64,000 bases of DNA from Tistrella mobilis (GTDB lineage Bacteria; Pseudomonadota; Alphaproteobacteria; Tistrellales; Tistrellaceae). Below the pieces are notes generated by a model that was given only the letters and a program-made list of their open reading frames with translations, was not told where the DNA came from and searched no databases. This document shows positions 1 to 64,000 of this stretch, one piece after another (position 1 is the stretch's first letter; each line of letters starts with the position of its first letter). The position numbers were made by a program, and so were the translations under genes. Location of the stretch: assembly GCF_039634785.1 (NCBI RefSeq), contig NZ_JBBIAB010000007.1:1-64000 (forward strand). The letters are read 5' to 3'.

Positions 1-199
1 GATAGGGACGATCCAGACCGGCTTCCTCCGCCAGCATCCATCCTGTCTTGCGTTCGGCTCCCGACAGCAGCCCGTCTATGAACGCACCGCCAGACGCACG
101 CGTCTCTGCGCGACCCAGGGCAGGCGCGAGATGTGCCTTTAAGTCATCAAGCGCCGTTTGCCACTTGATCAGCGTTCCTGACCACTCGGAAACCGTCAT
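1..199 (-). CDS. IS701-family transposase, N-terminal part (runs off window)
   Basis: I translated positions 199 down to 1 on the minus strand and obtained 66 open residues starting MTVSEWSGTL and ending GLDRPY at the window edge. The segment FIDGLLSGAERKTGWMLAEE matches the conserved N-terminal stretch of IS701-family DDE transposases (GLLS..ERK.GW.LAE). A strong ribosome binding site (GGGGAGG, about 8 nt upstream) supports the start at 199. Only the N-terminus is visible, so the catalytic residues lie outside the window and I cannot tell whether the gene is intact. It belongs to the mobile element whose end abuts the neighbouring sugar transferase gene. Confidence 0.75.
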   Translation of the reverse strand, partial: MTVSEWSGTLIKWQTALDDLKAHLAPALGRAETRASGGAFIDGLLSGAERKTGWMLAEEAGLDRPY

Positions 200-263
200 T
201 GGCCCTGCCTCCCCATGCTGGAAGGCAGAGAATCACGGCTTTCCTAAAAACGCAACTGTAGTA
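1..263 (-). mobile_element. IS701-family insertion sequence, one end
   Basis: The truncated transposase is preceded by about 64 bp of non-coding DNA that reaches the stop codon of the sugar transferase. The likely terminus, read on the minus strand, begins TACTACAGTTGCG at about position 263. The adjacent CTAG (264-267) fits the YTAR target preference reported for IS701-like elements. The far end is outside the window, so neither the terminal inverted repeat nor the target duplication can be confirmed. Confidence 0.5.
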
Positions 264-947
264 CTAGTAGGCGCCGCTATTCGGCGAAAATACCACCCGC
301 ACGGTCTGGAACAACAGCTTGAGGTCGAGAAGCGGTGTCCAGCTTTCCAGGTAAGTACGATTGAAGGCGATGCGCGAACCGTACTCGCTGTCGGTCCGGC
401 CGTTGATCTGCCAGAGACCAGTGATGCCCGGGCGCAGCGAGGTATACTCCACAAGGTTGGCCCCCCAGCGGGAGGTCTCGTGCAGCGCCATCGGGCGCGG
501 GCCCACAAGGCTCATATCGCCGCAGAGCACATTCCACAGCTGAGGCAGCTCGTCCAAGCTGGTCTTGCGCAGGATGCGGCCGATGCCGGTGATGCGCGGA
601 TCCTTGCGTAGCTTTTCGAACTGCTCCCACTCGGCGCGCGCCTCGGCGTCGCGGGCGAGCAGATCCTTGAGCAGCTTATCAGCATTCGGGACCATCGAGC
701 GAAATTTGTAGCACTTGAACCGGTTGCCGCGATAACCGAGCCGCTCGTGACCGTAGAAGATCGGCCCCTTCGTGGTCGCGACACACAGCCCGAGGATCAG
801 GAAAATCGGCGACAGCAGCAGCAGCAGCGTCGTGGCGCCGACGATATCGAATGCACGCTTAAAGATACGAGCCCCGGTCGTGGTCGCCGGAACCACGCCG
901 CGATCAAGGCTTGCCTCGAACACGTGGCTGGTGTTGACATCCGTCAT
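264..947 (-). CDS. Exopolysaccharide-initiating sugar transferase (undecaprenyl-phosphate hexose-1-phosphate transferase)
   Basis: This 227-residue protein belongs to the bacterial sugar transferase family (WcaJ/ExoY/PssY type). Such enzymes transfer a hexose-1-phosphate from a nucleotide sugar to undecaprenyl phosphate at the inner membrane, starting a polysaccharide repeat unit. It has one hydrophobic segment at residues about 34-57, the KFRSM motif at about 81-85, DELPQLWNVL near 144, a VGPRP motif and the usual C-terminal GAY. The size fits the short, single-domain ExoY-like form. I chose the start at 947 because the longer upstream frame adds 53 residues of arginine-rich, unconserved sequence. 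A promoter lies at 1123-1151. The 3' end touches an IS701-type element exactly at the stop codon, but the C-terminus looks native. Confidence 0.87.
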   Translation of the reverse strand: MTDVNTSHVFEASLDRGVVPATTTGARIFKRAFDIVGATTLLLLLSPIFLILGLCVATTKGPIFYGHERLGYRGNRFKCYKFRSMVPNADKLLKDLLARDAEARAEWEQFEKLRKDPRITGIGRILRKTSLDELPQLWNVLCGDMSLVGPRPMALHETSRWGANLVEYTSLRPGITGLWQINGRTDSEYGSRIAFNRTYLESWTPLLDLKLLFQTVRVVFSPNSGAY

Positions 948-1260
948 GATGCTTGCCCGCTTGACGTTATTATGCCCATCCGACCGCCGGACCGTACAAC
1001 GCCTTCCATCGACGTCGCCCTTGAAGCGAAGACAGTCCGTGATCCCAATCGGGGCGGCCGTTTCCGGGAGCCTCATCCATCGTCGGATGCACCGCCCGGC
1101 CCGCACTGCATTGATTGCTTAACTTATACCGCGCATGTCCCTCATAGCCAACCCGGATTCCGCAGCGCACAAATCCCCTGAACGGGGGATCCGCGGAAGC
1201 CTGATCGACGGCCAGCGCTATCACGGCGACGGTAGCAGATTGTTAACCATACGCCTAGCA
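948..1260. other. Non-coding interval between sugar transferase and IS5-family element
   Basis: This 313-bp stretch carries no convincing gene; the open frames crossing it are unconserved. It holds the sugar transferase promoter (1123-1151), a long untranslated leader of about 170 nt, and a short hairpin around 1174-1191 (ATCCCC, six-base loop, GGGGAT). Confidence 0.55.
1123..1151 (-). promoter_or_regulatory. Sigma-70-type promoter for the sugar transferase
   Basis: On the minus strand TTGGCT (1146-1151) and TATAAG (1123-1128) are separated by exactly 17 bp. This is a good housekeeping match in an otherwise GC-rich intergenic region. Transcription would begin near 1116 and leave a leader of about 170 nt. 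The call rests on pattern only. Confidence 0.5.
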
Positions 1261-1599
1261 GGCTGTTGAAGAAGTGACGTGTTCGGCTTTGAGTGTGGCC
1301 TCGTCGCCATGGTGGTAGGCGAACTCGATTTCGAGGGTGCCGTCGTCCTGGAGTTGGGCGCAGCCGGAGCCGCGCACCTCGTCCATCTCGTCGAAGCCCT
1401 CCCAGGTGAAGAACACCAGGGTGCGACTGTACTCAAGGCCGAGGCCTGCCTGCATGGCACCGAAGGCGATCTCGCCGTGTCCGTCGGTCCGGATGACCAT
1501 CATGGCGGGCTCGACGAGGTCCAGGTAGTCGTGGTCCCAGATGTCGGCCTCGACGATCCGCCAGCGGCCGATCAGCTGGCAGTCCATCGGTGCGCTCAC
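1255..1599 (-). CDS. Conserved hypothetical passenger protein of the IS element
   Basis: This 114-residue protein begins DCQLIGRWRIVEADIWD a few residues after its start and contains LVFFTWEGFDEMDEV and LEIEFAYHHGDEA. I recognise it as a small conserved hypothetical protein often seen in mobile or plasmid contexts; its function is unknown. No signal peptide or membrane segment is visible. The start is a GTG at 1599 that overlaps the transposase stop (GTGA), so translation is probably coupled. The C-terminus (SSTAC) reads across the terminal inverted repeat, and the stop codon lies in flanking chromosomal DNA. The product length may therefore depend on where the element lands. Confidence 0.75.
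   Translation of the reverse strand: MSAPMDCQLIGRWRIVEADIWDHDYLDLVEPAMMVIRTDGHGEIAFGAMQAGLGLEYSRTLVFFTWEGFDEMDEVRGSGCAQLQDDGTLEIEFAYHHGDEATLKAEHVTSSTAC
1261..1275. repeat. Left terminal inverted repeat of the IS5-family element
   Basis: GGCTGTTGAAGAAGT matches the complement of 2766-2780 at all 15 positions. The passenger gene reads through this repeat and takes its last codon and stop (TGC TAG) from flanking DNA at 1255-1260. Confidence 0.88.
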
Positions 1600-2705
1600 G
1601 ACGGCGCCTCCGCCAGCAGCCTGGGCAGCGGCACCACGTTGTAGGCTGCCGCCGCGAAGGTGAACGCCAGGTCGACCCGGTCCCGGCCGCGGAACCGGGT
1701 CTGGCGGAGCCCTGCTACCGTCTTGATCCAGCCGAACGCCTCTTCGATCCGTTTGCGGATGCGCTGGCTCGTGGCATAGCCGGGATGATGGGTGGTGCGC
1801 CGGTCGATCGCCGAGCGACGGTTGCTGGTGTTCTGCGCCAGGTGCGGGCGCACGTTCAGATCACGCAGTTCCATCACGAAGTCGCGGGCGTCATAGCCCT
1901 TGTCGGCGCCGAGCGTGACCGCGCGCGAGCACTCTCCCCACGGCTCGATCATCTCCAGCGCCGCCAGCCGCTCGGCGTGGCCGGATACCTTCGTGAGCCT
2001 GGTGTCGACGATCAGGCCCGAACGGTTCTCCATCAGGCCGTGGCCGATGTAGCACAGCCGCGCCTCCATCCCCGGCCCCTTGCGGTACAGCAACGCATCG
2101 GGATCGGTCGTCGAGGCATGCGTCTCGTTCGAGCGCTTCTGGCCCTTGAAGTCGACTTCGGCATTGCGCCCGCCGCCGGCACCGCCATCATCGTCATCCG
2201 ACGGTGGCTCAGCACCATCCTTCGCCTTGAAGCTCTTCAGACTGGCCCAGGCCTGGATCAGCGTGCCATCGACCGAGAAGTGGTCGCTGGACAGCAGACG
2301 CTTCACCCGTGGCTGCGCCAGCACCGCATCCAGGAACCGCCTGGCGATCTCTCCTGCCAGCAGCCGGTCCCGGTTCTTCGAGAACGTCGAGTGGTCCCAT
2401 ACCGCATCGTCAACCCCGAGGCGGACGAACCAGCGGAACAGCAGATCGTACTCCAGCCGCTCCATCAACTGGCGCTCCGAGCGGATCGAGTAGCACGCCT
2501 GCAACAGCATCGCCCGTAGCAGCCGCTCCGGCGCGATCGAGGGGCGGCCCATCCGCGAGTACAGCGCCGCAAAGTCCCCGCCCAGCGCCTCCAGCGTCGC
2601 GTTCGCGATCTCCCGGATCACCCGAAGCGGATGGTCCCGCCGGACCCGTGCCTCCAGGTCGATATAGCTGAACAACTCGCCAGACTGCCGATGCCCGCCG
2701 CGCAT
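1596..2705 (-). CDS. IS5-family transposase (DDE type)
   Basis: This 369-residue transposase has the DUF772-like N-terminal domain (SIAPERLLRAMLLQACYSIR, then ERLEYDLLFRWF) and a DDE domain. The acidic triad is visible as D in FSVDGTLIQAW, D in GADKGYDARDF and E in RIEEAFGWIK. The middle contains an acidic, glycine-rich insert (PPSDDDDGGAGGGR). I chose the ATG at 2705 because the 19 residues before it are unconserved and arginine-rich. The frame is intact with no frameshift, so the element may still be active. The gene downstream is coupled through a GTGA overlap. Confidence 0.92.
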   Translation of the reverse strand: MRGGHRQSGELFSYIDLEARVRRDHPLRVIREIANATLEALGGDFAALYSRMGRPSIAPERLLRAMLLQACYSIRSERQLMERLEYDLLFRWFVRLGVDDAVWDHSTFSKNRDRLLAGEIARRFLDAVLAQPRVKRLLSSDHFSVDGTLIQAWASLKSFKAKDGAEPPSDDDDGGAGGGRNAEVDFKGQKRSNETHASTTDPDALLYRKGPGMEARLCYIGHGLMENRSGLIVDTRLTKVSGHAERLAALEMIEPWGECSRAVTLGADKGYDARDFVMELRDLNVRPHLAQNTSNRRSAIDRRTTHHPGYATSQRIRKRIEEAFGWIKTVAGLRQTRFRGRDRVDLAFTFAAAAYNVVPLPRLLAEAPS

Positions 2706-2765
2706 CGATCCACCTCGACCACCGCACCCATCGAGTGAATCACGTCGGCAGCGGACCCTCAACCG

Positions 2766-2780
2766 ACTTCTTCAACAGCC
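2766..2780. repeat. Right terminal inverted repeat of the IS5-family element
   Basis: ACTTCTTCAACAGCC is the exact reverse complement of 1261-1275. It lies about 60 bp upstream of the chosen transposase start. Confidence 0.88.
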
Positions 2781-2953
2781 CGATATATAACCTGTACGCG
2801 ATTATTACGCGAAAAATGAACGACTTACGGCATGGCTGCCATGCATTCTCCCACCTTGATGGCGGATTTCCCGTTGGAGAGGACCGCCCCGGGTGTTAAT
2901 CATTGGGCCGGTTCGACCATCCGCATTTTCAGGGCCTGGAGCAACGACTTCGC

Positions 2954-3757
2954 ATGCGCATTCTCGTCTTCGGCGGCGGAAGCCTGCTTGCCCGCGCCTT
3001 CACCGGGACAGCCACACCCGGCGGATCGGTCCGGATCGCCCGGCATGACGACATCGATGCCCCCGACCTGATGGACGGGATCGACGTCGTGGTGAATTTC
3101 GCCCGCCATCCCGATGACATGCGTCTGGCCCACGACCCGGAACGGGACGTCGATCTCCGCTTGGCCCGGCGCGTGGCCGGGACGCAGGCGCGCTATGTGA
3201 TGCTCAGTTCCCGCAAGGTCTATGCCGCCGACGCACAGCAGAATGCGACCGAAGACGCCCCGCTGTCCGGGCTCGACGTCTATGGTCGCAACAAGGTTGC
3301 AGCAGAAGCGGCCCTGCGGGACCTGCTTCCCGGGAATCGGCTCACGGTGTTGCGCATCGGCAACGTCATCGGCCCGGAGCGCATTCCCGGACGCCGCAGC
3401 TTCATGGGGTTCATGCTGAACACGCTTGCCGACACGGGTGAAATCGTGTTCGACATGAGCCCGTTCGTCTCGCGCGACTTCGTGACGGTGGAGCATTTCG
3501 CGGCCCAGCTCGGCAGGATCGTCGAACTGGGCCTGACCGGCACGTACAATCTGTCCTCGGGAACCGGCATCATGTGTGGCGAGCTTGCCCTTGCCGTGAT
3601 CCGCGGACATGGCAGGGGGCAACTGCGGATCATCGATCCGCGTCATGCCGACGCCTTCCGCCTGGACGTCTCGCGCCTCGTTCGTGAAACCGGCCTCAGA
3701 CAGACGGCCGACGAGATCATCAGCTACTGCTACAATCTGGGAAGGGCTCTTGGATAA
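2954..3757 (+). CDS. NAD-dependent epimerase/dehydratase (extended SDR)
   Basis: This 267-residue protein resembles extended short-chain dehydrogenases acting on nucleotide sugars. It has an N-terminal Rossmann motif (MRILVFGGGSLLAR), a serine segment (VMLSSRKVY) and the YxxxK pair in VYGRNKVAAEA. It is short for the family (most are 300-350 residues) and its substrate cannot be predicted. The internal ATG at 2954 puts the dinucleotide-binding strand right at the N-terminus, as usual. It overlaps the next gene by one base (TAATG), so the two are very probably co-translated. The IS5-family element sits directly upstream and may have separated this pair from its original promoter. Confidence 0.78.
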   Translation: MRILVFGGGSLLARAFTGTATPGGSVRIARHDDIDAPDLMDGIDVVVNFARHPDDMRLAHDPERDVDLRLARRVAGTQARYVMLSSRKVYAADAQQNATEDAPLSGLDVYGRNKVAAEAALRDLLPGNRLTVLRIGNVIGPERIPGRRSFMGFMLNTLADTGEIVFDMSPFVSRDFVTVEHFAAQLGRIVELGLTGTYNLSSGTGIMCGELALAVIRGHGRGQLRIIDPRHADAFRLDVSRLVRETGLRQTADEIISYCYNLGRALG

Positions 3758-4779
3758 TGCCGAAGATCGTCATCACCGGCGGCGCAGGCTTCATCGGGTC
3801 GCATATCACCGACCACATCTGCGAGCAGTTCCCAGATCATGACGTGGTCGTCTTCGACAAGATGACCTATGCGGCAGATTTCCGGAACATCCAGGAGCTG
3901 GCGACCAGCGAGCGCATCGAGCTTGTGGTCGGCGACATCTGCGATTTCGATCTGGCCTGCCGGGTGGTCGACGGCGCGGATTACGTGATCCATGCCGCAG
4001 CCGAAAGCCATGTCGACAATTCCTTCGGCAACTCGCTGCTCTTCACCATGACCAACGTCTACGGCACCCATGCGATGATGGAAGCCTGCCGGCGGATGGG
4101 CGTGAAGCGCATCGTTCACGTCTCCACCGACGAGGTCTATGGCGAGGTGCTGGACGGGGCCGCCGACGAGAGCACCGTGCTGAACCCGACCAACCCCTAT
4201 TCGGCATCGAAGGCCGGCGCCGAGATGATCATCTCGGGCTATCTGCATTCGTACAAAATGCCGATCGTCACCGTGCGCGGGAACAACATCTACGGCATCC
4301 GTCAGTACCCCGAGAAGATCATCCCGCGCTTCTCGCTGCTGCTGGAATGTGGCAAGAAGCTGACGATCCACGGCACGGGCAACAACCGCCGGCACTTCCT
4401 GGCCGCGCAGGATTTCGCCGCCGCCATCGCCCTGCTGATGCGCAAGGGCGAGATCGGCGAGATCTACAATATCGGCTCGGAAGACGAGTTCGAGAACATC
4501 GTCGTCGCGCGCATGATTGCCGAGACCTTCGGCTACAAGCTGGACGACGTGGTCGATTTCGTGCCGGACCGGCCGTTCAACGACCGGCGCTATGCGATCA
4601 ACAGCACCAAGATCCGCGAACTCGGCTGGGCGCCCAGGCGCAACCTGCTCGACGATCTGCCCACGGTGGTGCGGTGGTATCGCGACAATGCCCCCCGCTT
4701 CCGCCGGCTGATGACCACCTTCGAAAGCCATAGCGCCGATATCGACATCGATCTGCGCGCCATCACCCACGGCGCCTGA
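3757..4779 (+). CDS. dTDP-glucose 4,6-dehydratase-like SDR
   Basis: This 340-residue protein follows the RmlB/RfbB plan: Rossmann motif GGAGFIGSH at the N-terminus, HVSTDEVYGEV with the catalytic Asp-Glu pair, YSASKAGAE carrying YxxxK, and NNIYGIRQYPEKIIP. Such enzymes convert dTDP- or related NDP-glucose to the 4-keto-6-deoxy sugar, in the cytoplasm, feeding polysaccharide synthesis. The length is normal. It is coupled to the upstream SDR by a TAATG overlap and followed by a strong terminator, so the pair forms the end of a transcript. No rmlA, rmlC or rmlD is nearby, so the actual sugar may not be rhamnose. Confidence 0.83.
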   Translation: MPKIVITGGAGFIGSHITDHICEQFPDHDVVVFDKMTYAADFRNIQELATSERIELVVGDICDFDLACRVVDGADYVIHAAAESHVDNSFGNSLLFTMTNVYGTHAMMEACRRMGVKRIVHVSTDEVYGEVLDGAADESTVLNPTNPYSASKAGAEMIISGYLHSYKMPIVTVRGNNIYGIRQYPEKIIPRFSLLLECGKKLTIHGTGNNRRHFLAAQDFAAAIALLMRKGEIGEIYNIGSEDEFENIVVARMIAETFGYKLDDVVDFVPDRPFNDRRYAINSTKIRELGWAPRRNLLDDLPTVVRWYRDNAPRFRRLMTTFESHSADIDIDLRAITHGA

Positions 4780-4803
4780 TCCGGTACCGATCCGGGCCGT
4801 ATG

Positions 4804-4833
4804 ACGCCCGCCGGCATCCGGCGGGCGTTCTTT
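4804..4833 (+). terminator. Rho-independent terminator after the SDR pair
   Basis: An 11-bp perfect stem (4804-4814 with 4818-4828, loop CAT) is followed by TTCTTT. It closes the polysaccharide gene pair and insulates the sulfate uptake operon. Confidence 0.85.
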
Positions 4834-4837
4834 CGCC

Positions 4838-5033
4838 ACCTTAATTACATGTATATTTTGTTTAATAATTGTTTATTACATTTCTAACAAAAAGAATCAT
4901 CTTGATTCCACAGTTGTGCTGCCGCTTCATAGCAGCTGCACGCCAGGTGCCCGTACCGCGGACGGGATCCGGCCGATCTCTCAGATCCCATCCAGGCCGG
5001 GATGATCCTCCCGGCTGCACCGGAGCCGAATCC
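4838..5033 (+). promoter_or_regulatory. AT-rich promoter region and leader of the sulfate uptake operon
   Basis: Positions 4841-4895 are strikingly AT-rich for this genome. Two near-identical 10-mers, TTAATTACAT (4841-4850) and TTTATTACAT (4872-4881), lie 31 bp apart, about three helical turns on one face. That is compatible with a LysR-type (CysB-like) activator site, but no consensus could be checked. The following 130 nt are GC-rich and untranslated. GGAG at 5022-5025 serves the cysP start. Confidence 0.45.
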
Positions 5034-6080
5034 ATGTCCCGAGGCCATGACACCCGGCCTGTATCCCGCCTGATGCGGTTTGCCGGCCTGCCGCTGATTG
5101 CGGCCCTCATCGCGGCGGCATCGCCGGTCGACGCGGTGCGTGCCGCCGATATCGAGCTGCTCAACGTCTCCTACGACCCCACGCGGGAGCTGTACAAAGA
5201 GGTCAACCGGGCCTTTGCCGCAAAATGGCGGGCGGAAACCGGCGACACCCTCACCATCCGCCAGAGCCATGGCGGATCGGGCAAACAGGCGCGCAGCGTG
5301 ATCGACGGGTTGGAAGCGGATGTCGTGACCCTGGCGCTGGCCTATGACATCGATGCCATCGCCGACAATGGCGGCGCCCTTCGCCAGGACTGGCAGAGGG
5401 CCCTGCCCGACAATTCATCCCCCTACACCTCGACCATCGTGCTCCTGGTCCGCAAGGGCAATCCCAAGGGGATCAAGGACTGGGACGATCTGGTAAAGCC
5501 CGGCATCAAGGTCATCACCCCCAACCCCAAGACCTCGGGCGGGGCGCGCTGGAACTATCTCGCGGCCTGGGGCTATGCGCTCGATCAGGGCCGGGACGCG
5601 GCCGGCGCCCGCGACTTCGTGAAGGCGCTGTTCGCCAATGTGCCGGTGCTGGACAGCGGTGCCCGCGGGGCCACCACCACCTTCGTTCAGCGCGGCATCG
5701 GCGACGTTCTGCTGGCCTGGGAGAACGAGGCCCTGCTGGCGGTGAACGAGCTGGGCCCCGATGCCTTCGACATCGTCGTGCCCTCGCTCTCGATCCTGGC
5801 GGAACCGCCGGTGGCGGTGGTCGATCGCGTCGTCGACGCCCATGGCACCCGCAAGGTCGCCGAGGCCTATCTCAACTTCCTGTACACGCCCGAAGGACAG
5901 GAGCTGGCGGCACGGCATTTCTACCGCCCGCGCGATCCCGAGGTGGCGGCCCGCCATGCCGCCACTTTCCCCGAGGTGAGGCTGTTCACCATCGACGAGG
6001 TCTTCGGCGGCTGGCGCAAGGCCCAGGCCGAACATTTCGCCGATGGCGGCATCTTCGACCAGATCGTGGCGAAGAACTAG
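5034..6080 (+). CDS. cysP: Sulfate/thiosulfate ABC transporter periplasmic binding protein
   Basis: This 348-residue protein has a signal peptide (residues about 1-37, ending AVRA before [15 protein letters not shown]). The mature N-terminus and the segments [15 protein letters not shown] and [16 protein letters not shown] are typical of Sbp/CysP sulfate-binding proteins. It captures sulfate or thiosulfate in the periplasm for the two permeases encoded next. The start at 5034 was chosen over an in-frame upstream ATG because it places the signal peptide correctly and has GGAG 8 nt before it. Sbp and CysP cannot be separated from sequence alone. Confidence 0.9.
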
Positions 6081-6085
6081 GCGTC

Positions 6086-6934
6086 ATGCGTGCCGTCGCT
6101 GGCCGCAGCGTCCGCGCCGGTGCCGGGCCCCTGCCGGGGTTCGGGCCGGCGCTTGGCCTGACGCTGACCTGGTTGTCGCTGATCGTGCTGATCCCGCTTG
6201 CCGCCGTATTCGTCCGCGCCTCGGGTCTGGGGGTGGACGAGATCCTGGCCAAGGCCTTCTCGGACCGTGCCCTCGCCGCCTATCGGCTGAGCTTCGGCGG
6301 CGCGCTGATCGCGGCCGCCCTTTCCAGCATCGCCGGGCTGCTGATCGCCTGGGTGCTGGTGCGTTACAGCTTTCCCGGGCGGCGGCTGGCCGATGCGATG
6401 GTCGACCTGCCCTTCGCCCTGCCGACGGCGGTTGCCGGCATCGCGCTGACCGCGCTGACGGCGCCCAACGGGCTGATCGGCGCGCCGCTTGCGGCCTTTG
6501 GGATCCGGATCGCCTTTACGCCCACAGGCGTGATCCTGGCCATGGTGTTCATCGGCCTGCCCTTCGTGGTCCGCACCGTGCAACCGGTGCTGGAGGATCT
6601 GGATCGCGAGGTCGAAGAGGCCGCCGCCTCGCTCGGCGCCGGCCGCCGCCAGATCCTGTGGCGGGTGATCCTGCCTGCCCTGGCACCCGGCCTCTCCGCC
6701 GGTTTCGCCCTCGCCTTCGCGCGGGCGGTGGGGGAATACGGCTCGGTCATCTTCATCGCCGGCAACATGCCCGGGGTCAGCGAAATCGCGCCGCTGCTGA
6801 TCGTGACCAGTCTGGAGCAGTACGACTATGCCGGCGCCTCGGCGATCGCCGCCGTGATGCTGATCGCCTCGTTCATCCTGCTGCTGATCGTCAACGGCCT
6901 GGATGCCCGCCGCCGCCGGGCCATGGAGGGATGA
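6086..6934 (+). CDS. cysT: Sulfate ABC transporter permease CysT
   Basis: This 282-residue inner-membrane protein has about six hydrophobic segments and the binding-protein-dependent permease EAA loop ([20 protein letters not shown]). [18 protein letters not shown] is the conserved CysT/CysU stretch. It pairs with CysW to form the sulfate channel. It starts 5 nt after cysP and ends 4 nt before cysW, so the three are one operon. No ATPase gene (cysA) follows. Confidence 0.9.
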
Positions 6935-6938
6935 GCCG

Positions 6939-7823
6939 ATGACCGATCGCCCCACCCCTCTCCGCCCCGCGCCGCCGCTCCTCTCGCCGCCGCTCCCCTC
7001 CGTGCCGCTGACCGAAAGCCGCCCCGTCCGCATCCTGGCGGTGGCGGCAGCCCTCCTGATCCTCGCGGTCTTTCTGGTTCTGCCGCTCTGCAGCGTTTTC
7101 GCCCAGGCACTGGCCAAGGGTACGGACGCCTTCCTGGAGGCGATCCGGGAGCCCGATGCCCTGGCGGCGATCCGGCTGACCCTGCTGGTCGCGGCGATCG
7201 CCGTGCCCGCCAATCTGATCTTCGGCATCGCCGCGGCCTGGGCGATCACCCGCTTCGACTTCCGCGGCCGCAACCTGCTGATCTCGCTGATCGACCTGCC
7301 CTTTTCGGTCTCGCCGGTGATTTCGGGCCTGGTCTGGGTGCTGCTGTTCGGCGCCCATGGCTGGTTCGGGCCCTGGCTTGCGGCGCACGGGATCAAGATC
7401 GTGTTCGCAGTGCCGGGGCTGGTGCTGGCGACGATCTTCGTCACCTTCCCCTTCGTCGCCCGCGAACTGATCCCGCTGATGCTGGCCCAGGGGCGCGACG
7501 AGGAAGAGGCGGCGCTGACCCTGGGCGCCGGCTGGTTCACCATCATGCGCCGGGTGACCCTGCCCAATGTCCGCAACGGCCTGCTGGCCGGCATCCTGCT
7601 GTGCAATGCCCGGGCGATGGGTGAATTCGGCGCGGTCTCGGTGGTCTCGGGCCATATCCGCGGCCTGACCAACACCATGCCCCTGCATATCGAGATCCTC
7701 TACAACGAATACGACTATGTGGGCGCCTTCGCCGTGGCGTCGCTGCTGGCCCTGCTGGCGCTGGTCACGCTGGTGGTGAAGACCCTGCTGGAACGCGGCC
7801 ATCGCCGGACCGGTGCCCACTGA
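6939..7823 (+). CDS. cysW: Sulfate ABC transporter permease CysW
   Basis: This 294-residue permease carries the conserved segments [20 protein letters not shown] and the EAA loop [20 protein letters not shown], plus [16 protein letters not shown], all typical of CysW. The N-terminus is proline-rich before the first membrane helix. The start at 6939, four bases after the cysT stop, was preferred to an upstream in-frame ATG inside cysT. A strong terminator follows, so the operon ends without cysA; the ATPase must be encoded elsewhere. Confidence 0.9.
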
Positions 7824-7855
7824 CCGCGGGGGCCCTGCCAACCCGATATTCCGTG

Positions 7856-7885
7856 CCCCCGCCGGCCCGTCCGGCGGGGGTTTTT
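7856..7885 (+). terminator. Rho-independent terminator after cysW
   Basis: A perfect 10-bp stem (7856-7865 with 7871-7880, loop CCCGT) is followed by five T residues. It ends the cysPTW transcript. Confidence 0.88.
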
Positions 7886-8026
7886 CACGCCCGCCCGGGC
7901 TGTCGTTCCCCGGCGTATCCGCGACAATTTATGTTGCTAGATGATAATTAGCTTAATATCTTTCTCCGATCCGGTGCGCGGATAACCATCTGACGCGACG
8001 GCTTAAAAAAATGAGGGAGGAAACAG

Positions 8027-9085
8027 ATGAAACGTCTTGCCGGGCCGTTTCTGGTAGCAGCCTGCACGCTTGCGGCGGCTCTGCCCGCCGCAGCCGAGAC
8101 CCGTCTGATCCATGCCGAACCCGGGCCGAACCGCGGCGTGCGTGCCGAGGCCACCGAATGGTGGATCGGCGAGGCCGCGCGCCGCAGCGGCGGCGAGCTG
8201 GCCTTCGACATCCATTGGGGCGGGGCGCTGTTCGGCGCCAATGCCGCGCTGACCTCGATCTCCAACGGGGTGGCGGATAGCGGGCTGATCGTCGGGTCCT
8301 ATCTCGAATCCGAATTCCCCGAGCTGTATATGGGCGACCTGCCGCTGTCGGAGCGCGACCCCTGGGTCACCATGCATGCGATGAACGAGATCCTGTCGTC
8401 CCATCCCGCCGTTCAGACGGCGCTGGCGGACAAGAACCTGGCCTATCTCGGCATCTATGCGACCTCGCCGCTGCAGATCGGCTGCCGCAACGACGCGCTG
8501 ACCACGGTCGACGACGTCAAGGGCATGAAGATGCGCTATGGCGGCGTCTACGGGCCGGTCTTCTCGGCGCTGGGCGGCAACATGGTCGAGATGTCGATCT
8601 ACGACACCTTCCAGGGCATGGAGACCGGGCTGATCGACTGCACGCCCACCTATGCCTATTTCGCGGTCGCGACGAAGCTGGACGAAATGCTCGACAGCCT
8701 GACCCCGATCAAGCTCAGCCCGGCGAGCAGCGTCGCCACCTTCATGAACCGCGACGTGTTCGAGGATCTGTCGTCCGAGCATCGCAAGGTGCTGGAGGGG
8801 CTGCGCGCCGAGGTGATCGACCACTTCGCCGAGCGGCTGAGCAAGGCCGATGCCGATGCGATCAAAAAAATGACCACCCGCGAAAAGCCGGTGGTCATCC
8901 ACAATCTCAGCGCCGAAGACGACGCCCGGATCCTGGAGGCCGCCCAGCCGGTGATCACGCAGTGGAAGGCATCCGCCACCGCCAAAGGCTTCGATGCCGA
9001 GGCGCTGCTGGCCGAGTACAAGCGGCTGCTCGACAAATGGGCGAAGATCCGCGACACGCAGGGCTATCCCTGGGAGCGCGGCTGA
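8027..9085 (+). CDS. TRAP transporter solute-binding protein (DctP family)
   Basis: This 352-residue periplasmic protein has a signal peptide (MKRLAGPFLV..ALPAAAE) and the DctP-family sequence DDVKGMKMRYGG, FQGMETGLIDCTPTY. It delivers a carboxylated solute to the DctQM membrane pair encoded next; the actual substrate cannot be inferred. The ribosome binding site (8014-8024, AGGGAGGAAAC) is unusually strong and perfectly complementary over 11 nt to the core of the small RNAs at 54.4-55.1 kb, so post-transcriptional repression is possible. The upstream 100 bp (7925-7975) are AT-rich and probably hold the promoter. Confidence 0.9.
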   Translation: MKRLAGPFLVAACTLAAALPAAAETRLIHAEPGPNRGVRAEATEWWIGEAARRSGGELAFDIHWGGALFGANAALTSISNGVADSGLIVGSYLESEFPELYMGDLPLSERDPWVTMHAMNEILSSHPAVQTALADKNLAYLGIYATSPLQIGCRNDALTTVDDVKGMKMRYGGVYGPVFSALGGNMVEMSIYDTFQGMETGLIDCTPTYAYFAVATKLDEMLDSLTPIKLSPASSVATFMNRDVFEDLSSEHRKVLEGLRAEVIDHFAERLSKADADAIKKMTTREKPVVIHNLSAEDDARILEAAQPVITQWKASATAKGFDAEALLAEYKRLLDKWAKIRDTQGYPWERG

Positions 9086-9163
9086 GACCGGCGCCCGGCG
9101 CCCCGGGGGAGCATGGCGCTTCCCCGGGCGACGGGCGGCCGGCCCGGCGCGGAGGCCCCACGG

Positions 9164-9670
9164 ATGATGACCCGCATTGAAACCCTGATGAACACGATCG
9201 CCACGCTTTCGGTCGTGGCGCTCTGTCTGCTGATCACCGCCAATGTCGCCGGCCGGATCTTCTTCGGCGCCGGCGTGCCCGACGCCATGGTGCTGGTGCG
9301 CGAGCTGATGGTGCCGGCAATCCTCTTTCCCCTCGCCTCGGCCACTGCCGCCCGCGCCCATGTCGCGATCGAGGTGGTGGCCCAGTTCTTCCCTCCGGCG
9401 CTGGCGCGCTGGATGGCGGTGCTGGCAGCACTCGTCGGGCTGGTGATCGTGCTGCCGCTGCTCTGGGCGGGCTGGCGCGAATTCACCGATGCCTTCGGCA
9501 GCGGCGCGCTGTTCACCGGCGATCTGGGCCTGCCGAAATGGCCGGGACGGGCGCTGTTCGTGATCGCGCTCGCCATGTTCGCGCTGCGCCTGGTGCATGT
9601 GGCGGCGATCGATCTGGCCGCCGCCCTGCGCGGCCGCGACACGCCCCGCACCGACCCGCAGGGGAGCTGA
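9164..9670 (+). CDS. TRAP transporter small membrane subunit (DctQ family)
   Basis: This 168-residue protein has four hydrophobic segments, as expected for DctQ, with the typical AHVAIEVVAQFF loop. It forms the small permease subunit with the adjacent DctM. The ATG at 9164 (MMTRIETLMN) follows GGAGG by 8 nt; the longer frame upstream has no ribosome binding site. The gene lies 78 bp after the binding protein and 4 bp before dctM. Confidence 0.87.
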   Translation: MMTRIETLMNTIATLSVVALCLLITANVAGRIFFGAGVPDAMVLVRELMVPAILFPLASATAARAHVAIEVVAQFFPPALARWMAVLAALVGLVIVLPLLWAGWREFTDAFGSGALFTGDLGLPKWPGRALFVIALAMFALRLVHVAAIDLAAALRGRDTPRTDPQGS

Positions 9671-9674
9671 GCCG

Positions 9675-11015
9675 ATGGAGCTTTGGATCTATGGCATCAT
9701 CGCCTTCGGCGTGATGCTCTCTCTGCTTGCCCTGCGCGTGCCGATCTCGTTCGCGCTGGGCGGCGTCGCGGTGACCGCGATCTTCCTGCTGTTCGCCTGG
9801 CGGACCGGCAGCTTCATGCCTGAACGCGCGATCCGCGCCACCCTGTCGCTGATTTTCGCCAGCACCTACGATCTGGTGCACAGCTACGACCTGTCGATGA
9901 TCCCGCTGTTCATCGCGCTGGGTCACGTCGCCCACAAGGCGGGGATCACCACCGAAATCTACGAAACCGCCAGGGTCTGGCTGGTGCGCCTGCCGGGCGG
10001 TGTCGCCATCGCCTCGGTCGCCGGCTGCGGCGGGTTCTCGGCCATCTCGGGCTCGTCGATCGCCTGCGCTTCGACCATGGGGCGGATCTGCACGCCCGAA
10101 ATGCTGCGCCTGAACTATGATCCGCGCCTGGCCACCGCCAGCGTGGCGGCGGGCGGCACGCTGGGCTCGCTGATCCCGCCCTCGGTGCTGTTCATCATCT
10201 ACGGCATCTTCACCGAAACCTCGATCAATCAGCTGTTCCTGGCGGGCATCCTGCCCGGGCTGCTGTCGATGGCGGGCTATGCGGCCGCGATCATGATCTG
10301 GGTGCGGCGGGATCCGTCGATCGCCCCGGTACCGGCCGAGACCATCCCGCTTCGCGAGAAGCTGGTGGCCGCCGCCCGGTCCTGGCCGGCGGTGGTGATG
10401 TTCGCCATCGTGGTCGGCGGCATCTATGGCGGCATCTTCACCGCCACCGAGGCCGCTGCCCTCACCCTGCTCTTCGCCACCCTGGTCGGGTTGGGGCGCG
10501 GCCGGATGCGGCTGGCCGACATCGTGCCCACCATGCGCGAGACCGCGAAGACCACCGCCGCGATCTTCTTCATCGCCGCCTGCGCCAAGACCTTCGTCGC
10601 CTTCATCTCGCTGACCGGCCTGTCCAACCAGATGGTCACCGCGGTGGGCGCCGCCGAGTTCGGCCCCTGGGCCTTTCTGGCGGCGGTGGTGGTGATCTAT
10701 CTGGTGCTCGGCATGTTTCTCGACCCCGTGGGCATCATGGTGCTGACCCTGCCGCTGATGATCCCGATGGTCGAAAGCTACGGCATGGATCTGATCTGGT
10801 TCGGCGTGGTGATCGTGAAGCTGCTGGAAATCGGCCTGATCACGCCGCCGGTCGGCCTCAACGTCTTCGTGCTCGCGGCCGTGATCGAGGACAAGGTGCA
10901 GATCGGGCGGATCTTCGCCGGCATCACCCGCTTCCTGGCCATGGATCTGGTGGTTCTGGCCCTGCTGATCGCCATCCCCTCGATCTCGCTGATCGTCCCG
11001 CTGACCATGCGCTGA
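9675..11015 (+). CDS. TRAP transporter large membrane subunit (DctM family)
   Basis: This 446-residue protein has about 12 hydrophobic segments and the DctM hallmarks: SIACASTMGRICTPEM, ASVAAGGTLGSLIPPSVLFI and LITPPVGLNVFVL. It is the ion-coupled channel that, with DctQ, moves the solute bound by the protein at 8027. The start at 9675, four bases after the dctQ stop, was chosen over an upstream ATG within dctQ. A terminator follows, closing a standard DctPQM operon without a linked catabolic gene. Confidence 0.92.
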   Translation: MELWIYGIIAFGVMLSLLALRVPISFALGGVAVTAIFLLFAWRTGSFMPERAIRATLSLIFASTYDLVHSYDLSMIPLFIALGHVAHKAGITTEIYETARVWLVRLPGGVAIASVAGCGGFSAISGSSIACASTMGRICTPEMLRLNYDPRLATASVAAGGTLGSLIPPSVLFIIYGIFTETSINQLFLAGILPGLLSMAGYAAAIMIWVRRDPSIAPVPAETIPLREKLVAAARSWPAVVMFAIVVGGIYGGIFTATEAAALTLLFATLVGLGRGRMRLADIVPTMRETAKTTAAIFFIAACAKTFVAFISLTGLSNQMVTAVGAAEFGPWAFLAAVVVIYLVLGMFLDPVGIMVLTLPLMIPMVESYGMDLIWFGVVIVKLLEIGLITPPVGLNVFVLAAVIEDKVQIGRIFAGITRFLAMDLVVLALLIAIPSISLIVPLTMR

Positions 11016-11027
11016 TCCCCCGCAACG

Positions 11028-11070
11028 AAGAAGGGCCGCTCCCCATGGCCGGGAGCGGCCCTTCTTTTTT
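11028..11070. terminator. Terminator between the TRAP operon and the convergent hydratase gene
   Basis: A long GC-rich stem (AAGGGCCGCTCC around 11031-11042 with its complement at about 11052-11063) is followed on the plus strand by a run of T residues to 11070. The minus side is also AG/CT-rich, so it may act in both directions. Confidence 0.8.
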
Positions 11071-11087
11071 GCGCCCTTCGCGGACCC

Positions 11088-11891
11088 TCAGGCGCCGGGG
11101 AACAGCGGCGGCAGCTTGCGGGTGAAGCGGTCCAGCGCCTCCAGATGATAGGCACTGGTCAGGCAGTCGGCCTGGGCCCGGGCCTCGGCCGCAAGCAGGG
11201 CCTCGCCGTCCAGATCGAAGGCCCGGCCCGTCACCTGTTTGGTCCAGCGCACCGCAAGCGGCGAGGCGAGCGCCAGGGCCTCGGCCATGGCGATCGCCCG
11301 CTCTTCCAGGGCGTCCGGTGCCGTCACCTCCATGACGATGCCCCAGGCTTCGGCCTCGCGCGCGCCGACCTCGCGGCCGGTCAGGAACATCATCCGGGCG
11401 CGCTGCACCCCCGCCATCCGCGGCAGGGTGCAGAACAGGTTGAAATCGGGCACGGCACCCAGCTTGCAGAACGAGGCACAGAACCGCGCCTCTTCCGAGG
11501 CGAGCACGATGTCGGCAGTCAGCGCCAGGCCGAACCCCGCCCCATAGGCGACGCCGTTCACCGCCGAGATCACCGGCACCGGCAGATCCCTCAGCCGGCG
11601 CAGCCAGCCATGCAGCACCTCGAACCGTCCGGCGATGCTCTCGGGGCTCTCGCCCGCACCGCCGGCCGCCCGATGGCGGGCGAGCATGCCTTTCAGATCA
11701 CCGCCGGAGCTGAACGCGGCCCCCGTGCCGGTCAGCACCACCGCCCTCAATTCCGGATCGGCCTCCAGCCCGGCCACCGCATCGGCAAGGGCGGTCTTCA
11801 TGGCATCGGTCAGGGCGTTGCGGGTGGCCTGATCCTGCATGCGCAGGATCGCGACCGCCCCCCTGCGCTCGATCGCGAGCGGCTCGGTCAT
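11088..11891 (-). CDS. Enoyl-CoA hydratase/isomerase family protein
   Basis: This 267-residue crotonase-fold protein shows the oxyanion-hole segments FSSGGDLKGML and INGVAYGAGFGLAL-like VNGVAYGAGFGLAL, followed by DIVLASEEARF. It probably hydrates an enoyl-CoA in a beta-oxidation route. The start at 11891 overlaps the stop of the upstream acyl-CoA ligase (ATGA), so it is the last gene of a three-gene minus-strand operon: acyl-CoA dehydrogenase, ligase, hydratase. A glutamate pair typical of hydratases is not obvious, so isomerase or hydrolase activity remains possible. Confidence 0.85.
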   Translation of the reverse strand: MTEPLAIERRGAVAILRMQDQATRNALTDAMKTALADAVAGLEADPELRAVVLTGTGAAFSSGGDLKGMLARHRAAGGAGESPESIAGRFEVLHGWLRRLRDLPVPVISAVNGVAYGAGFGLALTADIVLASEEARFCASFCKLGAVPDFNLFCTLPRMAGVQRARMMFLTGREVGAREAEAWGIVMEVTAPDALEERAIAMAEALALASPLAVRWTKQVTGRAFDLDGEALLAAEARAQADCLTSAYHLEALDRFTRKLPPLFPGA

Positions 11892-13471
11892 GCCTCCTCC
11901 TTCAGCGCCAGGGCTCGGGCGCGCAACAGGGTCTTGTCGATCTTGTTGGTGGGCGACAGCGGCAGCGGCTCGCGGAAGATGTCGATGCTGCGCGGCGACT
12001 TGAAGTCGGCGATCTGGCTGCGGCACCAGGCGATCAGCTCCGCCGCATCGGCCTCGGCGCCCTCGTGCAGGGCCACGGCCGCATGCACCCGTTCGCCCCA
12101 CAGCTCGTCCGGCAGGCCGAAGACGGCGCATTGGGCCACGGCCGGATGGCGCGACAGGCAGTTCTCGGTCTCGATCGGATAGACGTTCTCGCCGCCCGAG
12201 ATGATCATCTCCTTGGTGCGGCCGGCAAGGAACAGATAGCCGTCTTCATCCAGATAGCCGGCATCGCCGGTGTGGTAGAAACCGTTCCGGATGGCGCGCG
12301 CGGTCTCGTCGGGGCGGTTCCAGTAGCCGGTCATGACCTGGGGGCCGCGGATGATGATCTCGCCCACCTCCCCCACCGGCAGCTGCCGGCCATCGGCATC
12401 GACGATGCGCAGATCGCCGTAATGGATCGGCCGGCCCACCGAGCCCAGCTTGTCGAAGAAGCGGCTGCCCGGCACATGATCCTTCCAGGTCAGCACCGAC
12501 AGCACCGGCGAGGCCTCGGTCATGCCATAGCCCTGGCAGAAGGTGACGCCCGGCACCTTTTCGATCGCGCGTTCCATCAACCTGACCGGCATCGGCGCCG
12601 CGCCATAGGTGAAGCAGCGGATCGACGAGAAGTCGAACCGGTCGAATTCGGGGTGGTCCAGGATCATCCGCAGCATGGTCGGCACCAGGGTGACCGTGCT
12701 GACCCGGCAGTCCTGGATCAGCTGCATGGTCTCGTCCACCCGGAAGCGCGGCTGGACGACCATGCCGGCGCCGAAGACCAGGGCGGTGAAAACCCGCGAG
12801 CCGGTGCCCAGGTGGAAGAGCGGACCTGAGAGCAGCAGCACGTCCTCGGACGAGAACTCGTAGAGCGGCCCGGTCCCGGCGGCATTGGCGAAAAGGTTCA
12901 GATGCGACAGCATCACCCCCTTCGGCACGCCGGTGGTGCCCGAGGTGTAATAGAGGATCAGCGTGTCGCCGTCGCAGGAGGCGAGATGGTCGAAGCGATC
13001 CTCGGCGACCGGCGGGCCGGCGGCGATCAGCGCATCGTAAGACAGCGTGCCGGGCGGCAGGGCCGGATGGCTGCCGTCCCAGTCGGCGAAGATCAGCCGG
13101 TCGAGCGCCGGACAGGCCGCCATCAGCCGGGCGCCGGTTTCGGCCATATGGCGGTCGACGATCAGGATCTTCGGCGTGCAGTCGGCGATCAGCCCCACCA
13201 GTTCGGGGAACCCCAGCCGGTGGTTCAGCGGCACCGGAATGGCGCCGATCACCGAGGGCGAGAGATAGGTCTCGACCAGCCAGTGGGAATTCCAGCCCAG
13301 AAAGGCGACGCGGTCGCCGGGGCCGACGCCGAAGCCGTGCAGCACCGATGCCATGCGGTGCACACGATCATTCGTCTGGCTCCAGGTGAAATCGCGGCCT
13401 TCGAAATGCAGGGCGCGGCGATCGGGGGCTGCGGCCGCGTATTTGCGCAGCAGGTCGGGGATGCGGATCAT
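11888..13471 (-). CDS. Acyl-CoA ligase (AMP-forming)
   Basis: This 527-residue ANL-superfamily enzyme activates a carboxylic acid to its CoA thioester with ATP. The phosphate-binding motif LILYYTSGTTGVPKGVM, the adenine motif YGMTEASP, the hinge GYLDEDGYLFLAGRTKEMI and the C-terminal lysine region (PTNKIDKTLLR) are all present, so it looks active. Substrate range is unknown; neighbours suggest fatty, branched or cyclic acids. It overlaps the acyl-CoA dehydrogenase upstream and the hydratase downstream by four bases each. The start at 13471 was chosen from the ATGA overlap. Confidence 0.9.
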   Translation of the reverse strand: MIRIPDLLRKYAAAAPDRRALHFEGRDFTWSQTNDRVHRMASVLHGFGVGPGDRVAFLGWNSHWLVETYLSPSVIGAIPVPLNHRLGFPELVGLIADCTPKILIVDRHMAETGARLMAACPALDRLIFADWDGSHPALPPGTLSYDALIAAGPPVAEDRFDHLASCDGDTLILYYTSGTTGVPKGVMLSHLNLFANAAGTGPLYEFSSEDVLLLSGPLFHLGTGSRVFTALVFGAGMVVQPRFRVDETMQLIQDCRVSTVTLVPTMLRMILDHPEFDRFDFSSIRCFTYGAAPMPVRLMERAIEKVPGVTFCQGYGMTEASPVLSVLTWKDHVPGSRFFDKLGSVGRPIHYGDLRIVDADGRQLPVGEVGEIIIRGPQVMTGYWNRPDETARAIRNGFYHTGDAGYLDEDGYLFLAGRTKEMIISGGENVYPIETENCLSRHPAVAQCAVFGLPDELWGERVHAAVALHEGAEADAAELIAWCRSQIADFKSPRSIDIFREPLPLSPTNKIDKTLLRARALALKEEA

Positions 13472-14619
13472 TCCGACCTCCCCACCAGGGCGCGGCCGAT
13501 GATCTCGCGCATGATCTCGCCCGTGCCGCCGGCGATGCGGCCGACGCGGGAATCGGCCCAGGCGCGGGCGATCGGATATTCCCACATATAGCCGTAGCCG
13601 CCATGCATCTGCATGCAGACGTCGAGGCACTGGAACAGGGTTTCGGAACTGACCATCTTGGCGAGCGCGGCATCGACCGCGTCCAGCTCACCTTTCAGAT
13701 GCATCTCAAGGCAGCGGTCGACGAAGACCCGCATCACCACCGCCTGGGCCTTGACCTCGGCCAGCTTGAAGCGGGTGTTCTGGAACTGGGCGATCGGCCG
13801 GCCGAAGGCCTTGCGGTCGGTGGTGTGGGCGACCGTCCAGTCGAGCGCCGCCTCCAGCGCCGCCGCGGCCCGGACCGCCTGAAGCAGGCGTTCCTGCGGC
13901 AACTGCTCCATCAGCTGCACGAAGCCGCGGCCTTCGCGGCCCAGCAGATTGCCGGCCGGCACGCGCACATCCTCGAAGAACAGCTCGGCCGTGTCCTGGG
14001 CCTTCCAGCCGACCTTGTCGAGCAGCCGGCCCTTGGTGAAGCCCGGCCGGTCGGCCTCGACCAGAATCAGGCTGACGCCCCTGGCACCGGCCGAAGGGTC
14101 GGTCTTGCAGGCCAGCACGATCAGATCGCAATTGCCGCCATTGGTGATGAACACCTTCTGGCCGTTGATCACCCAGTCGTCGCCGTCGCGCACCGCCGTG
14201 GTGCGGATGCCCTGAAGGTCGGATCCGGCGGCGGGCTCGGTCATGCCCACGGCGCCGATCGCCTCCCCGCGGGCCATGCGCGGCAGCCAGTGCCGCTTCA
14301 GCTCTTCCGAGCCGTAATGAAGGATGTAGGGGGCGACGATGTCGGAATGCAGCGAGAAACCTGGCCCCATCGCCCCCGCCCGCGCCAGTTCCTCCATCAC
14401 CACCATCGAGAACAGGAAGTCGGCACCGGCACCGCCATAGACCTCGGGCATGGCGGCACAGAGCAGCCCCGCCTCCCCCGCCTTCCTCCAGGCGTCGCGG
14501 TCGACGGCACCGGCCTTCTCCCAGGCGGCGTGGTTGGGGGTGATCTCCCGCTCGACGAATCGGCGCACCTGTTCGCGGAAAAGCTCGTGCTCCTCCGTGA
14601 AAATCTGTCTGGTGAACAT
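13468..14619 (-). CDS. Acyl-CoA dehydrogenase
   Basis: This 383-residue flavoenzyme oxidises an acyl-CoA to the 2-enoyl-CoA. It shows MTEPAAGSDLQGIRT and WVINGQKVFITNGG (FAD/substrate region), DRKAFGRPIAQFQ, and the C-terminal GGTGEIMREIIGRALVG. The usual EGT glutamate of short/medium-chain enzymes is replaced by GGT, as in long-chain or branched-chain types, whose base lies in an earlier helix; a glutamate is present in AALEAALDWT. The start at 14619 has GGAGG 9 nt upstream. It is first in the minus-strand operon and is divergent from the SDR at 14789. Confidence 0.9.
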   Translation of the reverse strand: MFTRQIFTEEHELFREQVRRFVEREITPNHAAWEKAGAVDRDAWRKAGEAGLLCAAMPEVYGGAGADFLFSMVVMEELARAGAMGPGFSLHSDIVAPYILHYGSEELKRHWLPRMARGEAIGAVGMTEPAAGSDLQGIRTTAVRDGDDWVINGQKVFITNGGNCDLIVLACKTDPSAGARGVSLILVEADRPGFTKGRLLDKVGWKAQDTAELFFEDVRVPAGNLLGREGRGFVQLMEQLPQERLLQAVRAAAALEAALDWTVAHTTDRKAFGRPIAQFQNTRFKLAEVKAQAVVMRVFVDRCLEMHLKGELDAVDAALAKMVSSETLFQCLDVCMQMHGGYGYMWEYPIARAWADSRVGRIAGGTGEIMREIIGRALVGRSE

Positions 14620-14788
14620 CCCAGACGTCCTCCCTGGCGGTTTTTTCTCCGGCGGTCGTGTCTGCCTGCCGGGCAAGGTCGAGGTTAGGCAGCTTGAAAA
14701 TCATAATCAAGCATATTATAAACCAGCTAACGGAATGCTGAAAACGGCCGTATTCCGCGGAAAAACCAGACAGTCAGGGAAGAAACGC
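14620..14788. promoter_or_regulatory. Divergent promoter region of the acyl-CoA catabolic cluster
   Basis: This 169-bp interval separates two divergent transcripts. Its centre (14697-14725) is AT-rich. CGGAAT (14731-14736) and ATTCCG (14752-14757) form an inverted repeat with a 15-bp spacer, a possible operator. The MarR-type regulator at 15826 is the nearest candidate to bind here. Confidence 0.4.
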
Positions 14789-15694
14789 ATGCTCGAAGGT
14801 AAATCCGTCGTCGTCACCGGCGCCGGTCGCGGCATCGGCCGCGACATCGCCCTTCTGCTCGCCGCCAAGGGGGCCAGAGTGGTGGTCAACGACCTCGGCG
14901 GCTCGGACAAGGGCGATGGGGCCGACGATGCGCCGGCGCGCGAGGTGGTGCGCGAGATCGAGGCCGCAGGCGGCGAAGCGGTCGCCGATTTCGGCGACGT
15001 CTCGCAGCTGGAAGACGCCGAGGCGATGATCGAGACCGCGGTCCGCCAGTTCGGCCGGATCGACGGCGTGGTCAACAATGCCGGCATTCTGCGCGACATG
15101 ATCTTCCACAAGATGACCCCCGAAGCCTGGCAGGCGGTCATCTCGGTGCATCTGAACGGATCGTTCAACACCTCCTATGCCGCCGCCCGCCATTTCCGCG
15201 AGCAGGGCTCGGGCCGTTTCGTGCACTTCACCTCGACCTCGGGGCTGATCGGCAATTACGGCCAGGCGAATTACGCCGCCGCCAAGCTCGGCATCGTCGG
15301 CCTGTCGCGGTCGATCGCGCTCGACATGGCGCGGTTCGGCGTCACCTCGAACTGCATCGCCCCCTTCGCCTGGAGCCGGCTGATCGGCACCATCCCGGTG
15401 ACCAACGAGGCCGAGATGGCACGGGTGCAGCGGATCAAGGAAATGACGCCGAACAAGATCGCGCCCCTGGTCGCGGCCCTGCTCTCGGACCAGTCGGCCG
15501 ACGTCACCGGCCAGATCTTCACCGTGCGCAACAACGAGATCTTCCTGATGAGCCAGCCGCGCCCGGTGCGCTCGGCCCATCGCTCGGAAGGCTGGACGGC
15601 CGAGACCGTGCTCTCGCACGCGCTGCCGGCCATGCGCGCCGGTTTCACCCCGCTCGAACGTTCGGGCGACGTCTTCTCGTGGGATCCGGTCTGA
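14789..15694 (+). CDS. MFE-2-type 3-hydroxyacyl-CoA dehydrogenase (SDR)
   Basis: This 301-residue SDR resembles the dehydrogenase domain of peroxisomal multifunctional enzyme 2. It has TGAGRGIGRDIA, VVVNDLGGSDKGDG, NNAGILRD, and the active site STSGLIGNYGQANYAAAK with Ser, Tyr and Lys. Such enzymes oxidise (R)-3-hydroxyacyl-CoA to 3-ketoacyl-CoA with NAD, often for branched or steroid side-chain substrates. The start at 14789 removes a long unconserved extension. An R-specific hydratase is encoded at 17553, matching its stereochemistry. It is the first gene of the rightward arm of the cluster. Confidence 0.87.
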   Translation: MLEGKSVVVTGAGRGIGRDIALLLAAKGARVVVNDLGGSDKGDGADDAPAREVVREIEAAGGEAVADFGDVSQLEDAEAMIETAVRQFGRIDGVVNNAGILRDMIFHKMTPEAWQAVISVHLNGSFNTSYAAARHFREQGSGRFVHFTSTSGLIGNYGQANYAAAKLGIVGLSRSIALDMARFGVTSNCIAPFAWSRLIGTIPVTNEAEMARVQRIKEMTPNKIAPLVAALLSDQSADVTGQIFTVRNNEIFLMSQPRPVRSAHRSEGWTAETVLSHALPAMRAGFTPLERSGDVFSWDPV

Positions 15695-15825
15695 GCCCCG
15701 GCCCAATCTGAGCTTCCGCCCCTCCCGATCCAACCCGGTCTGCAACATCGGGGGCCGGTCGCTTGCCGCCCCCGCCGCTGCGCCATAGATTGGGGACCGC
15801 TCCTCTCAGAAAGCCCTCTGCCGGA

Positions 15826-16284
15826 ATGACACGCATGTCGAAGGCCCGCGCCAAAGCAGACAAGGACAACCCCGTTTTCCAGGACATCGCACGTTTTCGT
15901 GCGCTGATCTTCGACCGGCTGCTGAAGCCGCATGATCTGACCATGTCCCAGGGCTGGGTTCTGGTACATCTGCTGCGCGAGAACGGGCTCAGCCAGTCGG
16001 AGCTCGCCAACCGGCTGGAGATTGCGACCGTCACCACCGGCAAGCTGATCGACCGGCTGGAAGAACGCGGCTTCGTGGAGCGCCGCCCCCATCCCGAGGA
16101 TCGCCGGGCGAAGCTGGTCTTCGCCACCGACCTCGCCAAACCGGCGGTCAAGTTCCTGACCCGCTGCATCGGCGAGGTCGACAAGATCGCCTTCGCAGGC
16201 ATGAGCGACGAGGACGTCGCCTTCATGCGCGACCGCCTGGATCTCGTGCGCGAGAACCTGCTGAAGGCGTGCAACCGGGGCTGA
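15826..16284 (+). CDS. MarR-family transcriptional regulator
   Basis: This protein of about 152 residues has the winged-helix MarR layout: LTMSQGWVLVHLLRENGLSQ, the recognition helix in SELANRLEIATVTTGKLIDR and the wing in ERRPHPEDRRAKLV. It probably represses the surrounding acyl-CoA genes and responds to a pathway acid or CoA ester, but no operator is proven. The candidate sites are the palindromes at 14731-14757 and 17506-17518. The start could be 15826 or the ATG nine bases later. Confidence 0.85.
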   Translation: MTRMSKARAKADKDNPVFQDIARFRALIFDRLLKPHDLTMSQGWVLVHLLRENGLSQSELANRLEIATVTTGKLIDRLEERGFVERRPHPEDRRAKLVFATDLAKPAVKFLTRCIGEVDKIAFAGMSDEDVAFMRDRLDLVRENLLKACNRG

Positions 16285-16311
16285 ACCGGCCCTCTCGCAC
16301 GGGTATCACAC

Positions 16312-17460
16312 ATGACCGAGACTGATCCGGGCGCGCCCCCTCTTGCGGGGCTGCGCGTGGTCGAGTTCGCCGGTATCGGGCCCGGCCCCTTCGCGGGCAT
16401 GATGCTCGCCGACATGGGGGCCGAGGTGCTCAGGGTCGAGCGGGCGGGCGACATGCGGCCGGGGGCCGCCACCGACGTGCTCGCCCGCGGGCGCCGCTCC
16501 GTCGCCCTCGACCTCAAGACCGATGCCGGCCGCACGGCGGCCCTTGCCCTCATCGACCGTGCGGATGCGGTGATGGAGGGCTACCGCCCCGGGGTGATGG
16601 AACGTCTGGGCCTGGGGCCCGATGTCTGCCGGGCCCGCAATCCCCGGCTGGTTTATGGCCGGATGACCGGCTGGGGCCAGACCGGCCCTGCCGCGGCCGC
16701 CGCGGGCCACGACCTCAACTACATAGCACTCTCGGGCGCGCTCTGGGCGATGGGCGATGCCGACCGGCCGCCGCCGGTGCCGCTCAACATCGTCGGCGAT
16801 TTCGGCGGCGGCGGCATGCTGCTGGCCTTCGGCATGGTGACGGCCCTGCTGAAAGCCGCCCGCACCGGCCGGGGCGACGTGGTCGATGCGGCGATCTGCG
16901 ACGGCACCGCCGCGCTGATGGCGATGACCTTTTCGATGCGCGCCGCCGGCCTCTGGTCGGACCGGCGCGCCGACAACAAGCTGGATGGCGGCGCCCCCTG
17001 GTACGGCGTCTATCGCTGCGCCGATGACGGCTGGATCACCATCGGCGCGCTGGAGCCCAAATTCTGGGCCCTGCTGCTGGACCGGCTGGGCCTCGATCCC
17101 GCCGGGCTCGGCGATCGCGACCGGCGCGAGGACTGGCCGCGGATGCGCCGCATCCTGGCCGAGACCTTCGCAAGCCGGCCCCGCGCCCATTGGCAGGCGC
17201 TGCTTGAGAACACCGATGTCTGCTTCGCGCCGGTGCTCTCGCCCATGGAAGCACCGGACCACCCCCACAACCGTGCCCGCGGCATCTTCGTCACCCGCGA
17301 CGGCGTGGTCCAGCCCGCGCCGGCCCCGCGCTTCGCCGAGGCCCGCACCCCCCTGCCCGCCCCGCCGCCGGTGCCGGGGGCGGATACCGCAACCGCCCTT
17401 GCCGACTGGGGCCTGGATCCGGCCCTGCTGGCACAGCTGGGCCTGCCCGACGCCGGCTGA
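16312..17460 (+). CDS. Alpha-methylacyl-CoA racemase-like CoA-transferase family III protein
   Basis: This 382-residue CaiB/BaiF-family protein carries the AMACR signatures rather than those of formyl-CoA transferases: [11 protein letters not shown] (catalytic His) and [18 protein letters not shown] (catalytic Asp). AMACR epimerises 2-methyl-branched acyl-CoA esters so that stereospecific beta-oxidation can proceed. Start and length fit the family. Together with the MFE-2-like dehydrogenase and R-hydratase it points to branched, isoprenoid or sterol side-chain acids as substrates, which is inference. Confidence 0.85.
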
Positions 17461-17505
17461 TGCGGCCAGCCCGCCGCCGGCGGCTTGCGCCGGCATGATG
17501 AGCTT

Positions 17506-17518
17506 GCTCAAATTGAGC
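17506..17518. promoter_or_regulatory. Perfect palindrome upstream of the hydratase operon
   Basis: GCTCAAATTGAGC is a 6+1+6 perfect palindrome 35 bp before the start at 17553. Its position just upstream of a five-gene operon suggests an operator, possibly for the MarR- or a TetR-type regulator. Confidence 0.4.
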
Positions 17519-17552
17519 CTGATAAGACGGATCAACCGTCCGGGAGGAAATG

Positions 17553-18467
17553 ATGATCGATCACGACCGCCTGCTCGCGCGGGCGTTCCCGCCGGTCGAA
17601 CAGGTCTATGACCATCGCGACAGCATTCTCTATGCCCTGGGTCTGGGTATCGGCAGCGACCCGCTGGACCCGGCGGCGCTGGGCGTCACCTATGAACGCG
17701 CCCCGGATTTCGCCGCCCTGCCGACCATGGTCGTGGTTCTGGGCTCGTCCGGGTTCTGGGCGATGGAGCCCGATACCGGCATCACCTGGCAGCAGCTGCT
17801 GCATGGCGAACAGGCGATCACCCTGCATGCGCCGCTGCCGCCGGCCGGCCGGCTGACCGGCCGCACCCGGATCACCGGCATCGTCGACAAGGGGCCGGGG
17901 CGGGGCGCGCTGATCTATTCCGAGCGCAGCCTGACCGATACCGCCACGGGCCGGCTGATCGCCACCATCGAGGTCACGAGCTTCGCCCGTGCCGATGGCG
18001 GCTTCGGCGGCCCGGCCGGACCGGTCAAGACCCCCCAACCCACGCCGGAGCGGGCACCCGATGGCGTGCACGAACACGCCACCCTGCCGCAATCGGCCCT
18101 GATCTACCGGCTGTCGGGCGATCCCAACCCGCTGCATGCCGACCCGGCCGTGGCACAGGGGGCCGGGTTCGACCGGCCGATCCTGCACGGGCTGTGCAGC
18201 TATGGCGTCGCCGGCTGGTCGATCCTGCAGGCGACCGGCGGCGGCGATCCGGCCCGGCTGACCGCGCTGTCGGCCCGGTTCTCGTCCCCGGTTTTCCCGG
18301 GCGAGACGCTCCGCACCGAGATCTGGCGCGAAGGACCAGGAGATTACGCCTTCCGCACCCGCGTGCCCGCCCGCGACATCACCGTACTCAGCCACGGCCG
18401 CGCCCGCCTTACCGAATCTGTCCCTCTTGCCCCATCTGGCCGCCCGACCGAAGGATCCACGCGATGA
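17553..18467 (+). CDS. R-specific enoyl-CoA hydratase 2 (MaoC/hot-dog family)
   Basis: This protein of about 304 residues is a double hot-dog hydratase 2. The signature YRLSGDPNPLHADP (hydratase 2 motif with Asp and His) lies in the second half, followed by PILHGLCSYG. It hydrates 2-enoyl-CoA to (R)-3-hydroxyacyl-CoA, the substrate of the MFE-2-like dehydrogenase at 14789. I prefer the ATG at 17553 because GGGAGG (17542-17547) is only 2 nt from the ATG at 17550. The ribosome binding site matches the small-RNA core at 54.4-55.1 kb over 9 nt. The stop overlaps the DUF35 gene (ATGA). Confidence 0.9.
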   Translation: MIDHDRLLARAFPPVEQVYDHRDSILYALGLGIGSDPLDPAALGVTYERAPDFAALPTMVVVLGSSGFWAMEPDTGITWQQLLHGEQAITLHAPLPPAGRLTGRTRITGIVDKGPGRGALIYSERSLTDTATGRLIATIEVTSFARADGGFGGPAGPVKTPQPTPERAPDGVHEHATLPQSALIYRLSGDPNPLHADPAVAQGAGFDRPILHGLCSYGVAGWSILQATGGGDPARLTALSARFSSPVFPGETLRTEIWREGPGDYAFRTRVPARDITVLSHGRARLTESVPLAPSGRPTEGSTR

Positions 18468-18883
18468 GCCTCGCCGACCGCCCTCTGCCAAAGCCCATGC
18501 CCGAAACCCGGCATTATTGGGAAGGCGCCCGCGAAGGCCGGCTGGTCCTTCAGTCCTGCCAGGCCTGCACCACCGCCTATTTCCCCCCGCGGCCCTTCTG
18601 CCCGCACTGCGGATCCCGCGAGGTGAAGACCTTCGACGCCAGCGGCCGCGGCCGGCTGTACAGCTTCATCATCAACCACCTGCCGGCCCCCGGCTATGAC
18701 GGGCCGTTCATCGTGGCGGCGGTGGAGCTGGAGGAAGGGCCGCGGATGATGGCCAACATCGTCGACTGCCCGGCCGATCCGGCCGCGCTCACCATCGACA
18801 TGCCGCTCGAGGTGACCTTCGAACGGCGTACCGACGAGATCACCGTGCCCCAGTTCCGGCCCGTTCGGGGAGACGCCCGATGA
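18464..18883 (+). CDS. DUF35 Zn-ribbon/OB-fold acyl-CoA-binding partner
   Basis: This 139-residue protein has an N-terminal zinc ribbon with two CxxC pairs (SCQACTTAYF and FCPHCGSRE) and an OB-fold (GRLYSFIINHLPAPGYDG). DUF35 proteins pair with SCP2-type thiolases or aldolases and shuttle or hold acyl-CoA. The gene overlaps both the hydratase upstream and the thiolase downstream by four bases, as expected for a complex. It has no catalytic residues of its own. Confidence 0.88.
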   Translation: MSLADRPLPKPMPETRHYWEGAREGRLVLQSCQACTTAYFPPRPFCPHCGSREVKTFDASGRGRLYSFIINHLPAPGYDGPFIVAAVELEEGPRMMANIVDCPADPAALTIDMPLEVTFERRTDEITVPQFRPVRGDAR

Positions 18884-20025
18884 CCCGCGCCCGCATCGCC
18901 ATCGTCGGTGCCGCCGAGACCACCCGCCTCGGCAAGATCCCCGAACTCAGCCAGACCGGGCTGCATGCCGATGCCGCGCTCAACGCGCTGGCCGATTGCG
19001 GCCTCACCCTCCGCGATGTCGACGGCATCGCCACCGCCGGCCATGACGCGGCCGAAATCGCCCAGTATCTGGGCATCACCCCCACCTGGCTCGACGGTAC
19101 CTCGGTCGGCGGCTGCAGCTTCATCGCCCATGTCCGCCATGCCGCGGCCGCGATCGAAGCGGGGCTGTGCCGCACCGTGCTGATCACCCATGGTGAAAGC
19201 GGTCGCAGCGGCCATCGCGGCCACCGGCCGATCTTTCCGGCCATGCAGCAGCAGGAATTCGAAACCCCCTATGGCGTCACCCTGCCGCCGACCCGCTTCA
19301 CCCTGCCGGTTGCGCGCAAGATGGCGAAGGACGGGCTGACGGAAGAACAGCTGGCGGCGGTGGCGGTGGCCCAGCGGGACTGGGCGTCGAAACACCCCCG
19401 CGCCGGCTTCCGCGATCCGATCGGCATCGACGACGTGCTCGGCAGCCGGATGATCGCCTGGCCCTTCCGCCTGCTGATGTGCTGCCTGGTTTCTGACGGC
19501 GGCGGTGCGCTGGTGCTGACATCGGCCGAGCGGGCGAAGGATTTTCCGACGAAGCCGGTCTATCTGCGCGGGACAGGCGGTGAAAGTGCCGAGGGGCCGA
19601 TGGTCTCGCAGATGGAAGATTTCACCTCATCGCGCGCCTTCCGCACCTCGGGCGGGCTGGCATTCGAAAGCGCCGGCATCACCCATGCCGATGTCGACCA
19701 TCTGATGATCTACGACGCCTTCGCCCATCTGCCGATCTACGGTCTGGAAGATCTGGGCTTCGTCGGCCGCGGCGAGGGCGGCGCCTTTATAGCCGAGGGC
19801 CATACCCGCCCGGGCGGCAGGCTGCCGATGAACACCAATGGCGGCGGGTTGAGCTACGCCCATTCGGGCATGTACGGCATGTTCGCCCTGCAGGAAGGCG
19901 TGCGCCAGGTCCGCGGCACCTCGCCCGCCCAGGCCGGCGAGGTGAAGGTCTCGGTCGTCCACGGCGTGGGCGGCATGTTCTCGGCCGCGGCAACCGCCGT
20001 GCTGACCTCGGAGGCGCAGTGGTGA
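18880..20025 (+). CDS. SCP2-type thiolase/aldolase
   Basis: This 381-residue thiolase-superfamily protein lies directly after its DUF35 partner. It contains TSVGGCSFIAHVRHA (nucleophile region, Cys present), ITHGESGRSGH, NTNGGGLSYAHSGMYGM and HGVGGMFSAAATAVL. The second cysteine of classical degradative thiolases is absent; a His occupies that region, as in SCP2/Ltp2-type enzymes. It could perform thiolytic cleavage or, like Ltp2-ChsH2, retro-aldol cleavage of a branched side chain. Start and stop overlap neighbours by four bases. Confidence 0.83.
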   Translation: MTRARIAIVGAAETTRLGKIPELSQTGLHADAALNALADCGLTLRDVDGIATAGHDAAEIAQYLGITPTWLDGTSVGGCSFIAHVRHAAAAIEAGLCRTVLITHGESGRSGHRGHRPIFPAMQQQEFETPYGVTLPPTRFTLPVARKMAKDGLTEEQLAAVAVAQRDWASKHPRAGFRDPIGIDDVLGSRMIAWPFRLLMCCLVSDGGGALVLTSAERAKDFPTKPVYLRGTGGESAEGPMVSQMEDFTSSRAFRTSGGLAFESAGITHADVDHLMIYDAFAHLPIYGLEDLGFVGRGEGGAFIAEGHTRPGGRLPMNTNGGGLSYAHSGMYGMFALQEGVRQVRGTSPAQAGEVKVSVVHGVGGMFSAAATAVLTSEAQW

Positions 20026-20813
20026 GCGGGGATTTCGACGGCCGCACGGTGGTGGTCTCAGGGGGAACCAGCGGCATCAATCTGGGCATCGCCCGTCATT
20101 TCGCCGCGGAAGGGGCGCGGGTCTTCGTGTTCTCGCGCAGCGCCGACAAGGTCCGCACGGCGGTGGCGGAACTCACCGGCGCCGGCGCCGAGGCCCAGGG
20201 CATCGCTGCCGATGTCCGCAATGCGGCGGCGGTCGAGGCGGCGCTCTCCGCCGCGGCCGACCGCTTCGGGCCGATCGACGTGCTGGTCTCGGGCGCTGCG
20301 GGCAATTTCGTCGCCCGCGCCGCCGATATCAGCTCCAACGGCTTCCGGGCGGTGCTGGAGATCGACCTGCTGGGCACCCATCACGTGATGCGGGCGGCCT
20401 GGCCGCATCTGAGGAAGCCGGGGGCCGTGGTCATCAACGTCTCGGCCGCACAGGCGAGCGTTGCCATGATCGGCCAGGCCCATGTCTGCGCCGCCAAGGC
20501 CGGGGTCGACATGATCACCCGGACACTGGCGCTGGAATGGGGCCCGGCGGGGGTGCGGGTGAATTCGGTGGTCCCGGGGCCGATCGCCGATACCGAGGGC
20601 GTGCGCCGGCTGATGCCCGACGCGGAAAGCGCACGCGCCAAGATGGACGCCATCCCGCTTCGGCGCATGGGCACCACACGGGATGTCGCCGAGCTTTGCG
20701 GCTTCCTCGCCTCAGACCGCGCCTCGTGGATCACCGGCGCGGTGATCCCGGTGGATGGCGGGGCGATCCTGAACCCGATGCCCGGCCGGCTTGCCGACGT
20801 CGTCGGGGTCTGA
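20022..20813 (+). CDS. 2,4-dienoyl-CoA reductase-like SDR
   Basis: This SDR of about 263 residues has SGGTSGINLGIARHF and INVSAAQASVAMIGQAHVCA with AKAGVDMITRTLALEWGP next. The classical YxxxK tyrosine is replaced (VCAAK), while the lysine and downstream EWGP are kept. That pattern is characteristic of mammalian-type 2,4-dienoyl-CoA reductases (DECR/PDCR), which use NADPH to remove double bonds at even positions. The start is the GTG at 20022 overlapping the thiolase stop (GTGA); another GTG lies three bases earlier. It suggests unsaturated substrates enter this pathway. Confidence 0.8.
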   Translation: MSGDFDGRTVVVSGGTSGINLGIARHFAAEGARVFVFSRSADKVRTAVAELTGAGAEAQGIAADVRNAAAVEAALSAAADRFGPIDVLVSGAAGNFVARAADISSNGFRAVLEIDLLGTHHVMRAAWPHLRKPGAVVINVSAAQASVAMIGQAHVCAAKAGVDMITRTLALEWGPAGVRVNSVVPGPIADTEGVRRLMPDAESARAKMDAIPLRRMGTTRDVAELCGFLASDRASWITGAVIPVDGGAILNPMPGRLADVVGV

Positions 20814-20854
20814 TCTGATCTGAACTCAACTGACAAGACCAGGGAAACGCCATC

Positions 20855-22396
20855 ATGCCTCAGCCACAGTTGATTCCGCCCGAGATTCCGGGCGAAGCCT
20901 TCATCGGCTTTGCCCGTCGTCTGGCAACCAATGCCGCCCGCTTCCCGGGCGCACCGGCGGTGATCGACGAAAACCGCCGCCTCGACTGGGGCAGTTTCGC
21001 AGAACTGGTCGCCCGCATTGCCGGCGGGCTGAGGATGCACGGCATCGGCCGTGGCGACATGGTGGCAACTCTCGCCTCGAACTCGGTTGAACATATCGCG
21101 GTCTATTGCGCGATCATCCACGCCGGCGCCTGCGTGGTGCCGCTGCCCTGGAGCGCCACCGAGGCGGCGCTGCAACTGATGCTCAAGGATTGCGGCGCCC
21201 GCATCCTGTTCGCCTCGGCCGCCCATGCCGACACGGCCCGCAAGCTTGGTGCCGAAGAGCTGGTGATGGTCGAGACGCTGGAAAACTGGATCAGCTGGGC
21301 CCGCCCCATCCCGCCGGTCGACGTGCAGCCCACCGCTCTGATCAACATGATCTATTCCTCGGGCACGACCGGCGCGCCCAAGGGCATCGTGCACGACCAG
21401 CGCTTCCGGGCGCGCCAGGCCGGGCGGGTCGCGCAGTATGGCGTGAGGCCGGGCGCGCGGTCGCTGATCTCGACGCCGCTCTATTCCAACACCACGCTGT
21501 TCCTGGCCCTGCCGACCCTCGCGAGCGGGGCCACTCTGATCTCGATGAGCAGGTTCGATACGACGCGCTTCCTGGAGGTCGCCCAGGTCGAACATGTGAC
21601 CCATGCCGTGCTGGTGCCGGTGCAATACACGCGGCTGATGGACACGCCCGGCTTCGATGCGGCCAATCTTTCTGCTTTCATCTGCAAATTCTCCACCTCG
21701 GCGCCGCTGCCGGCCGCGATGAAGGCGCAGGTGATGGCACGCTGGCCCGGCAATCTGATCGAGCTCTATGGCATGACCGAAGGCGGGGTGTCGGTGATGC
21801 TCGACTGCGCGGCCCATCCCGACAAGCTCGACACCGTCGGCCGTCCCTCCCCCGGTGCCGATATCCGGATCATCGACGAGGACGGCAACGAGCTGCCGCC
21901 GGGGGCCTTCGGCGAGATCGTCGGCCGCTCCGGCGCGATGATGCAGCGCTATCACAACCAGCCAGAGAAAACCGCCGAGATCATCTGGCGGAGCCCGGAG
22001 GGGCTGGATTTCATACGCTCGGGCGATATGGGCCGTTTCGACGCCGACGGCTTCCTGCAGCTGCTGGACCGCAAGAAGGACATGATCATCTCGGGCGGTT
22101 TCAACATCTATGCGACCGACCTGGAAGCGGCGCTGCGCAGCCACCCGGCCGTGGCCGATGTGGCGGTGATCGGCGTGCCGAGCGATGCCTGGGGGGAAAC
22201 CCCGCTCGGCCTGGTGGTGCTGCGGCCGGGCCACGATGCCACGCCCCAGGCGCTATGCGACCACGCGAATGCGCAGCTGGGCAAGACCCAGCGGCTGTCG
22301 GCGGTGGAACTGCGCGACAGCCTGCCGCGCAGCGAGATCGGCAAGGTGCTGAAGCGGGAACTGCGCGCGCCCTATTGGGCGAAGGCGACTGCCTGA
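20855..22396 (+). CDS. Acyl-CoA ligase (AMP-forming), second copy
   Basis: This 513-residue ANL-family ligase has INMIYSSGTTGAPKGIVHD, ELYGMTEGGVSVM, RSGDMGRFDADGFLQLLDRK and the catalytic-lysine region PRSEIGKVLKREL. It differs clearly from the ligase at 11888, so the cluster activates at least two acid types or has specialised copies. It begins 41 bp after the dienoyl-CoA reductase and ends the operon at a long symmetrical hairpin. Its leader bases 20843-20851 pair perfectly with the small-RNA core at 54.4-55.1 kb over 9 nt. Confidence 0.9.
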   Translation: MPQPQLIPPEIPGEAFIGFARRLATNAARFPGAPAVIDENRRLDWGSFAELVARIAGGLRMHGIGRGDMVATLASNSVEHIAVYCAIIHAGACVVPLPWSATEAALQLMLKDCGARILFASAAHADTARKLGAEELVMVETLENWISWARPIPPVDVQPTALINMIYSSGTTGAPKGIVHDQRFRARQAGRVAQYGVRPGARSLISTPLYSNTTLFLALPTLASGATLISMSRFDTTRFLEVAQVEHVTHAVLVPVQYTRLMDTPGFDAANLSAFICKFSTSAPLPAAMKAQVMARWPGNLIELYGMTEGGVSVMLDCAAHPDKLDTVGRPSPGADIRIIDEDGNELPPGAFGEIVGRSGAMMQRYHNQPEKTAEIIWRSPEGLDFIRSGDMGRFDADGFLQLLDRKKDMIISGGFNIYATDLEAALRSHPAVADVAVIGVPSDAWGETPLGLVVLRPGHDATPQALCDHANAQLGKTQRLSAVELRDSLPRSEIGKVLKRELRAPYWAKATA

Positions 22397-22443
22397 ACGC
22401 AGAACGCCCCGGCCCGCATTTGCAGGCCGGGGCGTTCTGCGTT
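22396..22443. terminator. Long symmetrical hairpin between convergent acyl-CoA and cysN/C transcripts
   Basis: A perfect 19-bp stem (22396-22414 with 22425-22443, 10-nt loop) overlaps the ligase stop codon. It lacks a clear T run, but its symmetry suits a bidirectional terminator for the convergent operons. Confidence 0.72.
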
Positions 22444-22457
22444 CAAGGGTACCGCCA

Positions 22458-24389
22458 TCAGCGGGCGATGGCGAAGCGCCGCTCGATATAGTCCATCACC
22501 GACTGCACCGCCTCTTCGATCGACAGACGGCCGGTATCCACCACCAGTTCGGGCGCCGCCGGCGGCTCGTAAGGGGCATCGATGCCGGTGAAGTCGCGGA
22601 TCTCGCCGCGCCGCGCCTTGGCATAGAGCCCCTTCGGGTCGCGGCCCTCGCAGACATCCAGATCGGCGCGGACATGGACCTCGTGGAAGCCCGCCCCGGC
22701 AGCGGCCCGGGCCCGCTCGCGATCGGCCCTGTAGGGCGAGATGAAGGCGGTCAGCACCAGGAAGCCGGCTTCGGCGAACAGGGCCGCGACCTCGCCCACC
22801 CGGCGGATGTTTTCGGTGCGGTCCTCGGGGCTGAAGCCCAGATTGGCGTTCAGGCCGTGGCGGACATTGTCGCCGTCGAGCACGAAGACCTGATAGCCCT
22901 TGGCGAAGAGCCGCTGTTCCAGCTCGATCGCCAGCGTCGACTTGCCGGCCCCCGACAGGCCGGTCAGCCAGAGCACCCCGCCGGTATGGCCGTTGCGCCG
23001 CGCCCGCGCCTCGGCGGTCACCCGATGCTCGACCGCGGTGATGTTGGTCGATTTGCGGGTGACGGCGCTGCGCTGGTCGGGATAGCCGTCCATCGAGATG
23101 ATGCCGCCGCCGACGGTGTCGTAATCCTCGATCAGCACGAAGCGGCCGGTATTGGGCAGGTCGCGGAATTCATCCAGCGCCAGCAGGCCGCGCGACCGCA
23201 GCACCACTTCGGCGACCGCGTTGCGCTCCACCAGCTGCGGCCCATCCCCCTGATCCGCCCCGGCCAGGCTGCCGGCATCGATCACCTTCTCGATCCGGTC
23301 GACGGTCACCCGCACCTGGCGGGTGGCGAGCTTCATAAGGTAACCGGCGCCCACCGTCAGCGGGGTATGGCCCAGCCAGAACAGCCGCGCGCGGAACACG
23401 TCGGTCTCGACCGGCGGCATCTCGACATGGCTGATCACGTCGCCGCGTTCGATGAAGATCTGCTCGTCGAAGGTGATGCCGACGCTGCGGCCGGTCCCGG
23501 CCACCACCGGCGGCACGCCCTTGCCCCAATGCTCGATCGTCTGCACCCGCACGGTCTTGTTGGCGGGGGACACCATGATCGTGTCGCCGACCGCCAGCCG
23601 GCCGCTTTCGATCCGGCCGACGATGATCCGGCGCTCGTCGAATTTATAGACGTCCTGCACCGGCAGGCGCAGCGGCCGGTCGTCCAGCGCCGGGGCCGGC
23701 ACGAAACCGTCCAGCGCCTCCAGCACGGTCGGCCCGCTGTACCAGGGCATGGTGCCGGCGGCACGCTCGACGATGTTGCCGCCCTCGCGCGCCGCCACCG
23801 GCACGAAATGGGTGGCCGTCACCCCGATCCCGGCCAGGTAGTCGGTATATTCGGCGACCACCGCGTCGTAACGGGCCTGGTCGTAGCCGACCAGATCCAT
23901 CTTGTTGACGACCACCGCGATCTGGCGCAGGCCCAGCAGGTGCAGCAGATAGCCGTGGCGGCGCGACTGCTCGCGCACGCCCTCGGCCGCATCGATCACC
24001 AGCACCGCGGCCTCGGCCGCGGCGGCGCCGGTGATCATGTTCTTCAGGAATTCCTTGTGCCCCGGCGCATCGATGATGACGTAGTCGCGGCGCGCGGATT
24101 TGAACCAGATCTGGGCCGAATCGATGGTGATGCCCTGGTCGCGCTCGGCCTTGAGCGCATCCATGACGAAAGACCATTCGAAGGGCATGCCCCGGCGCTC
24201 GCTCATCGCGCGGATGGCATCGACCCGGCCTTCGGGTAGCGAGCCGCTGTCGTTGAGCAGGCGGCCGACCAGGGTCGACTTGCCATGGTCGACATGGCCG
24301 ACGATCACGATGCGCATCAGCCGGCGCTCGACCTCGGCGCGCAGATCGTCGTCTTGTGCTAGGACGGGCTGGAGGGTATCGGCAGTCAT
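22458..24389 (-). CDS. cysNC: Bifunctional sulfate adenylyltransferase subunit 1 / adenylylsulfate kinase
   Basis: This 643-residue fusion has an N-terminal GTPase ([33 protein letters not shown]) that drives CysD-dependent ATP sulfurylase, and a C-terminal APS kinase domain ([40 protein letters not shown]). It makes APS and then PAPS from sulfate in the cytoplasm. The fused form is common in alphaproteobacteria (NodQ-like). The start at 24389 removes an unconserved 38-residue extension overlapping cysD. It lies 19 bp after cysD. Confidence 0.95.
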
Positions 24390-24408
24390 GGGCTGGGCTC
24401 CGTCCCGA

Positions 24409-25212
24409 TCACATATAGCCTTCGGCGCGCAGGCGCTCGAAGGCATCTTCGGATTCCTTGTCCTGGGCACGGCCGGCGCGCTCGGAGGTGCGGGTGGTCT
24501 CAAGCTCCGCCACGATCTCGGCCACGGTCGATGCCGTGCTGCGGATCGGCAGGGTGCAGGGCGCGCAGCCGAGCGAGCGGTAGCGCAGCCCTTCCTGATT
24601 GGCGAAATAGAGGTTCACAACCGGGATCTCCTCGCGCTGGATGTAGCGCCAGATGTCGACCTCGGTCCAGTGCAGCAGCGGGTGGATGCGCACCGAGGTG
24701 CCGGCCGGGAATTCGGTCTTGAACTGGTCCCAGAACTCCGGCGGCTGATCCTTGACGTTCCAGGCATTGTCCTGACCGCGCGGGCTGAACACACGCTCCT
24801 TCGCGCGCGTGCCCTCTTCGTCGCGGCGGATGCCGGCGATGACGCCGGTGAAGCCGTGGGTGTCGAGCAGCGACTTCAGCCCCTCGGTCTTCAGCGCCGA
24901 GCAGCAGACCACGCGGCCGCGGGTGTGGTTCATACCCGCATCCAGCGCCGCCCGGTTCTGGCCGACGATCAGGTTCAGCCCCCATTCCCGCGCCATCCGG
25001 TCGCGGAATTCGATCATCTCGGGGATCTTGTACGAGGTGTCGACGTGGAGCACGGGGAAAGGCACATGGCCGAAGAAGGCCTTGCGGGCCAGCCAGACCA
25101 TGACATTGCTGTCCTTGCCGATCGACCACAGCATGGCGAGCTTGTCGATGCGGTTGAACGCCTCGCGCAGGATGTAGATGCTCTGCGCCTCAAGACGGTC
25201 GAGATGATCCAT
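24409..25212 (-). CDS. cysD: Sulfate adenylyltransferase subunit 2
   Basis: This 267-residue protein is the catalytic ATP sulfurylase subunit. The PP-loop motif [18 protein letters not shown], the LHVDTSYK segment and the C-terminal [13 protein letters not shown] and [13 protein letters not shown] are diagnostic. It forms a complex with the GTPase part of CysN/C encoded 19 bp downstream and converts sulfate and ATP to APS. No cysH or cysI is in the window. The AT-rich region upstream (25354-25400) probably holds its promoter. Confidence 0.95.
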
Positions 25213-25479
25213 GGAATCCTTCGCTCCTCATGCCCAGGCTGGCGTCGGCGAACGAGGCTGGCGGACAGGCGGGCGGGGTTCGGGTGCGGGCGGTGGATGT
25301 GGTTTCCGGCCCCACAGAAATCATGTTCCCGACAGATTGTCCAGGCCCTAATCGGATATTGATTTATTTAACCAGTAATATTTGTGTTTTTGATGCCGGG
25401 GGCGGATGCTGCATCGCGGGCGCGGATGCTGTAGCTTTGGCGCGCTTTCCATGCGATGCGACCAGAGGGCCCGCCTGAC
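25213..25479. promoter_or_regulatory. Divergent region between cysD and the gfcB-like gene
   Basis: This 267-bp interval contains a pronounced AT-rich patch at about 25354-25400, unlike the GC-rich surroundings. A similar AT-rich island precedes cysP, which hints at a shared sulfur regulator, but I could not align a convincing common motif. Confidence 0.38.
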
Positions 25480-26160
25480 ATGAGCCGTTCTGCCATGAGC
25501 CACATCCGTTCGATCCTGCTCCTGCTGCCGGCCCTGCTGCTCGCCGCCTGCACGGACAAGGGGGAGCTGCCGGCCCCCTTCGACACGTTGGATGCGGTGT
25601 TCTTCCCGCAATCGGCACCATCTGCCGACGAGATCGATGTCGACAAGCTGCCGGTGGCGGCGATCCTGGTGGAATTCGGCCGCGGATCGGCCCGTGTGGC
25701 GCTGGCGGACACCCGCGACGGCACGCTGATCTGGCGCGCCCGCGACCGGGCCGAGATCCATACCCGCAACGGCATCCTGGTGCGTACGGTCGGCCTGCCC
25801 GACGATGTGCGGGTGATCCGCTTTGACGGCCTGCCGGCCGGCGCCCGCACGCCGGTGCCCGCCGCCGCCGGTGCCGGTACCTATGTCCGGATCTTCGACA
25901 TGCCCGACCGGCGCCTTTACGGCGCACGGGCCGATTGCAGCCTGGCGGAGGTCGGCCAGGAGCCGGTGAAGGTGGGCAAGTACGAATTCGGCACCGTGGT
26001 CTATGACGAAAGCTGCACGGTCGAGGCACTCGGCTGGCAATACACCAACCGTTACTGGTACGAGCCCGACAGCAAGCGGATCTGGCGGAGCACCCAGCGC
26101 CTGTCCCGCGAGCTGGGCGACATGGAGATCACCCTGCTGCGGCCGGCGCGGATCCCGTAA
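25480..26160 (+). CDS. YjbF/GfcB-family outer-membrane lipoprotein
   Basis: This protein of about 226 residues has a lipoprotein signal peptide (LLLLPALLLAAC, lipobox LAAC). The mature part carries IWRARDRAEIHTRNGILVRT and the C-terminal WRSTQRLSRELGDMEITLL, typical of the YjbF/GfcB family linked to group 4 capsule or exopolysaccharide secretion. It would sit in the outer membrane or periplasm. A GfcA/YjbE-like gene lies immediately downstream in convergent orientation, so the association is by position but not by operon. No gfcC or gfcD is present. Confidence 0.78.
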   Translation: MSRSAMSHIRSILLLLPALLLAACTDKGELPAPFDTLDAVFFPQSAPSADEIDVDKLPVAAILVEFGRGSARVALADTRDGTLIWRARDRAEIHTRNGILVRTVGLPDDVRVIRFDGLPAGARTPVPAAAGAGTYVRIFDMPDRRLYGARADCSLAEVGQEPVKVGKYEFGTVVYDESCTVEALGWQYTNRYWYEPDSKRIWRSTQRLSRELGDMEITLLRPARIP

Positions 26161-26189
26161 CACCGCACGGGCATCTCTAACACAACAAG

Positions 26190-26219
26190 AAAGGGCGGCC
26201 CCTTGCGGGACCGCCCTTT
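26190..26219. terminator. Terminator between the convergent gfcB- and gfcA-like genes
   Basis: A perfect 9-bp stem (26190-26198 AAAGGGCGG with 26211-26219 CCGCCCTTT) contains its own A and T tracts, so it can serve both strands. Confidence 0.8.
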
Positions 26220-26241
26220 CCGTCGTCGCGCCGAGAGGCAA

Positions 26242-26493
26242 TCAGCGGGTGCTGGTCGCCGTCGAGGTCGAGGTCGACGAGCCGCTGTCGTCGTCGTCCG
26301 AAGCAATCACGGCGATCGCCACGGCGGCGGCAGCGCCACCACCGATGGCCAGGCCGGTCAGCTCGTCGTCGAACAGGTAGCCCGCTTCGTCGTCGTTGTT
26401 GTTCGCCGGCGGCGGAGTCTGCGCCAGCGCGATGCCTGCCGAACCCGCCAGAGCGAGCGCGACCGCAAGAGCGCGGATCGAGGTCTTGATCAT
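26242..26493 (-). CDS. Small secreted Thr/Ser-rich protein, GfcA/YjbE-like
   Basis: This 83-residue protein has a signal peptide (ALALAGSAGIALA), a glycine/alanine-rich hydrophobic segment (GLAIGGGAAAAVAIAVIA), an acidic stretch (SDDDDSG) and a serine/threonine tail (SSTSTSTATSTR). This layout resembles GfcA/YjbE, the small threonine-rich partner of GfcB in polysaccharide secretion. GGAG lies 8 nt before the chosen ATG at 26493; the longer frame has no ribosome binding site. The family match is by composition and context rather than strong sequence identity. Confidence 0.65.
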   Translation of the reverse strand: MIKTSIRALAVALALAGSAGIALAQTPPPANNNDDEAGYLFDDELTGLAIGGGAAAAVAIAVIASDDDDSGSSTSTSTATSTR

Positions 26494-26539
26494 GATATGA
26501 TCTCCGATATTCCCCATGGGGTAGGTGCTAGCGTTAACA

Positions 26540-26569
26540 GTTATACGGCACGCGCGTGCCGCCGGGCAA
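26540..26569 (-). promoter_or_regulatory. Sigma-70-type promoter for the gfcA-like gene
   Basis: On the minus strand TTGCCC (26564-26569) and TATAAC (26540-26545) are 18 bp apart, about 47 bp upstream of the start codon. Confidence 0.45.
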
Positions 26570-26758
26570 CCCGATACCGTGTCGCAATACCCATGCTGCA
26601 TTGCACAGGGGGCGCGAGTCCACCCCCGGGGCGGGGCCGCAGGTGTGAGTTTTCCGCGGCACGGGCCGATTGATTGCAGAGATGCAACAGGTTATGCAGA
26701 AACGCCGACCGGCGCAGGGCCGGTATGACAGAAGGCGCAGCAGTGCAGGAGAAATGCC

Positions 26759-27745
26759 ATGATCGTCGTGACCGGCGGCGCCGGCTTCATCGGCTCCAAC
26801 ATTCTGGCCGGGCTTGAAGCCCGGGGCCATGACGACCTGGTGGTGGTCGATACCCTGGGCACCGACGAGAAGTGGCGCAACATCGCCAAGCGTGCGCTTG
26901 CCGATGTGGTGGCCCCTGAGCGGATCTTCGATTTCCTGAACGCACGGGCAGGCGAGATCGAGGCCGTGGTCCATATGGGCGCCATTTCCTCGACCGAAGA
27001 ACGCGATGCCGACGTGATCGTCGCCAACAATATCCGCCTGACGCTCGATCTGGTCGACTGGTGCGCGCGCCATGGCGTGCGGCTGATCTATGCCTCATCG
27101 GCCGCCACCTATGGCGACGGCGCGCTCGGCTTCGACGACGACGGCGAGACGGGCGCACTGGCCGGCCTGCAGCCGCTGAACGCCTATGGCTGGTCGAAGC
27201 ACATGGTCGACCGGCGGATCACCGCGCTCCGCGCACGGGGTGCCGCCCTGCCGCCGCAATGGGCCGGTCTCAAATTCTTCAACGTCTACGGCCCGAACGA
27301 ATACCACAAGGGCGGCCAGCGCAGCGTCGCCCATCAGGTGTTCTGCCGGATCCGCGACGGCGGCCATGCCCGGCTGTTCCGCAGCCACCGTCCCGACTAT
27401 CCCCATGGCGGGCAGCTGCGGGACTTCGTCTGGGTGGGCGACTGCGTGGCCGTGGTCGAATGGCTGCTGGAGACACCCGAAGCCAGCGGCCTGTTCAATG
27501 TCGGCTCGGGCAAGGCCCGCAGCTTCGCCGACCTTGCCCGCGCGGTCTATGCAGCGATGAACCTGACCCCCGAAATCGAGTTCGTCGACATGCCCGAGCA
27601 TCTGCGCGAGAAGTATCAGTACTTCACCGAGGCGAAGATCGGCCGCCTGCGCGCCGCCGGCTTCACCCGGCCGGCGACCGAGCTTGAGGACGGCATCGCA
27701 TCCTATGTCCGCGACTATCTGCTGAGCGCCGATCCCTATGTCTGA
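26759..27745 (+). CDS. hldD: ADP-L-glycero-D-manno-heptose 6-epimerase
   Basis: This 328-residue SDR has the N-terminal Rossmann motif VTGGAGFIGSNI and the HldD-specific features VVDTLGTDEKWRNIAKR, GAISSTEERDAD, AYGWSKHMVDRR (YxxxK) and NVYGPNEYHKGGQRSV. It epimerises ADP-D-glycero- to ADP-L-glycero-D-manno-heptose for the lipopolysaccharide inner core. AGGAG is 8 nt upstream. gmhA and hldE follow on the same strand, separated by one reversed cupin gene. Confidence 0.95.
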   Translation: MIVVTGGAGFIGSNILAGLEARGHDDLVVVDTLGTDEKWRNIAKRALADVVAPERIFDFLNARAGEIEAVVHMGAISSTEERDADVIVANNIRLTLDLVDWCARHGVRLIYASSAATYGDGALGFDDDGETGALAGLQPLNAYGWSKHMVDRRITALRARGAALPPQWAGLKFFNVYGPNEYHKGGQRSVAHQVFCRIRDGGHARLFRSHRPDYPHGGQLRDFVWVGDCVAVVEWLLETPEASGLFNVGSGKARSFADLARAVYAAMNLTPEIEFVDMPEHLREKYQYFTEAKIGRLRAAGFTRPATELEDGIASYVRDYLLSADPYV

Positions 27746-27754
27746 CCGGGGGGC

Positions 27755-28186
27755 TCAGACGGCCGTGGTCGAGAACTCGGCCGGCGAGGTGATCTCGAGC
27801 ATTTCGAGGTCGTCGGAGCCGGCCTCCAGTTCATGGGCGATGCCGGGCGGCTGATAGACGCAGTCGCCGGCGGCCAGCGTCACCTGGCCGGTGCCTTCGT
27901 ACCAGAACCGCACCCAGCCCTTCAGCACGTAGACCATCTGGAAGTCCAGCCCGTGGGCATGGCGGCCGGTGCCGCCGGTGACGGCTTCCGAGGCCCGGAT
28001 GACATGGGCGTGGAAGCGGCCCCGGGTGGCGGTGCCGATCGCAAGGTCGCGATAGGTGAAGAAGGCCCTGAGTCCGTCCCCCTCGAAATGCCCCTCGGCG
28101 GCGCGGGCGATGGTGACCCGCGGGCCCGCCTCCGATGCATCTGCCGGCGCATCTGCGGGTGTGGTCGTGGCGGTGGCGACGGTCAT
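27755..28186 (-). CDS. Small cupin-domain protein
   Basis: This 143-residue protein is a single-domain cupin: GRHAHGLDFQMVYVLKGWVRF carries the first metal-binding His pair, and GDCVYQPPGIAHELE the second motif. Metal-dependent enzyme or sensor roles are both possible; no function can be assigned. It is inserted on the opposite strand between hldD and gmhA. The start at 28186 is preceded by AGGGAGGA (about 11 nt), which also fits the small-RNA core. Confidence 0.8.
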   Translation of the reverse strand: MTVATATTTPADAPADASEAGPRVTIARAAEGHFEGDGLRAFFTYRDLAIGTATRGRFHAHVIRASEAVTGGTGRHAHGLDFQMVYVLKGWVRFWYEGTGQVTLAAGDCVYQPPGIAHELEAGSDDLEMLEITSPAEFSTTAV

Positions 28187-28372
28187 GACGGTTCTGTCCT
28201 CCCTGGCGGCCGCTTCGTCCGGCGGCATGTTCCCTTGTCCAGGATCATCGGCTGCCGGGGAGGCGGCGTCAAACGAGCGTTCGAGCGATGGCCGCGTCTT
28301 GTCACCTGCGGCCCCGCCCCCTATCGTGGCCGCAGCCGGCAGATGGCCGGCCGATCAGCCAGGACCGGGCTC

Positions 28373-28987
28373 ATGGATCTCGACGCCGCCTTCGATGCCG
28401 ACGCCTTCTTCGATGCAGAACTGGAGGAACATGCACAGGTTGCCGCCCGCACCCGCGCGGCCCTGAAGCAGCCCTTCATCCGCTGGGTAGAGATGGCGCT
28501 GGCCACGATCCGCGGCAGCGGCAAGATCATGTTCTTCGGCAATGGCGGCTCGGCCTCGGACGCACAGCATCTGGCGACCGAGCTGGCGGTGCGCTACCGC
28601 CGCGACCGGGCGCCGATCGCCGGCCTTGCGCTGACCACGGATACCTCGGCACTTACCGCCATCGGCAACGATATGGGCTTCGATCAGCTCTTCGCCCGCC
28701 AGATCCTGGCACTGGGCCGGCCGGGCGACATGGCGGTCGGCATCACCACTTCGGGCCGCAGCCCCAATGTGCTGATCGGGCTGGATGCCGCCCGCACTGC
28801 CGGCATCACCACCGTCGCCCTCACCGGCCGCGACGGCGGCGACACGCTGAGCCGCGCCGATCTGGCCCTGGTGGTGCCGAGCGAGACCACCGCCCGCATC
28901 CAGGAGATGCACATCATGCTGGGCCAGATGCTCTGCGGCGCGCTCGAAATCGGCCTCGGCCTGGTGACCGAAGAACCGCGCGCCTGA
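28373..28987 (+). CDS. gmhA: Phosphoheptose isomerase
   Basis: This 204-residue SIS-domain protein has MFFGNGGSASDAQHLATELA and GITTSGRSPNVL, the standard GmhA active-site segments. It converts sedoheptulose-7-phosphate to D-glycero-D-manno-heptose-7-phosphate, the first step of ADP-heptose synthesis. AGGA lies about 8 nt before the ATG at 28373; the open frame continues upstream without conserved sequence. It precedes hldE by 40 bp. Confidence 0.93.
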   Translation: MDLDAAFDADAFFDAELEEHAQVAARTRAALKQPFIRWVEMALATIRGSGKIMFFGNGGSASDAQHLATELAVRYRRDRAPIAGLALTTDTSALTAIGNDMGFDQLFARQILALGRPGDMAVGITTSGRSPNVLIGLDAARTAGITTVALTGRDGGDTLSRADLALVVPSETTARIQEMHIMLGQMLCGALEIGLGLVTEEPRA

Positions 28988-29027
28988 CCGGCACTTTGCC
29001 CCACCTTTCAGACCGGACCCCGACCCG

Positions 29028-30542
29028 ATGACGATCCGCCCCGCCCGTGCCGACTTCCTCGATCTCGACCGTGGCTTCGCTGCGGTCAATGTGGCGGTGA
29101 TCGGCGATGTGATGCTCGACCGGTTCGTCTATGGCAAGGTGGAGCGGATCTCGCCCGAGGCGCCGATCCCGGTGCTGCGGGTCGACCGCCGCACCACCAT
29201 GATCGGCGGCGCCGGCAATGCCGCCCGCAATGTCGCCTCGCTCGGTGCCACCGCCCGGCTGGTTGCGGTGGTCGGGCCCGATGCGGCCGCCGACGAGCTG
29301 CGCGGCCTGTTCGATGCCGAAGCCCGGATCAGCGGCGATCTGGCCGTCGATCCCGAGGGCGGCACCATCGTCAAGACCCGCTATGTGGCGCAAAGCCAGC
29401 AGTTGCTGCGCTCGGACGAAGACGGCACCGGCCGCCTGTCGCCGGCCGCCCGCGCCGGGCTTCTGGCGGCGGTCGACGCGGCGATTGCCGATGCCGGCAT
29501 CGTGCTGCTGTCGGATTACGGCAAGGGCGTGCTGGCCCCCGACATCCTGACCGCGATCATGGCGCGCTGTGCCGCCGCCGGGCGGCCGGTCGTGGTCGAC
29601 CCCAAGGCGCGGGATCTCAGCCGCTATCGGGGCGCCATGGTGCTGACCCCGAATGCGGTCGAACTCGCCGCCGCAGCGGGTGAACCGGTCGACCCGGCCG
29701 ATGATCATGCCGTGACCCGTGCTGCCCTGGGGCTGGTGCGCGCCAACGGCTTTCCCTATCTGGTCGCCACCCGCGGCGCCCATGGCGTCAGCGTCGTGGG
29801 CGCCGACGGGTCGGCGGTGCATCTGCCGGCCCGGGCGCGCGAGGTGTTCGACGTCTCCGGCGCCGGCGATACGCTGGTGGCGGCCCTGGCCTGCGGCCTT
29901 GCGGCCGGCGGATCGATCGTCGATGCGGTCCAGTACGCCAATGCCGCCGCCGGCGTGGTGGTCGGCAAGCTCGGCACCGCCACGGTCACCCCCACCGAGG
30001 TGCGGGCCGCCGTGGCGGGCGATGCCGAGGCGAAATCGGTCGCAGCCGGCGGTGCCGCCCGCCATGCGCCGGTCTTCACCGATGCCGCCGCGGCAGCCCG
30101 GCTTACCGCCGCCTGGCAGGCCGAAGGCCTGAAGGTCGGCGTCACCAATGGCTGTTTCGACCTGCTGCATCGCGGCCATCTGGACGTCATCGCCCGGGCG
30201 CGGGCCGCCTGCGACCGGCTGGTGGTGGCGGTCAATGCCGATGTCTCGGTCCGGCGGCTGAAGGGCCCGACCCGGCCGATCCAGGACCAGGAGACCCGGG
30301 CCGCGGTGCTGGCGGCGCTGGCCGATGTCGATCTGGTGCTGATCTTCGCCGAAGAAACCCCGGCCGAGCTGATCAGGGCGATCGGCCCCGACCTGCTGGT
30401 CAAGGGCGGCGACTACACGCCCGAAACCGTGGTCGGCGCCGATGTGGTGACCGCCCGCGGCGGCCGGGTGATGATCGTGCCGATCCTGCCCGGCCATTCG
30501 ACCACGGCCACCGTCGCCCGCATCGCCGCCGGCGGCGACTGA
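29028..30542 (+). CDS. hldE: Bifunctional heptose 7-phosphate kinase / heptose 1-phosphate adenylyltransferase
   Basis: This 504-residue fusion has an N-terminal ribokinase-type kinase (IGDVMLDRFVYGKVERISPE, and DVSGAGDTLVAALA with the catalytic Asp) and a C-terminal nucleotidyltransferase (VGVTNGCFDLLHRGH). It phosphorylates heptose-7-phosphate at C1 and, after phosphatase action, adenylylates it. The phosphatase GmhB is not in the window. Both active sites look intact. Confidence 0.95.
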   Translation: MTIRPARADFLDLDRGFAAVNVAVIGDVMLDRFVYGKVERISPEAPIPVLRVDRRTTMIGGAGNAARNVASLGATARLVAVVGPDAAADELRGLFDAEARISGDLAVDPEGGTIVKTRYVAQSQQLLRSDEDGTGRLSPAARAGLLAAVDAAIADAGIVLLSDYGKGVLAPDILTAIMARCAAAGRPVVVDPKARDLSRYRGAMVLTPNAVELAAAAGEPVDPADDHAVTRAALGLVRANGFPYLVATRGAHGVSVVGADGSAVHLPARAREVFDVSGAGDTLVAALACGLAAGGSIVDAVQYANAAAGVVVGKLGTATVTPTEVRAAVAGDAEAKSVAAGGAARHAPVFTDAAAAARLTAAWQAEGLKVGVTNGCFDLLHRGHLDVIARARAACDRLVVAVNADVSVRRLKGPTRPIQDQETRAAVLAALADVDLVLIFAEETPAELIRAIGPDLLVKGGDYTPETVVGADVVTARGGRVMIVPILPGHSTTATVARIAAGGD

Positions 30543-30546
30543 CGCG

Positions 30547-31434
30547 TCAGCCGATCCCCATCAGCGCAAGCGTCGCCCCGGCCAGCGGATGGCCGTCTTC
30601 GCCCAGGGCCTCCACCGCGCTCATGTGATGGCGGCCGGGCAGATCGACGGTGGTGATGCGCGCGCCCGCAGCCGACCAGCGGCGGGCGAAATCCCGGCTC
30701 TGGCGATGGAATTCGGCGGATTCATCTCCGCCCACCGCCAGAACCAGCCGGGTATCCGGGCCCGGCACGGCAAAATGCGGGCTGGCGGCACGTGCCGTGG
30801 CGGGGGTCAGGCCCAGCCGGGCATTGATGGTGGTGCCGATCAGCGGCTCCAGGTCGAACACGCCGCTGATCGCGACGCCGCCGGCGATCGGGCTGCCCTC
30901 GATCTCGGGGGCATATGCCTGCCAGGGCGTGGCGGCCAGCTGGCCCACGATCTGGCCGCCAGCCGAATGGCCGGTCACCACGATCCGGCTGCGGTCGATG
31001 CCCAGCACCGGCGCCAGACGCCAGAGCAGCAGCACCGCCTCACGCGCTTCCGCGGTGATGCCGGCCACCGTGGTCGCCGGGCAGAGGGTGTAGTCCACCA
31101 CCGCCACCGCCGCACCGCGCGCGACATAGGGCCGGGCCAGATGGGTGAAATCATCCCGCCCCATGGCCTGCCAGTAGCCGCCATGGAAGAACACCATCAG
31201 CGGCACCGGTCCGGCGCCGGTGCGTGACGGCGGCAGGATCAGGTCCAGCAGCTGATCCGCCCGCCGGCCATAGACCAGCCCGCGCCGCAACAGGCCCACC
31301 CGTTCGAAATCCTGCCGGGCCGCCGCGGCCTCCGCCGCCCAGCGGGCGAAAATCCGGGCATGATCGGGCACGGCGGCCCGGGCATTGTATTCGCGTTCGG
31401 CATCGATGGCGGGGCGGGGTTCAAAATCGGTCAT
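30547..31434 (-). CDS. Alpha/beta hydrolase, arylformamidase-like
   Basis: This 295-residue hydrolase has HGGYWQ (oxyanion motif of the kynurenine formamidase/AFMID group) and the nucleophile elbow GHSAGG, with a C-terminal His in GRHHMSAVEAL. Kynurenine formamidase activity is plausible but no tryptophan-degradation gene is nearby, so it may be a general esterase. It ends 4 bp from the hldE stop, in convergent orientation. Confidence 0.8.
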   Translation of the reverse strand: MTDFEPRPAIDAEREYNARAAVPDHARIFARWAAEAAAARQDFERVGLLRRGLVYGRRADQLLDLILPPSRTGAGPVPLMVFFHGGYWQAMGRDDFTHLARPYVARGAAVAVVDYTLCPATTVAGITAEAREAVLLLWRLAPVLGIDRSRIVVTGHSAGGQIVGQLAATPWQAYAPEIEGSPIAGGVAISGVFDLEPLIGTTINARLGLTPATARAASPHFAVPGPDTRLVLAVGGDESAEFHRQSRDFARRWSAAGARITTVDLPGRHHMSAVEALGEDGHPLAGATLALMGIG

Positions 31435-31602
31435 GGCTGCGGGAACATTCCAGGCGGTTCAACGGTATCGATCTACGATAACGTCCCGCGCGGCCGCTGG
31501 CTGCGGCGAAGTGACAGGGGGGCACTTTCCGCGAGAACCCTTGCCCGTTCCGCCATCCGCGCCCATGTGACGCAGGGCCGCTTCATCAATGACGGAGCCT
31601 TC

Positions 31603-32196
31603 ATGTTCGAGTGGATCGTGTCGACGGTATCGTCCGCCGGCTATATCGGTGTCTTTCTGCTGATGGCGGCGGAGAACATCTTCCCCCCGATCCCCTCGGA
31701 GCTGATCATGCCGCTGGCAGGTTTCGTGGCGGCGCGCGGCGAGCTGGACGTTCTGGGCGTGATCGCCGCCGGCACGGCGGGATCGGTGGCGGGCACCCTG
31801 CCCTGGTACTGGCTGGGCCGCGCCTTCGGCCTGGTCCGCATCCGCCGCCTGGCCGACCGCTGGGGCCGCTGGGCGACGGTATCGCCCGACGAGGTCGACA
31901 AGGCCAATGGCTGGTTCGAGCGTCATGGCGACAGCGCGGTGTTTTTCGGCCGGCTGATCCCCGCCATCCGCACCCTGATCTCGGTCCCGGCCGGCATCGC
32001 CCGCATGCCACTGCCCCGCTATCTGGCCTGGTCCACCGCCGGCTCCGCCATCTGGACCGCCCTGCTGGCCGGCGCAGGCTATGCACTGCAAAGCCAGTAC
32101 GAACTGGTCGCCGCCTATATGGACCCGGCCTCGAAGGTCATCGTCGCGGCACTGGTGCTGGTCTATGTCTATCGCGTGGTGACACGCCGGGGATGA
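31603..32196 (+). CDS. DedA-family inner-membrane protein
   Basis: This 197-residue protein has about four or five hydrophobic segments and the DedA signature: FVAARGELDVLGVIAAGTAG, FFGRLIPAIRTLISVPAGIA and the ENIFPPIPSELIMPLAG segment. DedA proteins act in lipid-carrier (undecaprenyl phosphate) flipping and membrane homeostasis. The ATG at 31603 was chosen because residues before it are unconserved. It stands alone. Confidence 0.88.
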   Translation: MFEWIVSTVSSAGYIGVFLLMAAENIFPPIPSELIMPLAGFVAARGELDVLGVIAAGTAGSVAGTLPWYWLGRAFGLVRIRRLADRWGRWATVSPDEVDKANGWFERHGDSAVFFGRLIPAIRTLISVPAGIARMPLPRYLAWSTAGSAIWTALLAGAGYALQSQYELVAAYMDPASKVIVAALVLVYVYRVVTRRG

Positions 32197-32311
32197 CCAG
32201 CCGCGGGCGCCCCTGGCCACAGGCGCATGCCCGATCTATCCTGCCCCTCCACCAGAACAGGCGCGGGTCTGCCGCAGGGCGTCCACGCAGCCGCATGAGG
32301 AGGATGCCCGG

Positions 32312-33220
32312 ATGGATGGGATCGAGGGGCGCTTCGTCGCCAACGGACCGGTCAGGCTGCATGTGATCGAGGCGGGCCAGGGCGAGCCGGTGATCTTCGT
32401 GCATGAATTCGCCGGGGACCGGCGGAGCTGGGAGCCCCAGATGCGGCGCTTCGCCCGCAGCCACCGCGTCATCGCCTATGACGCCCGCGGCTATCCGCCC
32501 TCGGACGTGCCCGAAGAGCCCGACGCCTATGGCCAGGAGATGGCCGTCGACGACATCCGGGCGGTGATGGATGGCCTCAGCATCGATCGGGCCCATCTGG
32601 TGGGATGCAGCATGGGCGGGTTCGCGGTGCTGCATTTCGGCCTGACCCATCCCGCGCGCGCCCTGTCGATCACCGCGATCGGGGCGGGCTATGGCGCCGA
32701 ACCCGAGCTGCGCGAAAGCTTTGCCGCCAATTGCGAGGCCACGGCCGACCGGATTCTGGCCGACGGGCTGGAAGCCGCGGGGCGAAGCTACATGAATTCC
32801 CCCGGCCGCCGGCCCTTTGCGACCAAGGATCCGCGCGGCGCGGACGAAGCCTTCCGGGTGTTCCTGGACCATTCGCCGCTGGGCGCGGCACTGACGCTGC
32901 GCCGCTACCAGGCCCGCCGGCCGTCGCTTTTCGCCCTGGAAGACCGGTTCCGGACCATGACGGTGCCGGTGCTGCTGATCGTGGGCGATACCGACACCCC
33001 GGCGATCCGCGCCAATCTGTTCCTGAAGGAAACCCTGCCCTCGGCCGGGCTGACCGTGCTGCCGATGACCGGCCATGCCGCCAATCTGGAAGAGCCGGAG
33101 CTGGTCAACCGCCTGCTCGCCGATTTCTTCGCCGCCACCGGACATGGCCGATGGCCGGTCCGCGATGCGGAACAGGCGGCGGATGACGGCGATGTGCTCG
33201 GCATGGGCGGCGGCCGCTGA
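32312..33220 (+). CDS. Alpha/beta hydrolase
   Basis: This 302-residue protein has the hydrolase fold with FVHEFAGDRRSWEPQ (oxyanion region), the nucleophile elbow GCSMGG and the catalytic histidine in MTGHAANLEEPELV. Substrate is unknown; the family includes 3-oxoadipate enol-lactonase-like and haloperoxidase-like enzymes. The last 30 residues are low-complexity. It starts 116 bp after dedA with a recognisable AGGA region before the ATG. Confidence 0.83.
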   Translation: MDGIEGRFVANGPVRLHVIEAGQGEPVIFVHEFAGDRRSWEPQMRRFARSHRVIAYDARGYPPSDVPEEPDAYGQEMAVDDIRAVMDGLSIDRAHLVGCSMGGFAVLHFGLTHPARALSITAIGAGYGAEPELRESFAANCEATADRILADGLEAAGRSYMNSPGRRPFATKDPRGADEAFRVFLDHSPLGAALTLRRYQARRPSLFALEDRFRTMTVPVLLIVGDTDTPAIRANLFLKETLPSAGLTVLPMTGHAANLEEPELVNRLLADFFAATGHGRWPVRDAEQAADDGDVLGMGGGR

Positions 33221-33260
33221 ACCGCCGGGGCCGGCCCGGGACATTTCGTCCTTCCAATTA

Positions 33261-33276
33261 GAGACCATTTGGTCAA
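33261..33276. promoter_or_regulatory. RutR-like operator upstream of the pyrimidine-type import operon
   Basis: GACCATTTGGTCAA (33263-33276) matches the E. coli RutR consensus TTGACCANNTGGTCAA except for its first two bases. RutR is a TetR-type repressor released by uracil or thymine. The site lies about 165 bp upstream of the BMP-family gene that opens an operon ending in a cytosine deaminase, which fits pyrimidine control. No rutR gene is in the window. Confidence 0.6.
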
Positions 33277-33441
33277 AATTCGAGCGATCCGGCACAGCCG
33301 CTGCCCATGCCGCAGGCAGTTACCGCCGGTCATGCCCCGGGCCGCCGGATTCCCACGCGGCGGCCTGCGGTTTTGGCGGTACTGGCCCGGTCCTTGCGTT
33401 ATCATGCAAGTTCCGCGACACCCTTCGGAGATCGCTCGTCC

Positions 33442-34437
33442 ATGTTGCTCGCAAAGCTCAAGGCCGCGGCCGTTGCCGCTTCGGTCGCCCTGGCGGCCCT
33501 GACCGCCGCCGAGGCATCGGCCGCCGACAAGATCAAGGTCGCCAGCGTCTACACCGTGCCGATCGAGCAGCAGTGGGTGAGCCGCATCCACATCGCCCTC
33601 GATGCCGCGGCCAAGCGCGGCGACATCGACTATGAATGGTCGGAGTCGGTCTCGAATGCCGACTATGAGCGCGTGATGCGTGAATATGCCGAAAAGGGCG
33701 TCGACATGGTGGTCGGCGAGGCCTTCGCCGTGGAACAGGCCGCCCGCCGTGTTGCCCGCGACTATCCCGAGACCGCCTTCCTGATGGGCTCGTCCTTCAA
33801 GCCGCAGGCGCCGAACTTCTCGGTCTTCGACAACTACATCCAGGAGCCGGCCTATCTGACCGGCATGATCGCGGGCGGCATGACCAAGTCGAACGTGATC
33901 GGCGTGGTCGGCGGCTTCCCGATCCCCGAGGTCAACCGGCTGATGAACGCCTTCATGGCCGGCGCGCTGGAGGTCAATCCGGACGTCAAGTTCATGGTCA
34001 GCTTCATCGGCTCGTGGTTCGATCCGCCGAAGGCCAAGGAAGCCGCCTTCGCGATGATCGAGCGCAAGGCCGACGTGCTCTATGCCGAACGCTTCGGCGT
34101 GTCGGACGCCGCCAAGGAGCGCGGCGTGCTGGCGATCGGCAACGTGATCGACACCCAGGCCCAGTATCCCGACACCGTCGTCGCCTCGGCGCTCTGGCAC
34201 ATGGAACCCACCATCGACGCGGCGATCGCGGCGGTGAAGGCCAAGAGCTTCAAGGCCGAGGATTACGGCCACTATTCGAACATGAAGCCGGGCGGCGCCT
34301 CGCTTGCCCCCTATGGCACCTTCGAGGACAAGATCCCGGCGGAGCTGAAGGCGAAGGTCGAGGCGAAGAAGGCGGCGATCCTGGACGGCAGCTTCACCAT
34401 CGAGGTGAACGACGCCGAGCCGAAGCCCACGATGTGA
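33442..34437 (+). CDS. BMP-family (PnrA-like) ABC transporter binding protein
   Basis: This 331-residue protein has a signal peptide (MLLAKLKAAAVAASVALAAL..ASA) and the BMP-family segments DYERVMREYAEKGVDMVVGE and VIGVVGGFPIPEVNRL. BMP/PnrA proteins bind nucleosides or nucleobases for uptake. Three further ABC genes and a cytosine deaminase follow, so pyrimidine bases or related compounds are the likely cargo. No lipobox cysteine is present, so the protein is probably soluble in the periplasm. Confidence 0.87.
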   Translation: MLLAKLKAAAVAASVALAALTAAEASAADKIKVASVYTVPIEQQWVSRIHIALDAAAKRGDIDYEWSESVSNADYERVMREYAEKGVDMVVGEAFAVEQAARRVARDYPETAFLMGSSFKPQAPNFSVFDNYIQEPAYLTGMIAGGMTKSNVIGVVGGFPIPEVNRLMNAFMAGALEVNPDVKFMVSFIGSWFDPPKAKEAAFAMIERKADVLYAERFGVSDAAKERGVLAIGNVIDTQAQYPDTVVASALWHMEPTIDAAIAAVKAKSFKAEDYGHYSNMKPGGASLAPYGTFEDKIPAELKAKVEAKKAAILDGSFTIEVNDAEPKPTM

Positions 34438-34552
34438 GCCGCGACGCCCAGGCATGAACCACCTTGAGAGGGGCGGGCGACCGCCCCTCTCGCCATCCGG
34501 GATCCAGCGGCGGCGGCCAGACTCGCCGCGGGCCAGAAACGCGAAGGGCCTT

Positions 34553-36163
34553 ATGACCAGACCTGCCGAACCGCCTCTGACGGCGCCGCCCGGGGCGGAG
34601 CGGGCGCCGGAAACCGTGCTCCGGCTCTCGGGCATCACCAAGCGGTTCGGCGCGCTGACCGCCAATGACGCGATCGACCTGGATCTGCGCCGCGGCGAGA
34701 TTCTGGCCCTGCTGGGCGAGAACGGCGCCGGCAAGACCACGCTGATGAGCATCCTGTTCGGCCATTACGTGGCCGACGAGGGCCGGATCGAGGTCTTCGG
34801 CCACCCCCTGCCCGCAGGCTCGCCCAAGGCTGCGATCGCGGCCGGGCTTGGCATGGTCCACCAGCATTTCACCCTGGCCGAAAACCTGTCGGTGCTCGAC
34901 AACGTCACCATCGGCACCGAACCGCTGTGGAAGCCCGGGCGCGACCGCGCCGGTGCCCGTCGCCGGATCGCCGGGCTTGGGCAGCGCTTCGGCCTGACCG
35001 TCGATCCCGATGCCCGGGTGGGTGCGCTGTCGGTGGGCGAGCGGCAGAAGGTCGAGATCCTGAAGGCGCTCTATCGCGATGCCCGGATCCTGATCCTGGA
35101 CGAGCCCACCGCCGTGTTGACCCCGCAGGAAAGCGAGCGCCTGTTCGTCACGCTGCGCGCCATGGTCGCCGAGGGGCTCTCGATCATCTTCATCAGCCAT
35201 AAACTGCCCGAGGTGATGGCGGTCAGCGACCGGGTCGCGGTGCTGCGCGCCGGCCGGATGATCGATCAGCGCCCGGCCGCCGGCCTCGACCGGGCCACAC
35301 TGGCCGAGCTGATGGTCGGCCGCAAGGTCGCAGGCCCCCGCCATACCGCGGCAACCCCGGGCGCCCCGGCCCTGGTCTTCGACCGGGTCTCCGCCACCGG
35401 CGCCGGCGGCAAGCCGAAACTGCACGAGGTGTCGCTGACCGTGCATGCGGGCGAGATCGTCGGCATCGCCGGCGTCTCGGGCAACGGCCAGTCGCTGCTG
35501 GCCGATCTGGCGGCCGGCACGGCCCGCGTCGAGGCCGGCCGGCTGACCATCCTGGACCACGAAACCCGCCGACCCGATCCGGCGGCGATGGTCCGGCTGG
35601 GCGTCGGCCGGATCCCGGAAGACCGCCATGCCGAGGGGCTGGTCGGCGACATGAATGTCTGGGAAAACGTGATCGCCGAGCGGCGCAACCGCCCGGCCTT
35701 CTCGCGCTGGGGCTTTCTGCGCCGCAGCAAAGCCCGCGCCCATGCCGCCGATCTGGTGCGCGATTTCGAGGTGCGCTGCCCCTCGGTCGATGCGACGGTG
35801 CGCCAGCTGTCGGGCGGCAACATGCAGAAGCTGATCCTGGGCCGGGCGCTTGCCCTGCATCCGGGGCTGATCCTGGCCAACCAGCCGACCCGCGGCCTGG
35901 ATATCGGCGCGGTCGCCTATGTCCATCAGCGTCTGCTCGAAGCCCGCGACGGCGGCGCCGCGATCCTGCTGATTTCCGAGGATCTGGACGAGATCCTGGC
36001 CCTTTCGGACCGGGTGGCGGTGATCCATGCCGGCCATCTGACCCCCGCCCGCCCCAGGGCAGAGGTCACCGTCTCGGGCCTTGGCCTGCTGATGGCCGGC
36101 GCCGGTGATCCCGATGCCGGCACGTCCCACCCGACCACGCCAGAGGCCGCCCATGCGTCTTGA
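34553..36163 (+). CDS. BMP-type ABC transporter ATPase with two ABC domains
   Basis: This 536-residue protein has tandem ATPase domains: first Walker A GENGAGKTTLMS with signature LSVGERQKVEIL, second GVSGNGQSLLADLA and LSGGNMQKLILGRAL. The second Walker A lacks the GK[ST] lysine pattern, as is usual in YufO/RbsA-type importers. It powers the two permeases encoded next. The start at 34553 has GAAGGG upstream. It overlaps the next gene by 11 bp. Confidence 0.9.
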   Translation: MTRPAEPPLTAPPGAERAPETVLRLSGITKRFGALTANDAIDLDLRRGEILALLGENGAGKTTLMSILFGHYVADEGRIEVFGHPLPAGSPKAAIAAGLGMVHQHFTLAENLSVLDNVTIGTEPLWKPGRDRAGARRRIAGLGQRFGLTVDPDARVGALSVGERQKVEILKALYRDARILILDEPTAVLTPQESERLFVTLRAMVAEGLSIIFISHKLPEVMAVSDRVAVLRAGRMIDQRPAAGLDRATLAELMVGRKVAGPRHTAATPGAPALVFDRVSATGAGGKPKLHEVSLTVHAGEIVGIAGVSGNGQSLLADLAAGTARVEAGRLTILDHETRRPDPAAMVRLGVGRIPEDRHAEGLVGDMNVWENVIAERRNRPAFSRWGFLRRSKARAHAADLVRDFEVRCPSVDATVRQLSGGNMQKLILGRALALHPGLILANQPTRGLDIGAVAYVHQRLLEARDGGAAILLISEDLDEILALSDRVAVIHAGHLTPARPRAEVTVSGLGLLMAGAGDPDAGTSHPTTPEAAHAS

Positions 36164-37202
36164 ACGCCGCGCCGAAACCCCGGCCGTTCTGTCGGTGGCG
36201 GTGCCGGTTCTGGCACTGCTCGCCGCCTTCGTCATCGGCGCCCTGCTGATCGTGATCTCGGGCGCCTCGGTGCCCGCCGCCTATGCGGCGATGGTCGAAG
36301 GCGCCTTCGGCAGCCGGTTCGCGCTGACCGAAACCCTGACCCGCGCCGCGCCGCTGATGCTGACCGGGCTTGCCGCCGCGGTCGCCTTCCGCGCCCGGCT
36401 GTGGAATATCGGCGCCGAGGGCCAGCTCTATGGCGGCGCGCTGGCGGCCGTCTGGATCGGCACGGCGCCGCTCGGCATTCCCGACGCCCTGCTGCTGCCG
36501 GCGGTGATCGTGGCCGGCGCCGTCGCAGGCGGCCTGCTGCTGCTGGGCCCCGCGGTGCTCAAGACCCGTTTCGGCGTCGACGAGGTGGTGACGACCCTGC
36601 TGCTCAACTTCATCGTGCTGCTCTTCGTCTCGATGATGATCGAAGGGCCGATGAAGGATCCGATGGCCATGGGCTGGCCGCAGAGCGAGACCCTGCCGAT
36701 GGCGGCGGAACTGCCCCGGCTGATCCCGCGCACCCGCCTGCATGCCGGGCTGATCATGGCGCTGGTCGCGGCCGGGCTGATCTATGTGATGATGACCCGC
36801 ACCGTGCTGGGCTTCGAGATGCGGGCAGTGGGCGCCAGCCCGCGGGCGGCGCGCTTCGCCGGCATGGGGGTCGGCCGGGTGATGCTGCTGGTGGCGCTGA
36901 TCTCGGGTGGTCTCGCCGGTCTCGCCGGCGTGAGCGAGGTGGCCGGCCGCACCGGCTATCTCACCCTCGACATGTCGCCGGGCTATGGCACCGGCGGCGT
37001 GGTGGTCGCCATGCTTGCCCAGCTGCACCCGCTGGGCGTGGTGCTGGGGGCGCTGATGGTGGCCAGCATCTTCGTGGGCGCCGATGCGATGAGCCGCGCG
37101 GTGGGGGTGCCCACCTATATCGCCGATGTGCTGGTCGCCGTGTCGCTGCTCTGCATGCTGACCGCCATGCTCTTCGCCCGCTATCGCCTGCGTCGCGGCT
37201 GA
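36153..37202 (+). CDS. BMP-type ABC transporter permease (YufP-like)
   Basis: This 349-residue permease has about ten hydrophobic segments. GLAAAVAFRARLWNIGAEGQ and TRFGVDEVVTTLLLNFI are typical of the YufP/BPL_TP family that pairs with BMP-type binding proteins. The start at 36153 lies inside the ATPase gene (11-bp overlap), marking tight coupling. Confidence 0.9.
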   Translation: MRLERRAETPAVLSVAVPVLALLAAFVIGALLIVISGASVPAAYAAMVEGAFGSRFALTETLTRAAPLMLTGLAAAVAFRARLWNIGAEGQLYGGALAAVWIGTAPLGIPDALLLPAVIVAGAVAGGLLLLGPAVLKTRFGVDEVVTTLLLNFIVLLFVSMMIEGPMKDPMAMGWPQSETLPMAAELPRLIPRTRLHAGLIMALVAAGLIYVMMTRTVLGFEMRAVGASPRAARFAGMGVGRVMLLVALISGGLAGLAGVSEVAGRTGYLTLDMSPGYGTGGVVVAMLAQLHPLGVVLGALMVASIFVGADAMSRAVGVPTYIADVLVAVSLLCMLTAMLFARYRLRRG

Positions 37203-37220
37203 TCCGGAGGTCCCGATCCC

Positions 37221-38162
37221 ATGGAATTCATCGACCTTCTGATCTCGGCCGGTCTCTGGGCCACGGTGCTGCGCATCGCGACACCGCTGATCTTCGGCAC
37301 GCTGGGAGAGTTGATCTGCGAGCGGGCCGGCGTGCTCAATCTGGGCATCGAAGGCATCATGACCATGGGCGCCATGGTCGGCTGGATGGCGGTTTTCCAG
37401 GGTGCCGATCTCTGGACCGGCCTCGCGGTCGCGGCTGCGGCCGGCCTGCTGGTCGGCCTGCTTCATGGCCTGCTGACCGTGCCGCTCGGCCTGTCGCAGC
37501 ATGTCACCGGCCTTGGCATCACCATGCTTGCGACCAGCCTGTCCTATTTCGCCTATCGCCTGCTGCTGCCCGAGACCACCACCCCGCCCTCGATCACCCC
37601 CTTCGCGCCGCTGGGCGAGGGCTGGTGGCAGGCGGTGCCCTGGCTGGGCGAGGTGATCGGCCAGCAGACCGCGCCCACCCTGCTGGCCCTGGCCCTGGTC
37701 GGGCTGGTCGCCTGGGTGCTCTATCGCACCCCCGCCGGCCTTGCGGTGCGGATGGTGGGCGAGAACCCGGCCGCAGCCGATGCCCAGGGCATTTCGGTGA
37801 CCGGCGTGCGGCTGGCGGCGGTGATGGTGGGCTCGGCGCTGATGGCGATGGGCGGCGCCTTCCTGACGCTGTCCGCCTTCAACGCCTTCTTCTTCAACAT
37901 GATGGGCGGACGCGGCTGGATCTGCATCGCGCTGGTGGTCTTCGCCTCGTGGCGGCCGGGCAAGGCCCTGCTCGGCGCGCTGCTCTTCGCCTTTTTCGAT
38001 GCCGTGCAGACCCGCCTGCAGCAGATGACCGGCGGCGCCCTGCCCTATCAGCTGTTCCTGATGCTGCCCTATCTGCTCAGCATCCTGGCGCTGGTGGTGA
38101 TGTCGCGCCGCGCCGCCTATCCCCAGGCACTGATGGTGCCCTTCCGCAAGGGAGAACGTTGA
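37221..38162 (+). CDS. BMP-type ABC transporter permease (YufQ-like)
   Basis: This 313-residue permease has about eight to nine hydrophobic segments and the segment GELICERAGVLNLGIEGIMT, diagnostic of the second permease in this importer class. It forms the channel with the permease encoded 18 bp upstream. The deaminase gene begins 3 bp after it. Confidence 0.9.
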   Translation: MEFIDLLISAGLWATVLRIATPLIFGTLGELICERAGVLNLGIEGIMTMGAMVGWMAVFQGADLWTGLAVAAAAGLLVGLLHGLLTVPLGLSQHVTGLGITMLATSLSYFAYRLLLPETTTPPSITPFAPLGEGWWQAVPWLGEVIGQQTAPTLLALALVGLVAWVLYRTPAGLAVRMVGENPAAADAQGISVTGVRLAAVMVGSALMAMGGAFLTLSAFNAFFFNMMGGRGWICIALVVFASWRPGKALLGALLFAFFDAVQTRLQQMTGGALPYQLFLMLPYLLSILALVVMSRRAAYPQALMVPFRKGER

Positions 38163-38165
38163 GCC

Positions 38166-39458
38166 ATGTCCCTCGACCTGCTGATCCTGAATGCCCGCCT
38201 GCCCGAGGGCGGCACGCCCGTCGACATCGCGGTCCGGGACGGGCGGATCGTCGAGGTGGCGCCCGGCATCGCCGCCCGCGGCACCCCGGCTGCTGAAACC
38301 ATCGACGCTGCCGGCAACCTGGTCTCGCCGCCCTTCGTCGATGCCCATTTCCACATGGATTCGACCCTCTCCTACGGCATGCCGCGGATCAACCGCTCGG
38401 GCACGCTGCTTGAGGGCATCGCCCTCTGGAACGAGCTGAAGCCCGAACTGACCCACGAAGCTCTGGTGGAGCGGGCGCTCCTCTATTGCGACTGGGCGGT
38501 CGCCCGCGGCCTGCTCGCCATCCGCAGCCATGTCGATGTCTGCGATCCGCGCCTGCTGGCGGTCGATGCGCTGCTGGAGGTGAAGGCGAAGGTCGCCCCC
38601 TATATCGACCTGCAGCTGGTCGCCTTCCCCCAGGACGGGCTCTATCGCCGGCCGGGGTCGGAAGACCTGCTGATCGAGGCGCTGAACCGGGGTGTGGACG
38701 TGGTCGGCGGCATCCCGCATTTCGAGCGCACCATGGCCGATGGTGCGGCAAGCGTCCGCCGGCTGTGCGAGATCGCGGCCGAGCGCGGCCTCAGGGTCGA
38801 CATGCATTGCGACGAAAGCGACGACCCGCTCTCGCGCCATGTCGAAACGCTCGCCTATGAAACCCAGCGGCTGGGGCTGCACGGCCGGGTGACCGGCTCG
38901 CACCTCACCTCCATGCATTCCATGGACAATTACTACGTCTCGAAGCTGATCGCGCTGATGGCCGAGGCGGATCTGGGGGCGATCGCCAACCCGCTGATCA
39001 ACATCACCCTCCAGGGCCGCCACGATACCTATCCCAAGCGCCGGGGCATGACCCGGGTGCCGGAATTGATGGCGGCTGGGCTGACCGTCGCCTTCGGCCA
39101 GGACTGCGCCATGGACCCCTGGTATCCGCTGGGCTCGGGCGACATGCTCAACGTCGCCGCCATGGGGCTGCATGTCGCCCAGATGACCGGGCTCGACCAG
39201 ATGCGGAGCTGCTTCGACGCCGTCACCACCAACCCGGCCCGGCTGCTGGGTCTGGAGGGTTATGGCCTGGCCGCCGGCTGCCGCGCCGACATGGTGATCC
39301 TGGATGCGGGAGACCCGGTGGAGGCGCTGCGCCTCAGCGCCACCCGCCTCTCTGTGATCCGGGCCGGCCGCGTCATCGCCCGCACGGCCCCCGCCGAAAC
39401 CACGCTGATGCTGGGCGACGAGACCCGGACCACGCGGTGCCGGCTGGGGCGGGGCTGA
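38166..39458 (+). CDS. codA: Cytosine deaminase (CodA-type amidohydrolase)
   Basis: This 430-residue amidohydrolase has DAHFHMDSTLSYG (metal His pair), MHCDESDD, GSHLTSMHSM and FGQDCAMDPWYPLGSGDM, the last nearly identical to E. coli CodA's conserved active-site segment. It converts cytosine to uracil and ammonia in the cytoplasm. Directly following the importer genes (3 bp), it indicates that the importer brings in cytosine or a similar pyrimidine. Isocytosine or creatinine-type substrates cannot be excluded. Confidence 0.88.
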   Translation: MSLDLLILNARLPEGGTPVDIAVRDGRIVEVAPGIAARGTPAAETIDAAGNLVSPPFVDAHFHMDSTLSYGMPRINRSGTLLEGIALWNELKPELTHEALVERALLYCDWAVARGLLAIRSHVDVCDPRLLAVDALLEVKAKVAPYIDLQLVAFPQDGLYRRPGSEDLLIEALNRGVDVVGGIPHFERTMADGAASVRRLCEIAAERGLRVDMHCDESDDPLSRHVETLAYETQRLGLHGRVTGSHLTSMHSMDNYYVSKLIALMAEADLGAIANPLINITLQGRHDTYPKRRGMTRVPELMAAGLTVAFGQDCAMDPWYPLGSGDMLNVAAMGLHVAQMTGLDQMRSCFDAVTTNPARLLGLEGYGLAAGCRADMVILDAGDPVEALRLSATRLSVIRAGRVIARTAPAETTLMLGDETRTTRCRLGRG

Positions 39459-39527
39459 TACGCAACCGCTTGCAGGCCCGCGCCCCGGTTCCCATACTCA
39501 TGGAACCCGCCTCCGGGAGTACCGTGG

Positions 39528-39782
39528 ATGGTCCGGATCAGTACACGCGAATTCATGAACCAGCCGGAAAATGCCCGACGCCAGGCGCGCGAGGCTCCCG
39601 TCGAGATCATCGAAGAGGGGCGTCGGGCGTTCATCCTGATGTCGGCTGAACATTACGACTGGCTGAAGACCGCTTCGCGCCGCGCACATCGCACGGCCGA
39701 GGCTCCGGAGTTTGTCATTGAGGCGGTCGAACGGGCTGAGATGGACCCGGATCTGGCTCATCTTGACGATCTGCTGAAATAG
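39528..39782 (+). CDS. Phd/YefM-family antitoxin
   Basis: This 84-residue protein begins MVRISTREFMNQPENARRQA and continues VEIIEEGRRAFILMSAEHYD, the Phd/YefM DNA-binding fold, followed by an acidic C-terminal tail that would bind the toxin. It lies 7 bp before the toxin gene. It should bind the toxin and repress the shared promoter. Confidence 0.78.
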   Translation: MVRISTREFMNQPENARRQAREAPVEIIEEGRRAFILMSAEHYDWLKTASRRAHRTAEAPEFVIEAVERAEMDPDLAHLDDLLK

Positions 39783-39789
39783 CCAGCAT

Positions 39790-40212
39790 ATGGCCTTGCC
39801 TTTGCCCAAACCCGGACTGGTCGTGCGCTACGACTACCTCTGGAGCAGAGAAGCCGAGGCAGGCCGCCAGGCGGGAAAGGACCGCCCGGCCTGTATTGTC
39901 GCGACCGTAGAGCAGGATGGCCCCGCCCCCTGGGTTCTGCTTCTGCCCATTACACACAGCCCACCTCTCGACGACACGATCGCGATCGAGATCCCGGCAA
40001 AGGTTAAACAGTCTATCGGGCTGGACGACCTGCCGAGCTGGGTCGTGATCTCCGAGTACAATATCGATACCTGGCCAGCGGGGCTGTCGGCCCTTCCAGG
40101 GCACCCCGGCACCTTTGCTTACGGCTTCCTGCCCCCCGGCCTCTTTCAGATCATCCAACGCCGGTTCGTGGAGCATGCCCGCAGCCGACGCAGCCATATC
40201 GTGAAGCGCTGA
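39790..40212 (+). CDS. PemK/MazF-like toxin
   Basis: This 140-residue protein has the SH3-like PemK/MazF start (PKPGLVVRYDYLW..GKDRPACIV) and the segment LLLPITHSPP typical of the family. Such toxins are mRNA endoribonucleases. The adjacent upstream antitoxin-like gene supports the call. It is slightly longer than most MazF proteins (about 110 residues), with a basic C-terminal tail. Confidence 0.75.
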   Translation: MALPLPKPGLVVRYDYLWSREAEAGRQAGKDRPACIVATVEQDGPAPWVLLLPITHSPPLDDTIAIEIPAKVKQSIGLDDLPSWVVISEYNIDTWPAGLSALPGHPGTFAYGFLPPGLFQIIQRRFVEHARSRRSHIVKR

Positions 40213-40219
40213 CCCCGTC

Positions 40220-42745
40220 TCAGGTCGCCGCGCTGCGGTTCTGCGCCGCGCGGGCGCGGGCGATGCTCTCGAAGGTCTCGAGCAGGTCGGGGTCGCGGCG
40301 CATCAGCCGGCGGAAATCATCGGCATCCAGGAAGAGCAGCTGGCAATAGCCGAGGGCGGCGATCTCGGCGCTGCGCGGGCGGTTGTCGAGCAGGGCCATC
40401 TCGCCGAAGAAGTCGCCGCGGCCCAGGCGGATGCGGCGATCTTCGATCCGGACCTCGACGGCACCCGACGAGATGAAATAGACGCCGTCGCCCTTGTCCC
40501 CCTGCCGGAAGATCACCGTGCGCGGCAGCACGAAGACCGGTCGCAACAGCTGACGCACCCGGGCCCGCACCTCGTCGCCGAGATCGGCGAAGAGCGGCAG
40601 GCGGCGCATCAGTTCGTCGGTGTCGAGGCCCAGATCCAGCCGGGGCAGGTCGTCCCGGCGCGACTGCGCCCGGGTGACGCCCCGATAAAGGTCTTCGTAA
40701 AGCTCGGCATCGAGCAGGCCTTCCTGGGCGAGCGTGTCATAGCGGGCAAGCTCGTGCCGTTCGGCCATACGGGCCAGGAAACGCCGCTCCAACGCCTCGG
40801 CGTAATCGGGATATTGCAGGCGCATGGCATCCAGCGCCCCTGCCACCTGACGGGCGCGGCCGTCGAGCATGTCGGCGATCAGCTCGGCGATGCGCCGACC
40901 CAGCATCGGTCGGATCCGCTGGTCGACATAGGGTCGCAATTCCTGGATCGCCAGACGGAAGGCGAGCAGCATCTCGAAACGGTTGGCGAGCCGGCGGGCG
41001 AGCGGCCGGTCCATGCGCAGCCGGCGGTGCAGCCAGTAGGCAAAGCGGAAGCCGCGTTCGAAATCGAGTGCGGTGCGCACCACGCGCATATAGCCGAGGC
41101 GGCCCTCGTTGCGCCCGCCTTCGAGCAGGGCCTCGGTCAGCCGCAGCAGCCGGTCGACGGTGGCGGTGGACAAGGTCCGCCGGTCGTGCAGGTCCAGGAT
41201 CAGGCCGCGCTCGCGCACCGCCAGCGCCACGAGCCCCACGCCCAGGCGCTCGCGATCGGCGATTTCGGCCTCGACATCGGTGTCGCTGGTCACCTGATCG
41301 GCGCGGCGGGCATAGGACTGGGCGATCTCGCGCACCACGCTGGGGCTGACGTCATAGCGCCGGCCGGCCTCTTCGACCGCGCCGCGGACATCGGTCAGCG
41401 ACAGGGCCAGCACCTGACGGCGCAGCACCTCGCCCACCGGCGACAACCGGTCGAGCCCCAGCCACGAGATCAGCGGCCGGAGCGTGGTGCCGTTCACGAA
41501 CAGGGTGAAGAGCACATAGCCGGTGGCGGTCACCGCCACGAAACGCTTGAGGCCGTCGGAGAGGCCCGGCGCCTCGACGACGCCGAGGGCCAGAACCAGG
41601 GTCAGTGCGCCGCGCAGCCCGCCCCAGAGGATCACCGCCCGATAGCGATGGGTCACCCGGGTGGACAGCTTCAGCATGCTGAGCACCGGCAGCAGCAGCC
41701 AGAGGGTGATCGCCCGGCCGATCAGCGCAAAAAGCGCCAGCGCCAGGATGGTCAGCACGTCGTAGAGATCGACATCCGCCATCAGCCGCGGAACCACCAG
41801 GGCGGCGAGCACGAAGATCATCGACCCGGCCCAGAAGGCGATCTGATCCCAGACCGCCAGCAGATGGCGCCAGTTTTCGGGCGAGATATGCGCCCGGCCC
41901 TGGGCCGAGACGACCAGCCCCGCCACCACGGCCGCCACCACACCCGACACACCGATGCCGTATTCGCCGGTGACGAAGATGATATAGGCCGCCGCTACGG
42001 TCAGCGTCGCCTCCGCCGGCTTGATGTCGTCCAGCAGCGGCAGCAGCATCACGACCAGCCGCCCCGTCAGGGCGCCGAACAGAGCGCCGCCGATCAGGCC
42101 GATGCCCAGATCGCTCAAGGCCTGCCAGGCCATGTCGGCATTGGGCTCTTCGATACCCGTGGCGCGCGCGGTAACCAGCGCGCCCATCAGCACGGTGAAC
42201 AGGGCGATGGCGGTGGCGTCGTTGAGAATGCTCTCCCCTTCGACCAGCCGGGTCAGGCGACCGGGGGCGCCGATATCGCGGAAGATCGCGACCACCGCCG
42301 CCGGATCGGTGGTGGCCACGATCGCGCCGAGCAGCAGGCAGCCCAGGATCGGCACGCCGAACACCGCCGAGAGCCCGAGGCCGATCGAGGCCGTTGTCAG
42401 CACCACCGCCACCACGGCGAGCAGCAGGATGGGGGCGATGTCTTCCACCAGCCGCCGCACATCGATGGTGAGCGCCGTCTGGAACAGCAGCAACGGCAGG
42501 AAAATGGTGATGACCGTCTGGCTCTCGATCCTGAGATAGACGACGGCGCGGGCGGCCTCGTTGAAGACGTCGGTGAAAGAGGTGAAGAGCAGAAAGGCCG
42601 CCAGCGCCCCGATGGCCACGCCCACGGCCGCCAGCAGCACGTTCGAGGCCACGCCGAGACGGCGGGCCAGCGGTTGTATCCCTGCAATGACGACCAGCAG
42701 AACGGCGAGCGTCAGTACCAGTCCCGTAATCCCGCCCGTCGTCAC
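40220..42745 (-). CDS. CPA1-type cation/proton antiporter with C-terminal cyclic-nucleotide-binding domain
   Basis: This 841-residue protein has a hydrophobic N-terminal half (about 12 segments, residues 5-430) with the CPA1 motif GAIVATTDPAAVVAIFRDIG, a long cytoplasmic region rich in arginine, and a C-terminal cNMP-binding domain (RQGDKGDGVYFISSGAVEV, GRGDFFGEMALLDNRPRSAE). The phosphate-binding cassette FGEMALL..RSA is intact, so ligand binding by cAMP or a relative is possible. It exchanges Na+ or K+ for protons. The cytoplasmic region suggests regulation of activity rather than simple transport. Confidence 0.88.
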   Translation of the reverse strand: MTTGGITGLVLTLAVLLVVIAGIQPLARRLGVASNVLLAAVGVAIGALAAFLLFTSFTDVFNEAARAVVYLRIESQTVITIFLPLLLFQTALTIDVRRLVEDIAPILLLAVVAVVLTTASIGLGLSAVFGVPILGCLLLGAIVATTDPAAVVAIFRDIGAPGRLTRLVEGESILNDATAIALFTVLMGALVTARATGIEEPNADMAWQALSDLGIGLIGGALFGALTGRLVVMLLPLLDDIKPAEATLTVAAAYIIFVTGEYGIGVSGVVAAVVAGLVVSAQGRAHISPENWRHLLAVWDQIAFWAGSMIFVLAALVVPRLMADVDLYDVLTILALALFALIGRAITLWLLLPVLSMLKLSTRVTHRYRAVILWGGLRGALTLVLALGVVEAPGLSDGLKRFVAVTATGYVLFTLFVNGTTLRPLISWLGLDRLSPVGEVLRRQVLALSLTDVRGAVEEAGRRYDVSPSVVREIAQSYARRADQVTSDTDVEAEIADRERLGVGLVALAVRERGLILDLHDRRTLSTATVDRLLRLTEALLEGGRNEGRLGYMRVVRTALDFERGFRFAYWLHRRLRMDRPLARRLANRFEMLLAFRLAIQELRPYVDQRIRPMLGRRIAELIADMLDGRARQVAGALDAMRLQYPDYAEALERRFLARMAERHELARYDTLAQEGLLDAELYEDLYRGVTRAQSRRDDLPRLDLGLDTDELMRRLPLFADLGDEVRARVRQLLRPVFVLPRTVIFRQGDKGDGVYFISSGAVEVRIEDRRIRLGRGDFFGEMALLDNRPRSAEIAALGYCQLLFLDADDFRRLMRRDPDLLETFESIARARAAQNRSAAT

Positions 42746-42858
42746 CCGTCGCTCTCCCCCGTCAGCCGTCCGAACGCCGCCGGATCATAGCAGAAACCGG
42801 CCGGAACCGCGGTAACCAGTCTGTGACGGGCACGACAGGCGGCCTGGCCGGGCCACGC

Positions 42859-43446
42859 TCAGGCGCCGGGATGGCTGCCGATGCCATAGGCCATGATGCC
42901 GCCCAGCGTCAGCCAGGTGGAGGCATCGACCAGACTGCCCGGATCGGGCGGAGCGACGCCGCCCGCAACCAGATCCAGATCCTCGTCGTCGAATTCGAGA
43001 TCATCGGCCCCCGCCGGGCGCCCGGCCACTGCCGGGACCCGTTCCGGCAGAATGATATCGATCAGCCCGGGTTCGGCATCGATCACGTCGACGACCAGCC
43101 CGGCCGCCATCTCGACCCCCTGGGCCCTGAGGGTCGCGACCGGCGCCACCCGCAGATCGGCCCGGAAGACCGGATCCGTCGCCGCCCGCCACATCGCGGC
43201 CTCAAGCGGGCCAAGCCCACCCGGCACGGGCGCATCGGTGAAGGGCGGCAGGGTCAGCAGCAGACGCCCGCGCCGCGGCCTGTGGACCCTGAGCTGCGCG
43301 CCTTCGGGCAGCAGGATCCCCATGGTGGCGAGCGCCGCGGCCGGGTCCGACCGGAACAGCTCGTGATAGCCGTCATCGGTCGCTGCACGCGCCAGGGCGG
43401 CGCGCAGCACCTCCGGATCGGGCAGGACGAATGGCTGAACGGTCAT
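42859..43446 (-). CDS. NHLP-type leader-core protein, candidate RiPP precursor (orphan)
   Basis: This 195-residue protein resembles the nitrile-hydratase-like leader peptide family. The nitrile hydratase alpha-type module occurs twice: LRAALARAATDDGY..SDPAAALATMGILLPEGA (about 14-50) and LEAAMWRAATDPVF..LRAQGVEM (about 81-113). DDEDLDLVAGG (residues 153-163) ends the leader like the family's LSDEELEAVAGG. A 32-residue tail follows, starting VAPPDPG and ending GIGSHPGA. It has no cysteine and few Ser/Thr, so lanthionine-type processing is unlikely. I see no maturation enzyme, peptidase or exporter nearby. The divergent gene at 43704 is a methyltransferase. Start chosen at 43446 because the longer frame has an unconserved proline-rich lead. 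Confidence 0.68.
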   Translation of the reverse strand: MTVQPFVLPDPEVLRAALARAATDDGYHELFRSDPAAALATMGILLPEGAQLRVHRPRRGRLLLTLPPFTDAPVPGGLGPLEAAMWRAATDPVFRADLRVAPVATLRAQGVEMAAGLVVDVIDAEPGLIDIILPERVPAVAGRPAGADDLEFDDEDLDLVAGGVAPPDPGSLVDASTWLTLGGIMAYGIGSHPGA

Positions 43447-43703
43447 GTGGCACCCCGGCGCGGGTGGTGGTGGCGAATACATTGGCAGGCGAAGAATAAG
43501 GCTCTGGCCGGAAGAGAAGCCCCCGTCCGGACATGTGACCATGACAGCGCATGGCCGGGTGCGACCAGCGATCCCGCATCGCCGATCAATCGCGGTTAAT
43601 CGCCGGGCGCGGTGATCCGGTCTTCAGCGCTTGCAGGGGCGCGAGAAGACCTGCATCGTCGTCTGCACGACAGATGATCCCTATGCGTCCCGAGGTGACC
43701 CGC

Positions 43704-44546
43704 ATGCCAAGTCCGCGCCGCTATCCCGAGGCCGCTCTCTCCCGCTATCTCTCCAGCGGGATTCATGCGGTGCACGGCTGGCTCGACGACTTCAGCGCCG
43801 AAGCGATCGCAAAGCTCGGCGAGGCCCAGACCGATCACGGCCTGTCCGGGGCCGTGGCCGAAATCGGCGTGCATCACGGCAAGCTCTTCCTGCTGCTGCA
43901 GCTGGTCACCCGGACCGACGAGAAGGGCCTGGCGATCGATCTGTTCGAACAGCAGGAACTGAACATCGACCGGTCCGGCCAGGGCGATCGCGGGCGGTTC
44001 ATCGAAAATCTGCGCAAGCACTGCGGCGGCGAGGATGGGGTCGTCATCCGGGCCGCCAGCTCCACCGACGTGACCGCCGGCGAGATCCGGGCCACCGTCG
44101 GCCCCGTGCGCCTGTTCAGCGTCGATGGCGGCCATACCGAAGCCCTGACCGCCAATGACCTGAAGCTTGCCGCCGACTCTCTGGTCGAGGGCGGCATCGT
44201 GGTCCTCGACGACCACTTCAACCCCTATTGGCCCGATGTGGCCGCCGGGCTCGGCCGCCATATCTTCGTCGACCAGTCACCGCTGAGGCCGTTCGCGATC
44301 ACCCCCGGCAAGGTGTTCCTGTGCCATCCGGACTGGTCCGCAACCTGGCGCGACGCCCTGGTCAAGGCCTTCCCCACCGCGCACGAGAAGCAGAGCGAGA
44401 TGTACGGCGCCCCGGTCGAGATTCTGGGCATCGGGCGGTTTTCGCTGCGGGCAGAGGCCGACCGCCATCTCTGGCAGGTCAAGGCCTTCGTGAAGGCACG
44501 GCCGGCGCTTGCGTCGTTTGCCCGCAAGCTGACCGGCCGTAATTGA
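43704..44546 (+). CDS. Class I SAM-dependent methyltransferase (Methyltransf_24-like)
   Basis: This 280-residue protein has the SAM-binding motif GAVAEIGVHHGKLFLLL and a later acidic segment LFSVDGGHTEALTANDL and IVVLDDHFNPYWPDV, as in Methyltransf_24-type enzymes. The substrate is unknown; such genes often sit near glycan or surface-polymer genes. The start at 43704 has GAGGTG 7 nt upstream. It is divergent from the NHLP-like gene at 42859 (257 bp apart), so any functional link to that precursor is guesswork. Confidence 0.75.
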   Translation: MPSPRRYPEAALSRYLSSGIHAVHGWLDDFSAEAIAKLGEAQTDHGLSGAVAEIGVHHGKLFLLLQLVTRTDEKGLAIDLFEQQELNIDRSGQGDRGRFIENLRKHCGGEDGVVIRAASSTDVTAGEIRATVGPVRLFSVDGGHTEALTANDLKLAADSLVEGGIVVLDDHFNPYWPDVAAGLGRHIFVDQSPLRPFAITPGKVFLCHPDWSATWRDALVKAFPTAHEKQSEMYGAPVEILGIGRFSLRAEADRHLWQVKAFVKARPALASFARKLTGRN

Positions 44547-44568
44547 CGACGGGCAGCCGTGGCTGCCG

Positions 44569-45837
44569 TCACCGCATGGTCGACGGCAGCCAGAGCGCGA
44601 TGTCGGGCCAGATCATGACCAGGACCAGGCCGATCACCATCAGGAACACATAAGGGGCGACGCCGCGGATCACCTCGCCCATCGGCGCCTTCGCGACCGC
44701 CTTGATGGTGAACAGGTTCATGCCCACCGGCGGCGTGATCAGCGCCAGCTCCAGGTTGATGGTCAGCAGGATGCCGTACCAGATCGGGTTGATGCCCAGA
44801 TGGGCCATCACCGGCAGCACCACCGGCGTGGTGATCAGGATGATCGAGATCGTCTCGAGGAACATGCCGAGCAGCGCGATCAGCACCATCATCGCGATGA
44901 GGAAGCCGGCAACGCCCACATCCCAATGGACCACCAGTTCGACGATCTGCTGCGGCACGCGCATCTTGGTCAGCACATGGCCGAAGACGCCCGCCGCCGC
45001 CAGGATCATGAACAGCATGGCCGAGGTGCGGACCGAATCCATCGCCGACGCCCAGAGATCGCGCAGGCCGAAATTGCGATAGATGGCGGCCGAGACCACC
45101 AGGGCCGCCAGCGCACCGGCCGCCGCCGCCTCGGTGGCGGTGAAGACGCCCGCATACATGCCGCCCAGCACGAAGACAGGCAGCGACAGGGCCCAGCCGG
45201 ATTTGCGCAGCGCCCGGCCCATTTCGGCCAGCGAGGCCCGCGGCTGACGAAGCGTGCCGCGATCATTGACCGCGCACCAGACGGCGAAGAGCACCGCGAT
45301 CATCAGCCCGGGCAGAATGCCCGCCATGAACAGGCCGCCGATCGAGGTGTCGCTGATCACGCCATAGAGCACCATCGGCCCCGAGGGCGGGATCAGAATG
45401 CCGAGCGTACCGCCGGCCGCCACCACGCCATAGGCGACCCGCGGCTTATAGCCGTAATGGATCATCTGCGGGATGGCCACGGCCCCCACGGTCAACGCAG
45501 TGGCGATGCTGGAGCCCGAAATGGCCGCGAAGATGGTGCAGGCGAAGACCGTGGCGATGCCGATGCCGCCGGGCAGATGCCGCAGCAGGGTATGGGCGGT
45601 GCCGTAGAGATCGTCCACCACCCGGCCGCGGATCATGATATGGGCCATCAGGGTGAAAAGCGGGATCGCGACCAGCAGATAGCTGTCCAGCTGGCCGAAC
45701 ACCACCTCGCCGAGCGCACCAAGATCGCCCTGGGTCGCGAGCAGCAGCCCGCCGGCAAACAGGCCGAGCCCGGTGAAGACCGGCAGGCCGGTCAGCAGCA
45801 CCAGCACCACGCCGGCCAGGATGAGCAGGAAGGTCAT
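44569..45837 (-). CDS. TRAP transporter large membrane subunit (DctM family)
   Basis: This 422-residue protein has about 12 hydrophobic segments, GSSIATALTVGAVAIPQM and GVVAAGGTLGILIPPSGPMV plus LALITPPVGMNLFTI, as in DctM. It forms the channel of a second TRAP system. It overlaps the DctQ gene by four bases and ends a minus-strand operon that begins with the binding protein at 47522. GntR at 47620 is the likely regulator. Confidence 0.92.
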   Translation of the reverse strand: MTFLLILAGVVLVLLTGLPVFTGLGLFAGGLLLATQGDLGALGEVVFGQLDSYLLVAIPLFTLMAHIMIRGRVVDDLYGTAHTLLRHLPGGIGIATVFACTIFAAISGSSIATALTVGAVAIPQMIHYGYKPRVAYGVVAAGGTLGILIPPSGPMVLYGVISDTSIGGLFMAGILPGLMIAVLFAVWCAVNDRGTLRQPRASLAEMGRALRKSGWALSLPVFVLGGMYAGVFTATEAAAAGALAALVVSAAIYRNFGLRDLWASAMDSVRTSAMLFMILAAAGVFGHVLTKMRVPQQIVELVVHWDVGVAGFLIAMMVLIALLGMFLETISIILITTPVVLPVMAHLGINPIWYGILLTINLELALITPPVGMNLFTIKAVAKAPMGEVIRGVAPYVFLMVIGLVLVMIWPDIALWLPSTMR

Positions 45838-46445
45838 GGACGCGGCCCCCCCTCTCCCGGTGCCGCGGATGCGCCCGCCTCGTCGATCGGGGACAGCCCG
45901 GCCGCCATGCGGGCAAGGCCACCGAGGGCGCCCAGCACCAGCAGGATGCCGCCGATCCCGACGAAAGCCTGGGGATATTCCATCGGCATGGCGAGATAGC
46001 CGGTCGAGACGATGCCGATCATCCGGGTGAAGGAAACCATTTCCCAGGCCTCGATGATCAGGATCACGCCGACGATGCCGACGGCGACCAGCCCCGCCGC
46101 GGCGACCGCGGCTCCGGCCCGGGGCCCCAGGCGCTGGGTCAGCACGTCGACCGAGATGTGCTCGCCGCGGCGCAATGCATCCAGCGCCCCCAGCATCACG
46201 ATCGCAACCAGGCCATAGCCGACCAGTTCATCGGTCCAGACCACCGGCTGGCCGGCGAAATAGCGCTGCACGATCGACCAGCAGATCAGCACGAAGGCCG
46301 TCAGCAGCATCACCGCCGCGATCCCGGCGGCCAGAAGCGAGATCAGGCGCACCACCCGGTCGAAACCGAGCAGCAGGCGGGCGAGACCGCCCGCGACCAC
46401 CGGGGATGGTGGCGGCGGGCGGTGACCGGTCGGTTCATGCGACAT
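45834..46445 (-). CDS. TRAP transporter small membrane subunit (DctQ family)
   Basis: This 203-residue protein has four hydrophobic segments and DctQ-type residues (DALRRGEHISVDVL, AWEMVSFTRMIGIV). The N-terminal 20 residues are proline-rich. It is fused in translation to DctM through an ATGA overlap and lies 30 bp after the binding protein gene. Confidence 0.87.
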   Translation of the reverse strand: MSHEPTGHRPPPPSPVVAGGLARLLLGFDRVVRLISLLAAGIAAVMLLTAFVLICWSIVQRYFAGQPVVWTDELVGYGLVAIVMLGALDALRRGEHISVDVLTQRLGPRAGAAVAAAGLVAVGIVGVILIIEAWEMVSFTRMIGIVSTGYLAMPMEYPQAFVGIGGILLVLGALGGLARMAAGLSPIDEAGASAAPGEGGPRP

Positions 46446-46475
46446 CGGCCGGGAGCGTCCCCTTGTCGTCCCCGC

Positions 46476-47522
46476 TCAGAGCGCGTTGACGAGGTCAACG
46501 AGCTTCGCCGCATCGGGGCTGGACGCCTTGAAGGCCTCCATGACCGGCGGCTGCATCACCGCTTCGAAAGCGGCCGCCTCTTCCGGGGTCTGGACATGGA
46601 TGGTCATGCCCTTCTCCTGAAGCTGGCGGATCGCATCTTCAGCGGTCTTCTCGGTCAGCGGGATCGACGCCGCCTCAGCCGACTGCGCGGCGTCGTCGAC
46701 CACCTTGCGCAGCTCCGGCGCCAGGCCGTCATACCAGGACGGGTTGACGTAGAGATGGAAATAGACGCTGAAGAAGGGCGAAACCGTGCCGTATTTCTGC
46801 ACCTCGTAGAACCGGCGGCTATAGGCGGCCGACACGTCGGTCAGGCCGGCATCGATCACGCCGGTCTGCAACGCCTGATAGACTTCCGAGCCCGGCATGG
46901 CGGCCGGTGCCGCACCGGCGGCGATCAGCCCTTCGTCGACCAGCTTGTTCAGGCCGCGGATTTTGATGCCCTTGAAGTCGTCGACCGCGACCAGCGGCTT
47001 GGCGGCCGAGGTAAAGATCGACTGGCGGGTGGTGTAGAACCAGGCGATGTTGTGCACGCCCTTTTCGAGCAGCTTCTGATCAAGCAGCTCTTCGGCGGGC
47101 GAGCCCGGGAACTTCTTGATCCGCTCCAGCTTCGTGAAGAAATAAGGCAGCGTGACGACGTTCATCTCGGGGATGGTGTTGCCCCACTGGAAATTCGTCG
47201 ACACCGCCGCCTCGACCTGGCCGCGGGCCACGGCCGGGTGGTTCTGATTGGCCTTGTAGGCCTGCTCGGCCCCGAAGATCTGGACGTCGATGGCGCCGTT
47301 GCTCTTCGCTTCGACATCGGCCGCGAACTGGTCGATCAGCTGCGCGATGTGATGTGCGGGCGGCAGCTGGTGGCTGATCCGCATCACCACCGGATCGGCG
47401 GCATCGGCGCCCTGGCCGGCGACCAGTGCCACGGCGAAGGCCGCCGCAGAAAGAAGCCCCGCGAGATGCTTGCGCAGCGGCCGCTTTGCGGCAGGCCACC
47501 GGGTGTCGGCAGGCGTGGTCAT
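46476..47522 (-). CDS. TRAP transporter solute-binding protein (DctP family)
   Basis: This 348-residue protein has a signal peptide (SAAAFAVALVAGQGADA) and the DctP segments FKGIKIRGLNKLVDEGL and YQALQTGVIDAGLTDV. It supplies a carboxylated ligand to the DctQM pair. The start at 47522 has a GGGGAG ribosome binding site about 10 nt upstream, replacing a long unconserved extension. The neighbouring Ldh-type dehydrogenase suggests a 2-hydroxy acid as substrate. Confidence 0.9.
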   Translation of the reverse strand: MTTPADTRWPAAKRPLRKHLAGLLSAAAFAVALVAGQGADAADPVVMRISHQLPPAHHIAQLIDQFAADVEAKSNGAIDVQIFGAEQAYKANQNHPAVARGQVEAAVSTNFQWGNTIPEMNVVTLPYFFTKLERIKKFPGSPAEELLDQKLLEKGVHNIAWFYTTRQSIFTSAAKPLVAVDDFKGIKIRGLNKLVDEGLIAAGAAPAAMPGSEVYQALQTGVIDAGLTDVSAAYSRRFYEVQKYGTVSPFFSVYFHLYVNPSWYDGLAPELRKVVDDAAQSAEAASIPLTEKTAEDAIRQLQEKGMTIHVQTPEEAAAFEAVMQPPVMEAFKASSPDAAKLVDLVNAL

Positions 47523-47619
47523 GACGTTTCGTCTCCCCTTGGATCGTCTCGTTGATCGTCTGAAATGAGGGCCGGTCACGGGTCCGGCCTCATGCGGGCC
47601 GGTTACCGCCGCCCCGTCG

Positions 47620-48327
47620 TCAATCCGCCTCGGTCCCATCGAGGACGGCAAAACCGCGTACCGCGAAGCCGCGGCGCTGTGTCTTCAGGGCATCGAGCAG
47701 CCGGTCGCGACCATGGCGGACATGGGACTGGATGGCGGCGGCCGCCGCCTCTCCGTCCCCGGCCTTCACCAGTTCGACGATCCGCTCATGTTCGATGAAG
47801 GCACGCTCCCGCCCGCCGGTCGACCAGATCTCCAGCCAGCGGCCGCGCGCGATGCGGGTCATCACATCGTCGATCGCGCGCACGAAAAAGGCGTTGCCGG
47901 CAAGCCGCGCCAGTTCGACATGGAAAGCGATGCCGATGTCGAACCACTCGTCGCTGGAGGTGTCCCGGACCTCGGGCAGGATCAGTGGTTCGATGCCCGA
48001 CAGGTCGAGCGCATCGGCGCGCGCCGCGGCAAGCCGCACGACGGTGGTCTCGATGGTTTCGCGGAAGACATAGGCCTGCTCGATTTCGCCGATATCGATC
48101 GGCGTCACCACATAGCCGCGGCCCTGTCGCTGCACCAGCCCCTCGCCCTCCAGCCGGACCAGAGCCGAGCGCACCGGCGTGCGCGACGCCGCCAGTCGTC
48201 CTTCCAGCCAGCGTTCCGAAATCGCCTCGCCCGGCCGCAATTCCACGCCCAGGATCGCATCGCGCAGCGACTGGTAGACGGATTGGGTCTGGGTCAGGCT
48301 GGGGCTGCGGTCGCGTGTCGCGGTCAT
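47620..48327 (-). CDS. GntR-family regulator (FCD/FadR subclass)
   Basis: This 235-residue protein has an N-terminal winged helix (YQSLRDAILGVELRPGEAIS, RLAASRTPVRSALVRLEGEG) and a C-terminal FCD ligand-binding domain with metal-type His residues (FHVELARLAGN, HERIVEL, IQSHVRHG). Such regulators respond to carboxylic acids. It is divergent from the dehydrogenase at 48444 and upstream of the TRAP operon on its own strand. The palindrome at 48364-48373 is the likely operator. Confidence 0.9.
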   Translation of the reverse strand: MTATRDRSPSLTQTQSVYQSLRDAILGVELRPGEAISERWLEGRLAASRTPVRSALVRLEGEGLVQRQGRGYVVTPIDIGEIEQAYVFRETIETTVVRLAAARADALDLSGIEPLILPEVRDTSSDEWFDIGIAFHVELARLAGNAFFVRAIDDVMTRIARGRWLEIWSTGGRERAFIEHERIVELVKAGDGEAAAAAIQSHVRHGRDRLLDALKTQRRGFAVRGFAVLDGTEAD

Positions 48328-48363
48328 CGGGGTCCGGGTTCGCTGGGGGCGTTGCTCAGAGAG

Positions 48364-48373
48364 TGGTATACCA
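48364..48373. promoter_or_regulatory. GntR/FCD-type operator
   Basis: TGGTATACCA is a perfect 10-bp palindrome of the type bound by FCD GntR regulators (core TGGT...ACCA). It lies between the divergent gntR and dehydrogenase genes, 71 bp before the latter. Confidence 0.6.
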
Positions 48374-48443
48374 TCTGCCGGTCGCGCAAGGGAATTCGCC
48401 GGAGGACCGGTGATCCCTTGCCCGCGCAGAGGAGCAGAACGAG

Positions 48444-49517
48444 ATGCGGATCATCGATCACGAGGTCTTGCGTGCCGCGGCAGCGGCGCTGATCGAGGCG
48501 GGCGGCAGCACGCCCGAAGAGGCCACCATCGTCGCCGGCCATCTGGTCGAGGCAAACCTCGCCGGCCATGACAGCCATGGTGTGGGCATGATCCCGCGCT
48601 ATTTGCAGAACGCCGCCGCCGGCGTTCTCCGCCCGGGCCGCACGGGGCGGGTCGTGGCCGATGCCGGCGCCATGATCGTGATCGACGGCGAGCAGGGATA
48701 TGGCCAGGTGATCGCGAAAGCCGCCACCGAGACGGCGATCACCCGCGCCCGCGAGACCGGGGCTGCGGTGCTGGCACTGCGCAACTGCCACCATATGGGC
48801 CGGATCGGCAGCTATGGCGAACAGGTGGCCAAGGCCGGCCAGGTGGGGCTGATGTTCGTCAACGTCACCGGCTCGCCGTCGCTGGTGGCACCGCATGCGG
48901 GCTTCGACCCGCGCTTTTCCACCAACCCGATCTGCCTGTCCTTCCCCGGCGCCGATGGTGCGCCGCCGGTGATCTTCGACGCCGCCACCAGCGGCGTGGC
49001 GCTCGGCAAATGCCGGGTGGCGATGAACAAGGGCGAGCCGATGGCGGAGGGGCTGCTGATCGATGCCGAGGGCCGGCCGACCACCGATCCCGGGGTGATG
49101 TTCGCCGAGCCCCAGGGTGCGCTGCTGCCCATGGCCGGCCACAAGGGCTATGGGCTGGCCCTGTTCTGCGAACTTCTGGCCGGCGCCCTTGCCGGTGCCG
49201 GCACCTCCCAGCCCGGCAATCCGCGCTCCGACGCCATCCTGAACAGCATGTTCGCGATCGTGATCGAACCCGGCCGGCTGGTCGACACCGCCTGGCTCGC
49301 GGCCGAGACCCGCGCCCTGCTCGACCACATGCGATCCTCCCGCTCCGCCCCCGGACAACCGGTGCTGATCCCGGGCGAACCAGAAATCGCCGCCCGCGCC
49401 GCCCGGCGGGCCGGGGGCATCCCGATCGACGACACAACCTTCGGCCAGCTGCGCGCGGCCGGGCTGGCGGCGGGGATCGCCGCAGCACAATTGAACACGC
49501 TAGGGTTGACCGCTTGA
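48444..49517 (+). CDS. Ldh_2-family (malate/lactate/sulfolactate type) dehydrogenase
   Basis: This 357-residue enzyme belongs to the NAD(P)-dependent Ldh_2 family: GHDSHGVGMIPRYL, CHHMGRIGSYGEQVAKAG and GHKGYGLALFCELLAGAL carry the catalytic His and binding segments. Such enzymes oxidise 2-hydroxy acids. With the TRAP transporter and GntR regulator it forms a small uptake-and-oxidation unit for a hydroxy acid; the ligand cannot be named. ATG at 48444 follows AGGAG-type sequence. Confidence 0.85.
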   Translation: MRIIDHEVLRAAAAALIEAGGSTPEEATIVAGHLVEANLAGHDSHGVGMIPRYLQNAAAGVLRPGRTGRVVADAGAMIVIDGEQGYGQVIAKAATETAITRARETGAAVLALRNCHHMGRIGSYGEQVAKAGQVGLMFVNVTGSPSLVAPHAGFDPRFSTNPICLSFPGADGAPPVIFDAATSGVALGKCRVAMNKGEPMAEGLLIDAEGRPTTDPGVMFAEPQGALLPMAGHKGYGLALFCELLAGALAGAGTSQPGNPRSDAILNSMFAIVIEPGRLVDTAWLAAETRALLDHMRSSRSAPGQPVLIPGEPEIAARAARRAGGIPIDDTTFGQLRAAGLAAGIAAAQLNTLGLTA

Positions 49518-49636
49518 CGCCGAAGCGACGTCCGGAGGTGCTGCAACATGTCGCCGCATCCCTTGGTATGCAAAATACAAAAGAGAGCCGTAGGCTGGTT
49601 GTGTTGAAGCACTCCCAGCACCAAAGGATCCATCCT

Positions 49637-51238
49637 ATGGCTCTTGCAGGAACCATCCTCGGCACCATCGCCGATCTGCGCGCGTTCACCGGCGCCGCAG
49701 ATGCCGCCTCCGTCCTAGGCTATTACGCGGCCGGCGACAGCGGCGGCGGCGATTTCGTGTGGAATGCAACCCTGAACACAGCAGACAATGGTGGCACGAT
49801 CATCAAGCCCACGGCATCCTCCGGAGCCGGCCGCTGGGTCCGCCTGCTGCCCCAGGCCGATACCGTGGATGTCCGCATGTTCGGCGCAAAAGGCGACGGC
49901 GTGACGGACGATCATGCGGCAATCACCGCCGCAATCGCGGTGTTGCCCACCGGCGGTACACTGATCTTTCCCAACGGGACGTATGCGATCTCCTCGACCG
50001 TCGTCGTCGACGCGGCCGGTACCGCGCGGCACTCGCTCAACTTCAAAGGCATCGGCAACGACCTCACCCAGCCGCTGATCGCCTGCGATACCGCGTCGAC
50101 CACGCTGTTCGACGTGTCGATTCCCCGGACGTCCTGGCAGGGCCTGCGCTTCCAGGGCGACGGCGCCACCTATGGCGTCGGTGCGACCACGACGGCGATC
50201 TCCTTTGCCAGCGCCGGCCAGAAGGATGTCGATGCCCTCATCACCGGCTGCGGCTTTGGCTATCACGCGATCTGCATACGCTCCGCCGGCACCAATATTC
50301 AGATCTGGGAGAACACCTTCTCGAACAGCATCGTCGGCATCGATGTCATGCCGCCAACGGGCTCGTCCAATCCCGATGAGTGTCGCGGCAACCGTATCGA
50401 GCGCAACCGGTTCCACAGCCTCGGCGGCAACTCGACCGATACATCTGTCGCAGACTCGGTCTGCGTGCGGATCGATACCCCGGATGCCTATGCGAACACG
50501 ATCTCGGCGAACTATGCCGACGACAGCAAAGCGTTCTTCAAGGGCCAGATCGACAGGTCGTCCCTTGATGACAACCGCTATTTGCGCGCCTGGGGCCGGT
50601 TCGCCGACATCACTTACAGCGGGTCGGGCTGGTCGATCAGCAACAACATGATCGACGGCCAGAACACAATCGCCGCCGCCCCCTCTACCGCCGTGCAGAG
50701 CGAAGGCATTCTGACCACCAAGGGCGTGTCTGCCGGCCGCATCTGCGGCAATACCATCCACGTCGTTCGCAGGAACGGAATCCAGTGCCTTGGTTCGTTC
50801 AATCTGGTCTCTGGCAACGTGATCTTCCGGGCGAACGCAGCCAGCACGTATGACGGATCGATCTATGACGGGTTGCGCGTGGCCGGAATTGCAAACACCG
50901 TGACCGGCAATTCGGTCCACAATGGTGGCCTCGCCGGTTCGACCGGCAATGTCGGCATCGAAATCGACAGCGATGCCGCACAGACCGTGATGGGCGTCAA
51001 TCAGGTCAGCGGATATGTGACTCCCGTGGCGGATGGCGATGCCACCACCCGTGGTTTCGCTATCAGCTTCACCAACGGAGCACGGCGGATGATCTGGGAC
51101 ACGGCCATACCGACCACTGGCACCTGGCGGCAGGGGGATGTGGTCTGGAACATTGCGCCGACCACCGGAGCTGCTGCGGGCTGGACGTGCACCGCAAGTG
51201 GTTCGCCCGGCAGCTGGACGACAATCGCCACCCTCTGA
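49637..51238 (+). CDS. Beta-helix tail-spike-like protein (pectate lyase 3 superfamily)
   Basis: This 533-residue protein has a phage-type N-terminal domain (LGYYAAGDSGGGDFVW), the pectate-lyase-3 start VRMFGAKGDGVTDDHAAITA, many short beta-helix coils rich in N and G, and a C-terminal motif GTWRQGDVVWN..GWTCTASGSPGSW shared by bacterial and phage beta-helix proteins. It may bind or cleave a surface polysaccharide. There is no signal peptide and no other phage gene. Its codon use is less GC-biased than neighbours by eye. It ends beside tRNA-Val, a common integration spot, so it may be a cargo gene left by a prophage. Confidence 0.75.
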   Translation: MALAGTILGTIADLRAFTGAADAASVLGYYAAGDSGGGDFVWNATLNTADNGGTIIKPTASSGAGRWVRLLPQADTVDVRMFGAKGDGVTDDHAAITAAIAVLPTGGTLIFPNGTYAISSTVVVDAAGTARHSLNFKGIGNDLTQPLIACDTASTTLFDVSIPRTSWQGLRFQGDGATYGVGATTTAISFASAGQKDVDALITGCGFGYHAICIRSAGTNIQIWENTFSNSIVGIDVMPPTGSSNPDECRGNRIERNRFHSLGGNSTDTSVADSVCVRIDTPDAYANTISANYADDSKAFFKGQIDRSSLDDNRYLRAWGRFADITYSGSGWSISNNMIDGQNTIAAAPSTAVQSEGILTTKGVSAGRICGNTIHVVRRNGIQCLGSFNLVSGNVIFRANAASTYDGSIYDGLRVAGIANTVTGNSVHNGGLAGSTGNVGIEIDSDAAQTVMGVNQVSGYVTPVADGDATTRGFAISFTNGARRMIWDTAIPTTGTWRQGDVVWNIAPTTGAAAGWTCTASGSPGSWTTIATL

Positions 51239-51257
51239 TCAGCATCCCGAAAACGAC

Positions 51258-51285
51258 GAAACCCCCTGGTTTCCCAGGGGGTTTC
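51258..51285. terminator. Terminator shared by the beta-helix gene and tRNA-Val
   Basis: A perfect 12-bp stem (51258-51269 with 51274-51285, loop TTTC) lies between the plus-strand gene stop and the 3' end of the minus-strand tRNA. A TTTT tract follows on the minus side, so it probably serves the tRNA as well. Confidence 0.82.
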
Positions 51286-51287
51286 GA

Positions 51288-51362
51288 TGGTGGACGCGAC
51301 AAGGATTGAACTTGTGACCCCCACGATGTCAACGTGGTGCTCTACCGCTGAGCTACGCGTCC
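51288..51362 (-). tRNA. tRNA-Val (anticodon GAC)
   Basis: On the minus strand a 75-nt cloverleaf is complete: acceptor stem GGACGCG/CGCGTCC, encoded CCA, anticodon stem CCACG/CGTGG around TTGACAT, and the TPsiC loop GTTCAATCC. The anticodon GAC reads GUC/GUU valine codons. A promoter lies at 51413-51441 and a terminator at 51258-51285. Confidence 0.92.
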
Positions 51363-51680
51363 ATGTCCGCACCGCATCGGGCTTGTCTGCACCCGGCGTC
51401 GGTGTGGGCGTTCATATAACGCAGCCCGAAAGGCCGTGCAAGCCCGGAAATGCACGCCCGTGACGGTTCCGTGTCGCCGCCCCTGGAATGCGCTGCCGCC
51501 GCAAGGTGTTGCCCATGCGACGCGGACATGACCGCCCTGTGCCCTGGGGGCCGGTCGCGGGGACCGAATGGCATGACATGGGGGGCGGAATGCCGTATTC
51601 ATGTGGGCCTGGATCGATGCGGCACCCGGATGGGACCGGGCAGCGGGCATCGGCGGCAGATCGGGGGACAAGACCGACCG
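51363..51680. other. Interval between tRNA-Val and the N-formylglutamate amidohydrolase gene
   Basis: These 318 bp hold the tRNA promoter near the left side. The rest shows no conserved reading frame on either strand and no clear promoter for the following gene. Confidence 0.5.
51413..51441 (-). promoter_or_regulatory. Sigma-70 promoter of tRNA-Val
   Basis: On the minus strand TTGCAC (51436-51441) and TATATG (51413-51418) are 17 bp apart, about 50 bp before the tRNA 5' end. Confidence 0.6.
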
Positions 51681-52637
51681 ATGGCCGATTTGGGCTTCGA
51701 TACGGAAGACCGCCTGGAGATGGCGGGGGCAGCGACGACCGGGACCGGGTTCGACGACTGGGTCGATCCGGCGGTCGAGGTGCTGCGCCCGGCCGAGCTC
51801 CGGCTGCCCTTCGTCTTCGCCTCGCCCCATTCCGGGAACTGCTATCCCGACGGCTTCCGGGCGTCGTCGGCGCTCGATCCGCTGACGCTGCGCAATTCCG
51901 AAGACGCGTTCGTCGACCGGCTGTGGGCCGCCGCCCCGGCGCTGGGGGCGCCGCTGATCCGCGCGCGCTTCCCCAGGGCCTATGTCGACGTCAACCGCGA
52001 GCCCTATGAGATCGACCCGCAGATGTTCGCCGATGCGGTACCGTCTTTCGTCAACGCCACGTCCCGGCGGGTGATGGGCGGTCTCGGCACCATCGCGCGC
52101 GTCGTGACCAACGGCCTGGAGATCTATGGCCGCAAGCTGTTCTGGGCCGAGGCGGAGCTGCGCATCGCCCGCTACTACTTCCCCTATCATGCGGCACTGA
52201 AAGCGACGATCGACGAGGTGCGCAGCCGGTTCGGCGGCGTGTTGCTGGTCGATTGCCACTCCATGCCTTCGGTGGGCGGGCCGATGGATCACGATCCGGG
52301 CGACCGGCGGGTGGATTTCGTGCTGGGCGACCGTTTCGGTGCCGCCTGCGCCCCCCGGGTGATCGATGCCGCCCAGCAGGTGCTGGAGGGGATGGGCTAT
52401 AACGTCGCCCGCAACCGGCCCTATGCCGGCGGCCATGTGACCGAACATTACGGCCGCCCGGTGACCGGCGTGCATGCCCTGCAGATCGAGATCAACCGCG
52501 CCCTCTATATGGATGAAAGCGTGGTGGAGCCGCTGCCGGAACTGGCGCGGGTCGCCGCCGACCTCACCCTGCTGATCGAGACATTGGGTCGCGACAGCGC
52601 CCTGCTCGCCGCCCTCGGCGTGGAACGACGAGGCTGA
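51681..52637 (+). CDS. N-formylglutamate amidohydrolase family protein
   Basis: This 318-residue protein has PFVFASPHSGNCYPDGF, VNREPYEIDP, VDCHSMPSVGGP and HALQIEINRALYMDE, matching the HutG/N-formylglutamate deformylase family. It may hydrolyse formylglutamate in histidine degradation, though no other hut gene is present, so another N-acyl amino acid substrate is possible. The ATG at 51681 removes a long, unconserved N-terminal extension. Confidence 0.83.
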   Translation: MADLGFDTEDRLEMAGAATTGTGFDDWVDPAVEVLRPAELRLPFVFASPHSGNCYPDGFRASSALDPLTLRNSEDAFVDRLWAAAPALGAPLIRARFPRAYVDVNREPYEIDPQMFADAVPSFVNATSRRVMGGLGTIARVVTNGLEIYGRKLFWAEAELRIARYYFPYHAALKATIDEVRSRFGGVLLVDCHSMPSVGGPMDHDPGDRRVDFVLGDRFGAACAPRVIDAAQQVLEGMGYNVARNRPYAGGHVTEHYGRPVTGVHALQIEINRALYMDESVVEPLPELARVAADLTLLIETLGRDSALLAALGVERRG

Positions 52638-52773
52638 CCGCCGCGGTTCGCCGGCCTCTGCCGCCGTCCCGGCACCCCGGCATCCCTTGCGGATGCCCGC
52701 TCATGGGTCCGACCGTCGCCCGCGGTCGGCTCCGCTGCCAGCCTCGACGCATTTCGAAGGGCGCCCCGATCAG

Positions 52774-53349
52774 ATGGCCGTGCTCACCATGCCCAAACCC
52801 GATCGTCATCCGCTTCCCCAACCCGGGGTCGTCGTCCGCGACGCCACCGAGGCCGACATGGCCCAGGTGCATGCGATCTACAGCTATTACGTCTCCAACA
52901 CCACGGTCAGCTTCGAACTGGCGGCACCGGATCTGAACGAGATGCGGGCCCGGCGGCTGGCGGCGCTGGATCGCGGCCTGCCCTTTCTGGTCGCGGTCGA
53001 AGCGGGCGAGGTGAAGGCCTTCGCCTATGCCTCGCCCTTCCGGATGCGTGCCGCCTATCGTTTCACGGTCGAGAACTCGGTCTATGTCGGCCGGGGCCAG
53101 ACCGGGCGGGGGCTGGGGCGGGCGGTGCTGGCCGAACTGGTCCGGCGCTGCACGGCGGCGGGTTTCCGGCAGATGGTGGCGGTGATCGGCCATCCGGGCA
53201 ATCCGGCCTCTCTGGCCCTGCACCAGGGGCTGGGCTTCACCCATGCGGGTGAATTCAAGGCGATCGGCTACAAGTTCGGCCGCTGGATCGACGCGATCAT
53301 GCTTCAGCGCAGCCTGGGCGAAGGCTCTTCCACCGCACCGGAAGATTGA
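52774..53349 (+). CDS. GNAT N-acetyltransferase, phosphinothricin acetyltransferase-like
   Basis: This 191-residue protein has the GNAT fold with VVRDATEADMAQVHAIYSYY at the N-terminus, the acetyl-CoA-binding R-Q-T-G-R-G-L-G pattern (GRGQTGRGLGRAVLAELV) and the C-terminal GFTHAGEFKAIGYKFGRW, as in the PAT/MnaT (YncA) group. It probably acetylates an amino acid or a toxic analogue. The start at 52774 precedes the conserved N-terminus. Confidence 0.83.
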   Translation: MAVLTMPKPDRHPLPQPGVVVRDATEADMAQVHAIYSYYVSNTTVSFELAAPDLNEMRARRLAALDRGLPFLVAVEAGEVKAFAYASPFRMRAAYRFTVENSVYVGRGQTGRGLGRAVLAELVRRCTAAGFRQMVAVIGHPGNPASLALHQGLGFTHAGEFKAIGYKFGRWIDAIMLQRSLGEGSSTAPED

Positions 53350-53373
53350 GCCCGGACTCTCAACCCGAAATTC

Positions 53374-53387
53374 GTTTCACTTGAAAC
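53374..53387. promoter_or_regulatory. Palindromic candidate operator upstream of phhA
   Basis: GTTTCACTTGAAAC contains arms GTTTCA and TGAAAC with a two-base spacer, a perfect inverted repeat, 85 bp before the phhA start. It lies in an AT-richer patch that probably contains the promoter. The regulator is unknown. Confidence 0.45.
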
Positions 53388-53471
53388 TTTACCGGCTTGA
53401 AAAAGCCGCGGGACGCACGCAGACTCGTCCTCAAACGCCCCCTTCAACGGTGCGACGAGGACTTGACGACC

Positions 53472-54320
53472 ATGACCCAGGGTTATCGCGACCACGCGGC
53501 AGAGATCCGGGACGACTTCACCAGGGATCAGCATTGGGAGAAGCTGACCCAGGAGGAGCACGCGATCTGGCGCTTTCTGTTCGAACGCCAGGCCCGGATT
53601 CTGCGCGACCGGGCCGTTCCGGCCTTCATCGACGGGCTTTCGGGCCTGGGCATCGCGGCGGACGGCGTGCCGGAATTCGAGCGCCTCTCCGACGTTCTGG
53701 AAAAGACCACCGGCTGGCGGATCGTCTGCGTGCCGGGGCTGGTACCGGACGACGTGTTTTTCCGCCACCTGTCGGAACGCCGCTTCCCCTCCACCAGCTT
53801 CATCCGCACCCGCGAGCAACTGGACTATCTGCAGGAACCCGACGTCTTCCACGACATCTACGGCCATGTGCCGCTGCTGATGAACCCGGTTTTTGCCGAT
53901 TACATGCAGGCCTATGGCCAGGCCGGGCTCAGGGCCGATGCCCGTCACTGCCTGCACAATCTGGCCCGGCTCTACTGGTACACGGTGGAGTTCGGCCTGA
54001 TCGCCACGGATGACGGCCTGCGCATCTACGGATCGGGCATCGCCTCGTCGAAGGGGGAATCGATCTATGCGCTGGAGGATCGGCGCCCCAACCGGCTGGG
54101 CTTCGACCTGCGGCGGGTGATGCGCACCCGCTATCGCATCGATGATTTTCAGGAGACCTATTTCGTCATCCGGTCCTTCGAAGAGCTGTTCGAAGAGACC
54201 GCGCAGGACTTCCAGCCGATCTATGACGAAATGGCCAGCGCCGGCGACTATGCCCCTGGCGACGTCCTGCCCGAGGACCGGTTGTACCAGCCCAACCCAC
54301 CGGGCGCCGAAGCCGCCTGA
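53472..54320 (+). CDS. phhA: Phenylalanine 4-monooxygenase
   Basis: This 282-residue aromatic amino acid hydroxylase has FPSTSFIRTREQLDYLQEPDVF-type sequence, here written as FIRTREQLDYLQEPD then VFHDIYGHVPLL (two iron-ligand His), and YWYTVEFGLI (third ligand Glu). It converts phenylalanine to tyrosine using tetrahydropterin and oxygen. The start at 53472 removes 25 unconserved residues. No pterin carbinolamine dehydratase gene (phhB) is adjacent. A strong terminator follows. Confidence 0.93.
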   Translation: MTQGYRDHAAEIRDDFTRDQHWEKLTQEEHAIWRFLFERQARILRDRAVPAFIDGLSGLGIAADGVPEFERLSDVLEKTTGWRIVCVPGLVPDDVFFRHLSERRFPSTSFIRTREQLDYLQEPDVFHDIYGHVPLLMNPVFADYMQAYGQAGLRADARHCLHNLARLYWYTVEFGLIATDDGLRIYGSGIASSKGESIYALEDRRPNRLGFDLRRVMRTRYRIDDFQETYFVIRSFEELFEETAQDFQPIYDEMASAGDYAPGDVLPEDRLYQPNPPGAEAA

Positions 54321-54345
54321 CCACCGGACCATCGGCCGCTTTTCA

Positions 54346-54374
54346 CCCCGCCATCCCCTGGATGGCGGGGTTTT
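54346..54374 (+). terminator. Rho-independent terminator after phhA
   Basis: A perfect 9-bp stem (54346-54354 CCCCGCCAT with 54362-54370) is followed by TTTT. It separates phhA from the small-RNA array. Confidence 0.87.
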
Positions 54375-54438
54375 GCATAGGCATATTTCGCATATGCAGC
54401 ACAAGCCCGGACACCTGGCCCCAGCGGGAAGTCCGGAC

Positions 54439-54538
54439 AAAAAAAGGCCGTACCAGCAATCTGATACGGCCCAAGTCTAGGGAGGAAACGCCCAAGAAGA
54501 TGGGCAGCATCACCAGACGCACAGCGTCTTATGACGCA
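54439..54538 (-). ncRNA. Small RNA copy A of a three-copy array
   Basis: On the minus strand a transcript of about 100 nt would start near 54538, run through a 5' hairpin (GCGTC, loop ATAA, GACGC), a small hairpin GCCCA/TGGGC, the conserved core GTTTCCTCCCTAGACTT (54473-54489), and a terminator stem ending in seven T residues (54439-54445). The core is complementary to Shine-Dalgarno sequences. The design recalls the CcsR/cuckoo, alpha-r14 and AbcR types of alphaproteobacterial sRNA, but family membership is unverified. No open frame is plausible here. Confidence 0.75.
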
Positions 54539-54544
54539 CTGCAA

Positions 54545-54573
54545 TATATACGCTGCGACGCAGCAGCGGTCAA
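54545..54573 (-). promoter_or_regulatory. Sigma-70 promoter of small RNA copy A
   Basis: On the minus strand TTGACC (54568-54573) and TATATA (54545-54550) are exactly 17 bp apart, a near-consensus promoter. The spacer ends GCAGCG, as in copy B. Confidence 0.72.
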
Positions 54574-54666
54574 GCGGGAATTGTAATCGGTTTCACACGC
54601 GCAAAACGGGCCTTCGCATTTGCGAAATCACAGGCCCGCCAGCGCTTCGCGACGCACCATCAGGAC

Positions 54667-54765
54667 AAAAAAAAGGCCGTACCAGCAATCGGTACGGCCC
54701 AAAGTCTAGGGAGGAAACGCCCAAAAACTGGGCTGCAACAGCGGCGCCGCCAAGCGCCCGTTACA
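54667..54765 (-). ncRNA. Small RNA copy B of a three-copy array
   Basis: On the minus strand a transcript of about 99 nt would start near 54765. Its 5' part differs from copy A, but it keeps the GCCCA/TGGGC hairpin, the identical core (54702-54718) and a terminator stem with perfect GGCCGTACC arms, ending in eight T residues (54667-54674). Conservation is restricted to the 3' half, which suggests the core and terminator are under selection. Confidence 0.75.
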
Positions 54766-54771
54766 GGTATG

Positions 54772-54800
54772 AAGATACGCTGCGGCGCACAAACGGTCAA
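54772..54800 (-). promoter_or_regulatory. Sigma-70 promoter of small RNA copy B
   Basis: On the minus strand TTGACC (54795-54800) and TATCTT (54772-54777) are exactly 17 bp apart. Confidence 0.68.
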
Positions 54801-54818
54801 GGGGCTTGTCGGGCGGAA

Positions 54819-54843
54819 TGGACAAAAAAAGCTAAGGAGGTCC
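54819..54843 (-). repeat. Possible remnant of a fourth small-RNA copy
   Basis: Between copies B and C the plus-strand text GGACAAAAAAAGC followed by AAGGAGGTCC repeats the outer edge of the other terminators (GGACAAAAAAA) next to an AGGAGG resembling the core, with the hairpin missing. It may be a decayed copy or chance. Confidence 0.35.
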
Positions 54844-54954
54844 AGGAATTCCGCGGGGTTATGCCGGTGCCGCATGCCCTGCATGCCAACCGGGCATCTG
54901 TGCAGGTGCAGCACGAACATCTTCCGGCCTGATGCGCGTCAGACGCCCGGGCGC

Positions 54955-55058
54955 AAAAAAAAGGCCGCGCCAGCAGACTGACACGGCCCTAAGTCTAGGG
55001 AGGAAACGCCCAAGGATCTGGGCAGCGGCCGCGAACGCCTGAGCGTTCACCTGCCGCG
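54955..55058 (-). ncRNA. Small RNA copy C of a three-copy array
   Basis: On the minus strand a transcript of about 104 nt would start near 55058. It has its own 5' hairpin (GAACGC, loop TCAG, GCGTTC), the GCCCA/TGGGC hairpin, the identical core (54991-55007), and a terminator stem followed by eight T residues (54955-54962). The stem sequence has diverged most but pairing is largely kept. Confidence 0.75.
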
Positions 55059-55064
55059 CTGCAA

Positions 55065-55093
55065 CATATAGAGGTTGCCCGCGAATGAGGCAA
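55065..55093 (-). promoter_or_regulatory. Sigma-70 promoter of small RNA copy C
   Basis: On the minus strand TTGCCT (55088-55093) and TATATG (55065-55070) are exactly 17 bp apart. The bases after the -10 (TTGCAG) match those of copy A. Confidence 0.68.
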
Positions 55094-55228
55094 GAGAATT
55101 TCGTGCCTCGATATTGAGCAGCAGCTCTGCGACCACCTTTCCCGACGGTTGGCACGGGATTTGAAAGAGTGGAGCAGAACCGGCAGCCCCGCTGCAGCCC
55201 CCTCCAACGCCATCCGGATCCGCCGATC

Positions 55229-56164
55229 ATGTCCGAGCCCCCCCGCCCGACCAGCCCAGAACGCCCCCGCCATGCCGCGCGCCGCGGCGCGATGCTGACC
55301 GCCATCCTTATGGCCGGACTGGCGGTTTTCCTGGGCTCCGCCCCCGCCCGGGCGGGTGACGACCCCGACGGAAAGGCCCGGGACTGGATGCTCTGCGACC
55401 AGGCCATCTCGGCCGCGGAACGTCGCCACGGCCTGCCCGACGGGCTTCTGGCGGCCATCGCCCTGGCGGAATCGGGCCGCTGGAGCAAGGAGCGCTCGGC
55501 AAGAACTGCCTGGCCCTGGACCATCTATGCCGAGGGCCGCGGCCGCTACCTGCCGAGCAAGGCGGCTGCCCTGGCGGAAATCCGCGGCCTGCGCGCCAAA
55601 GGGGTCCGGAACATCGACATCGGCTGCATGCAGGTGAACTTCCACTTTCATGGCGAGGAATTCGACGACATCACCCAGATGATCGATCCCGCCTATAATG
55701 CCGACTACGCCGCCCGCTTCCTGAAAGATCTGCAGGGCGAAACCGCGACCTGGACCGAGGCGGTCGGCTTCTATCACAGCCGCACGCCCTCCAACTCCAA
55801 GCCCTATCGCAGCCGGGTGCTGGATTTCTGGCTGGAGCGCAACGGCCATGCCCCGGCCGGCTCGGCTTCGGGCAAGCGCACGCCTGCGATCACGACCGCC
55901 GCCGAGGATGCCGCACAGCGCCAGGCACCGGCGGCTGACGAGACCCAGCTTGCCGCCGCCGACATGGCGCCCGAGACTGCCGGCGCTGACGACGCCCCCG
56001 GCGCCATCGCCCCCCGCCCCGCCGCCACTCGGGTGCATATGCCCTCCCCCGCCCGCGGCGCCACCCTCGGCCCCGTCACCAGTTCGACCCGCGGGGTCTA
56101 TCGGGCGCCCAGCGGTCAGGTTCTGCGCATGATGCGCCCCAGCGGGGCGATCGGCCTGAACTGA
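55229..56164 (+). CDS. Lytic transglycosylase-domain protein
   Basis: This 311-residue protein has a hydrophobic export segment (residues about 14-34, ending APARAG) and an SLT-like catalytic domain: ERRHGLPDGLLAAIALAESG with the catalytic Glu, RNIDIGCMQVNFHFHGEEF and YNADYAARFLKDL. It would cleave peptidoglycan in the periplasm. The C-terminal 100 residues are alanine/proline-rich and low-complexity. The ATG at 55229 gives a typical signal peptide; 20 extra residues are possible upstream. Confidence 0.82.
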   Translation: MSEPPRPTSPERPRHAARRGAMLTAILMAGLAVFLGSAPARAGDDPDGKARDWMLCDQAISAAERRHGLPDGLLAAIALAESGRWSKERSARTAWPWTIYAEGRGRYLPSKAAALAEIRGLRAKGVRNIDIGCMQVNFHFHGEEFDDITQMIDPAYNADYAARFLKDLQGETATWTEAVGFYHSRTPSNSKPYRSRVLDFWLERNGHAPAGSASGKRTPAITTAAEDAAQRQAPAADETQLAAADMAPETAGADDAPGAIAPRPAATRVHMPSPARGATLGPVTSSTRGVYRAPSGQVLRMMRPSGAIGLN

Positions 56165-56176
56165 CGTTGCGACACG

Positions 56177-56210
56177 AAAAACCCGCACCGGCCAAGGGGG
56201 CGGGTGCGGG
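56177..56210 (-). terminator. Rho-independent terminator of rpoH
   Basis: On the minus strand CCCGCACC/GGTGCGGG arms (56203-56210 with 56182-56189) are followed by five T residues (56177-56181). It lies about 28 bp after the rpoH stop. Confidence 0.8.
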
Positions 56211-56237
56211 CACATCCGGCCGGCAGAGACTGCCGGA

Positions 56238-57185
56238 TCAGTTCGGCTGGGTGCTGCCGCGCAGCTGGCGATGGCCACCGGCCGCGCGGGCGGCAATCAT
56301 CTGATCCTCGTTGACCACGCCGTCGGCGATGGCCAGTTCCAGCGTCTTCTTCTGCACCTTCTCGAAGGCCCTCACCTCGATCTGGCGCACCCGCTCGCGG
56401 CTGATGCCGTAGACCTGGGCCAGATCCTCCAGCGTCGCCGCCGGCTCTTTCAGGCAGCGCTCGGTGAAGATGTGGCGCTCGCGCTCGTTCAGGTCTTCCA
56501 GCGCCGACTGCATCAGGCCCATGCGCTTGGACTGCTCCTCGTCCTCGGCGACCATGGTTTCCTGGCTGGGCCGGCTGTCGGTCAGCCAGTCCTGCCATTC
56601 GGCATCGCCTTCGGCCGAGACCGGCGCATTCAGCGACTGGTCGGGACCGGCGAAGCGGCGGTTCATCTCCACCACCTCGTGCTCGCCGACATCCAGCTCG
56701 GTCGCGATCTTCTTCACCACCTCGGGCGGCAGGTCGCCGGCCTCGATGGCGTTCATCTGGTTCTTCAGCCGGCGCAGGTTGAAGAACAGCTTCTTCTGAG
56801 CGGCGGTGGTGCCCATCTTGACCAGCGACCACGACCGCAGGATGAACTCCTGGATCGAGGCGCGGACCCACCACATGGCATAGGTCGACAGGCGGAAACC
56901 ACGGTCGGGATCGAACCGCTTGACCGCCTGCATCAGGCCGACATTGCCCTCGGCGATAACGTCTTCCAGCGGCAGGCCGTAACCGCGATAGCCCAAAGCG
57001 ATCTTGGCGACCAGGCGCAGATGGCTGGTGATCAGCCGGCGCGCGGCGTCGGCATCGGCATGGTCCCGCCACCGGCAGGCGAGCATGAACTCCTCGTCGG
57101 CGGTCAGGATCGGGTACTTCTGAATCTCGTTCAGATAGGTCGACAGATTACTGCCGCCCGATATGGCGGGGAGTTGAGCGACCAA
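56238..57185 (-). CDS. rpoH: RNA polymerase sigma factor RpoH (heat shock)
   Basis: This 315-residue sigma-70-family protein has region 2 (DVIAEGNVGLMQAVKRFDPD, FRLSTYAMWWVRASIQEFIL), the RpoH box QKKLFFNLRRLK and region 4 (YGISRERVRQIEVRAFEKVQ). It directs RNA polymerase to heat shock promoters. The promoter at 57264-57292 matches the RpoH consensus, suggesting self-activation. Alphaproteobacteria often have two or more RpoH paralogues; only one is visible here. Confidence 0.95.
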   Translation of the reverse strand: MVAQLPAISGGSNLSTYLNEIQKYPILTADEEFMLACRWRDHADADAARRLITSHLRLVAKIALGYRGYGLPLEDVIAEGNVGLMQAVKRFDPDRGFRLSTYAMWWVRASIQEFILRSWSLVKMGTTAAQKKLFFNLRRLKNQMNAIEAGDLPPEVVKKIATELDVGEHEVVEMNRRFAGPDQSLNAPVSAEGDAEWQDWLTDSRPSQETMVAEDEEQSKRMGLMQSALEDLNERERHIFTERCLKEPAATLEDLAQVYGISRERVRQIEVRAFEKVQKKTLELAIADGVVNEDQMIAARAAGGHRQLRGSTQPN

Positions 57186-57263
57186 GACCTTCTCCTTTCG
57201 TCGTCGAGACCGAAGATGCGGCCGGACCCGGCGGTCGGCATCCGGACGGCATGTATCACGTCA

Positions 57264-57292
57264 AAATGGGGTGTCGCGGACGCAAGGGCAAG
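57264..57292 (-). promoter_or_regulatory. RpoH-type heat shock promoter upstream of rpoH
   Basis: On the minus strand CTTGCCC (57286-57292) and CCCCATTT (57264-57271) are 14 bp apart, close to the classical sigma-32 pattern CTTG..CCCCAT-T. It lies about 80 bp before the rpoH start. Confidence 0.62.
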
Positions 57293-57489
57293 GGATCCCC
57301 CCGTGACCGTTGCATGTCTGTGCCTGGCCCGGAAAAGACCCTCGGCAAAGCTGCATCCATCCGGCTCATCGACGGCGTAGGGAGATTGACCATGCGCGCC
57401 GCCCGGGGGCGAAACCATGCGGTGCTTTGCCGCGGGCGCCCCGACCGCTCATGCGCCTCCGCTCGCCCCCCTGTTCACGGGGGATCGGG

Positions 57490-57504
57490 TGGCACAGGAC
57501 TTGC
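57490..57504 (+). promoter_or_regulatory. Sigma-54 (-24/-12) promoter
   Basis: TGGCACAGGACTTGC matches the sigma-54 consensus TGGCAC-N5-TTGC, with the required GG-N10-GC spacing and a T-rich stretch after it. It lies 177 bp before the ATG at 57681, which encodes an NtrC-like Fis HTH protein. An activator with an AAA+ domain would be needed. Confidence 0.65.
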
Positions 57505-57680
57505 GCTTTTGCCCTCAATCAATGCCGGACATGGCCGGCAGGGCCGGATTTCTGCGCCCCGCCTCGCGGAATGCGACGCGTATCGCAGTGATCGTTGCAA
57601 GTTGCGTCCCGGAGACGGAGACGCAGCGCCCGCCGCCATCCGCCTGTCCACAGTCCGGGGCTCTGCCCTTGAAAGACGAG

Positions 57681-58271
57681 ATGCCGATGAACCGTATGAC
57701 AACTGTCACCGATCGCCGCCCCGCCCTGCTGCTCGTCGGCCGTGGCGACAGCTTTCCGGTGTTCGATCAGGCCTCGGGGTCGCTGATGCGGATGCCACGC
57801 ACGGCCGTGCCCGACGCCCAGCGCGCGCTTGCCGCCATCCGCGTCTCCCACCCGCCGGTGGTGATCGTGGGGCGCTTCGACGACATGCCGCGCGCCGGGC
57901 TGATCCAGCGGCTGATCGCCATCGTCCCGGACATCCGGCCGATTTTCGTGCGGCTGCCCGAAGACGACGACGAGGTGGTGGTCGGTGCCATGCGCGCCGG
58001 CGCCATCGACGTGGTGCCGCAGGACGCCTCTCCAAGCCGCATCGCCCATGCGGTGACCATGGCCATGACCTGGCGGGCCGGCTCCCTCGCGCTGCCCGAG
58101 GACGATCCGGCACAGCTGATCCGGCCGCTGGACGACGTGATCGACGAGACGATCGAACGCGCGATCCTGCTCTGCCAGGGCAATGTCACCCGGGCCGCCC
58201 AGCTGCTGGGCATCAGCAGCTCCACCATCTATCGGCGCCGCGAGCGCCGGGCCGGGAACGCCGCCGATTGA
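57681..58271 (+). CDS. Pseudo-receiver plus Fis-type HTH DNA-binding protein
   Basis: This 196-residue protein has a response-regulator-like N-terminal domain (VVIVGRFDDMPRAGLIQRLI, AMRAGAIDVVPQD), in which the phospho-acceptor Asp after the beta-3 strand is a Gly, and a C-terminal Fis/HTH_8 helix-turn-helix (ERAILLCQGNVTRAAQLLGI, SSSTIYRRRERR). It is organised like NtrC but without the AAA+ domain. It probably binds DNA without phosphorylation. ATG at 57681 or 57687 are both possible. Confidence 0.75.
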   Translation: MPMNRMTTVTDRRPALLLVGRGDSFPVFDQASGSLMRMPRTAVPDAQRALAAIRVSHPPVVIVGRFDDMPRAGLIQRLIAIVPDIRPIFVRLPEDDDEVVVGAMRAGAIDVVPQDASPSRIAHAVTMAMTWRAGSLALPEDDPAQLIRPLDDVIDETIERAILLCQGNVTRAAQLLGISSSTIYRRRERRAGNAAD

Positions 58272-58281
58272 CCTGCACCCG

Positions 58282-59481
58282 TCAGCCGAGGGCAGCCACC
58301 GCCATGCCTGCGGCGGCGGCCAGCGGCACCAGCCCCCAGACCGGCAGCCGCCAGACCAGCAGCGCCAGCAGGACCAGAATGGCGAGCGCGGCGTCCCGCG
58401 GGCCGGACACGGCCGTGACGAAGACCGGATCGTAGAGCGCCGCGGCAAGCAGCCCCAGCACCGCGGCATTGACCCCCGCCACGGCCCGCCTCGCCCCCGG
58501 ATGGCCGGCGATCCGGCCCCAGAAGGGCAGCGCCGCCACCACCAGCAGGGCGGCCGGCACGAAGATCGCGATCAGGCCGATGATCCCCGCCAGCCATCCC
58601 GGCAGCCCGCCCCAGCTGCCGGCAGCCCCCAGAAAGGCCGAGAAGGTGAACAGCGGCCCCGGCACCGCCTGGGCCAGGCCATAGCCGGCCAGGAAGGCCT
58701 GGCCGTCGACATGGCCGCCGGTTTCCGCGGCCAGCAGCGGCAGAACCACATGGCCACCGCCGAAGACCAGGCTGCCGGCCCGATACATGCCGTCGACCAG
58801 CCGGCCGGTGGCGTCGCCCGTGGCCGACCAGAGCGGCAGCAGGACCAGCCCGGCCAGGAAGATGAGCAGGGCTGCCGCCCCGGCCCGCCGCAGGGGGCGC
58901 CGGCCGGCGGGGGCCGCGGCGGCAGGTGCCGCCGGCAGATCCAGAAGCGGAACGGCCAGAAGCCCGATCAGGATGGCGCCAAGCTGCCCGGCCAGCCCGG
59001 GCAGGGTCAGGGCGACCACGGCCGCAACGGCCGCCACGCTTCGCCGGGCGCGATCGGGCGCCAGGCTGCCCGCCATCCCGGCCACCGCCTGAACCACCAC
59101 AGCCAGCGCCGCGATCTTGAGCCCGGTGGTCAGACCATCGGGCAGCCGGCCCGCCTCGGCACCGGCGCCGATGGCAAGCCCGGCCAGGATCATCAGCAGG
59201 GCGGAGGGCAGGGTGAAGCCGGCCCAGGCGGCGGCGGCCCCTGCCCAGCCGGCACGGCCGAAGCCGAGGGCGATGCCGACCTGGCTGCTCGCAGGCCCCG
59301 GCAGGAACTGACACAGCGCCACGATCCGCGCATAGGCCTCGTCGTCCAGCCAGCCGCGGCGGGCGACGAATTCGGTCCGGAAGAACCCCAGATGCGCCAC
59401 GGGGCCGCCAAAGGCGGTCAGGCCCAGCTTCAGGAAGGCCCGGAAGACCTCGCCCGCACTGCCGTCGCTGCCTGTGCCCAT
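58282..59481 (-). CDS. Chromate transporter (ChrA, long-chain CHR family)
   Basis: This 399-residue membrane protein has two CHR-type halves: KLGLTAFGGPVAHLGFFRTE near the N-terminus and GSLVFGGGHVVLPLLAAET in the second half, with about ten hydrophobic segments. The family exports chromate (or sulfate-like anions) from the cytoplasm. The start at 59481 removes 84 residues of unconserved, charged sequence. It is convergent with the regulator at 57681 and divergent from the oxidoreductase at 59732. Confidence 0.87.
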   Translation of the reverse strand: MGTGSDGSAGEVFRAFLKLGLTAFGGPVAHLGFFRTEFVARRGWLDDEAYARIVALCQFLPGPASSQVGIALGFGRAGWAGAAAAWAGFTLPSALLMILAGLAIGAGAEAGRLPDGLTTGLKIAALAVVVQAVAGMAGSLAPDRARRSVAAVAAVVALTLPGLAGQLGAILIGLLAVPLLDLPAAPAAAAPAGRRPLRRAGAAALLIFLAGLVLLPLWSATGDATGRLVDGMYRAGSLVFGGGHVVLPLLAAETGGHVDGQAFLAGYGLAQAVPGPLFTFSAFLGAAGSWGGLPGWLAGIIGLIAIFVPAALLVVAALPFWGRIAGHPGARRAVAGVNAAVLGLLAAALYDPVFVTAVSGPRDAALAILVLLALLVWRLPVWGLVPLAAAAGMAVAALG

Positions 59482-59731
59482 GCCTCGCCCCCGCACCGCT
59501 ATCTTTCGCGGGGACGATATCGTTCGACCTGACGCCCTGGCAATCCGGGCCGCGGGCGTCATGAAATCATCATGATCTCCCGCCGATGCCTGAATCCCCG
59601 CCGATCCCTGAAAACCCCGCCTCTGGTTCCGCGGCGTGGACCCTGCCACCGGCAGCATTGCGCCGCCGCGCCGGGATCGGCTACCGTTCCGAAGTGACCC
59701 GCCGGACAGATACGTCAGGGAAGATCGCCCC

Positions 59732-62053
59732 ATGCTGAAATTCGGAATCGGCCAGGCCGTGCGTCGCGTCGAGGACCGGCGCTTTCTGACCGGCCATGGC
59801 CGCTATGCCGACGACATTTCCTTTGAAGGCCAGCTGCACGTGGCCTTCGTGCGCAGCCCCCATGCCGCGGCCCGCATCCTGGCGGTCGATACCGCCGATG
59901 CGGCGGCCGCCGAGGGCGTGGTCGCCGTCTTCACCGGCGCCGATCTGGATGCCGACGGCGTCGGCGGCGTGCCGGCGGTCGCGCGGGTGAAGAATGCCGA
60001 CGGCAGCGGGATGCAGGCGCCCAAGCGTCCGGCGCTTGCCGCCGATGCCGTGCATTTTGCCGGCGAAGCGGTGGCGATGGTGGTCGCGACCGATCCGGTC
60101 GCCGCCCGCGATGCCGCCGAGCTGGTGGTGGTGGATTATGACGAGCGCCCGGCCGTGGTCGATCCGCTGAAGGCGGTGGAAGAGGATGCGGTGGTCGTGC
60201 ATGACGGCACCCCCTCGAACCTCTGTTTCGACTGGCGCCAGGGCAAGGCGGCCGAGGTGGAGACGGCGATGGCGGCTGCCCACCAGGTGGTCGAGATCGA
60301 CATCGTCAACAACCGGGTGTCGGCCAATCCGCTGGAACCGCGGGCGGTGAACGCGACCATCGATGCCGAAACCGGCCAGACCGTGGTCTATACCAATGGC
60401 CAGGGCGTGCACGGGCTGCGCGGCATCCTGGCCGATGCCGTGTTCAAGGTGCCGGCCGACGAATTCCGGGTGGTGATGCCGGATGTCGGCGGCGGCTTCG
60501 GCATGAAGATCTTCCTCTATCCCGAACATGTCGCGGTGATCTATGCCGCCCGCAAGCTGCGCCGGCCGGTGAAATGGACCGGCGACCGCTCGGAAAGCCT
60601 GCTGACCGACGCCCATGGCCGCGATCTGCGCACCCATGCCCGGCTGGGGCTGGATGCCGATGGCCGCTTCACCGCCTTCGAGGTCTCGACCGTCGCCAAT
60701 CTGGGTGCCTATGCCTCGCAGTTCGGCGCGATGATCCCGACCTCTGCCGCAGCCGGCCTTGCCACCACGGTCTATGCGATCCCGGTGGCGGCCCTGCATG
60801 TGAAGGGCGTCTTCACCAACACCGCCCCGGTCGATGCCTATCGCGGCGCCGGCCGGCCCGAGGCGAATTACCTGATCGAACGGCTGATCGACACCGCCGC
60901 CCGCGCCACCGGCCGCAGCCCGGCGGAACTGCGCCGGATCAACTATATTCCTGCGACCGCGATGCCCTATACCAACGCCATGGGCACCACCTATGACTGC
61001 GGCGATTTTGCCCTGATGCAATCCCGCGCGCTGGAAGCGGCCGACATGGCCGGCTTCGCCGAGCGCCGCCGGCAGTCGGCGGCCAAAGGCCGCCTGCGCG
61101 GCATCGGCATGGCCAGCTATATCGAATGGACCCAGGGCAACCCCAAGGAAGAGGTCCGGATCCGCTTCGAAGCCGATGGCAGCGCCACCGTGCTGGTCGG
61201 GACCCAGTCCAACGGCCAGGGCCACGAAACCTCTTTCGCCCAGGTGGCGGCCGAACTGCTGGGCATGCCGTTCGAAAAGGTGCAGGTGGTGATGGGCGAT
61301 ACCGCCCGGGTGAAGACCGGCGGCGGCACCGGCGGTTCCCGCTCGCTGCAGATGGCGGGCTCGGCGATCCGTCTGGCGTCCGAGGCGGTGGTGGAACGGG
61401 CACGGTCGATCGCGGCCGAAAAGCTCGAGGCCGCGGCGGAGGATCTGGTGTTCGAAGACGGCCGCTTCACGGTTGCGGGCACCGATCTCGGGATGGATAT
61501 GGAGGCGGTGGCGCAGATCGCGCTGGATGCCGGCGCGCCGCTCGACGAAAGCCGGACCTTCGACCGCCCCGCCCCCACCTTCCCCAATGGCTGCCATGTC
61601 GCCGAGGTCGAAATCGACCCCGAGACCGGCCGGGTGGAACCGGTGCGCTATGTGGTCGCCGACGATTTCGGCAAGGTGGTCAACCCGATGATCGTGATGG
61701 GCCAGGTGCAGGGCGGCGTCGCCCAGGGGCTGGGCCAGGCGCTGATGGAACATGCCGTCTATGACGATGACAGCGGCCAGCTGCTCACCGGCAGCTTCAT
61801 GGATTACGGCATGCCCCGCGCCGAGGACATGATCTTCCTCGACATCCGGCTCTACGAGGATCTGCCGACGGCGTCGAGCGGCCTCGGCTCCAAGGGATGC
61901 GGCGAGGCCGGCACCATCGGCGCCTGCCCGGCGATCATGAACGCGATCAACGACGCCCTGATCGCCGAGGGCGCGGGCGAGATCGACATGCCGGCGACCC
62001 CGGCCCGGGTCTGGGCGGCACTGGGCGCCGCGCGCAGCACCGCTGCGGCCTGA
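59732..62053 (+). CDS. Xanthine-dehydrogenase-family molybdopterin-binding subunit (type II CoxL-like), orphan
   Basis: This 773-residue protein is a large molybdenum-cofactor subunit of the xanthine oxidase family (residues start RRVEDRRFLTGHGRYADDIS, with PDVGGGFGMK and GGGTGGSRSLQMAG). The active-site loop is DAYRGAGRPEANY, the type II form, not the AYXCSFR of true CO dehydrogenase. The catalytic Glu region GLGSKGCGEAGTIGACP is present. It should oxidise an aldehyde or heterocycle. The usual FAD (M) and 2Fe-2S (S) subunit genes are missing on both sides. The start at 59732 matches the conserved N-terminus. Confidence 0.9.
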   Translation: MLKFGIGQAVRRVEDRRFLTGHGRYADDISFEGQLHVAFVRSPHAAARILAVDTADAAAAEGVVAVFTGADLDADGVGGVPAVARVKNADGSGMQAPKRPALAADAVHFAGEAVAMVVATDPVAARDAAELVVVDYDERPAVVDPLKAVEEDAVVVHDGTPSNLCFDWRQGKAAEVETAMAAAHQVVEIDIVNNRVSANPLEPRAVNATIDAETGQTVVYTNGQGVHGLRGILADAVFKVPADEFRVVMPDVGGGFGMKIFLYPEHVAVIYAARKLRRPVKWTGDRSESLLTDAHGRDLRTHARLGLDADGRFTAFEVSTVANLGAYASQFGAMIPTSAAAGLATTVYAIPVAALHVKGVFTNTAPVDAYRGAGRPEANYLIERLIDTAARATGRSPAELRRINYIPATAMPYTNAMGTTYDCGDFALMQSRALEAADMAGFAERRRQSAAKGRLRGIGMASYIEWTQGNPKEEVRIRFEADGSATVLVGTQSNGQGHETSFAQVAAELLGMPFEKVQVVMGDTARVKTGGGTGGSRSLQMAGSAIRLASEAVVERARSIAAEKLEAAAEDLVFEDGRFTVAGTDLGMDMEAVAQIALDAGAPLDESRTFDRPAPTFPNGCHVAEVEIDPETGRVEPVRYVVADDFGKVVNPMIVMGQVQGGVAQGLGQALMEHAVYDDDSGQLLTGSFMDYGMPRAEDMIFLDIRLYEDLPTASSGLGSKGCGEAGTIGACPAIMNAINDALIAEGAGEIDMPATPARVWAALGAARSTAAA

Positions 62054-62076
62054 GTGACGCCCGGCCATATCGACTG

Positions 62077-62112
62077 GAAACGGGCCCTGCGGTTCGCCGC
62101 AGGGCCCGTTTC
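62077..62112. terminator. Bidirectional terminator between the molybdenum enzyme and YqaA-type gene
   Basis: A perfect 16-bp stem (62077-62092 with 62097-62112, loop TTCG) lies between convergent genes. The arms end in AAA/TTT pairs, so it can work on either strand. Confidence 0.82.
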
Positions 62113-62145
62113 ACATCCGAAGACCCGGGTGATCCGGCCGGTCGG

Positions 62146-62727
62146 TCAAAGGATGTAGCGCATCAGCACGAAACCGCCGACCAGCAGCACGCAGAACAGA
62201 ACCGTGAACAGGCCGAGCCGCTTCTCGACGATGGCAAGGGTCTTGGGCCCGAACCAGTAGATGATCGCGGTCACCGCATAGAACCGGATACCGCGCGCCA
62301 CGATCGCAGACAGAATGAAGCTGACGACATTCATGCCCGTGACGCCGCTGGTGATGGTGATCACCTTGAACGGGATCGGCGTGATGCCGGCCAGCAGCAC
62401 CATCACCCAGCCGAGTTCATTATAGCGGGCGGCGGCGGCGGCGAAGTCCTGGCGCAGGCCATAGATGTCAAGGATCGCCTGGCCGACGCTTTCAAACAGC
62501 AGATAGCCGATCAGATAACCCAGCACCGCCCCCGCCACCGAGGTGAGGGTGCAGATGAGCGCGAACCGCCAGGCCTTGGAGCGCTGGGCCAGCACCATGG
62601 GGGCGAGGATCACGTCCGGCGGGATCGGGAAGAACGAGCTTTCGGCGAAGCTGACGACACCGAGGGCACGTTCGGCGTGACGATGGCCGGCAAGCGCCAT
62701 GGTCCGGTCGTAGAGGCGGCGGAGCAT
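62146..62727 (-). CDS. YqaA-family (SNARE-associated/DedA-like) inner-membrane protein
   Basis: This 193-residue protein has about four or five hydrophobic segments and the YqaA-type features SFAESSFFPIPPDVILAPMV, GYLIGYLLFESVGQ and GITPIPFKVITITSGVTGM. It is a distant DedA relative of unknown function in membrane homeostasis. The ATG at 62727 follows weak GA-rich sequence. It sits between terminators and has no evident operon partner. Confidence 0.88.
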   Translation of the reverse strand: MLRRLYDRTMALAGHRHAERALGVVSFAESSFFPIPPDVILAPMVLAQRSKAWRFALICTLTSVAGAVLGYLIGYLLFESVGQAILDIYGLRQDFAAAAARYNELGWVMVLLAGITPIPFKVITITSGVTGMNVVSFILSAIVARGIRFYAVTAIIYWFGPKTLAIVEKRLGLFTVLFCVLLVGGFVLMRYIL

Positions 62728-62825
62728 CGGGACCTTTCGGGATGGGTCGGCGAAGCCTGGAGACTAGCACCGGCCATGCCCCCCGGCATCCCCAATTCAG
62801 GGCGGCGAGAACACCATCTCCGCAT

Positions 62826-62863
62826 GAAGACGCCCCGGACGGTTTCCCGTCCGGGGCGTCTTC
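62826..62863. terminator. Terminator between chemoreceptor and YqaA-type genes
   Basis: A perfect 17-bp stem (62826-62842 with 62847-62863, loop TTTC) lies 25 bp beyond the chemoreceptor stop. It should end the minus-strand chemoreceptor transcript. Confidence 0.78.
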
Positions 62864-62888
62864 GCCGTCAGGCGTGCGGTAAACCGGC

Positions 62889-64000
62889 TCAGCCGGCGCG
62901 CACCGCTTCAAGGAAGCTGCGGACTTCGCTGTCCAGATCGGTGGCCTGGCGGGCGAGTTCGCCGGCCGAGGACAGGATCTGCTGCGAGGCGCTGCCGGTG
63001 GCCTGGGCGGCGTCGCGCATGTCGTCGACGCTGCGGCTGACCTGTTCGGTACCGCGGGCGGCCGCCTGGACGTTCGAGGCGATCTCCTGGGTCGCGGCAC
63101 TCTGCTGTTCGACCGCACTGGCGATCGAGGTGGCGATGTCGTTGATCTCGACGATGATCTTGCGGATGCCTTCGATCGCGCCGATCGCCTGGTTGGTCTC
63201 GCCGCGCACCGCCGCAATCTGGGTCGAGATTTCCTCGGTCGCCCGCGCCGTCTGATTGGCGAGGCTCTTGACCTCGGAGGCCACGACCGCGAAGCCCTTG
63301 CCGGCTTCGCCCGCCCGGGCCGCCTCGATGGTGGCGTTGAGCGCCAGAAGGTTGGTCTGCTCGGCGATGTCGGTGATCAGCCGCACCACGTCGCCGATCT
63401 TCTCGGCCGCGGCCGCCAGGCCATAGACGGTCTGGTTGGTGCGCTCGGCCTCGTCGACCGCGCGGCCGGCGATGGTCGAGGACTTGTGGACCTGCCGGCC
63501 GATCTCGGAGATCGAATGCGACAGCTCTTCGGCGGCGGCTGCCACCGTCTGCACGTTCTCGGTCGCCTGGGCGGTGGCATGGGCCACCTCGTCCGACTGA
63601 TGGCGGGCGCCATCGGCGGTGGACGACATCGAGCGGGCGGTGGCATCCAGCTCGGTCGCAGCCGCCGTCACCCCGCGCAGCACGCCGCTGACCCGGTCGT
63701 CGAAGCTGCGGGTCAGGCGCACCAGTTCCTCGGCGCGCTTCGACTTCTCTTCCTGATCAAGCCGCTGGGCCTCGGCCAGGCGCTGGCTTTCGACCATGGC
63801 GTCCTTGAAGACCTGCACCGAGGCGGCCATCTCGCCGATCTCGTCGCTGCGGTCACGATCGGGAATGTCGATCGAGAGGTTGCCGTTCGAGAGTTCCTTC
63901 ATCGCGCCGGTCATCCGGCCGAGCGGGCGGGTGACGCCGCGGGCGACCAGCATACCGATGGAGCCGACGATCACGATCAGGCCGACGGCCACCGCGGCGA
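62889..64000 (-). CDS. Methyl-accepting chemotaxis protein, C-terminal part (runs off window)
   Basis: The frame remains open to the right edge, so only the last 370 residues or so are visible. The part seen starts in a transmembrane helix ([18 protein letters not shown]), then a HAMP domain ([19 protein letters not shown]), a coiled coil and the signalling hairpin tip ([20 protein letters not shown], with [20 protein letters not shown]). It signals to CheA/CheW. There is no visible CheR-binding C-terminal pentapeptide (ends FLEAVRAG). The sensor domain and true start lie outside the window. Confidence 0.93.

Follow-up and report, generated by a model that had tools for sequence, protein, structure and literature searches.

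A tandem array of three alpha-r8 (MmgR/suhB/Sis) small RNA units near an N-formylglutamate amidohydrolase gene in Tistrella mobilis

The first description of alpha-r8, from 2005, was of a small noncoding RNA that carries a promoter and a terminator of its own, frequently occurs in several copies per genome and has an unstructured conserved part (PMC1273637). The family is defined by an unpaired 10-mer, UUUCCUCCCU, lying downstream of a weak hairpin (PMC12559287). In Caulobacter, SisA binds Hfq, represses many mRNAs via the 10-mer and is sponged by the RNA CrfA, and the four Sis siblings differ in both promoter and expression (PMC12559287). In Sinorhizobium, MmgR limits polyhydroxybutyrate storage (PMC7143759). 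In most species a single alpha-r8 copy is kept beside a gene for N-formylglutamate amidohydrolase (FGase), and adjacent copies have been stated for some genera (PMC12559287).

Here we describe three alpha-r8 (MmgR/suhB/Sis) members in Tistrella, lying in tandem in a 64,000-nucleotide stretch of T. mobilis DNA, hereafter the window. The family is a known and experimentally studied one; the kind of RNA is already known, and the one mildly unusual point is that three units stand in tandem, each under a different promoter. A small RNA in Tistrella was not found mentioned in the literature searched.

Family identity and anatomy of the three units

Searching the window against Rfam 15 with cmscan identified all three units as members of RF00519 (suhB/MmgR, alpha-r8), with scores above the gathering cut-off of 41 bits (Table 1). 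Since the E-values of the units against Rfam over the whole window were 6e-10 to 6e-12, chance is excluded. A preliminary description had likened the units to the CcsR/cuckoo, alpha-r14 and AbcR RNAs of alphaproteobacteria and had proposed a cmscan comparison with Rfam. The kind of RNA was thus rightly recognised, and the comparison did yield a known family, though a different one from those named. Judged by sequence, the units are genuine small RNA genes of the trans-acting type.

Table 1. Positions of the small RNA units, their parts and the neighbouring genes in the window
Feature	Position	Strand	Details
sRNA unit A	54439-54573	-	-35 TTGACC 54573-54568; 17-bp spacer; -10 TATATA 54550-54545
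Unit A, start and terminator T-run	start ~54538 (inferred); T-run end 54439	-	seven T
Unit A, core	54473-54489	-	GTTTCCTCCCTAGACTT; unpaired, invariant; contains family 10-mer UUUCCUCCCU
Unit A, Rfam suhB match	54432-54512	-	61.1 bits
sRNA unit B	54667-54800	-	-35 TTGACC 54800-54795; 17-bp spacer; -10 TATCTT 54777-54772
Unit B, start and terminator T-run	start ~54765 (inferred); T-run 54674-54667	-	eight T
Unit B, core	54702-54718	-	
Unit B, Rfam suhB match	54660-54740	-	68.1 bits
sRNA unit C	54955-55093	-	-35 TTGCCT 55093-55088; 17-bp spacer; -10 TATATG 55070-55065
Unit C, start and terminator T-run	start ~55058 (inferred); T-run 54962-54955	-	eight T
Unit C, core	54991-55007	-	
Unit C, Rfam suhB match	54948-55030	-	60.4 bits
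FGase (PF05013)	51450-52637	+	true start may be further in
GNAT acetyltransferase	52687-53349	+	near FGase and sRNA in several other genomes as well
Phenylalanine 4-monooxygenase	53397-54320	+	beside array in Tistrella only, among loci examined
Lytic transglycosylase-like protein (SLT)	55169-56164	+	near sRNA in 17 other loci

Direct reading of the minus strand between 54439 and 55093 revealed units A, B and C exactly where the preliminary description had placed them; all are about 100 nt long, the predicted transcripts measuring 100, 99 and 104 nt, respectively. Each has its own -35 and -10 boxes, 17 bp apart in all three as that description had it, and a terminator ending in a U-tail. RNA folding gave the three transcripts a common layout: a 5' hairpin that is specific to the unit comes first, then the GCCCA/TGGGC hairpin, the unpaired core and finally the terminator. 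The claimed hairpins and the terminators with 7-8 T were thus seen by reading and folding in every unit. The 17-nt core, GTTTCCTCCCTAGACTT, is identical in units A, B and C, as expected of the invariant anti-Shine-Dalgarno core that had been claimed. Within it the family 10-mer is unpaired and downstream of a weak hairpin in 3/3 units, and CCUCCCU was at least 95% unpaired in all three predicted folds. The position of the C/U-rich motif is the one point of anatomy on which the earlier reading failed: it had been compared to loops, and the folds place the core in a single-stranded linker.

Scans for sequence signals gave a similar picture. A terminator scan recovered the terminators of all three units, among five terminator-like sites in total against 1.8 expected. 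In a strict promoter scan, B alone of the three units scored; A and C were missed because the scan demands a T at position 6 of the -10 box, which TATATA and TATATG lack. Both of these promoters are weak-to-fair matches to the consensus.

Elsewhere in the genome we noted a second C/U-rich small RNA candidate, at G000:C22:20560-20740 (L004:1401-1571, + strand), with orthologues in L075 and L076. It contains several hairpins that carry UCUCCC in or close to their loops, has a terminator capped by UUCG and is conserved in the genus. Its best Rfam score was to SorX (40.0 bits, cut-off 46.6), followed by suhB (34.5 bits, cut-off 41). It was therefore rejected as a fourth suhB copy, being below threshold, a different multi-hairpin RNA and closer in score to SorX; possibly it belongs to an undescribed or distant family.

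Locus, conservation and origin of the array

A distance of 1.8 kb separates the array from the FGase gene, with the GNAT and phenylalanine 4-monooxygenase genes in between and the lytic transglycosylase gene flanking it on the opposite side. In its FGase protein region the window shares 98% identity with T. mobilis KA081020-065. A position beside FGase is usual though not obligatory for alpha-r8. Of 53 loci with RF00519 matches in other alphaproteobacterial genomes, 35 have FGase at most 1.5 kb from the sRNA, and in the same range 17 have a transglycosylase gene and 9 a GNAT gene. Since the FGase neighbourhood is common in the family, the Tistrella array represents the ancestral locus in expanded form.

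Two other features of the window were noted. On the + strand at 54340-54372, a hairpin formed by CCCCGCCATC and GGATGGCGGGG is followed by TTTT and shows compensatory changes between Tistrella genomes; it is probably the terminator of the phenylalanine hydroxylase gene. ARAGORN also detected a selenocysteine tRNA (anticodon TCA) at 24855-24949, + strand, which was not listed by the Rfam scan at the gathering threshold.

Selection on the RNA is apparent across the family. The preliminary description had proposed covariation in relatives as a check, and the terminator stem does covary: across 37 aligned family members, 92% of cells were paired, with 58 two-sided changes against 16 expected from shuffling, a value reached in 0/500 shuffles. 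The small hairpin kept all 4 of its pairs in 47 of the 53 sequences, against a mean of 31.7 and a maximum of 40 in shuffles, and had a few compensatory changes; the 10-mer was exact in 46/50 related loci.

Within the genus, the triple array was present in all three Tistrella genomes compared. Between the window and the genome of another Tistrella species (G001), the units were identical at 397/408 positions, versus 339/442 for the spacers and flanks (Fisher p = 9e-21). Promoters and 5' hairpins are different between the units and hardly different between Tistrella species. The statement that the copies differ freely outside core and terminator thus holds between paralogues and fails across the genus, where each unit is nearly invariant. 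Because this is so while the spacers diverge, the copies have been maintained separately. Additionally, the terminators of the units have a TGCTGG loop side in common, and the array therefore probably arose by tandem duplication. The probable history is of a tandem duplication that predates the genus; the unit starts then diverged, after which each unit was conserved separately. The preliminary description had read the pattern as selection on an RNA rather than a recent duplication; the selection is borne out, and the duplication, though older than Tistrella, does underlie the array.

The spacer between B and C contains, on the minus strand at 54820-54850, a 12-nt stretch, CTTTTTTTGTCC, which matches the unit A tail exactly and adjoins CCTCCTTAG. 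This could be the remnant of a fourth unit. As a decayed unit it makes a weak candidate, since the identity score of CTTTTTTTGTCC was equalled in 12/500 shuffles.

No other close alpha-r8 tandem was present among the listed RF00519 matches (E to ~1.4e-9) from 387 alphaproteobacterial genomes. An apparent second tandem pair, in genome G374, was actually ar15/AbcR.

Proposed function and candidate targets

Taken together, we consider it very probable that the three units are paralogous alpha-r8 RNAs derived from an old tandem duplication at the ancestral locus and that, by analogy, they would act in Hfq-dependent anti-Shine-Dalgarno repression. As for the Caulobacter SisA-D RNAs, the likely function would be Hfq-assisted repression in which the core pairs with Shine-Dalgarno sequences. 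On the model of SisA-D and MmgR, each unit would be transcribed by itself, from a sigma-70-type promoter of its own, and its U-tail would bind Hfq, the gene for which is present in the Tistrella genome. The open core would then pair with Shine-Dalgarno regions rich in G and A on many mRNAs and prevent the translation of genes for transport and for carbon and nitrogen metabolism. With three copies under unlike promoters, different conditions could raise the same seed, and the total dose would be raised too.

A tentative and less likely idea is that the siblings have become functionally separate, each with its own promoter input and with a conserved 5' hairpin that has a second, unit-specific function, which could be a seed of its own, stability or a sponge site. 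If so, the array would be a compact three-input switch on one regulon. It is unlikely that the array instead acts mainly through dosage or a sponge partnership, with three seeds buffering, or buffered by, a CrfA-like decoy rather than serving separate regulons. CrfA does sponge all four Sis RNAs in Caulobacter (PMC12559287); however, no CrfA-like counterpart was recognised in Tistrella, where the matches to the core complement with up to 3 mismatches were the array itself and a few Shine-Dalgarno-like sites before genes, with no decoy-like long complement (the search was for long complements, and a decoy with a shorter match would escape it). The unlike promoters of the units also argue against it. 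Slightly more improbable still is the idea that one copy is active and the other two are relics of duplication, as might be suggested by the imperfect -10 boxes of A and C and by S. meliloti NfeR1, of whose six copies one is well expressed (PMC7143759). Against this, core and terminator are retained in each of the three units, and all three copies, promoter and 5' hairpin included, have stayed nearly invariant across Tistrella while the spacers diverged.

Returning to repression of Shine-Dalgarno regions by the shared core, we looked for possible targets. Outside the array, two Tistrella genomes have an extended core complement, TCCTAGGGAGGAAAC, at the Shine-Dalgarno sequence of a gene for a DctP-type TRAP transporter; the version of this site in T. 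mobilis is weaker. A second DctP gene and an alanine dehydrogenase gene have near-perfect complements at their Shine-Dalgarno sequences, which are conserved in G001. In G000 the two DctP genes are at C7:171969 and C7:8013 and the alanine dehydrogenase gene is at C15:88545. The candidate targets are therefore two TRAP-transporter binding proteins and alanine dehydrogenase, and would fit a role in nutrient uptake and in carbon and nitrogen metabolism. However, since the core matches ordinary Shine-Dalgarno sequences, the sites are not specific. By predicted duplex energy, 30 DctP genes showed no significant advantage over 30 control genes for binding proteins (p = 0.12), and so the predicted targets are leads only. 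TRAP-transporter genes as a preferred target class were rejected on the same grounds, there being two conserved sites and no overall enrichment. As to control patterns for the target sites, a shuffled-flank version gave 0 matches and its reverse several; this disparity makes pattern counts too dependent on composition in these genomes to serve as a test of target enrichment. The G000 genome is rich in transporters, with 39 TRAP-transporter DctP and 33 Peripla_BP_6 matches above cut-off.

Comparison with known systems

The suggestion that the units are AbcR (alpha-r15), alpha-r14/NfeR1 or CcsR/cuckoo RNAs, all of which carry C/U-rich anti-Shine-Dalgarno motifs, can hardly be credited and is ruled out by both cmscan and anatomy. 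AbcR1/AbcR2 (RF02345) come closest, being likewise a tandem pair of anti-Shine-Dalgarno RNAs in one intergenic region (PMC7143759) and belonging to the same Rfam clan as suhB; unlike the Tistrella units, which have one core in a linker, they have two such motifs. In cmscan suhB was the best match of the clan, whereas ar15 (gathering cut-off 40 bits), ar14 and CcsR gave no match at gathering score on the three units, even though the same search named a true ar15 tandem pair elsewhere, at 119-127 bits. RNAs of the alpha-r14 and cuckoo type repeat their motif in hairpin loops (PMC3927594, PMC7143759), as with CCUCCUCCC in the loops of SmelA075 and SmelA099 (PMC3927594). The folds of the Tistrella units lack this loop and have instead a single TTTCCTCCCT in the unpaired linker.

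The nearest likenesses are within alpha-r8 itself, and the array extends known biology to Tistrella while leaving the picture of the family unchanged. With MmgR of S. meliloti the units share the covariance-model match, UUUCCUCCCU in an open stretch, a small GCCC/GGGC hairpin before the core and a U-tailed terminator. However, MmgR is the sole alpha-r8 copy in S. meliloti (PMC12559287) and is 77 nt long (PMC7143759), whereas Tistrella has three copies in tandem, which are about 100 nt in length and have individual 5' hairpins. Like SisA-D of Caulobacter crescentus, the siblings of the array share one identical core while their promoters differ, and SisA too lies by an FGase gene. The Sis genes occupy four separate places in the genome; in Tistrella, by contrast, three siblings of a widely conserved, little-characterised family lie within one 660-bp stretch, which makes the array a convenient place to study why one regulatory seed is retained in several copies by bacteria.
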